From: Akkermansiaceae bacterium
Lineage (GTDB): Bacteria > Verrucomicrobiota > Verrucomicrobiia > Verrucomicrobiales > Akkermansiaceae
NCBI GenBank assembly: GCA_023253625.1
Contig: JALRFY010000183.1
Coordinates: forward strand, 1-56,739
Length of the DNA stretch: 56,739 nt
Direction: 5' to 3'
The notes below the pieces were generated by a model that saw nothing but the letters and a program-made list of their open reading frames with translations, searched no databases and was not told the origin of the DNA. The position numbers were made by a program, and so were the translations under genes. The first letter of the stretch is position 1; each line of letters opens with the position of its first letter. This document shows, one piece after another, positions 1 through 56,739 of the stretch.

Positions 1-1560
1 CCCGCGCTTCGGAACACGCCCTGCGTGCTGGTCGTCCGCGACGGCTGGGGACAGTCGCCGCACCGCGCGCGCGACGCGACCAACGCGATCGCGCGCGCGT
101 CGACGCCCGTCGATGCGCGCCTGGCGGCGGAGTACCCGCGCACGCTCATCCGGACGAGCGGCGAGGATGTCGGCCTGCCCGTCGGCCCCGACGGCCCCGT
201 GATGGGCAACTCGGAGGTCGGCCACCAGAACATCGGCGCCGGGCGCATCGTCGACCAGGAGCTCATGCGGATCACCAACGCCATCCGCCGCGGCGAGCTG
301 GCGACGCATCCCGTCCTGCTCGGCGCCGTCGCGCACATCCGCCGCACGGGCGGCAGCCTCCACTACCTCGGGCTCGTGTCGGATGGGCAGGTGCACAGCG
401 ACCTGGCGCACCTGCTGGCGCTCATCGACTTCGCCAAGGGGGCGGGCGTGCCCGCGGGCCGGCTCTTCGTCCACGCCATCACCGACGGCCGCGACACCTC
501 GCCCACCGGCGGCTCGAAATACCTCGCCACCGTCGAGGACGAGGCCGCCAAGTGCGGCGCACGCATCGCCACCGTCGTCGGCCGCTACTTCGCCATGGAC
601 CGCGACAAGCGCTGGGACCGGGTCAAGCTCGCATGGGACGCCATCGTGCTCGGCAAGGCGCAAACGCGCGACATCCTCGCCAGCGAGGCGGTGGCCGATT
701 TTTACCGGCTCGACAAAACCGACGAATTCATGCCCGCGATGGTCTTCTGCGAGGCGGAGACGCAGCGTGTGCGCGACGACGATGTCATCATCTTCTTCAA
801 CTTCCGCGCCGACCGTGCCCGCGAGCTTTCCGATGCGTTTCTGAAAGCGGATTTCAGCGGCTTCGATCGTGGCGTCACGCCCTGCGTGGATTACGTCACC
901 TTGACGGAATACGACGAGACCTACGATTGTCCCGCCATTTTCGCGCCGGAGAAGCTCGACATGGTGCTCGGCGAGACGGTTGCCAATGCCGGTAGGAACC
1001 AGCTCCGGATTGCGGAAACCGAGAAATACCCGCATGTCACCTATTTCTTCAATGGCGGCGTCGAGAAGTCGTATCCCGGCGAGGACCGGGTCATCATCCC
1101 ATCGCCCAAGGATGTGCCGACCTATGACTTCAAGCCCCAGATGAGTGCGGCGGAAGTGACCGACACGGTGGTTTCCAAGCTCAAGGATTACGATCTGGTC
1201 ATCCTCAACTTCGCCAATCCCGACATGGTGGGCCACACCGGTGTGGTCGAGGCCGCGATCAAGGCCGTGGAAACCATCGACGCCGGGGTCAAGGCGGTGG
1301 TTGAGGAAACCCTGCGCCTTGGTGGCAAGCTGCTGGTCACTGCCGACCACGGCAACTGCGAATACATGCGCAACCCCGACGGCTCACCGAACACCGCTCA
1401 CACCACCAACCTGGTCCACGCCGTGTATGTCGCCGCGGATGCGGAGCGCTACACCGTCAGGGATGGGATTCTGGCCGATGTCGCGCCCACGCTTCTCGAC
1501 ATGCTCGGATTGGAAAAACCGGCTGAAATGACCGGCTCCAGCCTGCTGGTGGAAAAGTAG
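1..1560 (+). CDS. gpmI: 2,3-bisphosphoglycerate-independent phosphoglycerate mutase, 5' partial
   Basis: Frame is open from base 1 (PALRNTPCVLVVRDGWG...). Motifs GNSEVGHQNIGAGRIVDQ, HAITDGRDTSPTGG, VTADHGNCEYM. The true start lies left of the window. Confidence 0.95.
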   Translation, partial: PALRNTPCVLVVRDGWGQSPHRARDATNAIARASTPVDARLAAEYPRTLIRTSGEDVGLPVGPDGPVMGNSEVGHQNIGAGRIVDQELMRITNAIRRGELATHPVLLGAVAHIRRTGGSLHYLGLVSDGQVHSDLAHLLALIDFAKGAGVPAGRLFVHAITDGRDTSPTGGSKYLATVEDEAAKCGARIATVVGRYFAMDRDKRWDRVKLAWDAIVLGKAQTRDILASEAVADFYRLDKTDEFMPAMVFCEAETQRVRDDDVIIFFNFRADRARELSDAFLKADFSGFDRGVTPCVDYVTLTEYDETYDCPAIFAPEKLDMVLGETVANAGRNQLRIAETEKYPHVTYFFNGGVEKSYPGEDRVIIPSPKDVPTYDFKPQMSAAEVTDTVVSKLKDYDLVILNFANPDMVGHTGVVEAAIKAVETIDAGVKAVVEETLRLGGKLLVTADHGNCEYMRNPDGSPNTAHTTNLVHAVYVAADAERYTVRDGILADVAPTLLDMLGLEKPAEMTGSSLLVEK

Positions 1561-1582
1561 GCTGCACAGGGCGGGGAGTGCC

Positions 1583-2047
1583 TCACATCCTGAAGCCCGC
1601 GAGCATGCAGGCGCGCTTGAAATGCGCAGGCTCAACGGGTGTGATGGAGAGCCGGGTGCCGCGCTGGCAGACGGTCATTTGTGAAAGCACCTCGTCGGCC
1701 TTGAGTTGGTCGAGCGTGAGGATATCGGGCAATTTCCCGACGTATTCGAAATCGACCAGCCACCAGCGAGGCTTGTCGCGGGTCGCCTTGGGGTCGTGGT
1801 ATTCGCTCCGGGGATCGAACTGGGTTTCGTCCGGGTAGGGCGCGCCGGCGACCCTGGCCACACCGACGATGCCGGGAGGCTTGGCGTTGGAATGATAGAA
1901 CAAGGCGAGATCGCCGGGTTTCATGTCCTTCCACATGAAATTGCGCGCCTGGTAATTCCTGACACCCGTCCACGGCTCGCGTTTCACCTTGGCGAGGTCG
2001 TCGATCGAGAAGACGTCCGGTTCGGACTTGATGAGCCAGTGGTTCAT
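1583..2047 (-). CDS. EVE domain-containing protein
   Basis: MNHWLIKSEPDVFSIDDL...WTGVRNYQARNFM...GDLALFYHSN is typical of EVE/thymocyte nuclear protein 1 family; start overlaps the lipA stop by 1 nt. Confidence 0.93.
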   Translation of the reverse strand: MNHWLIKSEPDVFSIDDLAKVKREPWTGVRNYQARNFMWKDMKPGDLALFYHSNAKPPGIVGVARVAGAPYPDETQFDPRSEYHDPKATRDKPRWWLVDFEYVGKLPDILTLDQLKADEVLSQMTVCQRGTRLSITPVEPAHFKRACMLAGFRM

Positions 2048-3057
2048 CAGGCGATGGCTTTATCGAGCTGCGGCTTGATCGCGGGAAGCGCCAGATGTTC
2101 CGGGCCGAGCTCGATGCCTTTCATCGCGCGCAGGTCCGCCTCGATCGCCTCGATCACGTCGAGTTCCGGGCGGAACTCCGCGGCATGGTAGGAACTCCTG
2201 ACCAGCGGTCCGCTGGCCACGTGGCGGAAGCCTTTTTCCAGGGCGATCCGTTTGTATTCGTCGAACATTTCGGGCCTGATGAACTCGACCACCGGCAGGT
2301 GCTTCGGCGTGGGGCGAAGGTATTGGCCGAGCGTGAGCACGGTGACGTCGTGGGCGCGCAGGTCGTCCATGGCGCGCAGCACTTCCTCTTGGCGTTCGCC
2401 GAGGCCGAGCATTATCCCGCTCTTGGTCGCAACCTTGCCATTCACCATCGCCTTGGCTTTTTTCAGCACGGTGAGGGAGCGCTGGTATTGGGCACGCGAC
2501 CTGACGAGCGGAGTGAGCCGCTCGACGGTCTCGATGTTGTGGTTGAAAATGTGTGGACGGGCGTCCATGACCGTTTGCAAGGCCCAGTCGCGGTCGTTGA
2601 AATCGGGCACCAAGACCTCGATGATGATGCCGGGGTTCACCTCGCGCACGGTCTCGATCGTCTGGCGGAAATGGTCGGCACCGCCATCGCGGAGGTCGTC
2701 GCGGGCCACGGCGGTAATGACCACGTGGCGCAGCCCCATGCGGCGGGTGGCCTCGGCGACGCGCTGCGGTTCATCGGCCTCAAGCGCGTCGGGTTTGGCG
2801 GTTTTGACCGCGCAGAAGCCGCAGGCGCGGGTGCACTTTTCGCCTGCGATCATGAAGGTCGCCGTTTTCTGGCTCCAGCATTCCCAGCGGTTCGGGCACT
2901 GGGCCTCCTCACACACCGTGACCAGCTTGAGGTCGGTGATGAGTGATTTGGTGGACCAGAACTCAGGATTGTTGGGAAGCCGGACCTTGATCCACTCCGG
3001 CTTGCGTTCCCGGTGCAGGGCCGGGTCCATTTTCATCTTCGGTCCGCAACTGCTCAT
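2047..3057 (-). CDS. lipA: Lipoyl synthase
   Basis: CEEAQCPNRWECW and CTRACGFCAV Fe-S motifs; full-length family similarity by eye. Confidence 0.96.
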   Translation of the reverse strand: MSSCGPKMKMDPALHRERKPEWIKVRLPNNPEFWSTKSLITDLKLVTVCEEAQCPNRWECWSQKTATFMIAGEKCTRACGFCAVKTAKPDALEADEPQRVAEATRRMGLRHVVITAVARDDLRDGGADHFRQTIETVREVNPGIIIEVLVPDFNDRDWALQTVMDARPHIFNHNIETVERLTPLVRSRAQYQRSLTVLKKAKAMVNGKVATKSGIMLGLGERQEEVLRAMDDLRAHDVTVLTLGQYLRPTPKHLPVVEFIRPEMFDEYKRIALEKGFRHVASGPLVRSSYHAAEFRPELDVIEAIEADLRAMKGIELGPEHLALPAIKPQLDKAIA

Positions 3058-3103
3058 GGCGGCGGGAAGCTATGGACCACGGCCGGTTCGGGAAAGTGCA
3101 AAT

Positions 3104-3454
3104 TCACTGTTTGGCCGGCTCCGGTTTGGCCACCCAGACCATGCACCAGCCTGCGGCGGTGACGTGGCGGTTCTGGAAGATCGCGCAGGGGCCGGTGGCA
3201 TCGCCCGCCTTGGCGGTGTAATGCAGGCAGTTGTCGCAGCGTTGCCCGGGCTTGTGTTGCGGATACTTCTGCTGGTCCACCTTGGTGGTGTCCTCCTTGT
3301 AGCCGAAGGCGGTGGCCACGGGATCGCTTTCAGGGACTTTTTCGGACTTGGCCTCTGCAGCAACGACGCGGGACGCCATTGCCAGCGGAATGGTGGAGGT
3401 GATGGCGAGGCTGCGGAGGAAGTGACGGCGGGTGTTGTTGGAATGGGCACTCAT
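3104..3454 (-). CDS. High-potential iron-sulfur protein (HiPIP), Tat-type signal
   Basis: MSAHSNNTRRHFLRSLA signal, then CDNCLHYTAKAGDATGPCAIFQNRHVTAAGWCMVW with the HiPIP Cys pattern. Start chosen at 3454, not the ORF-track start at 3739. Confidence 0.85.
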   Translation of the reverse strand: MSAHSNNTRRHFLRSLAITSTIPLAMASRVVAAEAKSEKVPESDPVATAFGYKEDTTKVDQQKYPQHKPGQRCDNCLHYTAKAGDATGPCAIFQNRHVTAAGWCMVWVAKPEPAKQ

Positions 3455-3999
3455 TGCAAGTGTAGTGAATACGCGTGCGGCGCGGGAAATTTCACGCGAT
3501 TTGTGGATTATCAACCCGAAATCGCGGAGCGCAGGCGCCCAGAGGGCTCTGCGCCACAGTCCGCCAGGCAAGCAGGAGCGCGTCGGGTCATGAAAGATCC
3601 CGAGAATCGGTGTCGCCACGAGCCGTCCCGTCCCGACCTGCCATCCCCTGACAACCCGATGCAGCCAAGGCCAGGGCACCAGCCATGCTTGGGAACACTT
3701 CTCCTTGGCACGAAAAATCCCGCAAAAAAACAGCCACAAGAAATTTCATAAAAAGCCCTTGATTCGATCTGAGGCGACCAATCCGAATGGCAGATTGGGG
3801 CGTTTCACGACGCGGAGCCAGACTTTCGGAAGTGTGTCGAACCGGCGTTCAGAGGCCATTTTGTCAAGATTTGCGCACCAACTGCCAGCATACCCATGGA
3901 CGTGCTGGCCGCGGCCTTCGCGCTGAGTTATCAACGGGCCGCAAGCTGGAGCAAAAAATTGCCGTCTAGTGTGTGGCGGTTTAATGAACCCGACCAGTA

Positions 4000-5421
4000 T
4001 CACCAGCTGTAGCGTGCGGTATAGGTGAGGGTTTGTTGCTGGTTCGGTTGCAGCGCCACCGTGAACTCGATGGTTTGAGCGTCTTTCTTATTAAATTCCA
4101 TCGAGGGGTTTTCGATTTTCCAGCCCGACCAGCGCCACAGTGGCTCGCGCACAATGATGTTGCGGGCTTCCTTCGAGCGGTTCTTCACCGTCACTTCAAT
4201 GGTTTCACTCATCCAGTTTTCGCGTTCGCGGCGTTGGAAGTCGGTGATCTTGCGCTCGCCGATCAGATCAAATGCATTGCCGGTATAAATGCTCAGCTCT
4301 TCATTGGCCGGAGTGTGGTCGATATTGTTCTCGCCGACGAATTCCAGGTTTCCGTCGGCATCGTCGGAGCGATAGAAGCGCACGCGGCCGGCGGGCAGCG
4401 GCAGCCCGAGGCCGCTGGCCTCGTCGTTTTTGAATTCCCAAAAGATGGCCACGTCCTTGGGGTATTCCATGCCCTGCAGCGGATTTTCGACGCGTCCGCC
4501 AGAGAAGCGGTGCATCGTGGCACCATCATAGACATATTTCTTCCGCGCCTTGACCTGAGGCGAGCGGATGAACTCGACCTGTTTCGTCTCCTTGTCGTGG
4601 ATCGTCAACGGGCGGGGCAGGGTATAGAGGTGGAAATCGTCGAAGGCCTTCTGCTCGACCCTCGCCTCCGCCATGTCCATCGCCTTGGCACGCATCATCG
4701 TCTCCGCGAGCCGATGTGTCTGGGGTTGGACGATGTTCACATCGCCGGCGACGAGTTTCACAGTGGCGTCCTTGAAGTTGGTGCCGCTTTGGTTGTTCAC
4801 GGTGACCCAGCCACTCAGGGTGCACGTCTCGCTTTTTTCTGGAGCGACGATGTTGTAATCAGCCTTCCACTGGAATCCGTTGCTGAGGTAGGAGAGTTGG
4901 GCGTTGAAAGCGGCGGCGTCGCGGGCCGCGATCTGCCAGTTGAGTGTGGGCCTGAGGATCGATCCGTCGGTGAGTGCGGGAAACAACGGTTCACCGGGAA
5001 GTTCGAAGCGCAATTTGCCGTCCACCTCGATGATCGGATCCTCGCTTCCCCGGCCCGGAACATAACCGGAGCGAATGATTTTACCGGCGGCCGTCTCAAC
5101 CTTGCCGTCCGGATAGACCGTGCGAAAGTCGATGGTCTGGCCCTCGAAGTGCTTGAGCAAAAGACCACGACTCACCGGGTCGTTGCGATACGACTGTTCG
5201 AGGATGGAAAACGCCGCCTTGCCCGCAGGATCGCGGAGCACGACGGAATCCGCCTGGACCCGTGCGGTGGCGCGGTCGAATGACACGGTGTTGACGCCCG
5301 CTTTCAGGTCGAGTGGCAGTGTTTCACGGACCACGGCGAGGTCGCGGTTGTAGATGGTCAGGGCGGTATCGGCGCTCGTCATGGCGGTGAGCGCACCGGT
5401 CAGCAGTAATGTGGTTTTCAT
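4000..5421 (-). CDS. DUF4139 domain-containing protein, secreted
   Basis: MKTTLLLTGALTAMTSADTALTIYNRDLAVVRETLPLDLKAG... with the DUF4139 C-terminal pattern. Start chosen at the signal peptide (5421). Confidence 0.8.
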   Translation of the reverse strand: MKTTLLLTGALTAMTSADTALTIYNRDLAVVRETLPLDLKAGVNTVSFDRATARVQADSVVLRDPAGKAAFSILEQSYRNDPVSRGLLLKHFEGQTIDFRTVYPDGKVETAAGKIIRSGYVPGRGSEDPIIEVDGKLRFELPGEPLFPALTDGSILRPTLNWQIAARDAAAFNAQLSYLSNGFQWKADYNIVAPEKSETCTLSGWVTVNNQSGTNFKDATVKLVAGDVNIVQPQTHRLAETMMRAKAMDMAEARVEQKAFDDFHLYTLPRPLTIHDKETKQVEFIRSPQVKARKKYVYDGATMHRFSGGRVENPLQGMEYPKDVAIFWEFKNDEASGLGLPLPAGRVRFYRSDDADGNLEFVGENNIDHTPANEELSIYTGNAFDLIGERKITDFQRRERENWMSETIEVTVKNRSKEARNIIVREPLWRWSGWKIENPSMEFNKKDAQTIEFTVALQPNQQQTLTYTARYSW

Positions 5422-5449
5422 GGATTTGTCAGTTGATGGTGATGGATGC

Positions 5450-8400
5450 CTAATCGATGGAAAGCCGGATGTCATCCGAGTTGCCGCGCAACTCCGGTGC
5501 ATACATGGCGGACGCCTCGGCCGGGAGGGCCTTGTAGCTGCCCAGGGACTCGGCACGGAGTTGATAGCGCAGCGTGTGGGAGCCTCGCGGTAGGGCGCGG
5601 ATGAAGAAATCCACCGTCTGGTCGCGCGGTTCCATGTAGGCGGAGAATCCGCCATCGGCTGAAATGTAGCCGCTGAGTGCGTCGAGCGCTTCGAAGCCGG
5701 CGGCCTTGGCGTCGGAGAAGATGAGGTATTCGTAGTCGTTTTTGCTTTCGAGGATGAGTTCGACCTCGATGCGGTCGCCGGATTTGACCGAGGCGCCGTC
5801 CGCCAAGGGTTCGCGGCGGAAGCGTTCGGCCTGTTGCTTCACGACGAGACCGGCCGCATCTGGGACCTCGGTGGTTTTTTCCAGTTCGATGAGTTTTGAA
5901 ACCTTGCGGTGCACCTTCACTTCGAGTCCCGCGGCGCGCAGTTTGTCCTCAAGGGTGAATACTTCGAGATAGGCGTTGGCGTAGAGCGTGCCCTTGCCGG
6001 ATTTCCTCAACTCAACCGCGTGCTTGCCGGTGGTGACGGCATCGCCTGTTAGAACGACCGTGCCGTCGAAGGTGAAGAGATTGTCACGGTTGATGGCGGT
6101 CTTGTGCTTTGATTGGCCGTCGATGAGGACTTCGACTTCCATATCGGGAGCATCTTCGCCACTGGCCTTGAAGTATTCCGCGATGGCCTCGATGGCGTAG
6201 GCGGTGTCGCGGGTGGATTCCCAGTAGCTGGCGTGCTTGCGGTTGTTGACGAGGTATTTCACCAGCCCGCGGGTGTCGGCGTCCTTGGGTTTCACGGCGG
6301 CGAGCAGTTTGAGATACCAGGCGTGGGCCTCGACCTCGCTGCCATACCAGAACCACCAGTAACTGTTGTTTTTCAGCTCGAGGTAGGTCGTCTGGTTCTC
6401 GTCGTCGCGTTTGAGGTATTGGGAAATCACGCTCATCACTTCATCACGGCGGGCTTCATCGCCTTTGCGGTGGTGTTCGAGGCCTAACAGACACTTGGCA
6501 TAGACCGGGAGGTCGAGGCGGTCGCGGTGGAGGAAGGCGAGCATCGGCTCGGAATCGCGTCTGGCCACGCCGAGGATCATGCGGACGAAGGCGTCGGTGG
6601 CATCGGTTTTGGATTTTTCGTGACGTCCGTCGCTTTTGACTTTCCTGCCTGCATCGCGGAGCGCCTGGCGTTCGACATATAGTTGCAGGGCGTTGGTCTG
6701 TTGCTTCTCGCAGGCTTGCAGCCATGCGATGCCGGACTCGATCATGCGATCCGGGATTTTCGCGCCATTGGCTTTGGCGACCAACAAGCCGTGAACGACG
6801 ACGGCGGTGGTGTGCGGGAAGGAATACTCGCCGTAGCCGGAGAACCAGCCCCAGCCACCGTCGGAGTTCTGCATCGACATCAGGCGCTCCACGCCTTGGG
6901 CGACCATCCTTTCCGTCTCCACTTCATCGAAGACCGGGTTGTTTTGCCATTGCTTCCACTGCGCGGCACGGTCGGCGGCATGGCCGAGTTCCTGCGGGTT
7001 GAGGTTGGTGCGCCTGGCCTTCACTTCGGCGAGGTTGATGCCGATTTGCTTGAGCATGTTCTGGCCGATGACGAGCGGGACGAAGCGGTTGAGGGTTTGC
7101 TCGGTGCAACCGTGCGGATAACTGGCGAGATAGGGTATCGCATCGACCACGGCTCCGGCGATGGTGGGCGAGAAGCGGACGGTGAGTTTCGATTGGTCCG
7201 GGCGGCGTTGTTCCGGGACATCCATCAGGATGCGGGCGCTGTCCTTTTCCGGGTCGACCACCACGCTCCATGCGTCCTGGCGTGACATGCCGTGGACGAG
7301 GATCGGGAGTGTGCGTTCGACCGCGTCGCCATCGTCACCGGCGTCGGCTTTCATGCGGATGACGGCTTCGCCTTCCTTGAGGGCCTTCACGCGCCAATCG
7401 ACGCGGGCTTCCGAGCGGGCGGCGATTTCGACGGTTTGGGATTCGCCATCAATGGCTTGGATGCCGCCATCGAGTTCGAGCGAGACCTTGACGGTTTTGG
7501 GAGCATCGTGGTCGTTGTGGACCACGGCGCTGAGCACGGCTTCGTCGCGTTCGACGAGGAAACGCGGTGCCTGCAGGCGGACGAGCAGTTCCTTGGACGT
7601 GATGATTTCGGTGGAGCCTTCGCCAACGGTGGTTCCTTTGCCGAGATGCCAGACACGGGCTTTCCAGGTGGTGAGGTTGTCGGGGAAATCGAGCGGGATT
7701 TCAGCGCGGCCGTTTTCGTCGGTCTGGATCGAGCCGGACCACTTGAGGAGATCCGCGAAGTCCTTGCGGACGAGGACCGGCGCAGCAACCGCGCCTCCGG
7801 GATTGTTAAGGATGGCATCGATGCTATTGCGTGAAACGGCGATGTCGCCACTGCGGAGACCGGCTGTCACGCTATTGGATTCCATCGGAGCGGCGGCGGC
7901 CATCGGCATTTCCGCGTCCATTAGCAGACCTTCCTTCATCATCATGCGGCCTGTCTCACGCTGTCCGAAGCCTCCGCCTTGCCCAAATCCCATAGACTGA
8001 TCGCCAAAGCGTCCGAGCGACTGCATGCCGGCGGCTTTGGGGCGGAGCAGGTTGCCGACGGGGTATGGAACGGAATTGAAATTGCCACGCGGGTAATACG
8101 AATTTTTCCAGTTCCAGAAATTCTCGTGGATCGGGCCGATGTTCGATCCGCCGGTGATGGCTTCGAGCGACTTGTCGTAAATCGTGAGGGTGGTGGTGCC
8201 GGTGACGGGTTTGCCATCGGCGTCCTTGAGGGTGACGACGAGAGAGGATTTTTCCTGGGGTTTCACCCGCGTTTTGGCGGGTTCCAAAGTGACTTCGATC
8301 AACTTGCTGACCGGCGGCAGGAGGATCTGGCGGACGGCGGTATGGACCTGCGCGCCGTGGACGGTGATGCCTTCGAGGAACATGTTGGGCATGTCCTTGA

Positions 8401-11400
8401 GGGTGAGCGGGACATCGACTTCGAGGCTCTTGCCGTTGAGTTGGATGCGCTCCGCCTCGCGGCCCGCGCCGCCGGCGATGTGGAGGAACAGCCAGACGTG
8501 GGCGTTTTCGCGGTCGGAGTTGACGCGGAGTTTCACGGATTCGCCGGGTTGGTATTCCGACTTGTCGGCGACGAGTTCGAGCGGCCCGAAGTTCCAGTTT
8601 TTCGGATCGTCGCGCCCCGGGCCGTGGATGTTGAGGATGGTGGCACCCTCAACGGGTTCACTTCCTTTGAATGTCAGGTTCGCGGCGAGGCGGTATTGGC
8701 CGGTGGCGGGCGCGGTGAAGCGGTGTTTGATTTGCCCTTCGGCATCGGTGCTGACCGGCCATGATTGGGTTTCGCTTTCGATCACGCGGCCATCCGCATT
8801 GATGCCCAATTGATAGAGCTTGAGTGTGCCGGTGGCGCCGACGACCGGTTTTCCGGCGAGTGTGGATGCGGCAATCGTGGCCTCGATCGCATCGCCGGCC
8901 TTGGCATGGCCGCGGTCGACCCAGACGGCGACTTCGAACGGCTTGCGGGCGGCGATGACGGAACCGGTGCCGCGTTCCTCGCGGCGTGAGGCATCCACGA
9001 CGCGGGCCTCGATGGTGTATTTCGCATCCATATCGCCATGGATTTGTTTGGCGGTGGCGGTGTCGATTTCGATTTTCGCGGTGCCGTCTTCGCCGATCGC
9101 GACGGTTTTTTTGAGAACGAGTTCATCGGGCGTCCAGCGGTTGTCACCCCACCATGGCGGAGGCGGGGGCATGCAGCCCCAGCGGTCCCACGACGGGTGC
9201 CATGAGGCCTCGGTGCCGCACCACCACGCGCCGCGGCCGTAGAGCCAGTCCCAGCGCCAGGCGGGGAACCACGGCTCAGTGACGGACGAACGATTGACGA
9301 TGATTTCGACCTCGGCCATTCTAACAGGCGAGCCGTGGAAGTAGCTGGCCTTCACGGTCGCGGTGAATTTTTCGCCGAGTTTGACCGGTTCGGTGGGGGC
9401 ATCGACCTTCACTTCGTATTCGGGCTTGCGGTATTCCTCGGTCCTGAAGGTGGCGTGCGCGGCGATGCGGTCTTTGATTTCGAATTGCGCACGCCAAGCA
9501 CCCAGCGGGGCGTCTTTGGGGATGATGAATTCGGTTTCGATGGAACCGAATGCGTCTGTCTTGAGGTTTTCGATCTTCAGCGCCTCGTCGCCACGGCCGT
9601 TGTGGACGGTGAGGATGCCGGTTTGATTGGCCCAGCGGGAATCATCGGGTTTGTCATAGCCGACGTTGCGGAAATCGAACTTCACATGGACTGTGTCGCC
9701 GGGCTTGTAGAGCGGCCGGTCGGTGATGCCGTAAGTGAGGTCGCGGTTGGTGTTTTCCCATGACTCGTCCTGGATGGAAAAGTGCTGGAAGCCGAAGAAT
9801 GCCGGGCTGCGGCCTTCGGAGCGTGCGATGGCGAGCCATTGGTGGTTGTGATTCCAATCGCCGGGATTGAGCAGTGTTTTGCCGTCGTTGTCGGTGCTCC
9901 GGTTGAACTCACTCCACTTGATTTCCATGCGGCGTTGCAGCGGCAGTTTGCGGTCGAGGTAATTCACCTGATAACCGAAGAAGTCGATCTTGGCTTCGGC
10001 GACGGGCGCGCCGGATCCGGCATCGGCGAGCCACCATTGGAGTTTGCCGCCGAGCGAGCGCTGGACGAGGACGGAGTCGATGATCCAGACGAGGGTGTGG
10101 AATTCGTTGCCGTTGTCGATTTTTCCGGTGACCCACCATGCGCCGCACTTGTCGATGGGGACTTCGATATCGGTGCGCGTGTCGCGGTGCAGGTCACGGG
10201 GTTTGAGATGGTATTTCCATGTGGCCGCGGTCTTGCCGATGTATTTGGATTTGTTTTCGCGGACGAGAAGTCCGGCGATTTGGGAGGGATTGACGCGCTG
10301 CCAATCGAGTTCGCGCGGGTTGGATTTGAGGTAAGCGACGGTATCGGCGAGCACGGCTTCCATATCCACTGGATCCGCTGTTAGAGAGATGCCGGTGGCG
10401 TTGCGGAAGACGAGCGGAAGTTTGGGTTTGGTGCCGGCGGGCACGGTATCGGCGGCATCGAAGCGGCCCCAGTTGCCTGTGATCTGGGCGAGGAGCAGTT
10501 TGCGGTGGTGGTGGTTGCCTGGGCCGTGTTTGGCGATGGTTTGTTCGAGGACTCCCCGGGCTTTGTGGTATTGGCGGCGGTTGAGAAAAACCTGGGTGAG
10601 CGCATCGCCGGCCTGTTCCTTTTGTTCAAGAATCGAGCGGTAAATAGCGATGAAATGATGCGGCGGCGGAAGTTTGAAGCGGCGGACACCATCGGAGGTT
10701 TTCGCGAGGCATTCGTCATCGGCGAGGGTGTCCACTTCGAGGATGCCCTTGGCGCTGTCCGGGTTCTGGCGCTGCCACCAACCGAAGGACGAAAGGGTTT
10801 CCTCGCCGAACTGGGATCGGGAAAAGCTGGCGATGACGAGCGTGATGTCGTCGGCGATGGCGGGTTTGATCCGCACTTGTTCGGCGAGTGCGAAGCGCCA
10901 GCGTTCGCCGTCGTTTTTGGCGGCCTCCCATGAGGCGGGAACTTCGTAAAGGACGGGGCCGTCGTTTTTCCACGGCGCGCCCTCGGTTCCACCCTCCGGG
11001 CCGGGTTCCCCCCACTCCGGGAGGGTGTCGATGGGGGTGAGGGTTTGCATTTTCCATGTCTCACGCTGCTGGAGCACCGAAGCGATCATGTCCCAGGGAT
11101 CGATGGTGTCCGGCGCGTGGCGAAGCGCCTGCCGAAGGAGTTGCAAGCAGCGGATGTGGTCGCGGTAATCGGTGGTGATGGCCGCGCCTGCGGTGGCTTC
11201 CGGGCTGGCATCGGGCCCGCCACGGCGGCCGGGCCACCAATGGCCTTGGCTGCGTTCGAATTCGCCGGCGATGAGGCGGCCATGGTGCGGGGCATTGCGA
11301 TAAGCGGTGGCGGCGGCGGTCAGGAGGGCGGGGTTTTCAGGTTGCGCGGCGACGGCGTTTTCGACCAGCAGGTCGAATTCCGCCCAAGCGCCCAGTTCGC

Positions 11401-11605
11401 GCAGTGCCCGGACAGCCGCGTTCAAATCGCTGCCGGAATCCGCATCGCTGACCGACATGAGTTTTCCGGTGTAAAAACCCAGGGTCTCGCGCCAGAGGCC
11501 GCGCTTTTGTAGCGAGTCGCGCTCTTTGCGGAGGGTCGCGGCGTCCTGGGCCATGAGGTTGAGGGGAAGAAAGACGGTGAGGCAGAAAAGTGCCAGGGTT
11601 TTCAT
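5450..11605 (-). CDS. Alpha-2-macroglobulin family protein with thioester motif
   Basis: 2,051 aa with signal peptide MKTLALFCLTVFLPLNLMAQ; MG2-like segment YGITDRPLYKPGDTVHVKFDFR; A2M segment DLLKWSGSIQTDENGRAEIPLDFPDNLTTWKARVW; thioester motif YPHGCTEQTLNRF. Confidence 0.95.
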   Translation of the reverse strand: MKTLALFCLTVFLPLNLMAQDAATLRKERDSLQKRGLWRETLGFYTGKLMSVSDADSGSDLNAAVRALRELGAWAEFDLLVENAVAAQPENPALLTAAATAYRNAPHHGRLIAGEFERSQGHWWPGRRGGPDASPEATAGAAITTDYRDHIRCLQLLRQALRHAPDTIDPWDMIASVLQQRETWKMQTLTPIDTLPEWGEPGPEGGTEGAPWKNDGPVLYEVPASWEAAKNDGERWRFALAEQVRIKPAIADDITLVIASFSRSQFGEETLSSFGWWQRQNPDSAKGILEVDTLADDECLAKTSDGVRRFKLPPPHHFIAIYRSILEQKEQAGDALTQVFLNRRQYHKARGVLEQTIAKHGPGNHHHRKLLLAQITGNWGRFDAADTVPAGTKPKLPLVFRNATGISLTADPVDMEAVLADTVAYLKSNPRELDWQRVNPSQIAGLLVRENKSKYIGKTAATWKYHLKPRDLHRDTRTDIEVPIDKCGAWWVTGKIDNGNEFHTLVWIIDSVLVQRSLGGKLQWWLADAGSGAPVAEAKIDFFGYQVNYLDRKLPLQRRMEIKWSEFNRSTDNDGKTLLNPGDWNHNHQWLAIARSEGRSPAFFGFQHFSIQDESWENTNRDLTYGITDRPLYKPGDTVHVKFDFRNVGYDKPDDSRWANQTGILTVHNGRGDEALKIENLKTDAFGSIETEFIIPKDAPLGAWRAQFEIKDRIAAHATFRTEEYRKPEYEVKVDAPTEPVKLGEKFTATVKASYFHGSPVRMAEVEIIVNRSSVTEPWFPAWRWDWLYGRGAWWCGTEASWHPSWDRWGCMPPPPPWWGDNRWTPDELVLKKTVAIGEDGTAKIEIDTATAKQIHGDMDAKYTIEARVVDASRREERGTGSVIAARKPFEVAVWVDRGHAKAGDAIEATIAASTLAGKPVVGATGTLKLYQLGINADGRVIESETQSWPVSTDAEGQIKHRFTAPATGQYRLAANLTFKGSEPVEGATILNIHGPGRDDPKNWNFGPLELVADKSEYQPGESVKLRVNSDRENAHVWLFLHIAGGAGREAERIQLNGKSLEVDVPLTLKDMPNMFLEGITVHGAQVHTAVRQILLPPVSKLIEVTLEPAKTRVKPQEKSSLVVTLKDADGKPVTGTTTLTIYDKSLEAITGGSNIGPIHENFWNWKNSYYPRGNFNSVPYPVGNLLRPKAAGMQSLGRFGDQSMGFGQGGGFGQRETGRMMMKEGLLMDAEMPMAAAAPMESNSVTAGLRSGDIAVSRNSIDAILNNPGGAVAAPVLVRKDFADLLKWSGSIQTDENGRAEIPLDFPDNLTTWKARVWHLGKGTTVGEGSTEIITSKELLVRLQAPRFLVERDEAVLSAVVHNDHDAPKTVKVSLELDGGIQAIDGESQTVEIAARSEARVDWRVKALKEGEAVIRMKADAGDDGDAVERTLPILVHGMSRQDAWSVVVDPEKDSARILMDVPEQRRPDQSKLTVRFSPTIAGAVVDAIPYLASYPHGCTEQTLNRFVPLVIGQNMLKQIGINLAEVKARRTNLNPQELGHAADRAAQWKQWQNNPVFDEVETERMVAQGVERLMSMQNSDGGWGWFSGYGEYSFPHTTAVVVHGLLVAKANGAKIPDRMIESGIAWLQACEKQQTNALQLYVERQALRDAGRKVKSDGRHEKSKTDATDAFVRMILGVARRDSEPMLAFLHRDRLDLPVYAKCLLGLEHHRKGDEARRDEVMSVISQYLKRDDENQTTYLELKNNSYWWFWYGSEVEAHAWYLKLLAAVKPKDADTRGLVKYLVNNRKHASYWESTRDTAYAIEAIAEYFKASGEDAPDMEVEVLIDGQSKHKTAINRDNLFTFDGTVVLTGDAVTTGKHAVELRKSGKGTLYANAYLEVFTLEDKLRAAGLEVKVHRKVSKLIELEKTTEVPDAAGLVVKQQAERFRREPLADGASVKSGDRIEVELILESKNDYEYLIFSDAKAAGFEALDALSGYISADGGFSAYMEPRDQTVDFFIRALPRGSHTLRYQLRAESLGSYKALPAEASAMYAPELRGNSDDIRLSID

Positions 11606-11709
11606 GTCAATGACGATGACACACAAGCCGGACTTTCCTTAGAAGAAAAATCACCGGGAGAGTGATGAGATCAAGCCAGCCGGGAAAGGCTGCACCAGTT
11701 GGAATCCCG

Positions 11710-11761
11710 CTCCGCATTTCCTGCCACAACACCTGCGCGGTTTTGCGCAGGCGATGCGGAG
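11710..11761 (+). promoter_or_regulatory. Nested inverted repeat in the ccoG 5' leader
   Basis: CTCCGCAT (11710-11717) / ATGCGGAG (11754-11761) encloses CCTGCGC-GGTTTT-GCGCAGG (11732-11751). Confidence 0.5.
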
Positions 11762-11797
11762 TCGGCTCCGGACAGGAATGCCATCTTTCCCGGGCCG

Positions 11798-13219
11798 ATG
11801 GCAGCGCCCAAGCAACCGAACCTCGTTTCAGTCACGACCATCAATGCGGATGGCTCGCGGTATTTTCTGCATCCGTCGGATGTGCGCGGGCGCTGGAACA
11901 TCACGCGGAGGCTGGTGGGCGTGCTGCTCATCGCGATTTACGTGCTGCTGCCGTGGATTCCGATCAACGGGGCGCCAGCCGTGTTTTTGGATGTGGAAAA
12001 CCGGATGTTCCACCTCTTCGGGCTGACGCTGGTTCCGCAGGACCTGTGGGTGATGTTTTTCGCGGTCAGCGGGCTGGGCTTCGGCCTGTTTTTCGTCACC
12101 TCGCTGCTTGGCCGGATCTGGTGCGGCTGGGCCTGTCCCTACACCGTGTTTCTCGATCACGTTTACCGCCGCATCGAACGCTGGATCGAGGGCGACGCGC
12201 CGGCTCGCCGGGCACTTGCCGAGGCTCCATGGACTGCCGGGAAAATCTTCAAGCGGGTGGTGAAACATCTCGCCTACGTGCTGGTGGCGGCGGCCATCGC
12301 GCATGTGTTCCTGTCCTACTTCGTCTCGCTGAGGCGGCTCTATGGTTTCATGCAGGAAGGCCCGATGCAGCACCTCACCGCCTTCGGCATCGTCGCCTTC
12401 CTGACACTCGTGCTGTGGTTCTGCTTCGGTTATTTCCGCGAGCAGTTCTGCATCATCATGTGCCCATACGGCCGCCTTCAAAGCGCGCTCACCGACGACG
12501 ATACGATCAACGTCGGTTACGACGTGAATCGCGGCGAACCGCGCGGCGCGAAGGGCAAGGTGGAGGGCGACTGCATCGACTGCCGCCGCTGCGTCAACGT
12601 CTGCCCGACCGGCATCGACATCCGCAACGGACTGCAGCTCGAATGCATCGGCTGCACCGCGTGCATCGACGCCTGCGACGACGTGATGGTGAAGATCGGC
12701 CGCCCGAAGGGGCTGATCCGTTATGATTCATTCAATGGTTTCGCCGGAAAGGCGCGCCGTATCCTGCGGCCGCGGATCTATGCCTACTGCGGGCTGGCCG
12801 CGCTGGGCCTTCTGGCACTGGCGTTGGTGGCCACCAAGAAGGCACGGCCTTACAATGCCACGATTTCGCGTGTCGGAGGCACCGGGTTTTACAGCGATGC
12901 CCAGTCCGTTCGGAACATCTACAAGGTGCGTTTCATCAACAAGCGCAACCAGACGGCCACCGTGACCATCCGTTTGGGCGATGGAACACCCGCCGGCTAC
13001 GAACTGAGCGGCGCGGAGCAGACCTTCACGGTGAACGCGCACGACGAGATGTCGCGCACCTGCGTGGTGATCGCCCCTGCCGCCGCCTATGCGGGTCCGG
13101 CCGATGTCGTGCTCGCCATCCACGCCGATCCCGGCGATGTGGCTTTGGAAAAGACCGTCCGATTCCTGGGCCCGAACCCTTCCTCATTGCAAACCGACAA
13201 CCCATCAGAACAGCCATGA
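11798..13219 (+). CDS. ccoG: Cytochrome c oxidase accessory protein CcoG (polyferredoxin)
   Basis: FFVTSLLGRIWCGWACPYTVFLDHVYRRIER, CIDCRRCVNVCPTGIDIRNGLQLECIGCTACIDACD. Start chosen at MAAPKQPN. Confidence 0.93.
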   Translation: MAAPKQPNLVSVTTINADGSRYFLHPSDVRGRWNITRRLVGVLLIAIYVLLPWIPINGAPAVFLDVENRMFHLFGLTLVPQDLWVMFFAVSGLGFGLFFVTSLLGRIWCGWACPYTVFLDHVYRRIERWIEGDAPARRALAEAPWTAGKIFKRVVKHLAYVLVAAAIAHVFLSYFVSLRRLYGFMQEGPMQHLTAFGIVAFLTLVLWFCFGYFREQFCIIMCPYGRLQSALTDDDTINVGYDVNRGEPRGAKGKVEGDCIDCRRCVNVCPTGIDIRNGLQLECIGCTACIDACDDVMVKIGRPKGLIRYDSFNGFAGKARRILRPRIYAYCGLAALGLLALALVATKKARPYNATISRVGGTGFYSDAQSVRNIYKVRFINKRNQTATVTIRLGDGTPAGYELSGAEQTFTVNAHDEMSRTCVVIAPAAAYAGPADVVLAIHADPGDVALEKTVRFLGPNPSSLQTDNPSEQP

Positions 13220-13356
13220 AAAAAACCACCGAATTGCTCGCCCGTCATCCCTGGATCTATGTGCTGCTTGCATTCGTCCTGCTCATCACCGCCTGGTCCA
13301 CGCTCATCACCATCGCCGCGAAGCATTCTCCGCAGGTGATCGAGGTGAAGAGGTGA
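13216..13356 (+). CDS. 46-aa single-pass membrane microprotein
   Basis: Hand translation: MKKTTELLARHPWIYVLLAFVLLITAWSTLITIAAKHSPQVIEVKR*. Its ATG overlaps the ccoG stop (ATGA). Below the ORF-track size cutoff. Confidence 0.75.
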   Translation: MKKTTELLARHPWIYVLLAFVLLITAWSTLITIAAKHSPQVIEVKR

Positions 13357-13393
13357 GATCATTGATTGTTGAATACCCGGAATTGATAATTAA

Positions 13394-14092
13394 ATGACAA
13401 CGTTTGCCGCATTGGTTGCCGGGTTGGCCACTAGCCTGCATTGCGCGGGCATGTGCGGGCCGATCGCTTGCGGGCTGGGCACGCTGGCGAAAACCGAGGG
13501 CGAGCGGCTGACCGCCGCCTCGCTCTATCATGGGACGAGGCTTGTGTCCTACGCCCTGATTGGCGCGGTGTGCGGGGCGATCGGCCGCCAGCCATTGGCT
13601 TGGTTTTTCGATTCGCCCGCAGTATTGCTGCCGTGGGTGTTGGTGGCGGTCTTGCTGATGATGGCCTTCGGCTGGGACAAGAAGGTGCCGCGTCCGGCGC
13701 TGTTCAACCGCGTCACTGCGCGTGCGAGGCTCAAGGCGGGTGGTTTCTCGGCTTACGGTGGGGCCACGGCGATGGGCCTGCTCACGCCGTTGCTGCCCTG
13801 CGGGCCGCTTTATCTCGTGTTCGGTGCGGCCTTGCTGGCGGGCTCCGCGGCCAAGGGGTCGGAGTTCACCCTTGCCTTCGGCTTGGGTACCGTGCCGCTG
13901 CTGTGGCTGGCGCAGCACTCGTTCCACCGTATCCGCGCCAAGCTCACGCCTCGCAACATGGGCCGGCTGCGCCGCGGACTGGCCTTCGCCACCGCGCTCA
14001 TGCTCATGTGGCGGCTCCACGGCACCATCCCGGTGCAATATTTCGGCGGCAAACCCGCTGAAAAGGAGGAACTGCCGTCCTGCTGCCATTGA
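13394..14092 (+). CDS. Sulfite exporter TauE/SafE (UreH-like TM) family protein
   Basis: MTTFAALVAGLATSLHCAGMCGPIACGL...GLLTPLLPCGPLYLVF; typical partner of ccoG clusters. Confidence 0.88.
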   Translation: MTTFAALVAGLATSLHCAGMCGPIACGLGTLAKTEGERLTAASLYHGTRLVSYALIGAVCGAIGRQPLAWFFDSPAVLLPWVLVAVLLMMAFGWDKKVPRPALFNRVTARARLKAGGFSAYGGATAMGLLTPLLPCGPLYLVFGAALLAGSAAKGSEFTLAFGLGTVPLLWLAQHSFHRIRAKLTPRNMGRLRRGLAFATALMLMWRLHGTIPVQYFGGKPAEKEELPSCCH

Positions 14093-14201
14093 TGCCATGG
14101 GTTAAAGCCCGGGCCGAATTCAGTCTTTGGCAGATCACCAAGCCTGGCTGCCCGAATGCCCGCCTATGCCGCACCGGAGGCGATCTTTTTCCGCCGGGTA
14201 T

Positions 14202-14284
14202 GGCGGAGGCTTGTAGCGGCGGACCATGACCGCCGGGGCCGGGCCGGCGGAGGCTTTTAGCGGCGGTCTATGACCGCCGGGGCC
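14202..14284 (+). repeat. Two tandem 39-nt REP-like units (period 44 nt)
   Basis: GGCGGAGGCTTGTAGCGGCGGACCATGACCGCCGGGGCC (14202-14240) and GGCGGAGGCTTTTAGCGGCGGTCTATGACCGCCGGGGCC (14246-14284); 3 mismatches; hairpin GGCGGTC-TAT-GACCGCC. Confidence 0.8.
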
Positions 14285-14343
14285 AATGGCAAGCGCGAGC
14301 CATCTGCGGAATCAAGATCATGGCAGCTCGCAGCTCGTACGCA

Positions 14344-14368
14344 CCACGCTCACAGAGCGCCGCTACAA
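14344..14368 (-). repeat. Third, inverted REP-like unit with a different stem
   Basis: Reverse complement TTGTAGCGGCGCTCTGTGAGCGTGG shares TTGTAGCGGCG with the 14202 unit; stem is CGCTC-TGT-GAGCG. Confidence 0.6.
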
Positions 14369-14390
14369 TCGACGCAGCCACCTGCATGTT

Positions 14391-16265
14391 TCACAAACTC
14401 CGGCTGCCGACTTCCCCGGTGATTTCCGCGATGAACTGATCCAGCGGCTTGGTGCCCAGATCGTCCTTGTCGCGGTGGCGGACGGAGACGGTGCCCTCCT
14501 CGGCCTCGCGCTGGCCGATGACGAGCATGTAGGGGATGCGGTTGAGGCGGGCGTTGCGGATTTTGGCACCGATCTTGTCGCTGCTCTGGTCCACGGTCAG
14601 CCGAATGCCGGCGTCGGCGAGCCTGGCGGCGGCGGTTTTGGCGAACTCGATGGATTTTTCCGAAATGGGAAGGATGCGTACCTGTTCCGGTGCGAGCCAA
14701 GCTGGGAACTTGCCTTCGAAGTGCTCGATCAGCAGCCCGGTGAAGCGCTCCATCGAGCCGAACGGCGCGCGGTGGATCATCACCGGCACGTGCGGCTGGT
14801 TGTCCGCGCCGACATAGGAGAGCTTGAACCTGACAGGCAGGTTGTAGTCCACCTGCACGGTGCCGAGCTGCCAGTCACGGCCGATGACGTCTTTCACGAC
14901 GAAGTCGATTTTCGGCCCGTAGAAAGCGGCCTCGCCGATCTCCTCGGTGTATTCGACGCCGAGTGTCTGCACGGCCTCGCGCAGGGCGGCTTCCGCCTTG
15001 TCCCAGTTTTCGGGCGAGCCGACGTATTTGTCGCTCTCCGGATCGCGCAGTGAGAGGCGCACGCGGTATTCGTGCATGCCGAGCGTGCTGAGGACTTTTT
15101 TCACCAGGTCAAGGCAGCCGGTCACCTCTGCGGCCACTTGCTCCGGGGTGCAGAACAGGTGGGCATCGTCCTGGGTAAAGCCGCGGACGCGGGTCATGCC
15201 GCCGAGTTCGCCGGATTGCTCCCAGCGGTAAACCGTGCCGAACTCCGCGAGGCGGATTGGCAGGTCGCGGTAGGAATGGTGGTCGCTCGCGAAGATCCGG
15301 ATGTGGTGCGGGCAGTTCATCGGCTTGAGCAGGTAGCCTTCGTAGGTGCCCTCGCTCAGGCCGTTGACCAGATCGGCGCAGCCGGTGTCCTCATCGGCAA
15401 GTTTTTCCAACACATCGCGCTCCGGAATGGCCGGATACTGGCTTTCCTGATAGTAGGGGAGATGGCCGGAAGTGCGGTAGAGGTCGAGCTTGCCGATGTG
15501 CGGGGTGAATACCTGTGAGTAGCCCTGCTTGTCGAGTTCCTCGGTGATGAAGTCCTGCAAGGCGCGTCTGACAAGCGCACCCTTCGGTTTCCACAAAACC
15601 AGCCCCTGGCCGACCATCTCATCGATGTGGAACAGCCCCAGCTCGCGGCCGAGGCGGCGGTGGTCGCGTTTCTTCGCCTCCTCCAGCCGGTTGAGGTGTT
15701 CTTCCAACAGTTCCTTGTTCTCGAAGGCGGTGCCGTAAAGCCGCTGGAGTTGTCCCTTCGACTCATCGCCCATGTAGAAGGAAGAGGAAACCGACATCAG
15801 CTTCACGTTCTTGCACTTGGCGGTGTAGCCGACGTGTGGTCCGGCGCAGAGGTCGATGAACTCGCCATTCTGGTAACATGAGATCTCCTCGCCCTCGGGG
15901 ATCTTGTCGATGAGGTCGAGCTTGAAACGCGACGGATTTCCCGGCCGGTCGGAGAGCCCGCCGAGGCGGCCGCTTTCGGCCATCGCCCTGGCCTCGTCGC
16001 GCGAGATCACCTTGCGCTCGAACTTCTGGTTGTCCTTGGCGATTTTCTTCATCTCCGTCTCGATTTTTTCGAAATCTTCGGGAGTGATCCGGTGCTTCAT
16101 GTCGAAGTCGTAATAGAAACCGTTCTCGATCGGCGGGCCATAGGCGAACTGGGCGTCTGGCCAGATACGAAGGATGGCCGTGGCCATGACGTGGGCGCAG
16201 GAATGGCGGAGCCGCTCCAGATCGGTCATCTGCTGGCGTTCATCGAGGGTCTTGCGTTCGTTCAT
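14391..16265 (-). CDS. thrS: Threonine--tRNA ligase without N-terminal TGS domain
   Basis: LRHSCAHVMATAI, LKPMNCPHHIRIF, RVRGFTQDDAHLFC, HRAPFGSMERFTGLLIEHFEG. The protein begins about at the SAD/N2 domain. Confidence 0.95.
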   Translation of the reverse strand: MNERKTLDERQQMTDLERLRHSCAHVMATAILRIWPDAQFAYGPPIENGFYYDFDMKHRITPEDFEKIETEMKKIAKDNQKFERKVISRDEARAMAESGRLGGLSDRPGNPSRFKLDLIDKIPEGEEISCYQNGEFIDLCAGPHVGYTAKCKNVKLMSVSSSFYMGDESKGQLQRLYGTAFENKELLEEHLNRLEEAKKRDHRRLGRELGLFHIDEMVGQGLVLWKPKGALVRRALQDFITEELDKQGYSQVFTPHIGKLDLYRTSGHLPYYQESQYPAIPERDVLEKLADEDTGCADLVNGLSEGTYEGYLLKPMNCPHHIRIFASDHHSYRDLPIRLAEFGTVYRWEQSGELGGMTRVRGFTQDDAHLFCTPEQVAAEVTGCLDLVKKVLSTLGMHEYRVRLSLRDPESDKYVGSPENWDKAEAALREAVQTLGVEYTEEIGEAAFYGPKIDFVVKDVIGRDWQLGTVQVDYNLPVRFKLSYVGADNQPHVPVMIHRAPFGSMERFTGLLIEHFEGKFPAWLAPEQVRILPISEKSIEFAKTAAARLADAGIRLTVDQSSDKIGAKIRNARLNRIPYMLVIGQREAEEGTVSVRHRDKDDLGTKPLDQFIAEITGEVGSRSL

Positions 16266-16411
16266 GGCAGGCGGAGGGAAACCCCGCAGCGGCGTATTGT
16301 TCAATCCGAATTCCAGTATCGGGGCAAAAAGCGGTGGGGGATTCCCCGTGGTTTGCGAGTTTCCAGCCAGCCTGGCCGGAAAACATTGCGGCAGTCCGGT
16401 GAGCGGGGCGC

Positions 16412-18964
16412 TCAGTCCGTATCGCGCGGGATTTTCGCCAGCACGATGCGGAATCCATAGTAGATGTCGCGGTAGTCGGGGGGCACGGCGTTGCGTGATC
16501 CGGAGTAGAGGTTTTCCGGCTGGTAGGTGTTCCAGCCGCCGCCGCGCAGCACGCCGAGCATGTTGTTGCCGAGGCGTGAGTATTCGTCGTCCACCCATTC
16601 CTGAACATTGCCGCTGAGGTCATGGATGCCGAGCGGGTTTTCGGTGAATGATCCGACCGGGGCAGTGAATGGATAGCCGTCCTCGTATCCCGGGATGGTG
16701 CGGTCCAAGGGGATGGCACCGGCGCTGGCAGCGCTGTCGTCCGCGAAGTTGCCGGGTGCATCCCGCGGCGGCCAGGCGATGCCCCATGGAAAGACCTGCC
16801 GCTTGCGCGCGTCGCGCCAGCCGGGGCTGATGCCGCCCTCGTCTTCCAGTCCCACAAGCATGCTCCATTCGAGGTCGGTGGGCAGCCGGTATTGGTGGGT
16901 GGAGCTGATGCGTTCCTGCTCGCGTTCGCGGCGGTTGAGCCAATCGCAGAAGGCCCGCGCGTCCTTGCGGGAAACATTGATCACCGGGTGGTCCGGCTCC
17001 TGGGCGAAAGGCGGCGGCGGCGGCGGGCGGCGGCCGGTCTCGGTGACAAACAGCGCGAAATCGCTCAGTCGCGTTTCCCAAGCCGATGCCATCAGGTCCG
17101 GATTTACCGGGACGAAGCGCATTTTGATGCCGTTTTCCCATGGGCGGCCGAAAACGACGCTCTCGTTTTTCTGCAGCTTGAGGTTTTCGCGCAAGCTGCC
17201 GCCCTCGCCAAGCTTGAGTGTCTTGGTGAGAGGTTTGTAGCCTTGGAGCACGAGAAGCAGCTTGAGGTTGCCGGGTTTGAGAGCCATCAGGTCGAGCGGA
17301 CTGTCGGTGGTGCCCACGTATTGGCCGTTGAGATAAACCTCGGCACCGGCGGGATCGCTGGTGAGAGTGAGACTGCCTGGATTGAAGCGCCTGACTACGA
17401 TGCGGAACGGTTTGAGCTGGGCCTGGAGCGCGTGGCTGCCGACTGACGGATGATCGAAATCCTCCTCGCGGTGCGCCTGCAGTTCGAACTCCTCGGTCAG
17501 CCGTCCTTCCTGGATCGCTGCGGTGCGCAACCACTGGCAGAAGGCCTCGGCACCGTGCGCGGTGACGAGCATCGCATTCACCGGGGTGCCGCCATGGGAA
17601 TATGACAGCGATTCGGTCTCGCCACCGGCTGCGGCACCGCCGTCTGCGATGAATTCCTCCCACGAGGCACGGTCCACAAAACCCTCGCTGACATGATGGT
17701 TTTCCACCGGCTGGTAGCGGTTGCCAAAGTGGTCTTCCCACCACTCGCCGGTCACCGGTGGTTGGAACGGTTTCATGGAAACGGGGATCACCATCGGCTC
17801 GTTAGCGGCAGCCAGGCCGATGCGTTCACGGATCGTGGTGTCCTGGTAGTTCTTTTTGCGAAGCGTGAAGACCACCTCGGTGCCCATCTCGGCGGTGAGC
17901 GTGGGAGTGGGCGTGGTGCCGATGAGCAAACCCTGGGGATCGATCACATCGGCCCCTTCCGGTGTGCTGAAGATCCGGAACTGGCCGATGGCCGGTGGCG
18001 GATCCTGATGCATGGTGAAGGGAGGGGATGAGAACCAGCCGGCATCGGCCGCCACCTGCCACATCGCCCAGCCGGAAAACCCGGTGAGCGCCACTGTGGC
18101 GGCCCATACCAGTGCGGTGCTGCGGCGGCCCCGCTGGCCTTTGCCGATGCGGCGCAGTGCCTCCGCGAGTTGTCCCGCGGTGGTGATGATGCGGTGGGAA
18201 ATGCGTGGTTCGCAGACATCGCAGATCACGCGGTTGAGTTCCAGCCATGGCCGCCGTTCGGCACCCTGCGGCATCTCGTCGGGCAGTTCCGGGAAATTCA
18301 TCCGGTCCTTGCCGGTCGCCATCTCATAGAGCACCTTGCCCAGGCTGTAGATGTCCGCCTGCGCCGAGCCCGGGCCCTCCGGCGGCACGAATCCCTCGGT
18401 GCCAACGAATGTTCGCTGGCCGCGGGCCGCCACCAGGCCGATGTCGGCCAGCTTTGCCCGGCCATTGACGAAGATGATGTTGGACGGCTTGACGTCGCGG
18501 TGTGCGAGCCCGTGCTGGTGCAGGTGATCGAGAGCCTCGGCCAGGCGCAGCCCCACGTCGAGGCACTCGGCGGTGTTCCAGCGTTCGATGCTGGCGCGCG
18601 GATGGTCGGCGCGCAGCGTGCGGGGTTCATATTCCACCGGATTGATCTCTCGGCCGCCGTTGACGTCGTCGCCGAGCTCCATCACATAGTAGTAAAAAGA
18701 GACGCCGTCCGGGCTGCGGCCCACGTGCAGAATATTGACCAGTGCTGGGTGATCGCGCGAGATCGGCTCGAACTTCAGGATGCCCTCGAATTCGCGCTCG
18801 AAACCGCGCTCGTCCTCGAAGTCCTGCCGCCACACCACCTTGACGGCGCGCAGGGCACCGGTCACGCCCCGCGCCAGCCAGACCTCGCCGTAGGCACCGC
18901 CGCCGATCTTGCGGAGAACCTCATGGTCCGGAATACTGGGGAAGGGGCGCGTTTCAGCCGGCAT
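16412..18964 (-). CDS. Serine/threonine protein kinase with PEGA and FGE/SUMF1-like modules
   Basis: IGGGAYGEVWLARG...AVKVVW, HRDVKPSNIIF, KLADIGLVAA; TM helix TALVWAATVALTGFSGWAMW; PEGA SLTLTSDPAGAEVYLNGQYVGTTDSPL; FGE-like C-terminus YRLPTDLEWSMLVGLE...NPLGIHDLSGNVQEWVDDE...LRGGGWNTYQPENLYSGSRN. Confidence 0.92.
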   Translation of the reverse strand: MPAETRPFPSIPDHEVLRKIGGGAYGEVWLARGVTGALRAVKVVWRQDFEDERGFEREFEGILKFEPISRDHPALVNILHVGRSPDGVSFYYYVMELGDDVNGGREINPVEYEPRTLRADHPRASIERWNTAECLDVGLRLAEALDHLHQHGLAHRDVKPSNIIFVNGRAKLADIGLVAARGQRTFVGTEGFVPPEGPGSAQADIYSLGKVLYEMATGKDRMNFPELPDEMPQGAERRPWLELNRVICDVCEPRISHRIITTAGQLAEALRRIGKGQRGRRSTALVWAATVALTGFSGWAMWQVAADAGWFSSPPFTMHQDPPPAIGQFRIFSTPEGADVIDPQGLLIGTTPTPTLTAEMGTEVVFTLRKKNYQDTTIRERIGLAAANEPMVIPVSMKPFQPPVTGEWWEDHFGNRYQPVENHHVSEGFVDRASWEEFIADGGAAAGGETESLSYSHGGTPVNAMLVTAHGAEAFCQWLRTAAIQEGRLTEEFELQAHREEDFDHPSVGSHALQAQLKPFRIVVRRFNPGSLTLTSDPAGAEVYLNGQYVGTTDSPLDLMALKPGNLKLLLVLQGYKPLTKTLKLGEGGSLRENLKLQKNESVVFGRPWENGIKMRFVPVNPDLMASAWETRLSDFALFVTETGRRPPPPPPFAQEPDHPVINVSRKDARAFCDWLNRREREQERISSTHQYRLPTDLEWSMLVGLEDEGGISPGWRDARKRQVFPWGIAWPPRDAPGNFADDSAASAGAIPLDRTIPGYEDGYPFTAPVGSFTENPLGIHDLSGNVQEWVDDEYSRLGNNMLGVLRGGGWNTYQPENLYSGSRNAVPPDYRDIYYGFRIVLAKIPRDTD

Positions 18965-19625
18965 CGTTCTGTTCCTCGAGTTTTGCCAACTCGCGTTTGA
19001 GCACGGCACCCACCCGGTGTTTGGCCAGATAAACCTGTGCCATGCTGACGTTGAGTTTTTCACGCACGCGGGCGGCATCCCACTGCTTGACCACGTAACA
19101 ATCGAATATCTGGTATTGTTTCGGCGAGACTTGGGCCTTCACCCGGGCCAGCGCGGCATCGGCGAGGTTTTTCTTCCACTCCACGTCCCACAGGCGTGAG
19201 AGCAGGTCGCCCTCAGGGTCCTCGACGCGGTCGATCACCGCGGTCTTGCGGTCGTTTTCCCAATCGCCACCGGTCATGGCGGTATCCTTCCTGCGCTTTC
19301 GAAACTGGTCGTTGATGCGCCAGCGGGTCATGTTCATCAGCCAGGTTTTGAAGGATCCCTGCTTGGGGTCGTAGAGGTTTTTTTTGCTTTGTTTGGCGAT
19401 GGAGAGAATCGTTTCCTGCACGCAGTCGAAGGCTTCCTCGTTGCGCAGCCCGGCCTTGATGGCCACCGAGTAGATGAGCCGCCAGTAGGTTTGGTAAAAT
19501 TCGTCCCAAGTCCGCTGGTCCTCCCAGTTCTCCAAACGCGCAATCAGGCTCTTGCGTGTTTTCGCAAATGCATGCTGCAGCGCTTCGTCGCGGCCCTCGT
19601 CTTTTTCCTCGTCGTCGATTGACAT
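18954..19625 (-). CDS. RNA polymerase sigma factor, ECF-like
   Basis: TWDEFYQTYWRLIYSVAIKAGLRNEEAFDCVQETILSIAK; sigma4-like YQIFDCYVVKQWDAARVREKLNVSMAQVYLAKHRV. Overlaps the kinase start by 11 bp. Confidence 0.92.
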   Translation of the reverse strand: MSIDDEEKDEGRDEALQHAFAKTRKSLIARLENWEDQRTWDEFYQTYWRLIYSVAIKAGLRNEEAFDCVQETILSIAKQSKKNLYDPKQGSFKTWLMNMTRWRINDQFRKRRKDTAMTGGDWENDRKTAVIDRVEDPEGDLLSRLWDVEWKKNLADAALARVKAQVSPKQYQIFDCYVVKQWDAARVREKLNVSMAQVYLAKHRVGAVLKRELAKLEEQNDAG

Positions 19626-19817
19626 CGCCATTTCCTTAAACCATTCCGGCCCGGCTGTCTTTCACGGAATCCGGAATTTCTCAACTCTTTGGCAATCAAT
19701 GGTAAAAAATCGCTCAAGGATTCCGAATCATCGAGGAACGTGAATTTTCGCCTTTTGAATTCACAAACTGCCGATGGGTTTATCCGCGAAAACCAGCCCC
19801 ATTGAAGGGATGCTGTT

Positions 19818-20657
19818 TTACCGTGACCGGTTGTCCGGCAGGTACCAGGGCGGGTTTTTCTCGATTTGCTCGCGCAGTGCGGGGAAGGCTTCCCCCATCT
19901 GCTTTTCGATATGCGGCCAGACCACGATCATCTGCATTTGCAAGGCGATGAAGAGACCGGGCACGTATACGGCGATCTTTGCGGGATGCAGCGGGGCGGA
20001 TTCGAGCCGGTGGCCGCCGGCCATGTCCCACAATGGCTTGCCAAGGCGGCGGGTGGTGAAGAAGGCCATCAGTTGGCAGAGCAGCGCAAGGATGCCCCAG
20101 CCGAGGCCGATGCCGAGGAAAAGCACGCGCATCGAGCGCCGCGTGGCCGCGCCGAGCGCGAGCGGCGAGCCGTCGTCGTTGCGCACGTGGATGCCGAGCA
20201 GCCACTTGCCGGGAGTGGTGCCGAAGCGGTGCAGCAGGAATGCCTCGAGGGCGAACCACGGCAGATATTGCAGCAGGATGAGCCAGACGTTTTCGAGGAC
20301 TGCGCCGATGTCTCGGCCGGCGGCCCACATGCCGAGCCACCAGAAGCCGGAGTAGAGATAAAGATCGAACCAGCGCGCCCAGAAGCGGCGGATGAGGTGG
20401 GGCGGGGATGACGGCGGCTGCCGGGGCAGGGGAGGGGGCGGCTCGCTCGCGGTTTCCGCTGCCGGGGCGGGCGGCTCGCCGGGTATTTCAAACTCGCGCG
20501 CGAACAGGGGAATCTCCGCAAGCGGCCGCCAATCGGGCAGTCCCTCATGCCATGCCGGGGATTCGCCGGTAAGCACACCGGCACGTATTCTCGAGCGCAC
20601 CTCGAAATCGGGCAGCGGCCCGGATTTTTCGCCGTTTTTGATGATCCAGACGTCCAT
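19818..20657 (-). CDS. GYF_2 domain + RDD family membrane protein
   Basis: N-terminal MDVWIIKNGEKSGPLPDFEVRSRIRAGVL...WHEGLPDWRPL (GYF-like), then RDD segment LIRRFWARWFDLYLYSGFWW...TTPGKWLLGIHVRNDDG. Confidence 0.85.
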   Translation of the reverse strand: MDVWIIKNGEKSGPLPDFEVRSRIRAGVLTGESPAWHEGLPDWRPLAEIPLFAREFEIPGEPPAPAAETASEPPPPLPRQPPSSPPHLIRRFWARWFDLYLYSGFWWLGMWAAGRDIGAVLENVWLILLQYLPWFALEAFLLHRFGTTPGKWLLGIHVRNDDGSPLALGAATRRSMRVLFLGIGLGWGILALLCQLMAFFTTRRLGKPLWDMAGGHRLESAPLHPAKIAVYVPGLFIALQMQMIVVWPHIEKQMGEAFPALREQIEKNPPWYLPDNRSR

Positions 20658-20665
20658 GTGATGGT

Positions 20666-22225
20666 TCAGAGGTTGCGCAGGGATTTGGCGGCATCGCTGC
20701 GCGCGGCGAAAAACGCCGGGACCAGCGCGGCCAGCGAGCAGAGGACAAAGGCGAGCAGGCCGATCACCGCCTGTTCAAGCGGGTTGTTGTGAGCGGGCAG
20801 CACGCCAAAACCGGTGAACGAGGCCGCGAATGGGTCGAATCCCAGTGTCCGGAACAGGCCTTGGATGGGGCCGCGGAAATGAATCACCACGCGCCCGAGG
20901 CCGACGCCGAGCACCGCGCCGCCGAGGCCGAGGATCATACCCTGATAGAGAAACACCCGCACGATCTGTCCCGGTGCCGCGCCGAGCGCCTTCATCACGC
21001 CGATCTCGCGCCGCTTCTGGATTGTCACGGTGAACATCACCGCCATCATCGAGAAGGCGCTCACCAGCACAATGAAAGACAAAGCGAAATACATCATCAC
21101 GCGCTGCTGGTTGATGAGGGCGAAAAAGGTCCGGTATTGATCGCCCCAGGTGAGCAGCGACCAATCCGGGCCGACTATCCTCCTCGCGGCCGTGGCCACC
21201 TCCTCGGCGGCATAGGCGTCGTCGAGTCGCAGCGCGATGCCCTGCACCGCCTCGCCCAGGCCGGCGAGATCCTGCGCCAGTGGCAGCGGCACGAAGATGT
21301 CCGGCGTCACCGCCATCTGCGATGCCTGGTAGACGCCTGTCACCAGCGCTTCCTTCGGCAGCACGACCTGCCGCAGGCCTTTCAGCGCCTCACCGTCCAT
21401 TTTTTCCACGTCGGTCGTGTCGATCCCGGTGATCAGGCGGGTGATCTCATCAGCGCCTTCGGCATCGAAAAAGTAACAACCCTGTTTCTCGTCCTTTTCG
21501 CCCGCTTCCATGGCGATCAACAGGCTGTCGAGCAGCTCGCGCTCGGGGTCGCGCAGGTCGCCCGCCCGCAGGCCGTCGAGTTTCTGATAGATTCCAAGCA
21601 GCGTGTCGATTGCCACGCCGCGGCGTCCGTCCACCTCCTGCCATGCTGCGGCGAGTTGTGTTTTTACGGTGCTCCATGTTTCCGCGAAGCGCTCGCGCAG
21701 CGGTGGTTGTTCGGTGAGCTTGTAGGCGCGCATGACCTCCTCGAAGTTGCGCGTCGAATAGAGCCGCACCGTGTCGCCCGGGCGCAGATGGAGCTGCCCG
21801 GCGAGGATCGAGGAAATGACCGCGCGGTCGTCGATGCCAAGGTCGGCGGTGGAGTCCGGGAAATTCTCCAGATCGAGCATCTGGCGGATGCCCTCGACCT
21901 GCGCGGGGTCCGCGGTGTCGATGCCGCGGAACATCACCGGACGCTGCCACGATTCCACATCGATGATCACGTTATCGGTGACGTATGCGGTGGCCGTCTC
22001 GACGCGTGGCAGGCTGGTTGCCAGTTCGGCCGCATCTTCCCAGCGATTGAGCGGCAGGGTCCCCATGCCGCCCGGGCTGTGTTCCATCAGGATGTGCGGT
22101 GTGAAGCCGAGCAGCCGCGCCTTCACATCGCGCTCAAGACCGGCGTAAACCGCCATCACCACCACCAGCACCAGCACGCCGAGCATCACCCCGATCAACG
22201 AGATGAGCGTGAAGGAAGACAGCAT
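20666..22225 (-). CDS. ABC transporter permease, LolC/LolE (FtsX) family; real start probably upstream of 22225
   Basis: FTLISLIGVMLGVLVLVVVMAVYAGLERDV; FtsX C-terminus VMFTVTIQKRREIGVMKALGAAPGQIVRVFLYQGMILGLGGAVLGVGLG. In-frame upstream peptide KRRSFSLLLARRYLNPRRA looks like the family N-terminus. Confidence 0.9.
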   Translation of the reverse strand: MLSSFTLISLIGVMLGVLVLVVVMAVYAGLERDVKARLLGFTPHILMEHSPGGMGTLPLNRWEDAAELATSLPRVETATAYVTDNVIIDVESWQRPVMFRGIDTADPAQVEGIRQMLDLENFPDSTADLGIDDRAVISSILAGQLHLRPGDTVRLYSTRNFEEVMRAYKLTEQPPLRERFAETWSTVKTQLAAAWQEVDGRRGVAIDTLLGIYQKLDGLRAGDLRDPERELLDSLLIAMEAGEKDEKQGCYFFDAEGADEITRLITGIDTTDVEKMDGEALKGLRQVVLPKEALVTGVYQASQMAVTPDIFVPLPLAQDLAGLGEAVQGIALRLDDAYAAEEVATAARRIVGPDWSLLTWGDQYRTFFALINQQRVMMYFALSFIVLVSAFSMMAVMFTVTIQKRREIGVMKALGAAPGQIVRVFLYQGMILGLGGAVLGVGLGRVVIHFRGPIQGLFRTLGFDPFAASFTGFGVLPAHNNPLEQAVIGLLAFVLCSLAALVPAFFAARSDAAKSLRNL

Positions 22226-22340
22226 GGCCCGCCGCGGATTGAGGTAGCGGCGGGCAAGGAGGAGGCTGAAGGAGCGGCGCTTGATGCGTGCTTGCTAAAC
22301 GCCAGGCAGCCCATCTGCAAGCGCCTAGGAATTTATTGAG

Positions 22341-22357
22341 ACGCCGTGTCACGGCGT
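22341..22357. repeat. Short near-perfect palindrome
   Basis: ACGCCGTG-T-CACGGCGT. Confidence 0.6.
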
Positions 22358-22547
22358 GATTTCCTTCTGCTGCGATTCCAGTTTGAGACATCCCGAAAAA
22401 GCGTCCCTGCCTTGGAACATCAACGATTACGGTTCCCGGTGCCCAAGTCGTCCGATGGCCGTGAAAAATTATGTAAAAAACTTCTTTGCAAATGCGGAAT
22501 CGAGGTCAGCTTTCCCGCGTTCGGCGATACTTAGGTATGCTGAATCA

Positions 22548-22680
22548 GTTGTTGCCGAGCCGGGTTTACATCCGGTCCTGGTCTCCGGGGGGAAGCCAGG
22601 TCGATGCACCCAGTGCCGGCTCAACTGTCAAACAGCGCGCGTTGTGATCTCCGGGGGGAAATCCAACGCGCGCTTTTTTT
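22548..22680 (+). ncRNA. Candidate structured small RNA with two identical 12-nt hairpin loops
   Basis: Possible -10 TATGCT (22536-22541). Outer stem GTTGccgAGCCGG / CCGGCTCAAC. Hairpin 1 CCTGGT-[CTCCGGGGGGAA]-GCCAGG (22577-22600). Hairpin 2 GCGCGCGTTG-t-GAT-[CTCCGGGGGGAA]-ATC-CAACGCGCGC (22635-22673), then T7. Confidence 0.7.
22635..22680 (+). terminator. Rho-independent terminator
   Basis: 10-bp perfect stem GCGCGCGTTG/CAACGCGCGC plus GAT/ATC, followed by TTTTTTT. Confidence 0.85.
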
Positions 22681-22808
22681 ATTCTGTCATCCGAAACTCG
22701 CAAAGGCACGGAAAGTTGACAAAGTTCACAAATGCGATCAGGATTGGGCCTGATTTGGGATTTCAATCAGGCCTGCGGAGGGTGTTTGACGGGGGGCGCG
22801 CCTGAGAA

Positions 22809-23732
22809 TCAATGTCCGCTGAGGTAGCGCTCGGCTTCGAGGGCGGCGGCACAGCCCTGGCCGGCGGCGGTGATGGCTTGGCGGTAATAATGGTCGGCCA
22901 CGTCGCCGGCGGCGAAAAGCCCCGGAGTCCGGGTGGCGGTGCGGCCGGGTTTCTGGATGATGTAGCCGTTTTCATCGGTCTCGACGAGGTTGCCGAGGAA
23001 GCCGCTGTTGGGGATGTGGCCGATGGCGACGAAGACGCAGGCGACTTCGAGTTCGGAGTCTTCCTTGGTTTGCAGGTTGTGCAGTTTGACGGCGCGCATT
23101 TCGCCTTTGTCGTCGGCGAGGTATTCGGTGACGACGGAATTCCAGACAGGCTCGATCTTCGGGTTGTCGAGCACGCGTTCGGCCATGATTTTGGAGGCGC
23201 GCAGTTCGTCGCGGCGGTGGATGAGATAGACCTTGCTGGCGAAGCGGGTGAGGAAATCGGCTTCCTCGCAGGCGCTGTCGCCACCACCGATCACGCAGAC
23301 CGGGACGTCACGGTAGAATGCGCCATCGCAAGTGGCGCACGACGTGAGTCCGTGGCCGATGAGTTTTTCTTCCCCGGGCAGGCCGAGGTGGCGGGGTGTG
23401 GCACCGGTGGCGGCGATCACGGTTTTGGCGTGATGGGCTTCGCCGCCGGCCTTGAGGAGGAAGCTGCCATCATCGCGGCGTTCGATGGAATCCACCTTGG
23501 CCCAGGCGACGCGCGCGCCGAATTTTTCCGCCTGCTGCTGCATGCGCGTCATCAGCTCCGGACCCATGATGCCATCGGGGAAGCCGGGGAAATTCTCGAC
23601 TTCGGTGGTGGTGGTGAGTTGTCCGCCGGGCTGGGTGCCGGTGAGCATGAGCGGGCGGAGATTGGCGCGGGCGGTGTAGATGGCGGCGGTGTAGCCGGCG
23701 CAGCCGGCGCCGATGATGATGACGTTTTCCAT
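22809..23732 (-). CDS. trxB: Thioredoxin-disulfide reductase
   Basis: [30 protein letters not shown], redox [61 protein letters not shown]. Confidence 0.96.
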
Positions 23733-23837
23733 GGGTGGTTGCGATAATTTGTTGCGCGGAGTATTCCGGCGGATGCGTGGTGGAGTCAATCACCGTGGGT
23801 GGTGGAATGGATCAGGCCCGCAAGCAATGATGAGCTG

Positions 23838-23864
23838 CTCTTTTGGCAAAATTTGGCAAAAGAG
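23838..23864. promoter_or_regulatory. Inverted plus direct repeat upstream of trxB
   Basis: CTCTTTTG-N11-CAAAAGAG; on the minus strand it contains TTTTGCCAAA twice in tandem. Confidence 0.5.
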
Positions 23865-23890
23865 GCCTGCGTGATGCTTCCGCATGCAAT

Positions 23891-24946
23891 TCAGGCAATC
23901 CCGGATGGTCGGCGGGCCTTGGGGGCGATGGCCCAGGTTTCCCCAGGTGCCACCGCAAACGGCTGGTGATGGCGCACCAGCACCTCGAATGGCGCTGTGT
24001 CGGGTGATTGGCAATGCAGGGTCACATCGAGGTATGCGCCTTGGAAGGCGATGCGGGTGACGGTGCCGGCAAGCGCCTCGCCGCCGGACGGACGCACGAG
24101 TTCGAGGTCTTCCGGTCGCACCCAGACGCCGATGCCGGGTTGCTCGCTGGGTCCGGGCGGGCCGACGTGGCAGTGGATGCGCGCGCCGCTCGGATGCGGC
24201 AGGCTGCGGATGGGCAGGAAATTGCAGGTGCCGAAAAACGAGGCGACGTAGGAATTGGCCGGCGCGTAATAGACTTCGGGCGCCGCGCCCACCTGCTGCA
24301 CGCGGCCTTGTTTCAGGACCACAATGCGGTCGGCGATGGAAAGTGCGTCGCCGGTGTCGTGGGTGACGAGCAGGGCGGTGGCACCGCGTTGCTTCAGGAT
24401 CTGCTGGGTCTCGTCGCGCACGCTGTGGCGCAGTCTGGCGTCGAGGCTGCTGAACGGTTCGTCCAATAGCAGCACGCGCGGGTTCGGTGCCAGTGCGCGG
24501 GCGAGCGCGACGCGTTGGCGTTCGCCGCCGGACAGCTCATGAGGATAGCGCGCGCCCATGCCGGACAGACCCACCAATTCGAGCAACGGCATAATCGCGG
24601 CCGTTCGCTCGCCGCGCGGCAGCTGGCGGAGGCCGAAGGCGATGTTTTTTTCCACTGTGAGATGGGGAAACAAGGCGTGGTTTTGAAACACGAGGCCGAT
24701 CCCGCGCCGTTCGGGCGGGGTGACGCCGCGCGGGCTGGAGAGGAGCGCGCCGTCGAGGGCGATTTCCCCGGCGTCCGGGTGTTCGAGGCCGGCGATGAGG
24801 CGCAGCAGGGTGGATTTGCCACTGCCGCTTTCGCCGACGAGTGCGAGCAACTTGCCTTTCGGGAGATCGAAGGAAACATCCTCCACCGCCGCCCGGTCGC
24901 TGCGGCGGTAGCGCTTGGTGAGATTTCTGGTGGAGAGGCGGATCAT
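23891..24946 (-). CDS. fbpC: ABC transporter ATP-binding protein, Fe3+/FbpC type
   Basis: Walker A GESGSGKST, signature LSGGERQRVALARAL, Walker B RVLLLDEPF, C-terminal TOBE-like region; 4-bp overlap with the permease gene. Confidence 0.88.
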   Translation of the reverse strand: MIRLSTRNLTKRYRRSDRAAVEDVSFDLPKGKLLALVGESGSGKSTLLRLIAGLEHPDAGEIALDGALLSSPRGVTPPERRGIGLVFQNHALFPHLTVEKNIAFGLRQLPRGERTAAIMPLLELVGLSGMGARYPHELSGGERQRVALARALAPNPRVLLLDEPFSSLDARLRHSVRDETQQILKQRGATALLVTHDTGDALSIADRIVVLKQGRVQQVGAAPEVYYAPANSYVASFFGTCNFLPIRSLPHPSGARIHCHVGPPGPSEQPGIGVWVRPEDLELVRPSGGEALAGTVTRIAFQGAYLDVTLHCQSPDTAPFEVLVRHHQPFAVAPGETWAIAPKARRPSGIA

Positions 24947-26538
24947 CGGATGCGGATCATGCGGGTGAGCGGAATCAGGCCGGCGAGGCACACCAGCACC
25001 ATGAGCAGGCCGGGCACGGAAGCTTCCGGCATGCGCGATTCGGCAGCCAGCCGATAGGTGCGGGTGGCGAGCGTTTCAAAGTCGAATGGCCGGAGCACCA
25101 GCGTGAGGGTGAGTTCCTTGAAGACATCCACGAACGCGAGGATTGCGCCGGTGACGATGGCCGGCCGGATCAGCGGCAGATCGATGGTGGCCAGCGCTTG
25201 CAAAGGCCCGGCGCCGAGCGTGCGGGCGGCGTGGTGGAGCGTGCCGGAGACCCGTTCGAGCGCCGCTGCGCCGGGTTGGATCGCCACCGCGAGAAAGCGG
25301 ATGAAATACGCCAGCAGCAGACCGAACACCGAGGCGCTCAACGCCACACCTGCGAAGCCCGGACGCGCCGCCAGCCAGGAAACCACCGCCGCCACACCCA
25401 CCGCCACCAGCGCGCTGGGCAGCACATAACCGAGCAGGCCGATGCGCTGGGCAAGCAGCAGCCCGCCACCGGAAAATGCACGCCGCCCGGCCACCAGCAC
25501 CACCGCGCCGAGAGTGATGAACAGGGCTGCCGCCGCCGCCAGCCCCACCGAATGCAGCGTGGCGACCAGGTTTCCGGACCAATCGATGCGTTCGAACGAC
25601 TGCACCGCCCAGCGTCCCATGCGCCAGCCGGGAATGAGAAAACCGGGCAGCAGCGGCAGCAGGCACAGCGACCATGCCAGCAGCACGCCGCCGGGCCCGC
25701 AGTGCCTGCGGGAGAGTGGTTGGGTGGAGGGATCCGCGGCGAAGCGCCGACGGCCGCGTTGCCAACGCTCGGCTCCCACCAGCAGCAACACCAATACCAT
25801 CAACACCAGTGCCAGCCGCATCGCCGCGCCCGCGTGGCCCTCGCCCCAGGCGCGGAAAATCCCCGGAGTGAGCGGCGTGAGACCGAACGCGGTGACCACC
25901 CCGTAATCGTTCATCGTTTCCATCGCCACCAAGCTGGCCCCGGCCGCGATCGCCGGCCGCGCCATCGGCATCGCCACCTGCATGAACCCGCGCAGCGGCG
26001 TGGCCCCGAGCATCCGCGCCGCCTCCAAGGGGGCCGCCGCCTCGCGCGCAAACACCGCCCGACAGGTGAGATACGCATACGGAAACAAGGTGGAGGCCAG
26101 AATCCCGACCGCGAACACCCACGGCGAGACTTTCTGCACCATCAGGAACGCATCGATGCCGAAACGCTGCCGCACCCATACGTAAAATGGAACCAGCCCT
26201 TCCGAGAGATCAATGTAGGCCACCGCCGCCACGAATCCCGGCATCGCCAAAGGCAGCAGCAAGGCCCACTCGAAGATCTTGCGACCCGGGAAATCGTTCA
26301 CCGAGACCTGCCATGCGGCCGGCAACCCAAACAGGATTGCCAGCGCCGTGACAGACGCAACCAGAGCCAACGATTGCCAGACATGCCCGCCGAGTCGCGG
26401 CCATACCAACTCCTGCCATGCCTCACCGGCGGGCATCAGCGCGCGCAGAAGCACCACCGCCACCGGCAGCAGGACCACCACTGCGGGCAGCCACACCAGC
26501 GCCTTGGCCGGCAGGAAGTGGATCGGGCGCGTTGGCAT
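24943..26538 (-). CDS. fbpB: Iron ABC transporter permease, two-module FbpB type
   Basis: Two BPD_transp_1-like halves: EAARMLGATPLRGFMQVAMPMARPAIAAG and HAARTLGAGPLQALATIDLPLIRPAIVTG. Confidence 0.9.
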   Translation of the reverse strand: MPTRPIHFLPAKALVWLPAVVVLLPVAVVLLRALMPAGEAWQELVWPRLGGHVWQSLALVASVTALAILFGLPAAWQVSVNDFPGRKIFEWALLLPLAMPGFVAAVAYIDLSEGLVPFYVWVRQRFGIDAFLMVQKVSPWVFAVGILASTLFPYAYLTCRAVFAREAAAPLEAARMLGATPLRGFMQVAMPMARPAIAAGASLVAMETMNDYGVVTAFGLTPLTPGIFRAWGEGHAGAAMRLALVLMVLVLLLVGAERWQRGRRRFAADPSTQPLSRRHCGPGGVLLAWSLCLLPLLPGFLIPGWRMGRWAVQSFERIDWSGNLVATLHSVGLAAAAALFITLGAVVLVAGRRAFSGGGLLLAQRIGLLGYVLPSALVAVGVAAVVSWLAARPGFAGVALSASVFGLLLAYFIRFLAVAIQPGAAALERVSGTLHHAARTLGAGPLQALATIDLPLIRPAIVTGAILAFVDVFKELTLTLVLRPFDFETLATRTYRLAAESRMPEASVPGLLMVLVCLAGLIPLTRMIRIR

Positions 26539-26550
26539 CGGCCTCCGGTC

Positions 26551-27570
26551 TTACTTCCAACCGGCCGCGTCGAACAAGCGCTGTGCCTTCAGTTGGGACT
26601 CTCCCATCGTGGGAAACGTGGTGGTATCGATCTTGAAATCGCCCCACTTCGCATGGTGCGGGTTCAGGCTGGTGTCCATTGAGAGCGGATGTTCGTGGCT
26701 GCCCTTGGCGAGGGTCGCCTGCACTTCGGGTGAAACGAGGAATTCGAGATACTTGCGTGCGTTTTCCACATTCTTCGCATGCTTGACCACACTGGCCGCA
26801 CTCACGTTCACGTGGGTGCCGCGTCCGTCCTGGTTGGGAAAGACCACCCGCATCTTCGCGGCCGCGCGGCGCTCGGCGGGATCGGGTGAGTCAAGCAACA
26901 GCCCGAGATAATAGGTATTGGATATGCAGACATCCGCCAGCCCCGCGGCGCAGGCCTTGATCTGGTCGCGATCACCACCTTGCGGCGGGCGCGCCATGTT
27001 TGCAGACACGCCCTTCGCCCATACCCTTGCTTTTTCCTCGCCCAGCGCGCTCACCATTGAGGCCATCAACGATTGGTTGTAGCTGTTGGTGGAGGATCTC
27101 ACCAGCAGTCGGCCGCGCCACTGCGGCTTGGCAAGATCCTCGTAATTTTTGATTTCACCCGGTTTCACACGATCCGCCGCCACCATGATGACCCGCGCCC
27201 GCAGCGTGTAGGGATACCAGAAACCCTCCGGATCGCGCAGTGCCGCGGGTGTGGCCTGGGCGAGCGCTTTCGATTGCACCGCCTGCAAGAGGCCGTCCTG
27301 CCGTGCCCGCTGCATGCGGCCGGCATCCACCGTCACCAGCAAGTCCGCAGGGCTGTTGGCACCCTCCGATTTCAGCCGCTCGATCAATTGATCCGCCTCG
27401 GCATTCACCACCTTGACCTCGATCCCGGTTTTTTCGGTGAACAGGCGGTTCACCTGCTGGTCCACTTCGTAGTGGCGGTGCGAGTAGATGTTCAAAACCT
27501 CCCCGGCCGAAGCCGGCAGGAAAAGGGCGGTTGTAACCAGACAGACAGAGAGGTGCTTGTTGCGAATCAT
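26551..27570 (-). CDS. fbpA: Fe3+ ABC transporter substrate-binding protein
   Basis: Signal peptide MIRNKHLSVCLVTTALFLPASAGEVLNIYSHRHYEVDQQVNRLFTEKTGIEVKVV; ferric-binding family pattern through CAAGLADVCISNTYYLGLL. Confidence 0.9.
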   Translation of the reverse strand: MIRNKHLSVCLVTTALFLPASAGEVLNIYSHRHYEVDQQVNRLFTEKTGIEVKVVNAEADQLIERLKSEGANSPADLLVTVDAGRMQRARQDGLLQAVQSKALAQATPAALRDPEGFWYPYTLRARVIMVAADRVKPGEIKNYEDLAKPQWRGRLLVRSSTNSYNQSLMASMVSALGEEKARVWAKGVSANMARPPQGGDRDQIKACAAGLADVCISNTYYLGLLLDSPDPAERRAAAKMRVVFPNQDGRGTHVNVSAASVVKHAKNVENARKYLEFLVSPEVQATLAKGSHEHPLSMDTSLNPHHAKWGDFKIDTTTFPTMGESQLKAQRLFDAAGWK

Positions 27571-27575
27571 TCTCA
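27561..27575 (-). promoter_or_regulatory. Candidate Fur box overlapping the fbpA start
   Basis: Minus strand TGAGAATgATTCGCA against 7-1-7 consensus TGATAATnATTATCA (3 mismatches in 14). Confidence 0.5.
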
Positions 27576-27811
27576 TCAGGCGCAAATCTGCCTCGCTTGC
27601 TCCATCCCGCAAGTGCAAATGCGGCCATGTGCGGCTTGCAGTGGTGGGCGGCGCGTCCATGCCGGCGGCGATTTCGCATGACCGTCCGCGTGCTGGAAAT
27701 GCGCTTTGGCGAAACGGCCAAACGCCTCATGCGGGTGGCGGTGATATTTTTCGCGGCACGGGGATTGTCGCGCTGGGGGGCAGGTGGGTATGCTGGCAGG
27801 GCGGCAACGCC

Positions 27812-29716
27812 ATGGCCCAGATTTCCAAGGAAAACATCGAGCAGGTTCTCAGCGCGACGGATATCGTCGATCTGGTGAACTCGTATGTGCCGTTGAAGCG
27901 GGCGGGCACGCAGTTCCGCGCGAATTGCCCGTTCCACAACGAGAAGTCGCCGTCGTTCTACGTGAACCCGGCGCGGCAGAGTTTCCACTGCTTCGGCTGT
28001 GGCAAGGGTGGCGATGCGATCTCGTTCGTGCGCGATTACGAGAACCTGCCCTTCGTCGAGGCGGTGCGGAGGCTGGCGCAGCGTGCCGGTGTGCAGGTGC
28101 GTGAGGAGGAAGTGGACCCGGAGGAGGAACGCCGCCGCCGCGGCAAGGGACGCTTGCTCGACTTGCACCGCGAGGCATCGGCGTTTTTTCATCAACAGCT
28201 GCTCACCGCGCCCGAGGCGGAGCACGCGCGGGCCTACATCAAGTCGCGAGGCTTCGGCCGCGAAATGGCCGTCAACTGGCAGGTCGGCTGGATGCCGGAA
28301 AACGCGCGGGTTTTTCTCGATTGGGCGCGCGAAAGGAAATTCAGCGGCCGCGAGCTGGTGGACTCCGGCATTTGCTACCTGCGCGAGGAGGGAAACCCGA
28401 AATCCGGCATCCGCGTGCGCTTCCGTGACCGCCTGATGTTTCCGATCCGCAACGAGATCGGCGACGTGATCGCCTTCAGCGGCCGGCAGCTGCGCGAGGA
28501 CCCGAACAGCGGAAAATATGTCAACTCGCCCGAGACCGTCCTGTTTCGCAAGTCTCGCGTGTTGTTCGCGCTCGACCGCGCTCGCAAGCCGATCCTGCGC
28601 GAAAAGGCAGCGTTGTTGTGCGAGGGGCAGCTCGATGCCATCGCCTGCCACGAAGCTGGAATCGATCACGCGCTCGCACCGCTCGGCACCGCCTTCACGC
28701 GCGATCACGCCAAGCTGCTCAAGCGCTACACCAAGGATATCGTGATCTGTTACGATGCCGATGCCGCCGGCCTGGCGGCCACCACGCGGGCCTTCCGTGA
28801 ACTCTCGCCGGAGGGGCTGGCGGTGCGCGTGGCGCGCATGACGGCAGGCGAGGATCCGGATTCCTATCTCGGCAAACACGGGGCCGATGGATTCCGAAAA
28901 CTGCTCGACCAGGCGCGCGCGTTCTTCGACTTCAAGCTCGACATGGCGCGCGACACCGGCGCGCTCGACAGCGCGGCCGGACGTGCCGACTTGCTCGCCG
29001 AATGCGCGGATCTCCTCGGCGCGATGGGTGATTTCGCCGACCGGGAAAACCAGATCAACGTCGTGGCAGGGCGCTTGCAGACTTCCGTCACCGCGTTGCG
29101 CCAGGAAATCGCCCGGCTCAAGGCGCGTCCCCAGGCGCGCCAGCGCGGCGAATTGCCCGGCGAAGACACCAAGCTGGCACCGGTCGAGCCGACGCGCATG
29201 CACCGCATTGTCGCCTTCATGTGCCACCTTGCGCTCTCGTCCAGCACGGCCCAGCATTTGCTCGCCGAGCAGTTTGAGACCCTGCACGAGGCCGGTCCAT
29301 GGATCGAGGGTGTGGCTTTGTTGGAAGCGATCCTGAGTGCCGCCCCGGATGCGGGATCGAGCGCCGCGGTGAATACGTTTCTCGCCAGCCTGCCCGAGGC
29401 CGACCGCCTCGCGCTGGCCCAGGTGGTGGTGCTCGAAGGGGCGCCGGAAGACGGCATGCTCGCCGCCGAGCACTCGCTCGCGCTGCTTTCCGGCACCGTG
29501 CTTCAACGCCGCGACGCCTCGGTGAAAGCCACCCTGAAACAACCCGGCCTTACCCCGGAGCGCATCGCTGAATTGATGGCCGAGGCCAAGGAAATCAGCT
29601 CCCTGCTCCGCGGAATCGGGCAGCGCTTCGAGTTCGACGACGAACTCCCGCCCTCCACCTACAAGCCGAAGGTTCCCGATTGGAAAAAGCGTTTCCAAAA
29701 AGACCGCCCGGCATGA
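27812..29716 (+). CDS. dnaG: DNA primase
   Basis: Zinc finger CPFHNEKSPSFYVNPARQSFHCFGC; TOPRIM-like CEGQLDAIACHEAGIDHALAPLGTAFT and CYDADAAG. Start chosen at MAQISKENIEQVL. Confidence 0.95.
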   Translation: MAQISKENIEQVLSATDIVDLVNSYVPLKRAGTQFRANCPFHNEKSPSFYVNPARQSFHCFGCGKGGDAISFVRDYENLPFVEAVRRLAQRAGVQVREEEVDPEEERRRRGKGRLLDLHREASAFFHQQLLTAPEAEHARAYIKSRGFGREMAVNWQVGWMPENARVFLDWARERKFSGRELVDSGICYLREEGNPKSGIRVRFRDRLMFPIRNEIGDVIAFSGRQLREDPNSGKYVNSPETVLFRKSRVLFALDRARKPILREKAALLCEGQLDAIACHEAGIDHALAPLGTAFTRDHAKLLKRYTKDIVICYDADAAGLAATTRAFRELSPEGLAVRVARMTAGEDPDSYLGKHGADGFRKLLDQARAFFDFKLDMARDTGALDSAAGRADLLAECADLLGAMGDFADRENQINVVAGRLQTSVTALRQEIARLKARPQARQRGELPGEDTKLAPVEPTRMHRIVAFMCHLALSSSTAQHLLAEQFETLHEAGPWIEGVALLEAILSAAPDAGSSAAVNTFLASLPEADRLALAQVVVLEGAPEDGMLAAEHSLALLSGTVLQRRDASVKATLKQPGLTPERIAELMAEAKEISSLLRGIGQRFEFDDELPPSTYKPKVPDWKKRFQKDRPA

Positions 29717-29799
29717 CGGCGCGCCGCATTGTTTCGCAGAACTTGGATCGAGGCCGCTTTCCGCTTGATGATCCCCGGGAAATCCCGTGGCGTTGGCAC

Positions 29800-30960
29800 A
29801 TGGGCAACACGATTTATAAAACGGCCGCGGCCATTTCATCATCCATCCTGGCCATCCACCTTTCATTCGCCGGCGAGACGATCGATCTGCTCAAGGACGG
29901 CCCGCTCGACGCCTTCCGCCCGGTCACAGGCTGGCGAGGCGTGGCGGAGGCCAGCGCGGCGGCCGGAGAAACCGCGATGAGCGCGCAAGGCGAGGGCAAA
30001 ATCCTGCTGAACACCGGGAAGCCCGGCGACAAGGCTCCCTACCTGCTCACGAAGCAGGAATTCGGCGATGTGCGGATCGATCTGGAATTCATGGTCCCGC
30101 GCCGCTCGAACTCCGGGGTTTACCTGATGGGGCGCTACGAGGTGCAGATTTTCGACAGCTTCGGTCGCGAGCGTCCCGGCTTCGGCGACCTCGGGGGGAT
30201 CTATCAGCAATTCGATCCGTCCCGGCCCAAGGATCATCAGGGCTTTGCCGGCGTCGCGCCGCTCCATAACGCCGCCAAGGCACCGGGCGAATGGCAGACG
30301 ATGACCATCGTGTTCCGCGCACCGCGTTTCCTCGGCAATGGCGTCAAGGCGCGTGACGCCGTGTTCGAGTCAGTCCACGTCAACGGCGTGCTGGTGCAGG
30401 ACAATGTGTCATCTTCCGGCCACACGCGCTCGGCACCCTTCGAGGGCGATGCCGCAACAGGCCCGATCGCCATCCAGGGCGATCACGGGCCTGTTGCGAT
30501 CCGTTCGTTCATGGTCACGCCGCTGCCCGATCTGGAAACCGTCCGCCTCACGGAACTCGACGCCTACTGGGCCGAGGTCTCGCGCAGTGTGAGGGAAGGG
30601 GACTTCGCCGCCTACAAGGCCACCTGCCATCCGGATGGCGTGCTGGTCACCGGCATCAAGCAAACCAGCTACCCGCTCGGCCAGGCGCTGCTGCGTTGGA
30701 AGCGCGAGTTCGACGACGCCAAGGCAGGTCTCACCCGGCCGGAAGTGGAATTCCGCTTTTCACACCGCTACGGCGACGCCACCACTGCCCACGAGGCCGG
30801 GATTTTCCGTTACATCTCACGCAATGGCGACGAGCCGGAACAGATCGAATACATCCACTTCGAGGTGCTTTTGCTGAAACGCGACGGCACCTGGCAAACG
30901 ATGATGGAATACCAGAAAGGTCTGGCCACCCAGGCGGATTGGGACGCGCTCACGCCATGA
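29800..30960 (+). CDS. DUF1080 (3-keto-disaccharide hydrolase-like) with C-terminal NTF2/SnoaL-like domain
   Basis: PYLLTKQEFGDVRIDLEFMVPRRSNSGVYLMGRYEVQIFDSFG; C-terminal ELDAYWAEVSRSVREGDFAAYKATCHPDGVLV...KRDGTWQTMMEYQKG. Confidence 0.85.
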   Translation: MGNTIYKTAAAISSSILAIHLSFAGETIDLLKDGPLDAFRPVTGWRGVAEASAAAGETAMSAQGEGKILLNTGKPGDKAPYLLTKQEFGDVRIDLEFMVPRRSNSGVYLMGRYEVQIFDSFGRERPGFGDLGGIYQQFDPSRPKDHQGFAGVAPLHNAAKAPGEWQTMTIVFRAPRFLGNGVKARDAVFESVHVNGVLVQDNVSSSGHTRSAPFEGDAATGPIAIQGDHGPVAIRSFMVTPLPDLETVRLTELDAYWAEVSRSVREGDFAAYKATCHPDGVLVTGIKQTSYPLGQALLRWKREFDDAKAGLTRPEVEFRFSHRYGDATTAHEAGIFRYISRNGDEPEQIEYIHFEVLLLKRDGTWQTMMEYQKGLATQADWDALTP

Positions 30961-30990
30961 TTCCACCGCGTAAGCGCGGCGGTCAGGCAG

Positions 30991-31674
30991 TCAGCCGAGT
31001 TCGCGATTGCTTTCGTGGCGGAGGTCCCGGGCGGCTTCGAGAAATACCGAGTCCTCGCCGATGTTCACCGCAAGGTCGCCGACGCGCTCGAGCGAACGGG
31101 TGACGAGAATGAGGTGGAGGTAGTCCTCGCTGCGGCCCTTGTTCTGTTCGAGGCGCGCGCTGAAGGTGGCATTGGCCTCCTTGTGCTGGCGATCGAGCTC
31201 CTTGTCGCGGGCGTGGAGCGCCGCACCGAGCGTGGCGTTGTGGTCGGTGTAGGCGGAAATGGCGTCGCGCAGCAGGTGGTCTGCCAGCGTGTAAAGCGGC
31301 TCGATGAGCGTGATTTCCTGCAGTTCCGGGCTGTCACTCATCTTGCGGGCGCGCTTGGCGATGCTGGTGGCGTGATCCGATATGCGCTCGAGGTTCATCG
31401 AGATTTTCATCGATGAAATGACCAGCCGGAGATCAGTGGCCATGGGATGGAAACGGACCAGGATTTGCATGCCCAGCTGGTCGATGCGGCGCTCATGCTC
31501 GTCCACCTCGTCGTCGTCGGCGATGACCGCGTTGGCGAGTTCGGCATTGCGTTCGAGCAGGGAATGCACGGCGCGTTCGAGGTTGTGGCGGGCTTTGCCG
31601 GCCATGGAGATCACCTCGCCGCGAAGCGCCGAGATCGCCTGGTCGAAGTCCTGGAGGATGTGGGGCGTGTGCAT
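30991..31674 (-). CDS. phoU: Phosphate signalling protein PhoU
   Basis: MHTPHILQDFDQAISALRGEVISMAGKARHNLERAV...RRIDQLGMQILVRFHPMATDLRLVISSMKISMNLERISDHATSIAKRA. Confidence 0.94.
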   Translation of the reverse strand: MHTPHILQDFDQAISALRGEVISMAGKARHNLERAVHSLLERNAELANAVIADDDEVDEHERRIDQLGMQILVRFHPMATDLRLVISSMKISMNLERISDHATSIAKRARKMSDSPELQEITLIEPLYTLADHLLRDAISAYTDHNATLGAALHARDKELDRQHKEANATFSARLEQNKGRSEDYLHLILVTRSLERVGDLAVNIGEDSVFLEAARDLRHESNRELG

Positions 31675-31681
31675 GGCGGTG

Positions 31682-32464
31682 TCAGCCGAATCGGCCGGTG
31701 ATGTATTCTTCGGTGCGCCTCTGGGCGGGATTGGAGAAGATTTTGGAGCTGTAGTCGTATTCAATCAGGTCGCCGAGATAGAAGAATGCGGTGCGGTCGG
31801 AAACGCGCGAGGCCTGCTGCATGTTGTGGGTGACGATAACAATCGTATAACTTTCGCGCAGCTCAAGGATGAGTTCCTCGACGCGGGCGGTGGCGATGGG
31901 ATCCAGCGCCGAGCAGGGCTCGTCCATCAGGATGATTTCGGGATCGACGGCGCAGGTGCGGGCAATGCAGAGGCGCTGTTGTTGTCCGCCGGAAAGGCCG
32001 AAGGCGCTCTCGGGGAGACGGTCCTTTACCTCATCCCACAGCGCCGCGCCGCGCAGGGCTTTTTCGACGGTTTCATCGAGCACGGATTTCCTTTTCTCGC
32101 CGAGGATGCGCGGGCCGTAGGCGATGTTCTCGTAGATGCTGCGCGGGAATGGATTGGATTTCTGGAACACCATGCCGACACGGCGGCGGAGTTCCACCGC
32201 ATCGATTTCCGGGCTGTGGATCTCGGTGCCGTCGATACGGATTTCCCCGCGGGTGACACGCGCGCCGGGGATGAAGTCGTTCATGCGGTTGAAGCAGCGC
32301 AGCAGGGTGGACTTGCCGCAGCCGGACGGGCCGATGAAGGCGGTGATCTCGTGGCGCGGGATGTTCAGATTCAGATTCTTCAATGCCACCGCCGCGCCAT
32401 AACTGAAATCCATTTCGCGGACCTCGATGGCATGGGGCGGGGGACTTGTGGCGTTGGATGACAT
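31682..32464 (-). CDS. pstB: Phosphate ABC transporter ATP-binding protein, copy 2
   Basis: [57 protein letters not shown]. Confidence 0.94.
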
Positions 32465-32467
32465 GGC

Positions 32468-33247
32468 TCAACTGAAGCGGCCGGTGATGTAGGCCTCGGT
32501 TTCCGGATGGGAGGGTTTTTCGAAAATCTGGACGGTCTCGCCGTATTCGATGAGGCGGCCCATGTAGAGGAAGGCGGTGCGGTGCGAGCAGCGCGTGGCC
32601 TGCTCCATGTTGTGGGTGACGATGACGATGGTGTAAGTCTCGCTGAGCTTGGTGATGAGTTGCTCGATCTTGAGCGTGGCGAGCGGGTCGAGCGCGGCGC
32701 AGGGCTCGTCCATCAGCAGGATTTCCGGCTGGTTGGCGATGGCACGGGCGATGCACAGGCGCTGCTGCTGGCCGCCGGAAAGACCGAACGCGGACTCGTG
32801 CAGACGGTCCTTCACCTCGTCCCACAGCGCGGCCGCCTTGAGCGAGCGCTCGACGGTTTCGTCGAGTTCCTTTTTGCGGGAGCGACCGGCCACGCGCAGG
32901 CTGAAGACGACGTTTTCGTAGATCGACTTGGCGAACGGATTGTATTTCTGGAACACCATGCCGACGCGCTTGCGCAGCGAAATGACCTCCACCGAGGGAT
33001 CGTAAAGGCTGGCACCGTTGAGCCGGATGTCGCCCTCGTGGCGCACGCCATCGATCAGGTCGTTCATGCGGTTCATGTTGCGCAGCAAGGTGGACTTGCC
33101 GCAACCGGACGGACCGATGAGTGCGGTCACCCGGCGCTCGGGGATGGCCATGTCGATATTGAACAAGGCTTGGCTGCCACCGTAGTGGAAACTGAAGTTT
33201 TCCACGCGGATGAAATCGGGACGGGGCGCTGGTGCGGAGTCGGGCAT
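32468..33247 (-). CDS. pstB: Phosphate ABC transporter ATP-binding protein, copy 1
   Basis: [68 protein letters not shown]. Confidence 0.94.
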
Positions 33248-33249
33248 TC

Positions 33250-34881
33250 TCAGAAACTGCTGGCGGCGAAGCGTTTTCTCAGGCGGTTGCGGATGTGGAT
33301 GGCGGCGAGGTTGAGGGTGACCACCACGACGATGAGCAGCAGCGCGGTGGCATACACCATCGGCTTGGCGGCTTCGGCGTCCGGCGATTGGAAACCGAGG
33401 TCGTAGATGTGGAAACCGAGGTGCATGAACTTGCGCTCGGGGTGGACGAAGGGCGCGATGTCGTCGATGGGGAGCGAAGGGGCGAGTTTCACCACACCGA
33501 CCAGCATGAGCGGTGCGACCTCGCCGGCACCGCGCGCCATGGCGAGAATGATGCCTGTCAAAATGCCGGGCAGCGAGGCGGGAAGCACGACGCGCTGGAT
33601 CGTCTGCCACTTCGATGCGCCGCAGGCGAGCGCGGCCTCGCGGACGCCGCGCGGCACGGCGGAAAGCGCTTCTTCGGTGGCGACGATGACGACCGGCAGC
33701 GTGAGCAACGCCAGCGTGAGCGAGGCCCACAGGATGCCGGGCGTGCCGTAGGTGGGGGTGGGTAGCTTGTCGGAGAACAACATGCGGTCGATGCCGCCGC
33801 CGACGGTGTAAACGAAGAAAGCGAGGCCGAAGACGCCGAAGACGATGGAGGGCACGCCGGCGAGGTTGTTGACCGAGATGCGGACGATCCGGACGAGCTG
33901 GCCTTGTTTTGCATATTCGCGCAGATAGATCGCACAGATCACGCCGAAGGGGGTGACGAACAGGCTCATGGCGAGTGTCATGATGACGGTGCCGAAAATG
34001 GCGGGAAACACACCGCCCTCGGTGTTGGCCTCGCGCGGGTCTTCTGTGAGAAAGGTGCCGATGCGGCGGAACATTTCGCCGAGGCGGCCCATCAATCCGG
34101 CCTCGTTGGCGGGGAAGACATGGATGAGCTTTTCCGCCGGAAACACGATTTCGCGTCCATCCACGGCCTCGGCGATGAAACGGCTGAGATTGAGTTTTTC
34201 GCGGATGGCCTGTGCCTGCGATTGGAGGCGCGTGAATTCCTCCTGCAACATCGCGCGGCGGGCGGCGGCGGTTTCGGGATTGATCCTGCCGGCGCGCTCG
34301 GCGCGGTCGATTTCGGTGAGTTCGCGGCTGTTGGCACCGATTTGCTTGCGCTCGATTCGCAGCATGCGCGTGCGGTCCTCCGCGGCGCGCTCGATGGTCT
34401 CATTCAGCGCCTTTTCGAATCCGGGCTCGCCGGCGGCGATACGGCCGGCGGGCGTTTCCATCGCGACGGCGCGCACGATCGCCGGGCCGTATTCCATTCG
34501 CTCGACCAGCAGGAGATCGCCCGGCCGGGTGCTTGCCGCGATGTTGGCACGGTCGATGAATTTGAATCCCTCGCCATAAAGGTCGCGGTTGCCCCGGAAG
34601 ACCTGGATTTCCTCGTGCACCACGCCTTCGCCGTCGCGGCGCTGGCGTTCCTCGGTGATGTAGCCGGCGATCGTTTCCACAATATCGCCGGTTTGCACTT
34701 CCATCAGCTCGATCTGGCGCGGCCAGAACGACGCGGTGCCCTTGACGAGGATGAGCAGGATGAGCGCCATCGCCATGACCACGCCCACAGCGAGGCCGGC
34801 GGCGGTGAGCCAGACCCACGGCTCGCCCTTGCGGGAACGGCCGGTGGTGGCGAATGGCGTGCTGGGTGGGGCGGGGGGCAT
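33250..34881 (-). CDS. pstA: Phosphate ABC transporter permease PstA, long form
   Basis: [80 protein letters not shown]; large N-terminal insertion. Confidence 0.93.
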
Positions 34882-34884
34882 CGG

Positions 34885-37152
34885 TCAGACGATCTTGTTG
34901 CGTTCGCGCAGGCGTTGGCGGAGCAGCTCGGCGATGGTGTTCATGACGAAGGTCATGGCGAAAAGGACCACCGCGCCGAGGAACAGCGCGCGGTAATGGG
35001 TGGAGCCGACGGGTGCCTCGGGCAGCTCGACGGCAATGTTTGCGGACAGTGTGCGCATGCCACTGAACAGGTTCCACTCGGTGATGGGCGTGTTGCCGGT
35101 GGCCATCACCATGATCATCGTCTCGCCGACGGCGCGGCCGAAACCGATCATCAGCGCCGAGAAGATGCCTGCGGCGGCGACCGGCAGCATGATGGTCCAG
35201 ACCACCTGCCAGCGGTTCGCCCCGAGTGCGGCGGCGGCGGCGGTGAGCGGCTTGGGAACATTGGAGAGCGAGTCTTCCGCAATGGTGAAAATCACCGGGA
35301 TCACCGCGAAACCCATCATGAACCCGAGCACCAGCGAGTTGCGCTGCTCGAAGGGAATGCCGGTCGCCTGCGGCCACCACAGGCGGAAGTCCGCGATCTC
35401 GCGGCCGGTGGACGGATCCTTGTAAACGAACAGCCAGGATTCGATCACCGGGCCCAGCGCCCAGCCGAGCCAGCCGGCGAGCGCGAGGAATGGCAGCACG
35501 ATCATCCACTCCGAGCCGCCTTCGAAGCGGTTGCGGAAAACGATCGGCAAGCGGCACCAGATATATCCTAACAGAAGTGCCGACAGCGGCACCGCCGCGA
35601 TCATCAGGATCACGGACGGCACGCGCGTTTCCAGGATCGGCGCGAGCCACAGGCCGGCGAGGAAACCGAGCACCACGGAGGGCAGCGAGGACATGATTTC
35701 CATCGCCGGTTTCACCACCCGCTTCACCGAGTGCGGCAGGAAGGCGGCGGAAAACACTGCGGCAAGCAATGCCACCGGAATGGAAAACAACAGCGCGTAG
35801 GCGGTGCCCTTCAGCGAGCCGAAGATCAACGGCATCATCGAAAGCTTCGGCTCGAAATCGTCCGAACCACCGGTCGATTGCCACTGATGGACCGGCCCCG
35901 GGCCGCCTTCATACCAGACCTTGCCGAAGAACGCGCGCCATCCGGCCTCCGGGTGCGGGTCGTGGATCGAGAACTTGCGCGCGGTGCCATCCGCCGCGGC
36001 GACCAGGAAATGCTCGCCCTTGGCATCGAGCGCCACCGCAGCGGGATCGATGTCCGCCTCTCCCTCCCAGCGGACCACGCCGGAGGTGCTGTGGCGGATG
36101 GTGAGGAAACGCCCCGCGGTGGTGAGAAACGAACGGTTGCGCTGGCTGGCGGCGAAGTGGAGATCACCCTGCGGCAGGGTGGGGAACTGCTTGGTCATGC
36201 CAAACAGCCGCTCGCCCTCGCCCTCGCGGCGGAACAGGCTCCACTGCTCCTGCCGGCCGTCGGGCGCGATCACGATGATCGACACGCCGCCGAACAGGAA
36301 ATCCATGCGCGCCGGAGTGGTGTTTTCAAACGGCGCGAAACTCTGGCGCTTGGTGACGCCGTCGGAAGAGGCCAGGAAATAGTCGATTTCCCCGCTGCGG
36401 GTGGCGACGAGGACCATTGCGCCGTTCTGCGAGGCGCGGACGATGCGGGCTTCGCTGTCCAGTTGGCCGGTGATGTCGGTTTCGCCAGCCAGGGTGAGTT
36501 TGCCCTTGCCGATGAGGCCTTTTTTCATCGCCAGGCGCAGCACCGAGACGGTGGACGACGGCCCCTCGCCGCGCTTGGCGACGATCACGCGGCCGCTGCC
36601 GGAATCGCCGTAGCCCAGCGCGGTCACCGGGCCGCTGCCGTTTTCGAGAGCGAACCACGGCTCGGCCGTGATCGACGGCGCGACCCATGGCTCGCGGCCG
36701 TCCTCGAATTTCCGCTCGTAATTCACGATGAACGAGCCGATGCGGCCATCCGCCGTGCCGAGTGCGATGCGTTGTTTCACTGGATCGTGGGAAACGGCGG
36801 TGATTTCCACCTCATCGAGTCCGGGCACCGGCAGGACACTGCGTTCGCCGGTGGCCACATTGGAAAAAACCACTTCGTTTCCACCCGCGTAGAAAAACGG
36901 CAGCTCCGCCCATTCGTCCATCCCGAGCACGCGCGGCGCGGCTTCGCCGGAAACCTCGCCGGCCGGCTCCACGTTCGCTTCACGGAACAGCGGCAGCACT
37001 TCCTTGCCGACGAAGTAAAAAATCCCGAACACCGCCACGATCACGCCGATGCCGCCAAAGCGGATCAGCCAGCCCATCAGGCGGTCGAACCACAGGGTCG
37101 CGCGCGAGACTTCGAATCGTCTCGGGTCGGGTGTTGGAGTGGAGTCCGGCAT
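34885..37152 (-). CDS. pstC: Phosphate ABC transporter permease PstC, long form with repetitive N-terminal domain
   Basis: EIMSSLPSVVLGFLAGLWLAP, NVPKPLTAAAAALGANRWQVVWTIMLPVAAAGIFSALMIGFGRAVGETMIMVMATGN; about 430 aa N-terminal beta-propeller-like region. Confidence 0.92.
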   Translation of the reverse strand: MPDSTPTPDPRRFEVSRATLWFDRLMGWLIRFGGIGVIVAVFGIFYFVGKEVLPLFREANVEPAGEVSGEAAPRVLGMDEWAELPFFYAGGNEVVFSNVATGERSVLPVPGLDEVEITAVSHDPVKQRIALGTADGRIGSFIVNYERKFEDGREPWVAPSITAEPWFALENGSGPVTALGYGDSGSGRVIVAKRGEGPSSTVSVLRLAMKKGLIGKGKLTLAGETDITGQLDSEARIVRASQNGAMVLVATRSGEIDYFLASSDGVTKRQSFAPFENTTPARMDFLFGGVSIIVIAPDGRQEQWSLFRREGEGERLFGMTKQFPTLPQGDLHFAASQRNRSFLTTAGRFLTIRHSTSGVVRWEGEADIDPAAVALDAKGEHFLVAAADGTARKFSIHDPHPEAGWRAFFGKVWYEGGPGPVHQWQSTGGSDDFEPKLSMMPLIFGSLKGTAYALLFSIPVALLAAVFSAAFLPHSVKRVVKPAMEIMSSLPSVVLGFLAGLWLAPILETRVPSVILMIAAVPLSALLLGYIWCRLPIVFRNRFEGGSEWMIVLPFLALAGWLGWALGPVIESWLFVYKDPSTGREIADFRLWWPQATGIPFEQRNSLVLGFMMGFAVIPVIFTIAEDSLSNVPKPLTAAAAALGANRWQVVWTIMLPVAAAGIFSALMIGFGRAVGETMIMVMATGNTPITEWNLFSGMRTLSANIAVELPEAPVGSTHYRALFLGAVVLFAMTFVMNTIAELLRQRLRERNKIV

Positions 37153-37177
37153 GCGGGAGTGGCCGCGTCATGTGGGA

Positions 37178-37240
37178 GCGGCCCGCGGGAAGCTATAGGA
37201 TGCCGTCGTCACGACGGGCAAGCTCCGCTTCGCGGGCCGC
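37178..37240 (-). other. Composite stem-loop in the pstS-pstC intergenic region
   Basis: GCGGCCCGCG (37178-37187) / CGCGGGCCGC (37231-37240), inner AGCT/AGCT and CCGTCG-TCA-CGACGG (37203-37217). Confidence 0.7.
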
Positions 37241-37258
37241 AGGGGGGCTATCGGGAAA

Positions 37259-38218
37259 TCACTTCGAGAGCGAATCGATCACCTCTTTTGCCAGCTCGGC
37301 GGGCATCGGGTAGTAGCCGTCTTTTTCGACAATCTCCTGGCCTGACTTGGACAGTGCGAACTTGAGAAACTCAAGCGTCAGCGTGTCGAGCGGCTGGCCG
37401 GGCTTCTTGTTCACATAGACCATCAGGAAACGGGCCAGCGGGTAATCGCCGCTCAGCGCGTTGTCGTAGGTGGCCGCATAAAACTTGCCGTCGTCGCCGG
37501 CGAGGGGCAGCGGGCGCACGCCGGAGGTCTTGTAGCCGATGCCGGAGTAGCCGACCGCATACAGGTCCGCACCCACGCCCTGGACCACTGCGGAGGAACC
37601 GGGCTGCTCCTTGACGGTGGGTTTGAAGTCGCCCTTGGCGAGCGCGTTTTCCTGGAAGAACCCGTAGGTGCCGGAGGCCGAGTTGCGGCCGAAGAGCGAA
37701 ATGGCACGGCCTTTCCATGCCTCGAGGCCGAGCTGGCCCCACTCGGTGAGATCGTCGCCGCCCATCTTGCGGGTGCTGGAGAACATCGCATCCACCTGTT
37801 TCATGCTCACGCCCTTGATCGGGTTGTCCTTGTGGGCGAATACAGCCAGCGCGTCGATCGCCAGCTTCACCTCGGTGGGCTTGTAGCCGTATTTCTTCTC
37901 GAAGGCATCGATTTCCTCCGCTTTCATCGGGCGGCTCATCGGGCCGATCTGCGCGGTGCCCTCGATCAGGGCCGGCGGCGCGGTCGAGGAGCCCTTGCCC
38001 TCGATCTGGATGTTCACGTTCGGGTAGGCCTTCTTGAAGCCTTCCGCCCACAGCGTCATCAGGTTGTTGAGCGAGTCGGAACCGATCGAGTTCAGGTTTC
38101 CGGAAACGCCGCTGACCGACTTGTAAACCGGCAGGGCCGGATCGATGTGGGATTCCTCGGCGAGGACGGGAAGCGCGGCGAGCAGGGTGCCGGCAAGGTA
38201 GGGGATGGTGGATTTCAT
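37259..38218 (-). CDS. pstS: Phosphate ABC transporter substrate-binding protein
   Basis: Signal peptide; IQIEGKGSSTAPPALIEGTAQIGPMSRPMKAEEIDAFEKKYGYKPTEVKLAIDALAVFAHKDNPI; YGFFQENALAKGDFKPTVKEQPGSSAVVQGV. Confidence 0.92.
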   Translation of the reverse strand: MKSTIPYLAGTLLAALPVLAEESHIDPALPVYKSVSGVSGNLNSIGSDSLNNLMTLWAEGFKKAYPNVNIQIEGKGSSTAPPALIEGTAQIGPMSRPMKAEEIDAFEKKYGYKPTEVKLAIDALAVFAHKDNPIKGVSMKQVDAMFSSTRKMGGDDLTEWGQLGLEAWKGRAISLFGRNSASGTYGFFQENALAKGDFKPTVKEQPGSSAVVQGVGADLYAVGYSGIGYKTSGVRPLPLAGDDGKFYAATYDNALSGDYPLARFLMVYVNKKPGQPLDTLTLEFLKFALSKSGQEIVEKDGYYPMPAELAKEVIDSLSK

Positions 38219-38268
38219 GAGTGGACTGGTATGCGTTTGGTTTGCGTATGATAAAATTCAGCTTGCGG

Positions 38269-38330
38269 ATGACCGAACGACATCGGCGATGTGACAATCC
38301 CGTCACATGGCACACTCCGTCCGGTGACAA
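38269..38330 (-). promoter_or_regulatory. Pho-box-like array upstream of pstS
   Basis: Heptamers at exact 11-bp phase: ATGACCG 38269, GTGACAA 38291, GTCACAT 38302, GTGACAA 38324 (+ strand orientation). Confidence 0.55.
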
Positions 38331-38333
38331 GCA

Positions 38334-39512
38334 TCACCAACTGAGGCGGAAGCCGGTGGTCCATGCCAGACCGTCGAACGCGCCGCCGTCATCGGCCTGG
38401 TCGCGCATCGAGACGTATTGCAGGCCGGATTGGATTTTCAGTTTGTGGCCGTAGATGAAGTAGTTCAGCCCGAGATAGGCTTCCTGATATTGGTCGCCGC
38501 GGTTGCCCACGGCTTCGCTTTCGTAGCGTGCGAATCGCACCCCATTGTCGTCGGAACTCTCGATGAAGGTGTAGCGGAAAACGGCCTGCAATTTGTCGGT
38601 GAAGTTGTAGTAAGGCATCAAGACGAGGCCCCAGATGTCGGATTGGCCGAGGAATCCATCGGCATAAGTCATGTCGCCGCGGAAACCGAAGGCTTCTTTC
38701 CCGAAGCGATAGTTGAGTGAGAAAACATTGCCCAGCGACCGGTTGGTGAAGATCGAGGGATTCGACGGAGTTTCCTCGTTGAACACATAATCGAGCATCA
38801 CTAACGATTCGTCGCCGCCGGTGAGGCCGGACAGGTCGTAGCCAATCGATGCGAGCCACGAGGTGCCGCCGTCGAAGTTTCCGAACTCGCCGTCCTCCTC
38901 GCCCTGGGTGAACACGCCGGCGTTGTAGAGCCAGTTGCCGATCTTGCCGCTGGCGGTGATGCCCGGCACGTATTCGTTGGTGAACCAGAAGTTGTTGGAG
39001 AGGTTGTTGCGGTCGATGGTGAGCAGTTCCTTCGACGAGGTGGATCCATCGAGCGTGAAAGCCATGCCCTGTTTGCCGACTTTCAACTCGAAGGCCTCGC
39101 ACGGACCCCAGGCGACGTAGGCGTCGGTCAGGCGCTGATACCACGGATTTTCATCGGTTTCGAAATCGCCTTCGGCGTGTAGCGTGAAGTCGTTGAAAAC
39201 CGTGGCTTTGAAGCCGCCGCGAAGACGGCGCCAGCCGCCGAAATCGTAATCGAGGTCCGAGTCGTTGACTCCCGCCGCGATGTCTCCATCACCTTCGATC
39301 ATTGCATAGTCGAGCTGCGCGCGGCCGGTGAAGGCGAGCTTTTGGATGTAGGGATTCTCGGGGTTTTTGTAGAGGACCACCTTGTCCCAAGCGTCGTCCA
39401 TCAGCGATTTAAAGACATCCGGCTCATTGGCCATGGCTTGCGAACCGAGGCCAAGTGACGAAAACGTGACAATCGCCATCAAGCTCGGATTTTTGCGTTT
39501 ATTGTTCATCAT
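38334..39512 (-). CDS. Porin, phosphate-selective OprP/OprO-like
   Basis: Signal peptide; VYLGKVLYK-like pattern as FTGRAQLDYAMIEGD...WRRLRGGFKATVFNDFTLHAEGDFETDENPWYQRLTDAYVAWGPCEAFELKVGKQGMAFTLDGSTSSKELLTIDRNNLSNNFWF; adjacency to pst. Confidence 0.8.
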   Translation of the reverse strand: MMNNKRKNPSLMAIVTFSSLGLGSQAMANEPDVFKSLMDDAWDKVVLYKNPENPYIQKLAFTGRAQLDYAMIEGDGDIAAGVNDSDLDYDFGGWRRLRGGFKATVFNDFTLHAEGDFETDENPWYQRLTDAYVAWGPCEAFELKVGKQGMAFTLDGSTSSKELLTIDRNNLSNNFWFTNEYVPGITASGKIGNWLYNAGVFTQGEEDGEFGNFDGGTSWLASIGYDLSGLTGGDESLVMLDYVFNEETPSNPSIFTNRSLGNVFSLNYRFGKEAFGFRGDMTYADGFLGQSDIWGLVLMPYYNFTDKLQAVFRYTFIESSDDNGVRFARYESEAVGNRGDQYQEAYLGLNYFIYGHKLKIQSGLQYVSMRDQADDGGAFDGLAWTTGFRLSW

Positions 39513-39554
39513 CAGTGGATTGTGGATTGAGTCGGGCCGCAGTGCGGGCGCGAT

Positions 39555-39624
39555 GTGAGGAAAATGTCACATGCGGCCAACCCGCACAGGGCCTTTCTGT
39601 GACGCTTTCGTCACACTCTGTCAC
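39555..39624 (-). promoter_or_regulatory. Pho-box-like array upstream of the porin
   Basis: GTGAG 39555, GTCAC 39566, GTGAC 39599, GTCAC 39610 (all multiples of 11 bp apart) and GTCAC 39620. Confidence 0.5.
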
Positions 39625-39653
39625 CATCCATCTGCTCGGGGAAATGATCCGCC

Positions 39654-41054
39654 TCACTGCGGATGCCCCAACGCCGCGAGGAGGCGGTATTGGGCGATGT
39701 TGTAGTCGAGCACGGCGTCGATTTCGGCCTGCCTCGCTTCGGCGAGGGTGCGGATGGAGTCGAGGGCTTCGATGGGCAGGCCCTGCGCTTCCTGGAGGCG
39801 GTTGGTGGTGAGTTCGTAGGCCTTTTTCGCGTGTCCGGCGGCCTGACTGCCGATGGAGAGGCGGGTGCGCTGGGCGTGGACTTCAGCGCGCGTGCCGGAA
39901 ACGTCCGAGGCGATGGAGTCGAGGATGGCGGCTTCGCGGAGGCGCGCGAGTTTGAGTTCAGCCTGTTTTTCGCGGGCTTTGGCGGCGTTGCCGAAACCAA
40001 GCCCTTCGAGTTTCCAATAGATCATGGCGGTGACTTCCTCGCGGTTGTCGTCGGCATCGGTGGCGCCACCTGGTCCGGCGGCGAATTCGTAATTGGAATA
40101 TCCGGCGGCGACGTTCGGCAGGAAGGGTTTCACCTTTTGTTCTGTTAGGCGGTGTCCGGCGGCGGCGACTTCGGCGCGCATCTGGAGGGCTTCCGGTCGG
40201 AACTGGAGCGCGGTGGCGACCATGCGGGCGATGGGTTCGTCGGGGTCGATGAGGTGGGTGGCGGCGACGATGCGGTCGGTGGGGATCAGGGTGAGTGAAA
40301 CGGGCAGGTGGAGAAGGCGCGTGAGGGTGTTGGAGCGGCGGACGAGCTCGGCCTCGGCGCGGGCGGTCTGGCCTTTGCGGAGCAGGTGGGTGGCGGCGGC
40401 GCGCTCGGCATCGGCATCAAGGCCTTCGCCGGCCTCGGCGAAGTTGCGGGTGGAGGTGGCGAGTTTTCCGGCGGCTCCCTCGATTTCGCGGGCGAGCTGG
40501 AGGGCGGCGCGGGCGCGCACGAGTTCGTAATAGGCGGCGGCGGCATCAGCCATCACCTGATGCTGTTTCGCCTCGGCAGCGGCGACCGCGGCCTTGCGAT
40601 TCTGCCTTGCGGCGAGCGGAGCGAAAATCGCGCGGCTCAGCGACAGATCGAGGCCGATACCCGGCACGCCGGAACTGGTGCCGAGGCCGGCGGAACCGCT
40701 CACGCGCTTGGCCTGCACGGGCGTGCCGAGCGTTTCCTGGAGCAGGCCGTTCTGTTTCGCGAACGATGCGCCTACGGCGAGATCGGGCACGATGGAAAGC
40801 GCAGCGCTGTCCGAGCGGGCGGCGGCGCGGTTGGCTTTTTCGATGGCGGTGGCGAGTTCGAGATTGCGGCCCGCGGCGAGTTGCAGCGTGGTGGGAAGGT
40901 CGATGGCAAAAGTGCCCTCGGACGGAACGGCGGTGTGGGCCTTGCCTGTTAGAAACGAAGCGGGCGCGTCGGGATCGGCGGAGGTTTGAAAACCGGAACA
41001 GCCCGGCAAACCCACTGCGATGGGGAAAAGAAAGATCGGAAGGAATGATTTCAT
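39654..41054 (-). CDS. TolC family outer membrane efflux protein
   Basis: Repeated OEP architecture; ends ALDSIRTLAEARQAEIDAVLDYNIAQYRLLAALGHPQ; N-terminal lipoprotein-like MKSFLPIFLFPIAVGLPGC. Confidence 0.9.
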   Translation of the reverse strand: MKSFLPIFLFPIAVGLPGCSGFQTSADPDAPASFLTGKAHTAVPSEGTFAIDLPTTLQLAAGRNLELATAIEKANRAAARSDSAALSIVPDLAVGASFAKQNGLLQETLGTPVQAKRVSGSAGLGTSSGVPGIGLDLSLSRAIFAPLAARQNRKAAVAAAEAKQHQVMADAAAAYYELVRARAALQLAREIEGAAGKLATSTRNFAEAGEGLDADAERAAATHLLRKGQTARAEAELVRRSNTLTRLLHLPVSLTLIPTDRIVAATHLIDPDEPIARMVATALQFRPEALQMRAEVAAAGHRLTEQKVKPFLPNVAAGYSNYEFAAGPGGATDADDNREEVTAMIYWKLEGLGFGNAAKAREKQAELKLARLREAAILDSIASDVSGTRAEVHAQRTRLSIGSQAAGHAKKAYELTTNRLQEAQGLPIEALDSIRTLAEARQAEIDAVLDYNIAQYRLLAALGHPQ

Positions 41055-41066
41055 GAATGGGCAAGA

Positions 41067-44000
41067 TCAGGAGTGGGCGCTTTCGGCATCGGTGGGATCA
41101 AGCGAGGGCGAGCGGACGATTTTCGAGGATAGGATGGCGAAGACCGACGGCAGCACGAAGAGCGTGGCGAGGGTGGCGAAAACGAGTCCGCCGATGACGG
41201 CGCGGCCGAGCGGCGCAGTCTGGTCGCCGCCTTCACCGAGGCCGAGGGCGAGCGGCAACATGCCCGCGCTCATCGCGCAACTGGTCATCAAAACCGCGCG
41301 CAATCGCGACTTGGCTCCGGCCACCGCGGCCGCGACGGGGTCGGCGGATGGCTGAGAGGGCTGTTTCTCGAACGGTTCGACGATGGCACTGGAGACGGCG
41401 GCAGAATCGCTGGTGTTCTTGCGGCGGAAACCTTCAGCGAACGTGACGAGCAGGATCGCGTTGGCCACGGCGACGCCGACGGCCATGATCGCGCCGATGC
41501 CCGACTGGATGTTGAGCGTGGTTCCGGTGATCCAAAGCGCGAGCACGATGCCGGCGAGCACGGCAGGCGTGGTGGAAATGACGACGATGGCGAGGCGCAC
41601 CGATTGGAAGTTCGCGCAGAGCAGCAGGAAAATCACGATGATCGTGATGACGAGCCCCTCACTGAAGCCTTTGCGAAGTTGCTCGTAAGGGACGACCTGG
41701 CCACGCAGATCAACCTTGGTTTTTCCATCGGGCGGCGGGCCGACATCGGCGATGGTTTTTTTCACTGCGGCCATTGCCCGCCCGAAATCGGTGCCGTGGA
41801 TGTTGGCGGTGATGCTGACGACGCGGGCGAGATTATAGCGTTCGTAGGTGCCGACGGCGGTGCCTTGGTGGATGTCGGCGATGTTGCTGAGCAGGACCGG
41901 GCGCTCGTGCGAGGAACGGACCGGGATGTTTTTCAGGTCGTCGATGGATTTCGTCAGTTCCTCGGGAATCTGCACCTGGAGGTTGTAGGAAATGCCCGAT
42001 TTCGGATCGGCCCAGAAATTGGCGACAGTGAAGCGCGACGAGGTGGTGGCGGCGACCAGCGAGCGGGCGACGTCCTCGACCTCGACACCCAGCAGCCCGG
42101 CACGTTCGCGGTCGATGTGGACGTTGACGGTGGGGAAATTGAGATCCTGCGAAATCTGGATATCGCGCAGGAAATCGATCTTGCGGAGTTCGGCGAGGAG
42201 CTTCTCGGCATGCGCCCTGCTGGCTGTTAGATCGGGGCCGCTGACGGCGACTTCGAGCGGCGTGGGCGAGCCGAAGCTCATCACGCGGCTGACGATGTCC
42301 TGCGGCTCGAAGGAGATCGAGACATCGGGGATTTCCGATGCGAGCACCTTGCGCAGTGATTCGCGCAGCTCGGGGACCTTCACATCGGCGTCCTCGGCGA
42401 GCTGGATGGCGAGGAAGCCTTCGCCCGGACCGCCGTTCCAGAGGTGGACGAGGTTCACGGGAAACGACGAGTTGTGCACGCCGACCATGCCGATCGACAT
42501 GGCCACCTTGTCCGTGCCGCCGACCTCGCGGGCGATGGTGTCGAGGATGCGGGTGGCGATTTTCTCGGTGATGGCGACCTGGGTGCCGCTCGGCGCGCGG
42601 AAACGGAGCGCGAACTGGCCGTTGTCGATCTGCGGGAAAATCTCGCGTCCGAGCTGCGGGCCGATGAGCGCGATGATGCCGAGGGTGATGGCGAGGTAGG
42701 CAGGGACGAGCACCCAGCGGGCGGCGACGGTGGTCTGCGCGAGCGGCGCGAAGACGCGCGCCAACAGACCTTCGCTCTCGGTATGGTGGCCATCCTTTTT
42801 CAACAGCCAGACCGTGAGGATGGGCACCAGGGTGCTGGAGAGGAGGAACGAGGCGACCATCGAGAAACCGACCGCCAGAGCGAGCGGCACGAACAGGGCC
42901 TTGGCCGCACCTTCCATAAAGAACGCGGGGATGAACACCGCGAGGATGCAGACCATGGCGAGGAATCGCGGCAGGGTGGTTTCGCGCGTGCCTACGTAGG
43001 CGGCGCGTGCCAGCGACTGGCCGCGGCCGAGATGCGAGTGGATGTTTTCAATCGCGACCGTGGCTTCATCGACAAGGATGCCGATGGCCAGCGCCATGCC
43101 GCCGAGTGTCATCAGGTGGATGCTCTGGCCGGTGATCCACAATGCCAGGCTCGCCGCCATGAGCGAAAGCGGGATGTTGATGACGACGATGAACGCGCTG
43201 CGCCAGTCGCGCAGGAACACGAGCACCATCAGGCCTGTTAGAACCGCGCCGAGCGCGCCTTCCTTCGCGAGGTCGCGGATCGACTGCTCGACGACGGGTG
43301 ATTGGTCGAACTCATAACTCACGGAAATCCCCTCGGGCAGCAGTTTCTGGAACTCGGGGATGTTCTCGCGCACCGCCTTGACGACATCGAGCGTGGACGC
43401 ATCGGCGCGCTTGGTGACGGGCAGGTAAACCGAGCGCTTGCCGTTGGCGAGGGCATAGGCGGTGGTGGTGTCGGCACCATCGGAAACCTTGGCGATGTCG
43501 CGCACGAAGACGGCGCGGCCGGGTTCGCTTTTCAGCGGGATGCCTTCGAGTTCCTTGATGTCACGAACGATGGCGTTGGTGGGAACGATGGGATATTTGC
43601 CGTCGAGATTGATGTTTCCGGACGGACTGATCGTGTTGCCGCGGGCAAGGGACCGGACGATGTCATCGGGCGAAAGTCCGGCCGAGCGCATCTTGTCGGG
43701 ATCGACCTCGACGATGATCGCGCGCGACGATCCACCAAACGGCGGCGGTGCGGAAACGCCGGGCAGGGTGGCGAAGGACGGGCGCACTTTGTTGAGCGCC
43801 TGGTCCTGCATCTGGTTGAGCGTGATGTTGGGATCGTCGGTGGAAAAGACAAGGTTGCCGACGGCGACGCTGCCGGCGTCAAAGCGCATGATGAATGGCG
43901 CAACCGTGCCGGGCGGCATGAAGGCGCGGGAGCGGTTCACCTGCGCGACGGTTTCCGACATCGCCTGCGACATGTCGGTGCCGGGGTGGAACTGGAGCTT

Positions 44001-44273
44001 CATGATCGAGGCGCCCTGGATCGACTTCGATTCGACGTGCGAGATGCCGGCGATGTAGAGGAAGTGGTATTCGTATCGATAGGTTAGATAGCCCTCCATC
44101 TGCGCCGGGTCCATGCCGCCATAGGGTTGCGCGACGTAGATCGTCGGAATGCCCAGCGGCGGGAAGATGTCGCGCGGCATGCGTTTCAACGCGAGCATGG
44201 CACCCAGCGCGATGGCGATGGCGAGGACGATGATGGTGAGCGGGCGGCGCAGCGCGAAGGTGAGCAGGGACAT
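41067..44273 (-). CDS. Efflux RND transporter permease (AcrB/HAE1-like)
   Basis: 1068 aa; ALRRPLTIIVLAIAIALGAMLALKRMPRDIFPPLGIPTIYVAQPYGGMDP; GILVDEATVAIENI; C-terminal VGVAVANAILLVTFAEG. Confidence 0.95.
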   Translation of the reverse strand: MSLLTFALRRPLTIIVLAIAIALGAMLALKRMPRDIFPPLGIPTIYVAQPYGGMDPAQMEGYLTYRYEYHFLYIAGISHVESKSIQGASIMKLQFHPGTDMSQAMSETVAQVNRSRAFMPPGTVAPFIMRFDAGSVAVGNLVFSTDDPNITLNQMQDQALNKVRPSFATLPGVSAPPPFGGSSRAIIVEVDPDKMRSAGLSPDDIVRSLARGNTISPSGNINLDGKYPIVPTNAIVRDIKELEGIPLKSEPGRAVFVRDIAKVSDGADTTTAYALANGKRSVYLPVTKRADASTLDVVKAVRENIPEFQKLLPEGISVSYEFDQSPVVEQSIRDLAKEGALGAVLTGLMVLVFLRDWRSAFIVVINIPLSLMAASLALWITGQSIHLMTLGGMALAIGILVDEATVAIENIHSHLGRGQSLARAAYVGTRETTLPRFLAMVCILAVFIPAFFMEGAAKALFVPLALAVGFSMVASFLLSSTLVPILTVWLLKKDGHHTESEGLLARVFAPLAQTTVAARWVLVPAYLAITLGIIALIGPQLGREIFPQIDNGQFALRFRAPSGTQVAITEKIATRILDTIAREVGGTDKVAMSIGMVGVHNSSFPVNLVHLWNGGPGEGFLAIQLAEDADVKVPELRESLRKVLASEIPDVSISFEPQDIVSRVMSFGSPTPLEVAVSGPDLTASRAHAEKLLAELRKIDFLRDIQISQDLNFPTVNVHIDRERAGLLGVEVEDVARSLVAATTSSRFTVANFWADPKSGISYNLQVQIPEELTKSIDDLKNIPVRSSHERPVLLSNIADIHQGTAVGTYERYNLARVVSITANIHGTDFGRAMAAVKKTIADVGPPPDGKTKVDLRGQVVPYEQLRKGFSEGLVITIIVIFLLLCANFQSVRLAIVVISTTPAVLAGIVLALWITGTTLNIQSGIGAIMAVGVAVANAILLVTFAEGFRRKNTSDSAAVSSAIVEPFEKQPSQPSADPVAAAVAGAKSRLRAVLMTSCAMSAGMLPLALGLGEGGDQTAPLGRAVIGGLVFATLATLFVLPSVFAILSSKIVRSPSLDPTDAESAHS

Positions 44274-44280
44274 CGGATGA

Positions 44281-44325
44281 GTGCCGAGTGAAAAGTGGGA
44301 AGTGCGAAGTGAAGAGCGGGAAAGT
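44281..44325. repeat. Degenerate tandem GAAGTGN-type short repeat between RND and adaptor genes
   Basis: GTGCCGAGTGAAAAGTGGGAAGTGCGAAGTGAAGAGCGGGAAAGT. Confidence 0.5.
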
Positions 44326-45389
44326 TATGGAATGATGACTTTGTCGCCTGCGGCGGGGCCGGTGGTGAGGATGGCGGTGCGACCATCGACGGCGGCGAGC
44401 GTGACGGGGACTTCGCGGGTGTTGTTGCCGTCGAGCGTTTTCACGAAGCGCGAGCCGTCGGCGGCGGTGTGAAGGGCGGCGAGCGGGACGAGGATGGCGT
44501 TGTCCACCGACGCGAGCTTGAGCGTGGCACTGCCCATGCTGCCGGGGAGGAGCTTGGTCTGTGCAAGGTCGACCTCGGCGGTCATGGTTTTGGTGACGGG
44601 ATCGAGCGAACCGGAGACGCGGGTGAGCTGTGTGGCGACTTGGGTGCCGCCGATCTGGATCACGGCCGCGTCACCGGCATCGGCGAGCATGGCGGCGTGT
44701 TCCGGGATGTGCATGCGGACACGGAGGGTCTCGGTTTGTTCGAGGGTGAAGAGGCGCTCGCGGGTGGGGCCGGGTGCGAGGAAATCGCCGGGAACGGCGC
44801 GCCGTTCGACGACGAGTCCATCGAACGGCGCGGTGATGCGGGTGTATTCCAGCACGGCACGGGCTTCATTGGCACGAGCTTCCGCGGCGAGGGATTCGGC
44901 CTCGGCACCGAGCACGGCGGCCTCCACTTCACTGACCTTGGCCTCGGCCGAGGCGAGGCGTGCATCCGCTTCGTCTCGCGCCTTGGCGGTGACACTACCG
45001 CTGGCGACGAGGCGCGAGATGCGGGAGGATTCTGATTTCGCGGCCGCGGCGTTGGCCTCCGCAGCCCGGTGAAGCGAGGTGGCCTGGGTGATCAATTGCT
45101 TCGCAGCTCGCGCTTCCTCGGCGCGGGCAGCGGCGGAGGCAACCAATTCAGGCGCATCGATCGCGGCGAGCAGATCGCCCTTTTTCACGCGGCTGCCGAT
45201 GTCCGCCTTCACCTCGCTTACCCAGCCGGTGGCGGTGGTGCCGAGGTGGATGCGATGGTAGGGCAGCGCCTCGGCGGGAAGGGTGACGGATTTCATCCAT
45301 GGACCCGCGGTGACAGGGGCGGTCTTGAGTGGCGCGGGTTGGGCCGCAAGAGGCAGAGACAACAAGAGAAATATGACGGATGGTTTCAT
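44325..45389 (-). CDS. Efflux RND transporter periplasmic adaptor subunit
   Basis: GWVSEVKADIGSRVKKGDLLAAIDAPELVA, ARAVLEYTRITAPFDGLVVERRAVPGDFL. Start at the signal peptide (45389). Confidence 0.92.
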   Translation of the reverse strand: MKPSVIFLLLSLPLAAQPAPLKTAPVTAGPWMKSVTLPAEALPYHRIHLGTTATGWVSEVKADIGSRVKKGDLLAAIDAPELVASAAARAEEARAAKQLITQATSLHRAAEANAAAAKSESSRISRLVASGSVTAKARDEADARLASAEAKVSEVEAAVLGAEAESLAAEARANEARAVLEYTRITAPFDGLVVERRAVPGDFLAPGPTRERLFTLEQTETLRVRMHIPEHAAMLADAGDAAVIQIGGTQVATQLTRVSGSLDPVTKTMTAEVDLAQTKLLPGSMGSATLKLASVDNAILVPLAALHTAADGSRFVKTLDGNNTREVPVTLAAVDGRTAILTTGPAAGDKVIIP

Positions 45390-45462
45390 GGATCGAAAAG
45401 GTGCGCGGGATCGGAAAAAAGCGGGGTTTGTAGACCCGGATACGTGCGCGCGCCACGGATCA

Positions 45463-45484
45463 ATCCTGAAGATTTGTTCAGGAT
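45463..45484. promoter_or_regulatory. Perfect 22-bp dyad, copy A, upstream of the adaptor gene
   Basis: ATCCTGAA-GATTTG-TTCAGGAT. Confidence 0.65.
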
Positions 45485-45517
45485 CGGTTATTGGGGTTGG
45501 TTGCCGCACGGAAGATG

Positions 45518-45994
45518 TCAATCGACCTTCCACCGCTTCGATAGCTTCACATCGACCGACCATGGTCCCGCGCCGGTGATGAGTAGGTAGAGCGAGCCGA
45601 ATAGCATGGAGATGTCGTTGCGCGATTCGTGTATTGTGCTGAGGAAGCCGTAGCGCGGAAGTGGGCGCAGCGAGAAGCCCATGAACTCGGAGCCGATGAA
45701 GATCGGAATTTTCACCGTGAACAGTGCGACCAGCATGGTGACGATGAGTGGCACGGCGGCTATGCGGGTGAATAGGCCGGCGAGCAGCAGCATGCCGCAA
45801 GCGGTTTCAAAAAAGCCGACGAAGGGGCCGAAGAATTCCGGCGCGGGGATGCCGATTTTTGCGAATCGGCCGCTTCCGAGATCGGCCGGGTAGAGGAATT
45901 TCTGGATGCCTTCGAAAAAGAAAATGCCACCGACCATCAGGCGGATCAGCAGGTTCGCGGCAGGAGCGTGGGTGGGGAGTGTGCGCTGGATCAT
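45518..45994 (-). CDS. DoxX family membrane protein
   Basis: LLIRLMVGGIFFFEGIQKFLYPADLGSGRFAKIGIPAPEFFGPFVGFFETACGMLLLAGLFTRIAAVPL. Confidence 0.92.
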   Translation of the reverse strand: MIQRTLPTHAPAANLLIRLMVGGIFFFEGIQKFLYPADLGSGRFAKIGIPAPEFFGPFVGFFETACGMLLLAGLFTRIAAVPLIVTMLVALFTVKIPIFIGSEFMGFSLRPLPRYGFLSTIHESRNDISMLFGSLYLLITGAGPWSVDVKLSKRWKVD

Positions 45995-46039
45995 GGCTTG
46001 TGTCCGTTGGCTCGGGATACGCGGTTGCAGCACTGGTGA

Positions 46040-46061
46040 ATTCTGAAGATTTGTTCAGGAT
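46040..46061. promoter_or_regulatory. 22-bp dyad, copy B, overlapping the kinase stop and upstream of doxX
   Basis: ATTCTGAA-GATTTG-TTCAGGAT; one mismatch to copy A. Confidence 0.65.
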
Positions 46062-47473
46062 GCGGGCAGCAGGATGCGGAAACAACTGCCGCCCTGCGCC
46101 GGACATTCGAGTTCGATGCGCCCCCCGTGCTGCTCGACGAACAATTTCGCGATGGCCAGGCCGAGGCCTGCGCCGCCGTCGGCGCGGGATCGGGCCTTGT
46201 CGATGCGGTGGAAGCGGTCGAAGATTTTCCCGCGATGCTCCGGCGGGATGCCGGGGCCTTGGTCGGTGATTTCAAGGATCGCCCCGCCGTCGCGTGTGCG
46301 GGTGGAAACACGGATGATGGTTTCTCCGGGGCTGTGGCGGATGGCGTTGTGGAGCAGGTTGGTGACGGCTTGGCGGAGCAGCACGGGATCGGCGTGGATC
46401 TTTGGATCGGCAGACGTGATTTCCACGCGCTGGTTTTTCTCGGATGCGAGCACGTGGAAGCGATCGCAAACCTCGCGGACCAATGACCCGAGGGATAGGG
46501 TTTCCCGCCGCAACGGCATGCGTCCGCTCTCGGCGCGGGCCAAGAGCAGCAGGGTGTCGGCGAGATCGTGAAGGCGTTGCGCCTCCTCCAGCATCGTGGA
46601 AATCGTATCGCGGAGCGCTTCGTTGCCGCTCTCTTCGCGCAGCGCCACTTCGCCGACACAGCGCAGGGCTGTTAGAGGTGTGCGGAGTTCGTGCGAGGCG
46701 TCGGAGGTGAATCGTTTCAGGGAGTCGAACGAGCCTTCCAAGCGCCGGAGCGTTTCGTTGAAGACGGTGGCGAGCTGGCCGAGTTCGTCGTGGGGGTTGG
46801 GGTTCGGCAGTCGTTTTCCAAGCGATTCCGAAGTGATTTGGCGCGCTTCCGCCGCCATGTCGGCGACCGGACGCAAGGCGCTTCCGGCCATGAAATGTCC
46901 GATCAATCCGGCGAGCAGCACCGCGGCGGGCATGCTGATGGCGAGCCCGGCAAGAATGCGGCGCAGTGTGGCGCGATTTCCCGATTCATCGCGGAAAACC
47001 CGGAGGATCACCTCGCGCCCGTCGATGTTGGATGCCATTCGGAAGATGCGCGCGGGACGGCCATCGTTGAGCGGCAATGTCTGGAAACCTGGGCCCGCTG
47101 CGTCATTCGGATCGGGCGGATGGAGTGTTTGGCCGCCATGGGATGGGCAGTGCGATAACAGGCGTGTTCGTCCGATCCAGACCTCGAACCAGCTTTCCGC
47201 ATAGCCAGGGCTTTGCGGTGTGGCGGGGCTGCTGGAACGCCAGCGGATGCCGCCGTTTTTATCATCCTCGAGATGCGCTTCGATGAGCGCCCAATCGATG
47301 CGGAGCTGGCGGTCGATGTCCGCGAGCATTTGATTGCGGATCAGATGATAGATGGCTGGCAGCAAAGCCAGCAGGACGAGCGTCGCGGCAAGCGAGAACG
47401 AGATCGTGAGGCGGAAACGCAGTGGCCGTTTTCTCCACCAATCCGCGCCTGTGATGTGGGATGACGCGCTCAT
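46055..47473 (-). CDS. Sensor histidine kinase, CusS/heavy-metal-sensor-like
   Basis: HAMP-like LRPVADMAAEARQITSESLGKRLP; H-box FTSDASHELRTPLTALRCVGEVAL; ITDQGPGIPPEHRGKIFDRFHRIDKARS; GGAGLGLAIAKLFVEQHGG. Confidence 0.94.
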   Translation of the reverse strand: MSASSHITGADWWRKRPLRFRLTISFSLAATLVLLALLPAIYHLIRNQMLADIDRQLRIDWALIEAHLEDDKNGGIRWRSSSPATPQSPGYAESWFEVWIGRTRLLSHCPSHGGQTLHPPDPNDAAGPGFQTLPLNDGRPARIFRMASNIDGREVILRVFRDESGNRATLRRILAGLAISMPAAVLLAGLIGHFMAGSALRPVADMAAEARQITSESLGKRLPNPNPHDELGQLATVFNETLRRLEGSFDSLKRFTSDASHELRTPLTALRCVGEVALREESGNEALRDTISTMLEEAQRLHDLADTLLLLARAESGRMPLRRETLSLGSLVREVCDRFHVLASEKNQRVEITSADPKIHADPVLLRQAVTNLLHNAIRHSPGETIIRVSTRTRDGGAILEITDQGPGIPPEHRGKIFDRFHRIDKARSRADGGAGLGLAIAKLFVEQHGGRIELECPAQGGSCFRILLPAS

Positions 47474-48165
47474 CAGGTATCGCTTTCCGGTTTTTCGCGG
47501 CAGAGGAAACCGACCCCGCGGATGGTGTGGATGAGGCGCTTGTCACGGCCCTCGTCCACCTTGCGGCGCAGGCGGGCGAGGTGGACGTCAATGACGTTGT
47601 CGAGCGGAGTCGAACGGTTGGTTTCCCGCCAGACATCGCGGGCGATCATGCCGCGTGTGACGACTTGGCCAGTGTGGCGCATGAGGTAAACGAGCAGGTC
47701 GTATTCGCGCGGAGTGAGGGCGATGGCATTTCCATCACGTGAGACCCGCCGGGTTTTCAGGTCAATGACAAGGTCGCCAGATTGGAGAAGCAGCGATTCC
47801 TCGCCGCCAGCGCGGCGGGTGAGTGCGCGCAGGCGTGCGAGCAGTTCGGCGAATGCGAATGGTTTTACCAAATAATCGTCCGCGCCGCTGTCGAGTCCCG
47901 TCACCCGGTCCTCAACCGCGTCCTTGGCGGTGAGCAGCAGGACGGGCGGCTTGGGAGTGATGTGTTTCAGTGCGCGCAGGATGGCGATGCCATCCAATCC
48001 GGGCAGCATCCAATCGAGCACGACCGCGTCGAAAATACCGGCTTGCAGCCGCGCCAGACCCTCGGTGCCGGTGCGCGCGACTTCCGGCACGCAGCCCTCG
48101 GCCTGCAATCCGCTCCGGATCGCATCGGCGGTGGTGGGTTCGTCTTCGACGATGAGGATTTTCAT
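47473..48165 (-). CDS. OmpR-family response regulator
   Basis: MKILIVEDEPTTADAIRSGLQAEG...AVVLDWMLPGLDGIAILRAL; C-terminal winged helix LTPREYDLLVYLMRHTGQVVTRGMIARDVWRE. Confidence 0.95.
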   Translation of the reverse strand: MKILIVEDEPTTADAIRSGLQAEGCVPEVARTGTEGLARLQAGIFDAVVLDWMLPGLDGIAILRALKHITPKPPVLLLTAKDAVEDRVTGLDSGADDYLVKPFAFAELLARLRALTRRAGGEESLLLQSGDLVIDLKTRRVSRDGNAIALTPREYDLLVYLMRHTGQVVTRGMIARDVWRETNRSTPLDNVIDVHLARLRRKVDEGRDKRLIHTIRGVGFLCREKPESDT

Positions 48166-48305
48166 GGGACTGCCGGCGCGATCAGATGGCATACGGGCCG
48201 GCTTGTCATGCTTTCGCTCATCAAGGACCGGTGTTGGTGCAGATTTCGGCTGCCGCGGGGATTTGGGCTTTGTCATCGGCCATGGATCGGCGAGGGATGG
48301 CGCGG

Positions 48306-49487
48306 ATGAAGATTCACCGCCCCATGGCCGAGGCCGCCGCCACGATGATTCGGGAAACGCTGCGCGAAAAAAAGGTGCTCGACCGCGTGCTGCAGGACGC
48401 CTTCGCCGCGAATCCCAAGTGGGGGAAACGCGACCGTGCGTTCATCGCGGAAACCGCCTTCGAAGTGGTCCGCTGGCGGCGCGCGCTTGAGTTTGTGGCG
48501 GAAAGTGCCTCGATCCCCGCATTGTGCGCTGCGCAGTGGACGCGCATGGCATTGGAAATCCCGGCCTGGTGGCCACACGACGGTGCGCCGCCGGATGACC
48601 TGCATGCGCGTGAATCCGATTTGAAAAACCAACCGCGTGCCGTGCGCGAATCGATCCCGGACTGGCTTGACGATCTCGGCGAGCGTGAACTCGGCCCGGC
48701 ATGGGACGCGGAAATTGGCGCGCTCAACCGCCGCGCGCCGGTTTTCCTGCGCGTCAACACGCTGCGCAACGACCGCGCCGGAGTCATCGCCTGGCTCGCG
48801 GCTGCGGGCGTGGACTGCGAACCCGTGGCGGCCCTGCCGGACACGCTCGTGCTGCCAACCGGCAAAACACTGCCGAAACCCCTGCTCGCCGAGGGCCGGG
48901 TGGAAGTGCAGGACGCCGGATCGCAAACGATCGCCCCCTTGCTCGATCCGCAACCGGGCGAATGCATCATCGATTCCTGCGCCGGGGCGGGTGGCAAGAC
49001 GCTCCATCTCGCCGCCCTGATGCGCAATGACGGCCGGATCTACGCGATGGATGTAAGCGCCAGGAAACTTGAGGAACTCACCCGCCGGGCGCGGCGTGCG
49101 CGGGTCAAAATCATCCGCACCAAGTCATGGCAGGACGTCACTCCCGCGGATTTCGCCGGCATGGCAGACCGCCTCATGATCGATGCCCCTTGCTCCGGTC
49201 TTGGCACGCTGCGTCGCCAGCCGGACCTGAAGTGGCGTCTTACGCCTGCGAAACTCGATGCCGTGCGAGCATTGCAGCAACAAATCCTGCGCGAGCACGC
49301 CGCGATGCTCAAACCCGGCGGCCGGCTCGTCTATGCCACTTGTTCCATACTGCCATCCGAGAACCGCGCGGCTGCCGGCACGCTGCTCGCCTCCGGGGGA
49401 TTCACCCTGGTTTCCGAGCATCCGGTCTCGCCCGCGGCCACCGGCTTCGATGGCTTCCACGCCGTGGTGATGGAAAAATCCGCCTGA
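48306..49487 (+). CDS. RsmB/NOP family 16S rRNA m5C methyltransferase
   Basis: PVFLRVNTLRNDRAGVIAWLAAAGVDCEPV, VEVQDAGSQTIAPLLDPQPGECIIDSCAGAGGKTLHLAALM, LMIDAPCSGLGTLRRQPDLKWRLTP, GGRLVYATCSILPSEN. Confidence 0.93.
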   Translation: MKIHRPMAEAAATMIRETLREKKVLDRVLQDAFAANPKWGKRDRAFIAETAFEVVRWRRALEFVAESASIPALCAAQWTRMALEIPAWWPHDGAPPDDLHARESDLKNQPRAVRESIPDWLDDLGERELGPAWDAEIGALNRRAPVFLRVNTLRNDRAGVIAWLAAAGVDCEPVAALPDTLVLPTGKTLPKPLLAEGRVEVQDAGSQTIAPLLDPQPGECIIDSCAGAGGKTLHLAALMRNDGRIYAMDVSARKLEELTRRARRARVKIIRTKSWQDVTPADFAGMADRLMIDAPCSGLGTLRRQPDLKWRLTPAKLDAVRALQQQILREHAAMLKPGGRLVYATCSILPSENRAAAGTLLASGGFTLVSEHPVSPAATGFDGFHAVVMEKSA

Positions 49488-49559
49488 TTTTCGCCAGAGC
49501 CAAACGGCTTGTGCCCTCGGTATCCGTGTTGCCAGCCCCGTGCAATGGTTGCGCAGTGG

Positions 49560-52208
49560 TCAGGGTCCGTCCGGCGGGGATGCGGCCTTGATCAATCCGA
49601 TCTTGTGGGCGGCCACCGGAGCGTCCGCTCCTGCTGCGGGAAACATGATCGATCCGGCGTTTTTCCCGAAGCGGTAGTTGCCGATGCTGACCCAGATATT
49701 GTCCTGCGTTTGATCAAGGGATGTGCGCGAGGTGCCGTCGGCATGGGTGATCTCCACCGGTGCCTTGGTGGCCTGTCCGGGGTCGCCGACGGTGAACACA
49801 AAGACATCGTAGCGGCCGTCCTCCGGCACCGGCAGGTGAAAGACCGCCTTGGTTGTGGCCCCGGCACCCGGCGCGCTTTGTTTGTAGAAATAGTTCAGGA
49901 GTTTGCCGAATCCGGGCTTGGATACGGTCCGCCAGTCTCCGTTCAGGGTCACATGGGTCTCGTCCCAGCAATCGACCACGAATCCCGCATGGGAGCGGTC
50001 GGCGGCAGGGATGAGGTTGGCGGCCGTTCCGCCAGCACCCATTTCGCGGGTGTCTCCAGTGGGTGTGTTCTCGGCGAGCAAGTTATGCACTCCACCCATG
50101 AACAGGCGGGTCGCGGAGTCGCCGTGGCCGCCCGAGCAATCGCGGATGACATTGTGTGCCACGGTTGAATAACTGGTATACCAGTCGAGGTAAATGCCGT
50201 AGGCATAGCGCCGTCCGGGTGGCTTCCCATGGCTCCGGCTGATGCCATGGCAGTCATGGATGTGGTTGTGGACGATGTGGTTCGGGGCGTTGAGCTTGCT
50301 CATGGCGGCGAAGTGGATGCCGGCCCCGTCGATGGTTTCCTTGAGGCAATCGTGGATGTGGTTGTATTCGATGAGGTTTCCTCCCTGGTTGCGGAAGGCG
50401 AAGATGCCGTTGCGGGAGAGATCGTGGAAGGTGTTGTGTGCGATGTGGTTGCCGATGCTCATCAGGAGGTTTTCCGGCCGGCTGTCGAGGTGCACGCCCG
50501 CATTGTAGTAGCGGATCCTGCCGAGCCCCTGCGCCCGGTTTCCAGCGATGGTGTTGTCCACGGGATAGGCCCCCGCCGCATTCGGCCGGTGGTCGAAGAC
50601 CAAGTGCGGTTCCATGTAGCTGAGGCAGGCACCCGTCGCCAGCAGGAAGCCCGCGCCGAGTTCCCGTGCGGTATTGTCCGCGATCCGGTTATGCCATGAA
50701 TCGAGCCGCAGCCAGACCGCATAGCCGCCGAGGTTCTGGAAATCGTTTCCGGCGATGGTGCAGTGCCGCGCGTTCTCCAGGATGATCGCTCCATCGGTGT
50801 TGACCCGTGGCTCGAGCTGGCCAAGCGAGTAAGTGGTATGGCGTAGCGAAAAACCTTTGATGGCGACGTGCTCGACATGGGTTCCCGCCGCGATATCGCC
50901 CTCCAGCCGGAAGAGGCTGTTCAGGCGCGGTGCCACGACTCCGCGCAGGCTTTCTTCCGCCGGCTTGAAATAAAGGCGCCCGGCCGGACCATCGAGATAC
51001 CACTCACCGGGCGCGTCCAGCTCGGACTTGATGCCCTCCACGTGGAAGGAGTTGTTGTTCCGGATCGCGGAGAAGCATTCGTCCCCGAAGCGTATGGTGC
51101 CGGAAGCGGCATCGACCGAGGTGATGGTGGGCAGCTGGTTGTAGAATTTCGGGCCAGCCACGATGTGGACCTGGGCGTCGGGTTCGTTTCCCCACGAATC
51201 GTTCACCCCGCCGGGGCGCACTGTCATGTGGTCCACGGCGCCACCGGTGGCATAGAGGTGGCCGGTGTTCGGATAGCGGGCCCGCGTCTGCCGGGTCTCG
51301 TCCGCGAAGAGCTGGCGGAAGACCCACGGGCGTGGCTGACTTGCCTTGATGAACATCACCGCCTCCGCCATCACCATGCCCTCGGTGTCGTCGTTTCTCA
51401 CGATGACCGCACCGCCGGACGCTGTTGTGAACGGGTGGGTGCCCAGTTGATACCATCCGCCCCGGAACGCCTGGTTGACCGTATGGCGCTGCGAGCCGCC
51501 ATTGTGCCTGACATCGACCGGGATTCTACGTGCGGCATCGTCGCGCTGGGTCCAGCGCAGATAAACCTCGTAGTCGCCATCCTCGGGAATGTCCGCCCTG
51601 AAGGTCACGCTCATGTTTCCCTTTCCGGCATTGCCGTCGTGCAAAAACGCCCCCTCCCGAGTCCAGTCGCCCTCGATGGCGACCTTGGTCTCATCGTCAT
51701 GCGCAATGACCTGTTTGATCCTGCGGTCGTCGGTTCCGGCGAGATCGGTGGCAAATACCCGGGTGCCATTCAGGGTGGTCTCGGTCCACGGTCCTTCGAG
51801 CGGGACGCCGCCGCTCAGGATCACCGTCTCCCCGGGGGCGGCCTGATAGGTTACCGGCTTGCCGGGTGTGCCGGAATCCTCCGGGCCGAGGAGGATCGCT
51901 TCGGCAAGATGATACGTTCCTCCATGCACATGGACGTTGACCGGCGCGTTGAAACGTCCGGTCACTTTGAGGTTCCGGATCGCATCGCGGGCCCGGCTGA
52001 TGGTGGCGAACGGCTCGGTGCTGGTGCCGGGGTTCGCATCGTTTCCGGTTGTTGCCACATGAAAAGTGGCCGGCGCGGCGCTTGCCGGTGGCGGAGGGGC
52101 GTCGCTTTGTCCGCAGGCACCTGCGGTAGATAGGATCATCAATGCCATTAATATCCATGACGGCTGGAGCAGTGCCGCCGATTTACGGGTGTTGGAGGTT
52201 TGGGTCAT
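49560..52208 (-). CDS. Right-handed parallel beta-helix protein with two golvesin-like modules, secreted
   Basis: NPGTSTEPFATISRARDAIRNLK, repeated N-H-I turns (HNHIHDCHGISRSHG, IEYNHIHDCLKETIDGAGIHF); modules VIAHDDETKVAIEGDWTREG...YEVYLRWTQ and VDCWDETHVTLNGDWRTVSKPG...DGRYDVFVFTVG. Confidence 0.88.
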   Translation of the reverse strand: MTQTSNTRKSAALLQPSWILMALMILSTAGACGQSDAPPPPASAAPATFHVATTGNDANPGTSTEPFATISRARDAIRNLKVTGRFNAPVNVHVHGGTYHLAEAILLGPEDSGTPGKPVTYQAAPGETVILSGGVPLEGPWTETTLNGTRVFATDLAGTDDRRIKQVIAHDDETKVAIEGDWTREGAFLHDGNAGKGNMSVTFRADIPEDGDYEVYLRWTQRDDAARRIPVDVRHNGGSQRHTVNQAFRGGWYQLGTHPFTTASGGAVIVRNDDTEGMVMAEAVMFIKASQPRPWVFRQLFADETRQTRARYPNTGHLYATGGAVDHMTVRPGGVNDSWGNEPDAQVHIVAGPKFYNQLPTITSVDAASGTIRFGDECFSAIRNNNSFHVEGIKSELDAPGEWYLDGPAGRLYFKPAEESLRGVVAPRLNSLFRLEGDIAAGTHVEHVAIKGFSLRHTTYSLGQLEPRVNTDGAIILENARHCTIAGNDFQNLGGYAVWLRLDSWHNRIADNTARELGAGFLLATGACLSYMEPHLVFDHRPNAAGAYPVDNTIAGNRAQGLGRIRYYNAGVHLDSRPENLLMSIGNHIAHNTFHDLSRNGIFAFRNQGGNLIEYNHIHDCLKETIDGAGIHFAAMSKLNAPNHIVHNHIHDCHGISRSHGKPPGRRYAYGIYLDWYTSYSTVAHNVIRDCSGGHGDSATRLFMGGVHNLLAENTPTGDTREMGAGGTAANLIPAADRSHAGFVVDCWDETHVTLNGDWRTVSKPGFGKLLNYFYKQSAPGAGATTKAVFHLPVPEDGRYDVFVFTVGDPGQATKAPVEITHADGTSRTSLDQTQDNIWVSIGNYRFGKNAGSIMFPAAGADAPVAAHKIGLIKAASPPDGP

Positions 52209-52217
52209 GGGAATTGC

Positions 52218-54554
52218 TCAGGGTTGGAGAGTGCCGAAGGCGCGTATGGAGTAGATCTGGGCACGGGAAAGGCCGTTGGTTTGAATGATCTCGACCCGCA
52301 GGCGGCGCACGTTTTCCAGGGCAACCGGGTGGCGGCGGTTGCGCTGGTGGTTGCCGGTGATTTCCGCAACGACGGATGTCGTCCCATCGTGATGCGTCGC
52401 CACGATCCGGTAATCGCGGACGACCGAAGGGATGGCGTTGGCGCGGTAGCCCTGCCAGCTTTGCCAGAAGTGAAAGTGGAGCGAGGAATCGAAAAGGATC
52501 TGGACTTCGGAAATCGATCCCGGTGTTTTCCATCCCAGCTCGACCCACTCGGGCGTGTCGAAGGAACTCGCGGCCGATACCCACAGGTTCGGCTGATTGG
52601 TGGGGCGGCTGTGGGAATTGACCACCATGGCCGGGGAATAGACCGCTTGCTGTGGAGTGGTGCGGCAGGCATATCCAAAGTGCAGGAAGGTGCTTAGCTG
52701 CGCGTGCTTTTCGGCGTGTCCATTCCAGTCCGGCGACACGACGCGCGCTCCGTCGGCATCGACGGCCCGCGTCATCCCGATCGTCAGCGCGCGCGCGGTC
52801 CAAGCATTGAACAGGTTCGGCCGGATCGGATCGTCGGGGCGTGGGTAATACCACTGCCTGCCGGGGGGAGTTTCGGTCATGTGGACCGCCACCGCAGGGT
52901 TCTTTTCCAGAACCAGGAAGTGCCAGCCGGGGCGGGGGATGGCGGTCCCGAGCGGCAGCTCAAGCCACTGTGATTTGCCTGCCGGAATGGCCACCGCTCC
53001 CTCAGCCAGCCGGTCTTCGGGATAGGTCGAGCCGTTTTCCGGTCCCTGGTGGAAATGATAGCGCAACTCGGTGTCGCGTTCCGCATCGATGAGCAGGGCC
53101 AGCGATTCCAGGCGGCCGGTGACGACCGGCAGTTGCAGCATGCGCCGGTCGTTCAGCCGGTCGGTGCCCCAGCTTTCGACCCCATCGCGATCCGAGAACG
53201 TGCTTGAGGCGGTGGTTTCCGCTTCCGGCGCAATGTCATGTTCGTTGGGCATCTCCAGCGCATGGATGTGGTGGTCGGCACGGAAGAGGTCGCGTTGCAG
53301 GGCACGGATGGCTTCACCGTTTGTCAGGCCGCGCGGGTCGCGTCGGGACCGGACTGAGTGGCTGGCGGCCATTCCGACCGCTTCGCCGAGCTGGGCGCAG
53401 GTGAGCATGACGCGCGTCGAGGACAACGCATAGTGGGTGGCGCTGATGTTGCGGCCGGCGAAGAACAGGTTGGCCACATCGCGCGAGTAAAGTGACCGCA
53501 GCGGCACGTTGTGCGGGCCACGCAGATACTGGTGGGTGCTCGGGTTTTTCTTGTCGTGAAAGCCGCCCGGCGGGTGGTGGTCGAAGCCCCATCCACCGTA
53601 GGCCACGGCATCGTCGAAGTGGGCCTGCGCGTCGATCTCGTTCATGGTCAGGATGTGATCCCCCTCGAAGCGCCGCGACTCGCGCTTGCCGGGCACGGCA
53701 CCCATCCAGTCGAGTTCGTAGCTCGCGAGGCGATCGGCGAGCGGCGAGCGGTTCTTGAGGAAATCCCAGACCGCGAGCGTGATGCGCTGCACTTCCTCCT
53801 TGATCCGGCTGGTGTCATGCACGGTGTCGAGCCCACCGCCCCATTCCAGCCACCAGAAGCCGCCGGTGTCCGGGAAGAAGTGCTCGCAGACCGGGCGGTA
53901 GGGGCCGAAGTCGTCCTCGCCGAGTTCCATGCCCACCCAGGCCGGAAGCTCGAACGGCATCGGCCGCCCGGCATCCCGCGCATGCATGTGCAGGCTCATG
54001 CCCATCGTGTCGCCCGTCGCCTCGCCGGGGCACATCGGCTCGTCGAACTCGGCGCGCGCCTCCACCCCCATGCGGAACGGCGCGCCCGAAAGCGAGCCCA
54101 CGACGCCGTCGCCCGAGCAGTCGGCGAAATAGGCCGCCTCGAACACATGCCAGGTTTCCTCCATCGCGCAGTAGGCCCTCACGCTGGCGATGCGGTTTTC
54201 ACGCATCGCGAGATCGCAGACGGCGGTGTTGAGGAAAAGGTCGAGCCGCGGTTCGTTTCTAACAAGGGTTTCCAGCTCCAGGTTCCAGCCCTCCGGACAC
54301 CAGGTCGGGTTGCGGCGCAGGTTGTTGAGGAACAGCTCCTCGATGAGTCCGGTTTCACGGGAGTAGGCGAAGTTGCACTGGGTGGCACCCACCGGTGGCA
54401 CGCGGATCTCGGTGCTGGCGTTGCCTCCCAGCACCGGACGGTCCTGGACGAGCGCGGTGCGGATTCCCTGTCGCGCCGCCATGACCGCGGCGCAGATACC
54501 GGCCAGGCCACCGCCGATGACGGTGAAGTCGTGATGATGTTGAATGGTCTTCAT
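52218..54554 (-). CDS. FAD-dependent oxidoreductase with C-terminal discoidin-like region
   Basis: MKTIQHHHDFTVIGGGLAGICAAVMAARQGIRTALVQDRPVLGGNASTEIRVPPVGA; C-terminal PEWVELGWKTPGSISEVQILFDSSLHFHFWQSW (F5/8-like). Confidence 0.88.
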   Translation of the reverse strand: MKTIQHHHDFTVIGGGLAGICAAVMAARQGIRTALVQDRPVLGGNASTEIRVPPVGATQCNFAYSRETGLIEELFLNNLRRNPTWCPEGWNLELETLVRNEPRLDLFLNTAVCDLAMRENRIASVRAYCAMEETWHVFEAAYFADCSGDGVVGSLSGAPFRMGVEARAEFDEPMCPGEATGDTMGMSLHMHARDAGRPMPFELPAWVGMELGEDDFGPYRPVCEHFFPDTGGFWWLEWGGGLDTVHDTSRIKEEVQRITLAVWDFLKNRSPLADRLASYELDWMGAVPGKRESRRFEGDHILTMNEIDAQAHFDDAVAYGGWGFDHHPPGGFHDKKNPSTHQYLRGPHNVPLRSLYSRDVANLFFAGRNISATHYALSSTRVMLTCAQLGEAVGMAASHSVRSRRDPRGLTNGEAIRALQRDLFRADHHIHALEMPNEHDIAPEAETTASSTFSDRDGVESWGTDRLNDRRMLQLPVVTGRLESLALLIDAERDTELRYHFHQGPENGSTYPEDRLAEGAVAIPAGKSQWLELPLGTAIPRPGWHFLVLEKNPAVAVHMTETPPGRQWYYPRPDDPIRPNLFNAWTARALTIGMTRAVDADGARVVSPDWNGHAEKHAQLSTFLHFGYACRTTPQQAVYSPAMVVNSHSRPTNQPNLWVSAASSFDTPEWVELGWKTPGSISEVQILFDSSLHFHFWQSWQGYRANAIPSVVRDYRIVATHHDGTTSVVAEITGNHQRNRRHPVALENVRRLRVEIIQTNGLSRAQIYSIRAFGTLQP

Positions 54555-54600
54555 TCGCGGGTCAGAAGGGATGTGGCCGCTGGTGACAGCGTGGGATGGG

Positions 54601-56100
54601 TCATTCGGGAGTGGTGGCTTGGAAACAGGGCTTGCTGGCAGCCGCGACGGCGGCGAACACAAGGCATGAAATCGGATAGATATAAAATTCGTCGAGGCTG
54701 ATGACTTCCCGGCTTTTCAGAACCACCAACGCCAAGGCCACCGCCACTGAAACGAGGGCCGCGGAGAGGATTCCCTTGAATGATCCCCGCCTTGCCAACG
54801 CAAAAAGCGCGATCATCAACATCGGGCCATAGGTCAGGACGGGCACCTTGTAGGCGAGGTTGAGCAGGCCCTCGTTCTGCACCAACCGGCCGGCGAGGTA
54901 GGCCAGAAGACTGAGGATGATGCCCCATCCGATCACCGAAATCCGCGACATCCGCAGGCATTTCCGCTCGTCCGCAGCGGGGTTGATCCACTTCCGGTAG
55001 ATGCCGTTGACGGTGGTTTCCGAGAGGGCGGCCAACGCCGAGTCCAGGGTTGAGATCCCGGCCGCGAAGATGCCTGCAATGAGCAACCCGCTCACGCCCG
55101 CTGGCAGTGCGTGCACGATGAAGTAGGGGTAGGCGCGGGCCGGTTGCCCGGCCAGGAAGGCGGCGGCCTCCCCATCGAGTGCGTGATGTTGGTAATACAA
55201 CCACACTCCGAGGCCCACCGCTGCCATCAGCAGGCTGAAGACCACGACCCCGAGCGAACCGAGCACCGCCTTGCGTGCCTCCCTATAGTCGCGGCAGCAC
55301 ATCATCCGCTGCGTGATGACCTGGTCGACCGAATTCTGCGCCAGCTCGAAGATGGCGAAGCAGAACAGCCCGGTCCAGATGGTCCAGGTTTTCGACGGGT
55401 CGGCGGCGATGTCGATCAGCTTCAGCTTGGCGGCCTCGTCGAGCTGCCGCACCGCTTCCGCGATTCCGAATGGCAGCCCGTCCATGATCACCAGCAGCGA
55501 GACCACCGCCCCGGCCAGCATCACCGCGAACAGGATGAAGTCGGTCCAGATGACCGTGGTGATCCCGCCCATCAGGGTCCAAAGCACCGCGAAGATCCCG
55601 ATGACCAGGATCGACCGGCCGACCGGTATATCAACAACCACACTCAGGACCAGCGCCACGGTGAGCAGTCGCACCCCGTGACCGAGAATCGCACTGACGA
55701 TAAATAATCCGCGCGAAAGCTGCGATGCGCCGGGGCCGAGCCGGTGTTCGATGAAGTCGTAAGGGCTGAAAATTTTCCGCTCGTAGTATGGTTTGACGAA
55801 AATCCAGGCCATCAGGAACTTGGCCAGCACGAAGCCCAGCAGCGTGCCCTGCAGGAAGAGCAGGTTGCCGCCTTCGCGAAACAACGCCCCCGGCACCGCA
55901 ATGATCGTCACCGCGCTGAGCTGCGAGGCCATGATCGAACCCGACACCGCCCACCACGGCAGGCTCCGTCCGCCGAGGAAAAAGCCGTCCATTCCACGCG
56001 CCTTGCCCTTCAGCACGTGACCCAGCAGGGTCGTACCGAGGACCACCGCGATCAGGACGCTCCAGTCGAGCCAGCCAAAGGTTATCGAGTTGCCGTTCAT
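54601..56100 (-). CDS. Sodium:solute symporter (SSS family)
   Basis: MDGFFLGGRSLPWWAVSGSIMASQLSAVTIIAVPGALFREGGNLLFLQG; QVITQRMMCCRDYREARKAV; GLLIAGIFAAGISTLDSALAALSETTVNGIYRKWI. Confidence 0.93.
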   Translation of the reverse strand: MNGNSITFGWLDWSVLIAVVLGTTLLGHVLKGKARGMDGFFLGGRSLPWWAVSGSIMASQLSAVTIIAVPGALFREGGNLLFLQGTLLGFVLAKFLMAWIFVKPYYERKIFSPYDFIEHRLGPGASQLSRGLFIVSAILGHGVRLLTVALVLSVVVDIPVGRSILVIGIFAVLWTLMGGITTVIWTDFILFAVMLAGAVVSLLVIMDGLPFGIAEAVRQLDEAAKLKLIDIAADPSKTWTIWTGLFCFAIFELAQNSVDQVITQRMMCCRDYREARKAVLGSLGVVVFSLLMAAVGLGVWLYYQHHALDGEAAAFLAGQPARAYPYFIVHALPAGVSGLLIAGIFAAGISTLDSALAALSETTVNGIYRKWINPAADERKCLRMSRISVIGWGIILSLLAYLAGRLVQNEGLLNLAYKVPVLTYGPMLMIALFALARRGSFKGILSAALVSVAVALALVVLKSREVISLDEFYIYPISCLVFAAVAAASKPCFQATTPE

Positions 56101-56334
56101 TGCCGCCGGTTGCAAGCACGCATCACCAACGCGCACATCGCCGCAGGCATGCAGGCTAGGGTGGTGCCCATCCGGCGGTCAATGCGTCAACGCGCACCAG
56201 AATTACGGTTTTGCCTCAAGGTGCTGGGTCGTAACCCGCAGCCGTGCGCACAAATCCGAATCCCGCCACAAGGCACGTCGTGAGATTGGATGTAACAAGA
56301 GGCTTCAGACCTCCTCACACGTTCCGGATACTGG

Positions 56335-56530
56335 ACGGCGAGGGTGGGGAGGATATCAATGTTCATTGTCGGCGATTGGCAGATGATCCACATCCGCGTT
56401 TCCACGACAAGCCGGGTGCCGAGGCCGGGAGCCGTCCCGGCGTTGGGCAATACCGCTGAGCCTTCGAGACTGCCTTTGGTAGTCCGGTCGCAGCCGGCCA
56501 TGAGAACCATTCTCCTGTCCAATCAGAGGG
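56335..56530 (-). pseudogene. Possible decayed sulfatase fragment
   Basis: Pieces ENGSHGRLR, TKGSLEG and SPTMNIDILPTLA occur in sulfatase-like order but in shifted frames, with no intact ORF. Confidence 0.3.
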
Positions 56531-56739
56531 CCGTGCCTCTGACAAAATAACTTCCCATAGGGATGAGTCTGTGAAAAAACATTCTTCAGGCAGAGGGTAT
56601 TTGCTTTTTTTTCCGAAGACCACACCTGGGGCATCGATGGCACTTTTTTGGATGAAGCTGGCGGTGGCTGGGCGTGTAAAATTTCTTCTGTAAAAGCGAG
56701 AAGCTGATTCCACCAGCGATTCACCGGGCGCGAGCCCGA

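Follow-up and report, generated by a model that had tools for sequence, protein, structure and literature searches.

A multicopy superfamily of twin-hairpin RNAs with paired GGGG tips in part of the family Akkermansiaceae

Background

Why should two successive hairpins with unlike stems end in one and the same tip? The question is raised by a locus on the + strand of a 56,739-nt stretch of DNA from an Akkermansiaceae bacterium (contig JALRFY010000183.1; the whole stretch analysed is referred to as the window). A preliminary description, made from the sequence alone, took the locus for a small RNA in which an identical 12-nt loop is exposed twice. We confirm that the observation is real and conserved and does not result from chance. 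The locus is a member of a genuine multicopy sRNA superfamily, which is absent from Rfam and, in these searches, limited to part of Akkermansiaceae; its carriers are environmental bacteria related to Akkermansia of the gut. No description of an sRNA regulator family in Verrucomicrobiota was found in the open-licence literature.

Results

The family core in the window (22551..22685, +) consists of hairpin 1, a linker, the terminator hairpin 2 and a T-tract, and is matched over its full length by the family covariance model R2 (96.2 bits, E 7.9e-27; the window copy was itself among the R2 training sequences). Hairpin 1 (22577..22600, +), delimited by the fold and by covariation, has the stem CCUGGU/GCCAGG (22577-22582/22595-22600) and the tip UCC-GGGG-GGA at 22584-22593, with the GGGG tetraloop at 22587..22590 (+). 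Hairpin 2 (22635..22673, +), based on pairing and covariation, is an intrinsic terminator with the stem GCGCGCGUUG/CAACGCGCGC; its tip, again UCC-GGGG-GGA, occupies 22650-22659, and its GGGG tetraloop, assigned by the tip survey given below, 22653..22656 (+). The T7 tract follows directly (22674..22680, +), as described earlier. The two copies of CTCCGGGGGGAA are indeed found on the + strand at 22583-22594 and 22649-22660; they are the sole matches in the window when one mismatch is allowed (0.39 expected). Both hairpins fold as claimed, the MFE of 22545-22682 (+) being -71.3 kcal/mol (z = -5.8 against shuffles). The notion of an exposed 12-nt loop needs correction: only GGGG is unpaired, and the flanking bases form a 3-bp UCC/GGA stem, which pairs and covaries. 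A further helix thought to enclose hairpin 1 (22551-22563 with 22616-22625, i.e., 22551..22625, +) is present in the fold of the window copy and absent from the family consensus; it is specific to this copy.

The neighbours of the sRNA in the window include a GYF/RDD gene at 19818-20657 and, at 20666-22225, a lolC/E-like gene; the region 16412-19631 encodes a sigma-70 region 2 protein and then a protein kinase-PEGA-FGE-sulfatase fusion.

Both window tips read SGGK in one frame that is open here (22356-22805). The explanation of the repeated tip as a coding artefact deserves next to no credence, being contradicted by the other copies: over 60 loci, where the tip-to-tip distance is 59-71 nt, the spacing is divisible by 3 in only 22, and a stop occurs in that frame in 37.

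BLAST of 59 genomes (the window's own and its relatives) gave matches in 23, often several per genome and including some at chance level. Covariance models, R1 first and then the wider R2 built from 54 sequences, were run on whole genomes. R2 matches 60 of the 260 genomes of the same family, almost all of which belong to g1, the genus of the window, or to g19, which we guess to be Luteolibacter-like. From g18 and g24 came only weak matches, and those examined (L211, L212, L213) are ordinary terminators; among 388 genomes of the phylum there were five weak matches (<=32.5 bits) outside the family, with no twin tips in the examined ones. Such weak matches were rejected, as those examined in both sets have no twin tips and are mostly ordinary GC-rich terminators. 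A pattern scan of GTDB found 61 loci, 44 of them in entries titled Akkermansiaceae, Luteolibacter, Akkermansia or Verrucomicrobia-type MAGs; the loop pair found outside Akkermansiaceae (17 GTDB loci and 3 viral contigs), with no or weak and mostly partial model matches, was set aside. In Rfam, the gathering score and a relaxed E-value returned only chance-level matches (trpB, NsiR1), in agreement with the initial impression that no established family is involved.

Loci with the twin hairpins (type I) were examined at 87 distinct sites, nearly all with the same tip pair. Such loci were found in two genera of Akkermansiaceae, g1 and g19, with one to several copies per genome, and these searches gave none elsewhere in the phylum; the window's own genome has a second family copy on another contig (model match C276:2442-2579). 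The neighbouring genes differ between copies, with several syntenic sites and no single partner, which argues for a free-standing gene rather than a leader; a fixed neighbour gene or a cis-acting leader is thereby ruled out.

The homologues in Verrucomicrobiota that BLAST and the covariance models retrieved have covarying stems, as the check proposed in the preliminary description required. In an alignment of 25 loci CCGGGGGG is invariant in both hairpins, and 12 of the 25 pairs show compensatory changes. In 54 distinct sequences, 87.2% of the cells of the 27 pairs can pair, and 20 of these pairs have changed on both sides. Covariation scored 0.325, compared with 0.173 in shuffles; none of 500 shuffles reaches 0.325, a count that is not a probability because the sequences are related. 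The slid controls, with a score of at most 0.114, are the safer comparison. In hairpin 2, 98.5% of the cells are paired over the 54 sequences, and 10 of 12 pairs have changed on both sides.

The stem of hairpin 2 also indicates the strand: it contains 48 G-U cells and 2 A-C cells, which points to a functional RNA on the + strand and not on the - strand. Hairpin 1 by itself does not indicate a strand (57 G-U, 59 A-C, much of this in the poorly aligned outer part). The count in hairpin 2 contradicts the suggested likeness to a minus-strand 6C RNA with C6 loops. The minus strand does fold well (-72.8 kcal/mol); nevertheless, the terminator would then precede the other hairpin, the 6C model of Rfam gives no match at the gathering score, and the loops of the transcribed + strand are GGGG and not C-rich, so that we regard a minus-strand RNA as extremely improbable. 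An sRNA of about 130-170 nt on the + strand, with two hairpins, one common tip and stems free to change, is supported.

The hairpin 2 region (22630-22680 in the window) also gives a minus-strand match to the family model (24.1 bits), and A- and T-tracts flank this region in many relatives. It may act as a bidirectional terminator. These features, together with the many copies, would also be expected of a dispersed, REP-like repeat or bidirectional terminator without a trans function. Such an element would not account for a promoter, an operator, hairpin 1 and a second tip conserved in one orientation, for the G-U bias in favour of the + strand, or for the different terminator of the sister group described below; we consider it highly unlikely.

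The tip survey clarifies what is kept. The GGGG tetraloop of hairpin 1 is present in 86 of the 87 type I loci, and UCC-GGGG-GGA is exact in 69 (hairpin 1) and 71 (hairpin 2). The exceptions are mostly still paired (UCU-GGGG-AGA, GCC-GGGG-GGC, CCC-GGGG-GGG, UCU-GGGG-GGA), which again indicates that the unpaired part is GGGG and not twelve bases. The invariance is an upper estimate, since retrieval by the tip pattern or by a tip-rewarding model favours loci that keep the tip; loci with altered tips (L157, L168-L170, L171) were nonetheless retrieved. The comparison of sequences supports the view that selection keeps both tips while the stems drift.

Two deviations should be mentioned. The paralogues L168, L169 and L170 (genomes G017 and G025) have the same promoter and operator and both tips altered, UCU-GGGG-AGA-like and CUGGCUGGG; they are possibly a sub-family with another partner. 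In L046 (G173) hairpin 1 has lost its G-tip, whereas the tip of the terminator is retained and contains eight Gs.

The loop sequence can pair with itself over 8 bp, and kissing of the loops within one RNA or between molecules was proposed; the core of such pairing, within one RNA or between copies, would be CCGG. Isolated strands would pair, with -14.7 kcal/mol for loop 1/loop 1 and -11.4 kcal/mol for loop 1/loop 2. Opening one tip costs about 7 kcal/mol, though, and cofolding of hairpins 1 and 2 brings no gain (in a program that has no kissing-loop model). Members with UCU-GGGG-AGA tips and, usually, the second G-runs of the sister group have no CC to pair with. A kissing or dimerising RNA therefore seems quite unlikely.

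The sister group (type II), brought to light by divergent matches and examined at 50 loci, has hairpin 1 with the same tip, usually a second G-run that is unpaired or weakly paired (often CUUUGGGGGGAANUGUGC), and then a terminator with an ordinary loop. Its model, R3, matches 49 of the 260 family genomes, nearly all in g1 and many with several copies; among them are single-contig genomes that have no type I match (G004, G139, G240). In a subgroup with CAACCUCG...CGAG the second G-run is shortened or lost. Because the first tip and usually the second G-run are kept, it is the G-run that recurs and not one fixed hairpin. Type II loci (e.g., L252, L253, L261) also have a conserved UGUGC(A) box after the second G-run, separated from it by a few As in varying number.

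Many copies in g1 are preceded by a pair of direct repeats, TGGCCGNTTTTGGGA, at a spacing of about 20 bp; these are followed by CTTTC, some 17 nt and a box resembling TAATTT. The repeat pattern occurs at 19 sites in 24 genomes, mostly at promoters of family members, and the reversed control gave about none; one repeat-bearing promoter belongs to type II (L166/L200, G015:C55). The repeats are recognisable in part of g19, and other copies, including that of the window, have diverged promoters. Sequence comparison thus supports a common conserved promoter with two operator-like repeats in many copies, and conservation marks the element as a free-standing unit with its own promoter and intrinsic terminator, the promoter being weak in the window copy. 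There, a single TGGCCG half-site (22456..22461, +) is aligned roughly where relatives have the two repeats, and the region that would correspond to the CTTTC box, the 17 nt and the TAATTT-like box (22484..22519, +) is a poor match. The hexamer TATGCT (22536..22541, +), earlier read as a -10-like element, is not conserved in relatives, and the family promoter lies further upstream; a scan gave no sigma-70-like pair.

Repeat sites elsewhere, of which four were examined, are at a diverged element (L192), at L193, before a GYF-domain gene (L198, G114:C25:119847) and before a LolD-like ABC gene (L206, G114:C38:17491). In view of the last two and of the GYF/RDD and lolC/E-like neighbours in the window, the regulon of the operator may include envelope genes.

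Discussion

Free-standing genes, a common operator, multiple copies and a tip that hardly varies while the stems do are what one would expect of a trans-acting RNA; the combination of a conserved seed with freely changing stems is that of multicopy trans-acting sRNAs in general. We give an even chance to a multicopy trans-acting sRNA with two GGGG seeds that bind C-rich mRNA sites, in line with the capture of mRNAs by the loops that the preliminary description offered as one of two mechanisms. Both tetraloops, each resting on CC/GG pairs able to open, would serve as paired seeds; they would bind C-rich stretches close to where translation of several mRNAs begins and would block these mRNAs. 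The RNA would act without Hfq, possibly with the help of an RRM protein, and having several copies under common control would increase the amount of the one seed that they share. The calculated energies allow such seeding: the predicted binding energy of loop 1 is -25.5 kcal/mol for a matching C-rich site and -8.9 kcal/mol for CCCC alone, to be compared with the cost of opening a tip given above.

A search of 14 genomes for the target pattern TCCCCCCGG-N(3-16)-ATG revealed no recurring leader and gave scattered candidates (e.g., L223, L235, L248). The sole recurring match (6 of the 6 g19 genomes searched) lies inside a coding sequence and was discarded. The far lower count in the reversed control was not used as support, since this comparison is biased by ATG and by codon usage. 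The tip complement TCCCCCCGG is also found in the 3' part of a tRNA-Leu-like gene (L234, G015:C6:1223), probably by chance.

With no target found, protein titration stays the main rival of the two-seed sRNA. The G-motifs would bind an RNA-binding protein, e.g., an RRM protein, and titrate it as CsrB and RsmZ do CsrA. A motif that each RNA carries twice in identical form, in hairpin tips and in single-stranded linkers, would suit a decoy, and multiple copies under a common upstream operator repeat the design of CsrB/RsmZ. The tip is exact in about 80% of the loci, which is stricter than simple pairing with a C-run seems to need and would also fit recognition by a protein; RRM proteins were found in 12 of the 12 genomes tested. 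The g18 genomes without the RNA also have RRM proteins, though, and we know of no protein that binds UCC-GGGG-GGA. CsrA (PF02599) is absent from all 59 genomes, as is Hfq (PF17209), with positive controls in both cases, which rules out a decoy of CsrA itself and an Hfq-dependent sRNA. On the whole, we hold titration to be possible, if doubtful. It is tempting to go further and to propose a superfamily of co-regulated RNAs whose paired tips would be high-affinity sites for a global RNA-binding protein of Verrucomicrobiota, i.e., a Csr-like post-transcriptional switch in a lineage that has neither CsrA nor Hfq; this we consider unlikely.

The kind of RNA suggested by the two-seed reading, multicopy, Hfq-independent and loop-seeded, is already known. 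What is new is that the RNA, whose sRNA function we infer, bears a pair of GGGG tips and that the terminator carries one of the two. It inverts the better-known design, as it has G-loops where other Hfq-independent sRNAs have C-rich loops. A multicopy, structure-supported and apparently co-regulated RNA in a lineage that has neither Hfq nor CsrA offers a direct way into sRNA regulation there.

The decoys CsrB, RsmX, RsmY and RsmZ carry repeated GGA motifs in loops and linkers and have several genes with upstream activator sites; the present family is similar in its several genes and its upstream sites, and perhaps in its repeated GGA-containing motifs. The motif itself is different, ANGGA in the decoys and UCC-GGGG-GGA here: GGGGGGA occurs twice per RNA, in the tips or the linker; within the tips its GGA takes part in the stem, and ANGGA shows no conservation.

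The sRNA sX13 of Xanthomonas, which is Hfq-independent, has C-rich loops and G-rich targets (PMC3771888). It shares with our family several stable stems, homopolymer-like loops with the seeds (proposed ones in our family) in them, and no need of Hfq; it belongs to a different phylum, and G-loops in Akkermansiaceae imply that targets would be C-rich. The actinobacterial 6C and B11 RNAs also have homopolymer loops, one of them in the terminator, and a host without Hfq, and in B11 it is the terminator loop, rich in C, that recognises the targets (PMC12395582); their loops are C-rich, whereas those of the present family contain G4/G6. The FopS/GibS RNAs of Bacteroides, with the RRM protein RbpB, are likewise multicopy and dispersed, with a common short seed, their own terminator and an RRM protein present (PMC11697453). 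They are set apart by architecture, since FopS has one seed per RNA, in a single-stranded 5' stretch, and one terminator hairpin (PMC11697453). The situation of the host resembles that of FopS and RbpB in Bacteroides.
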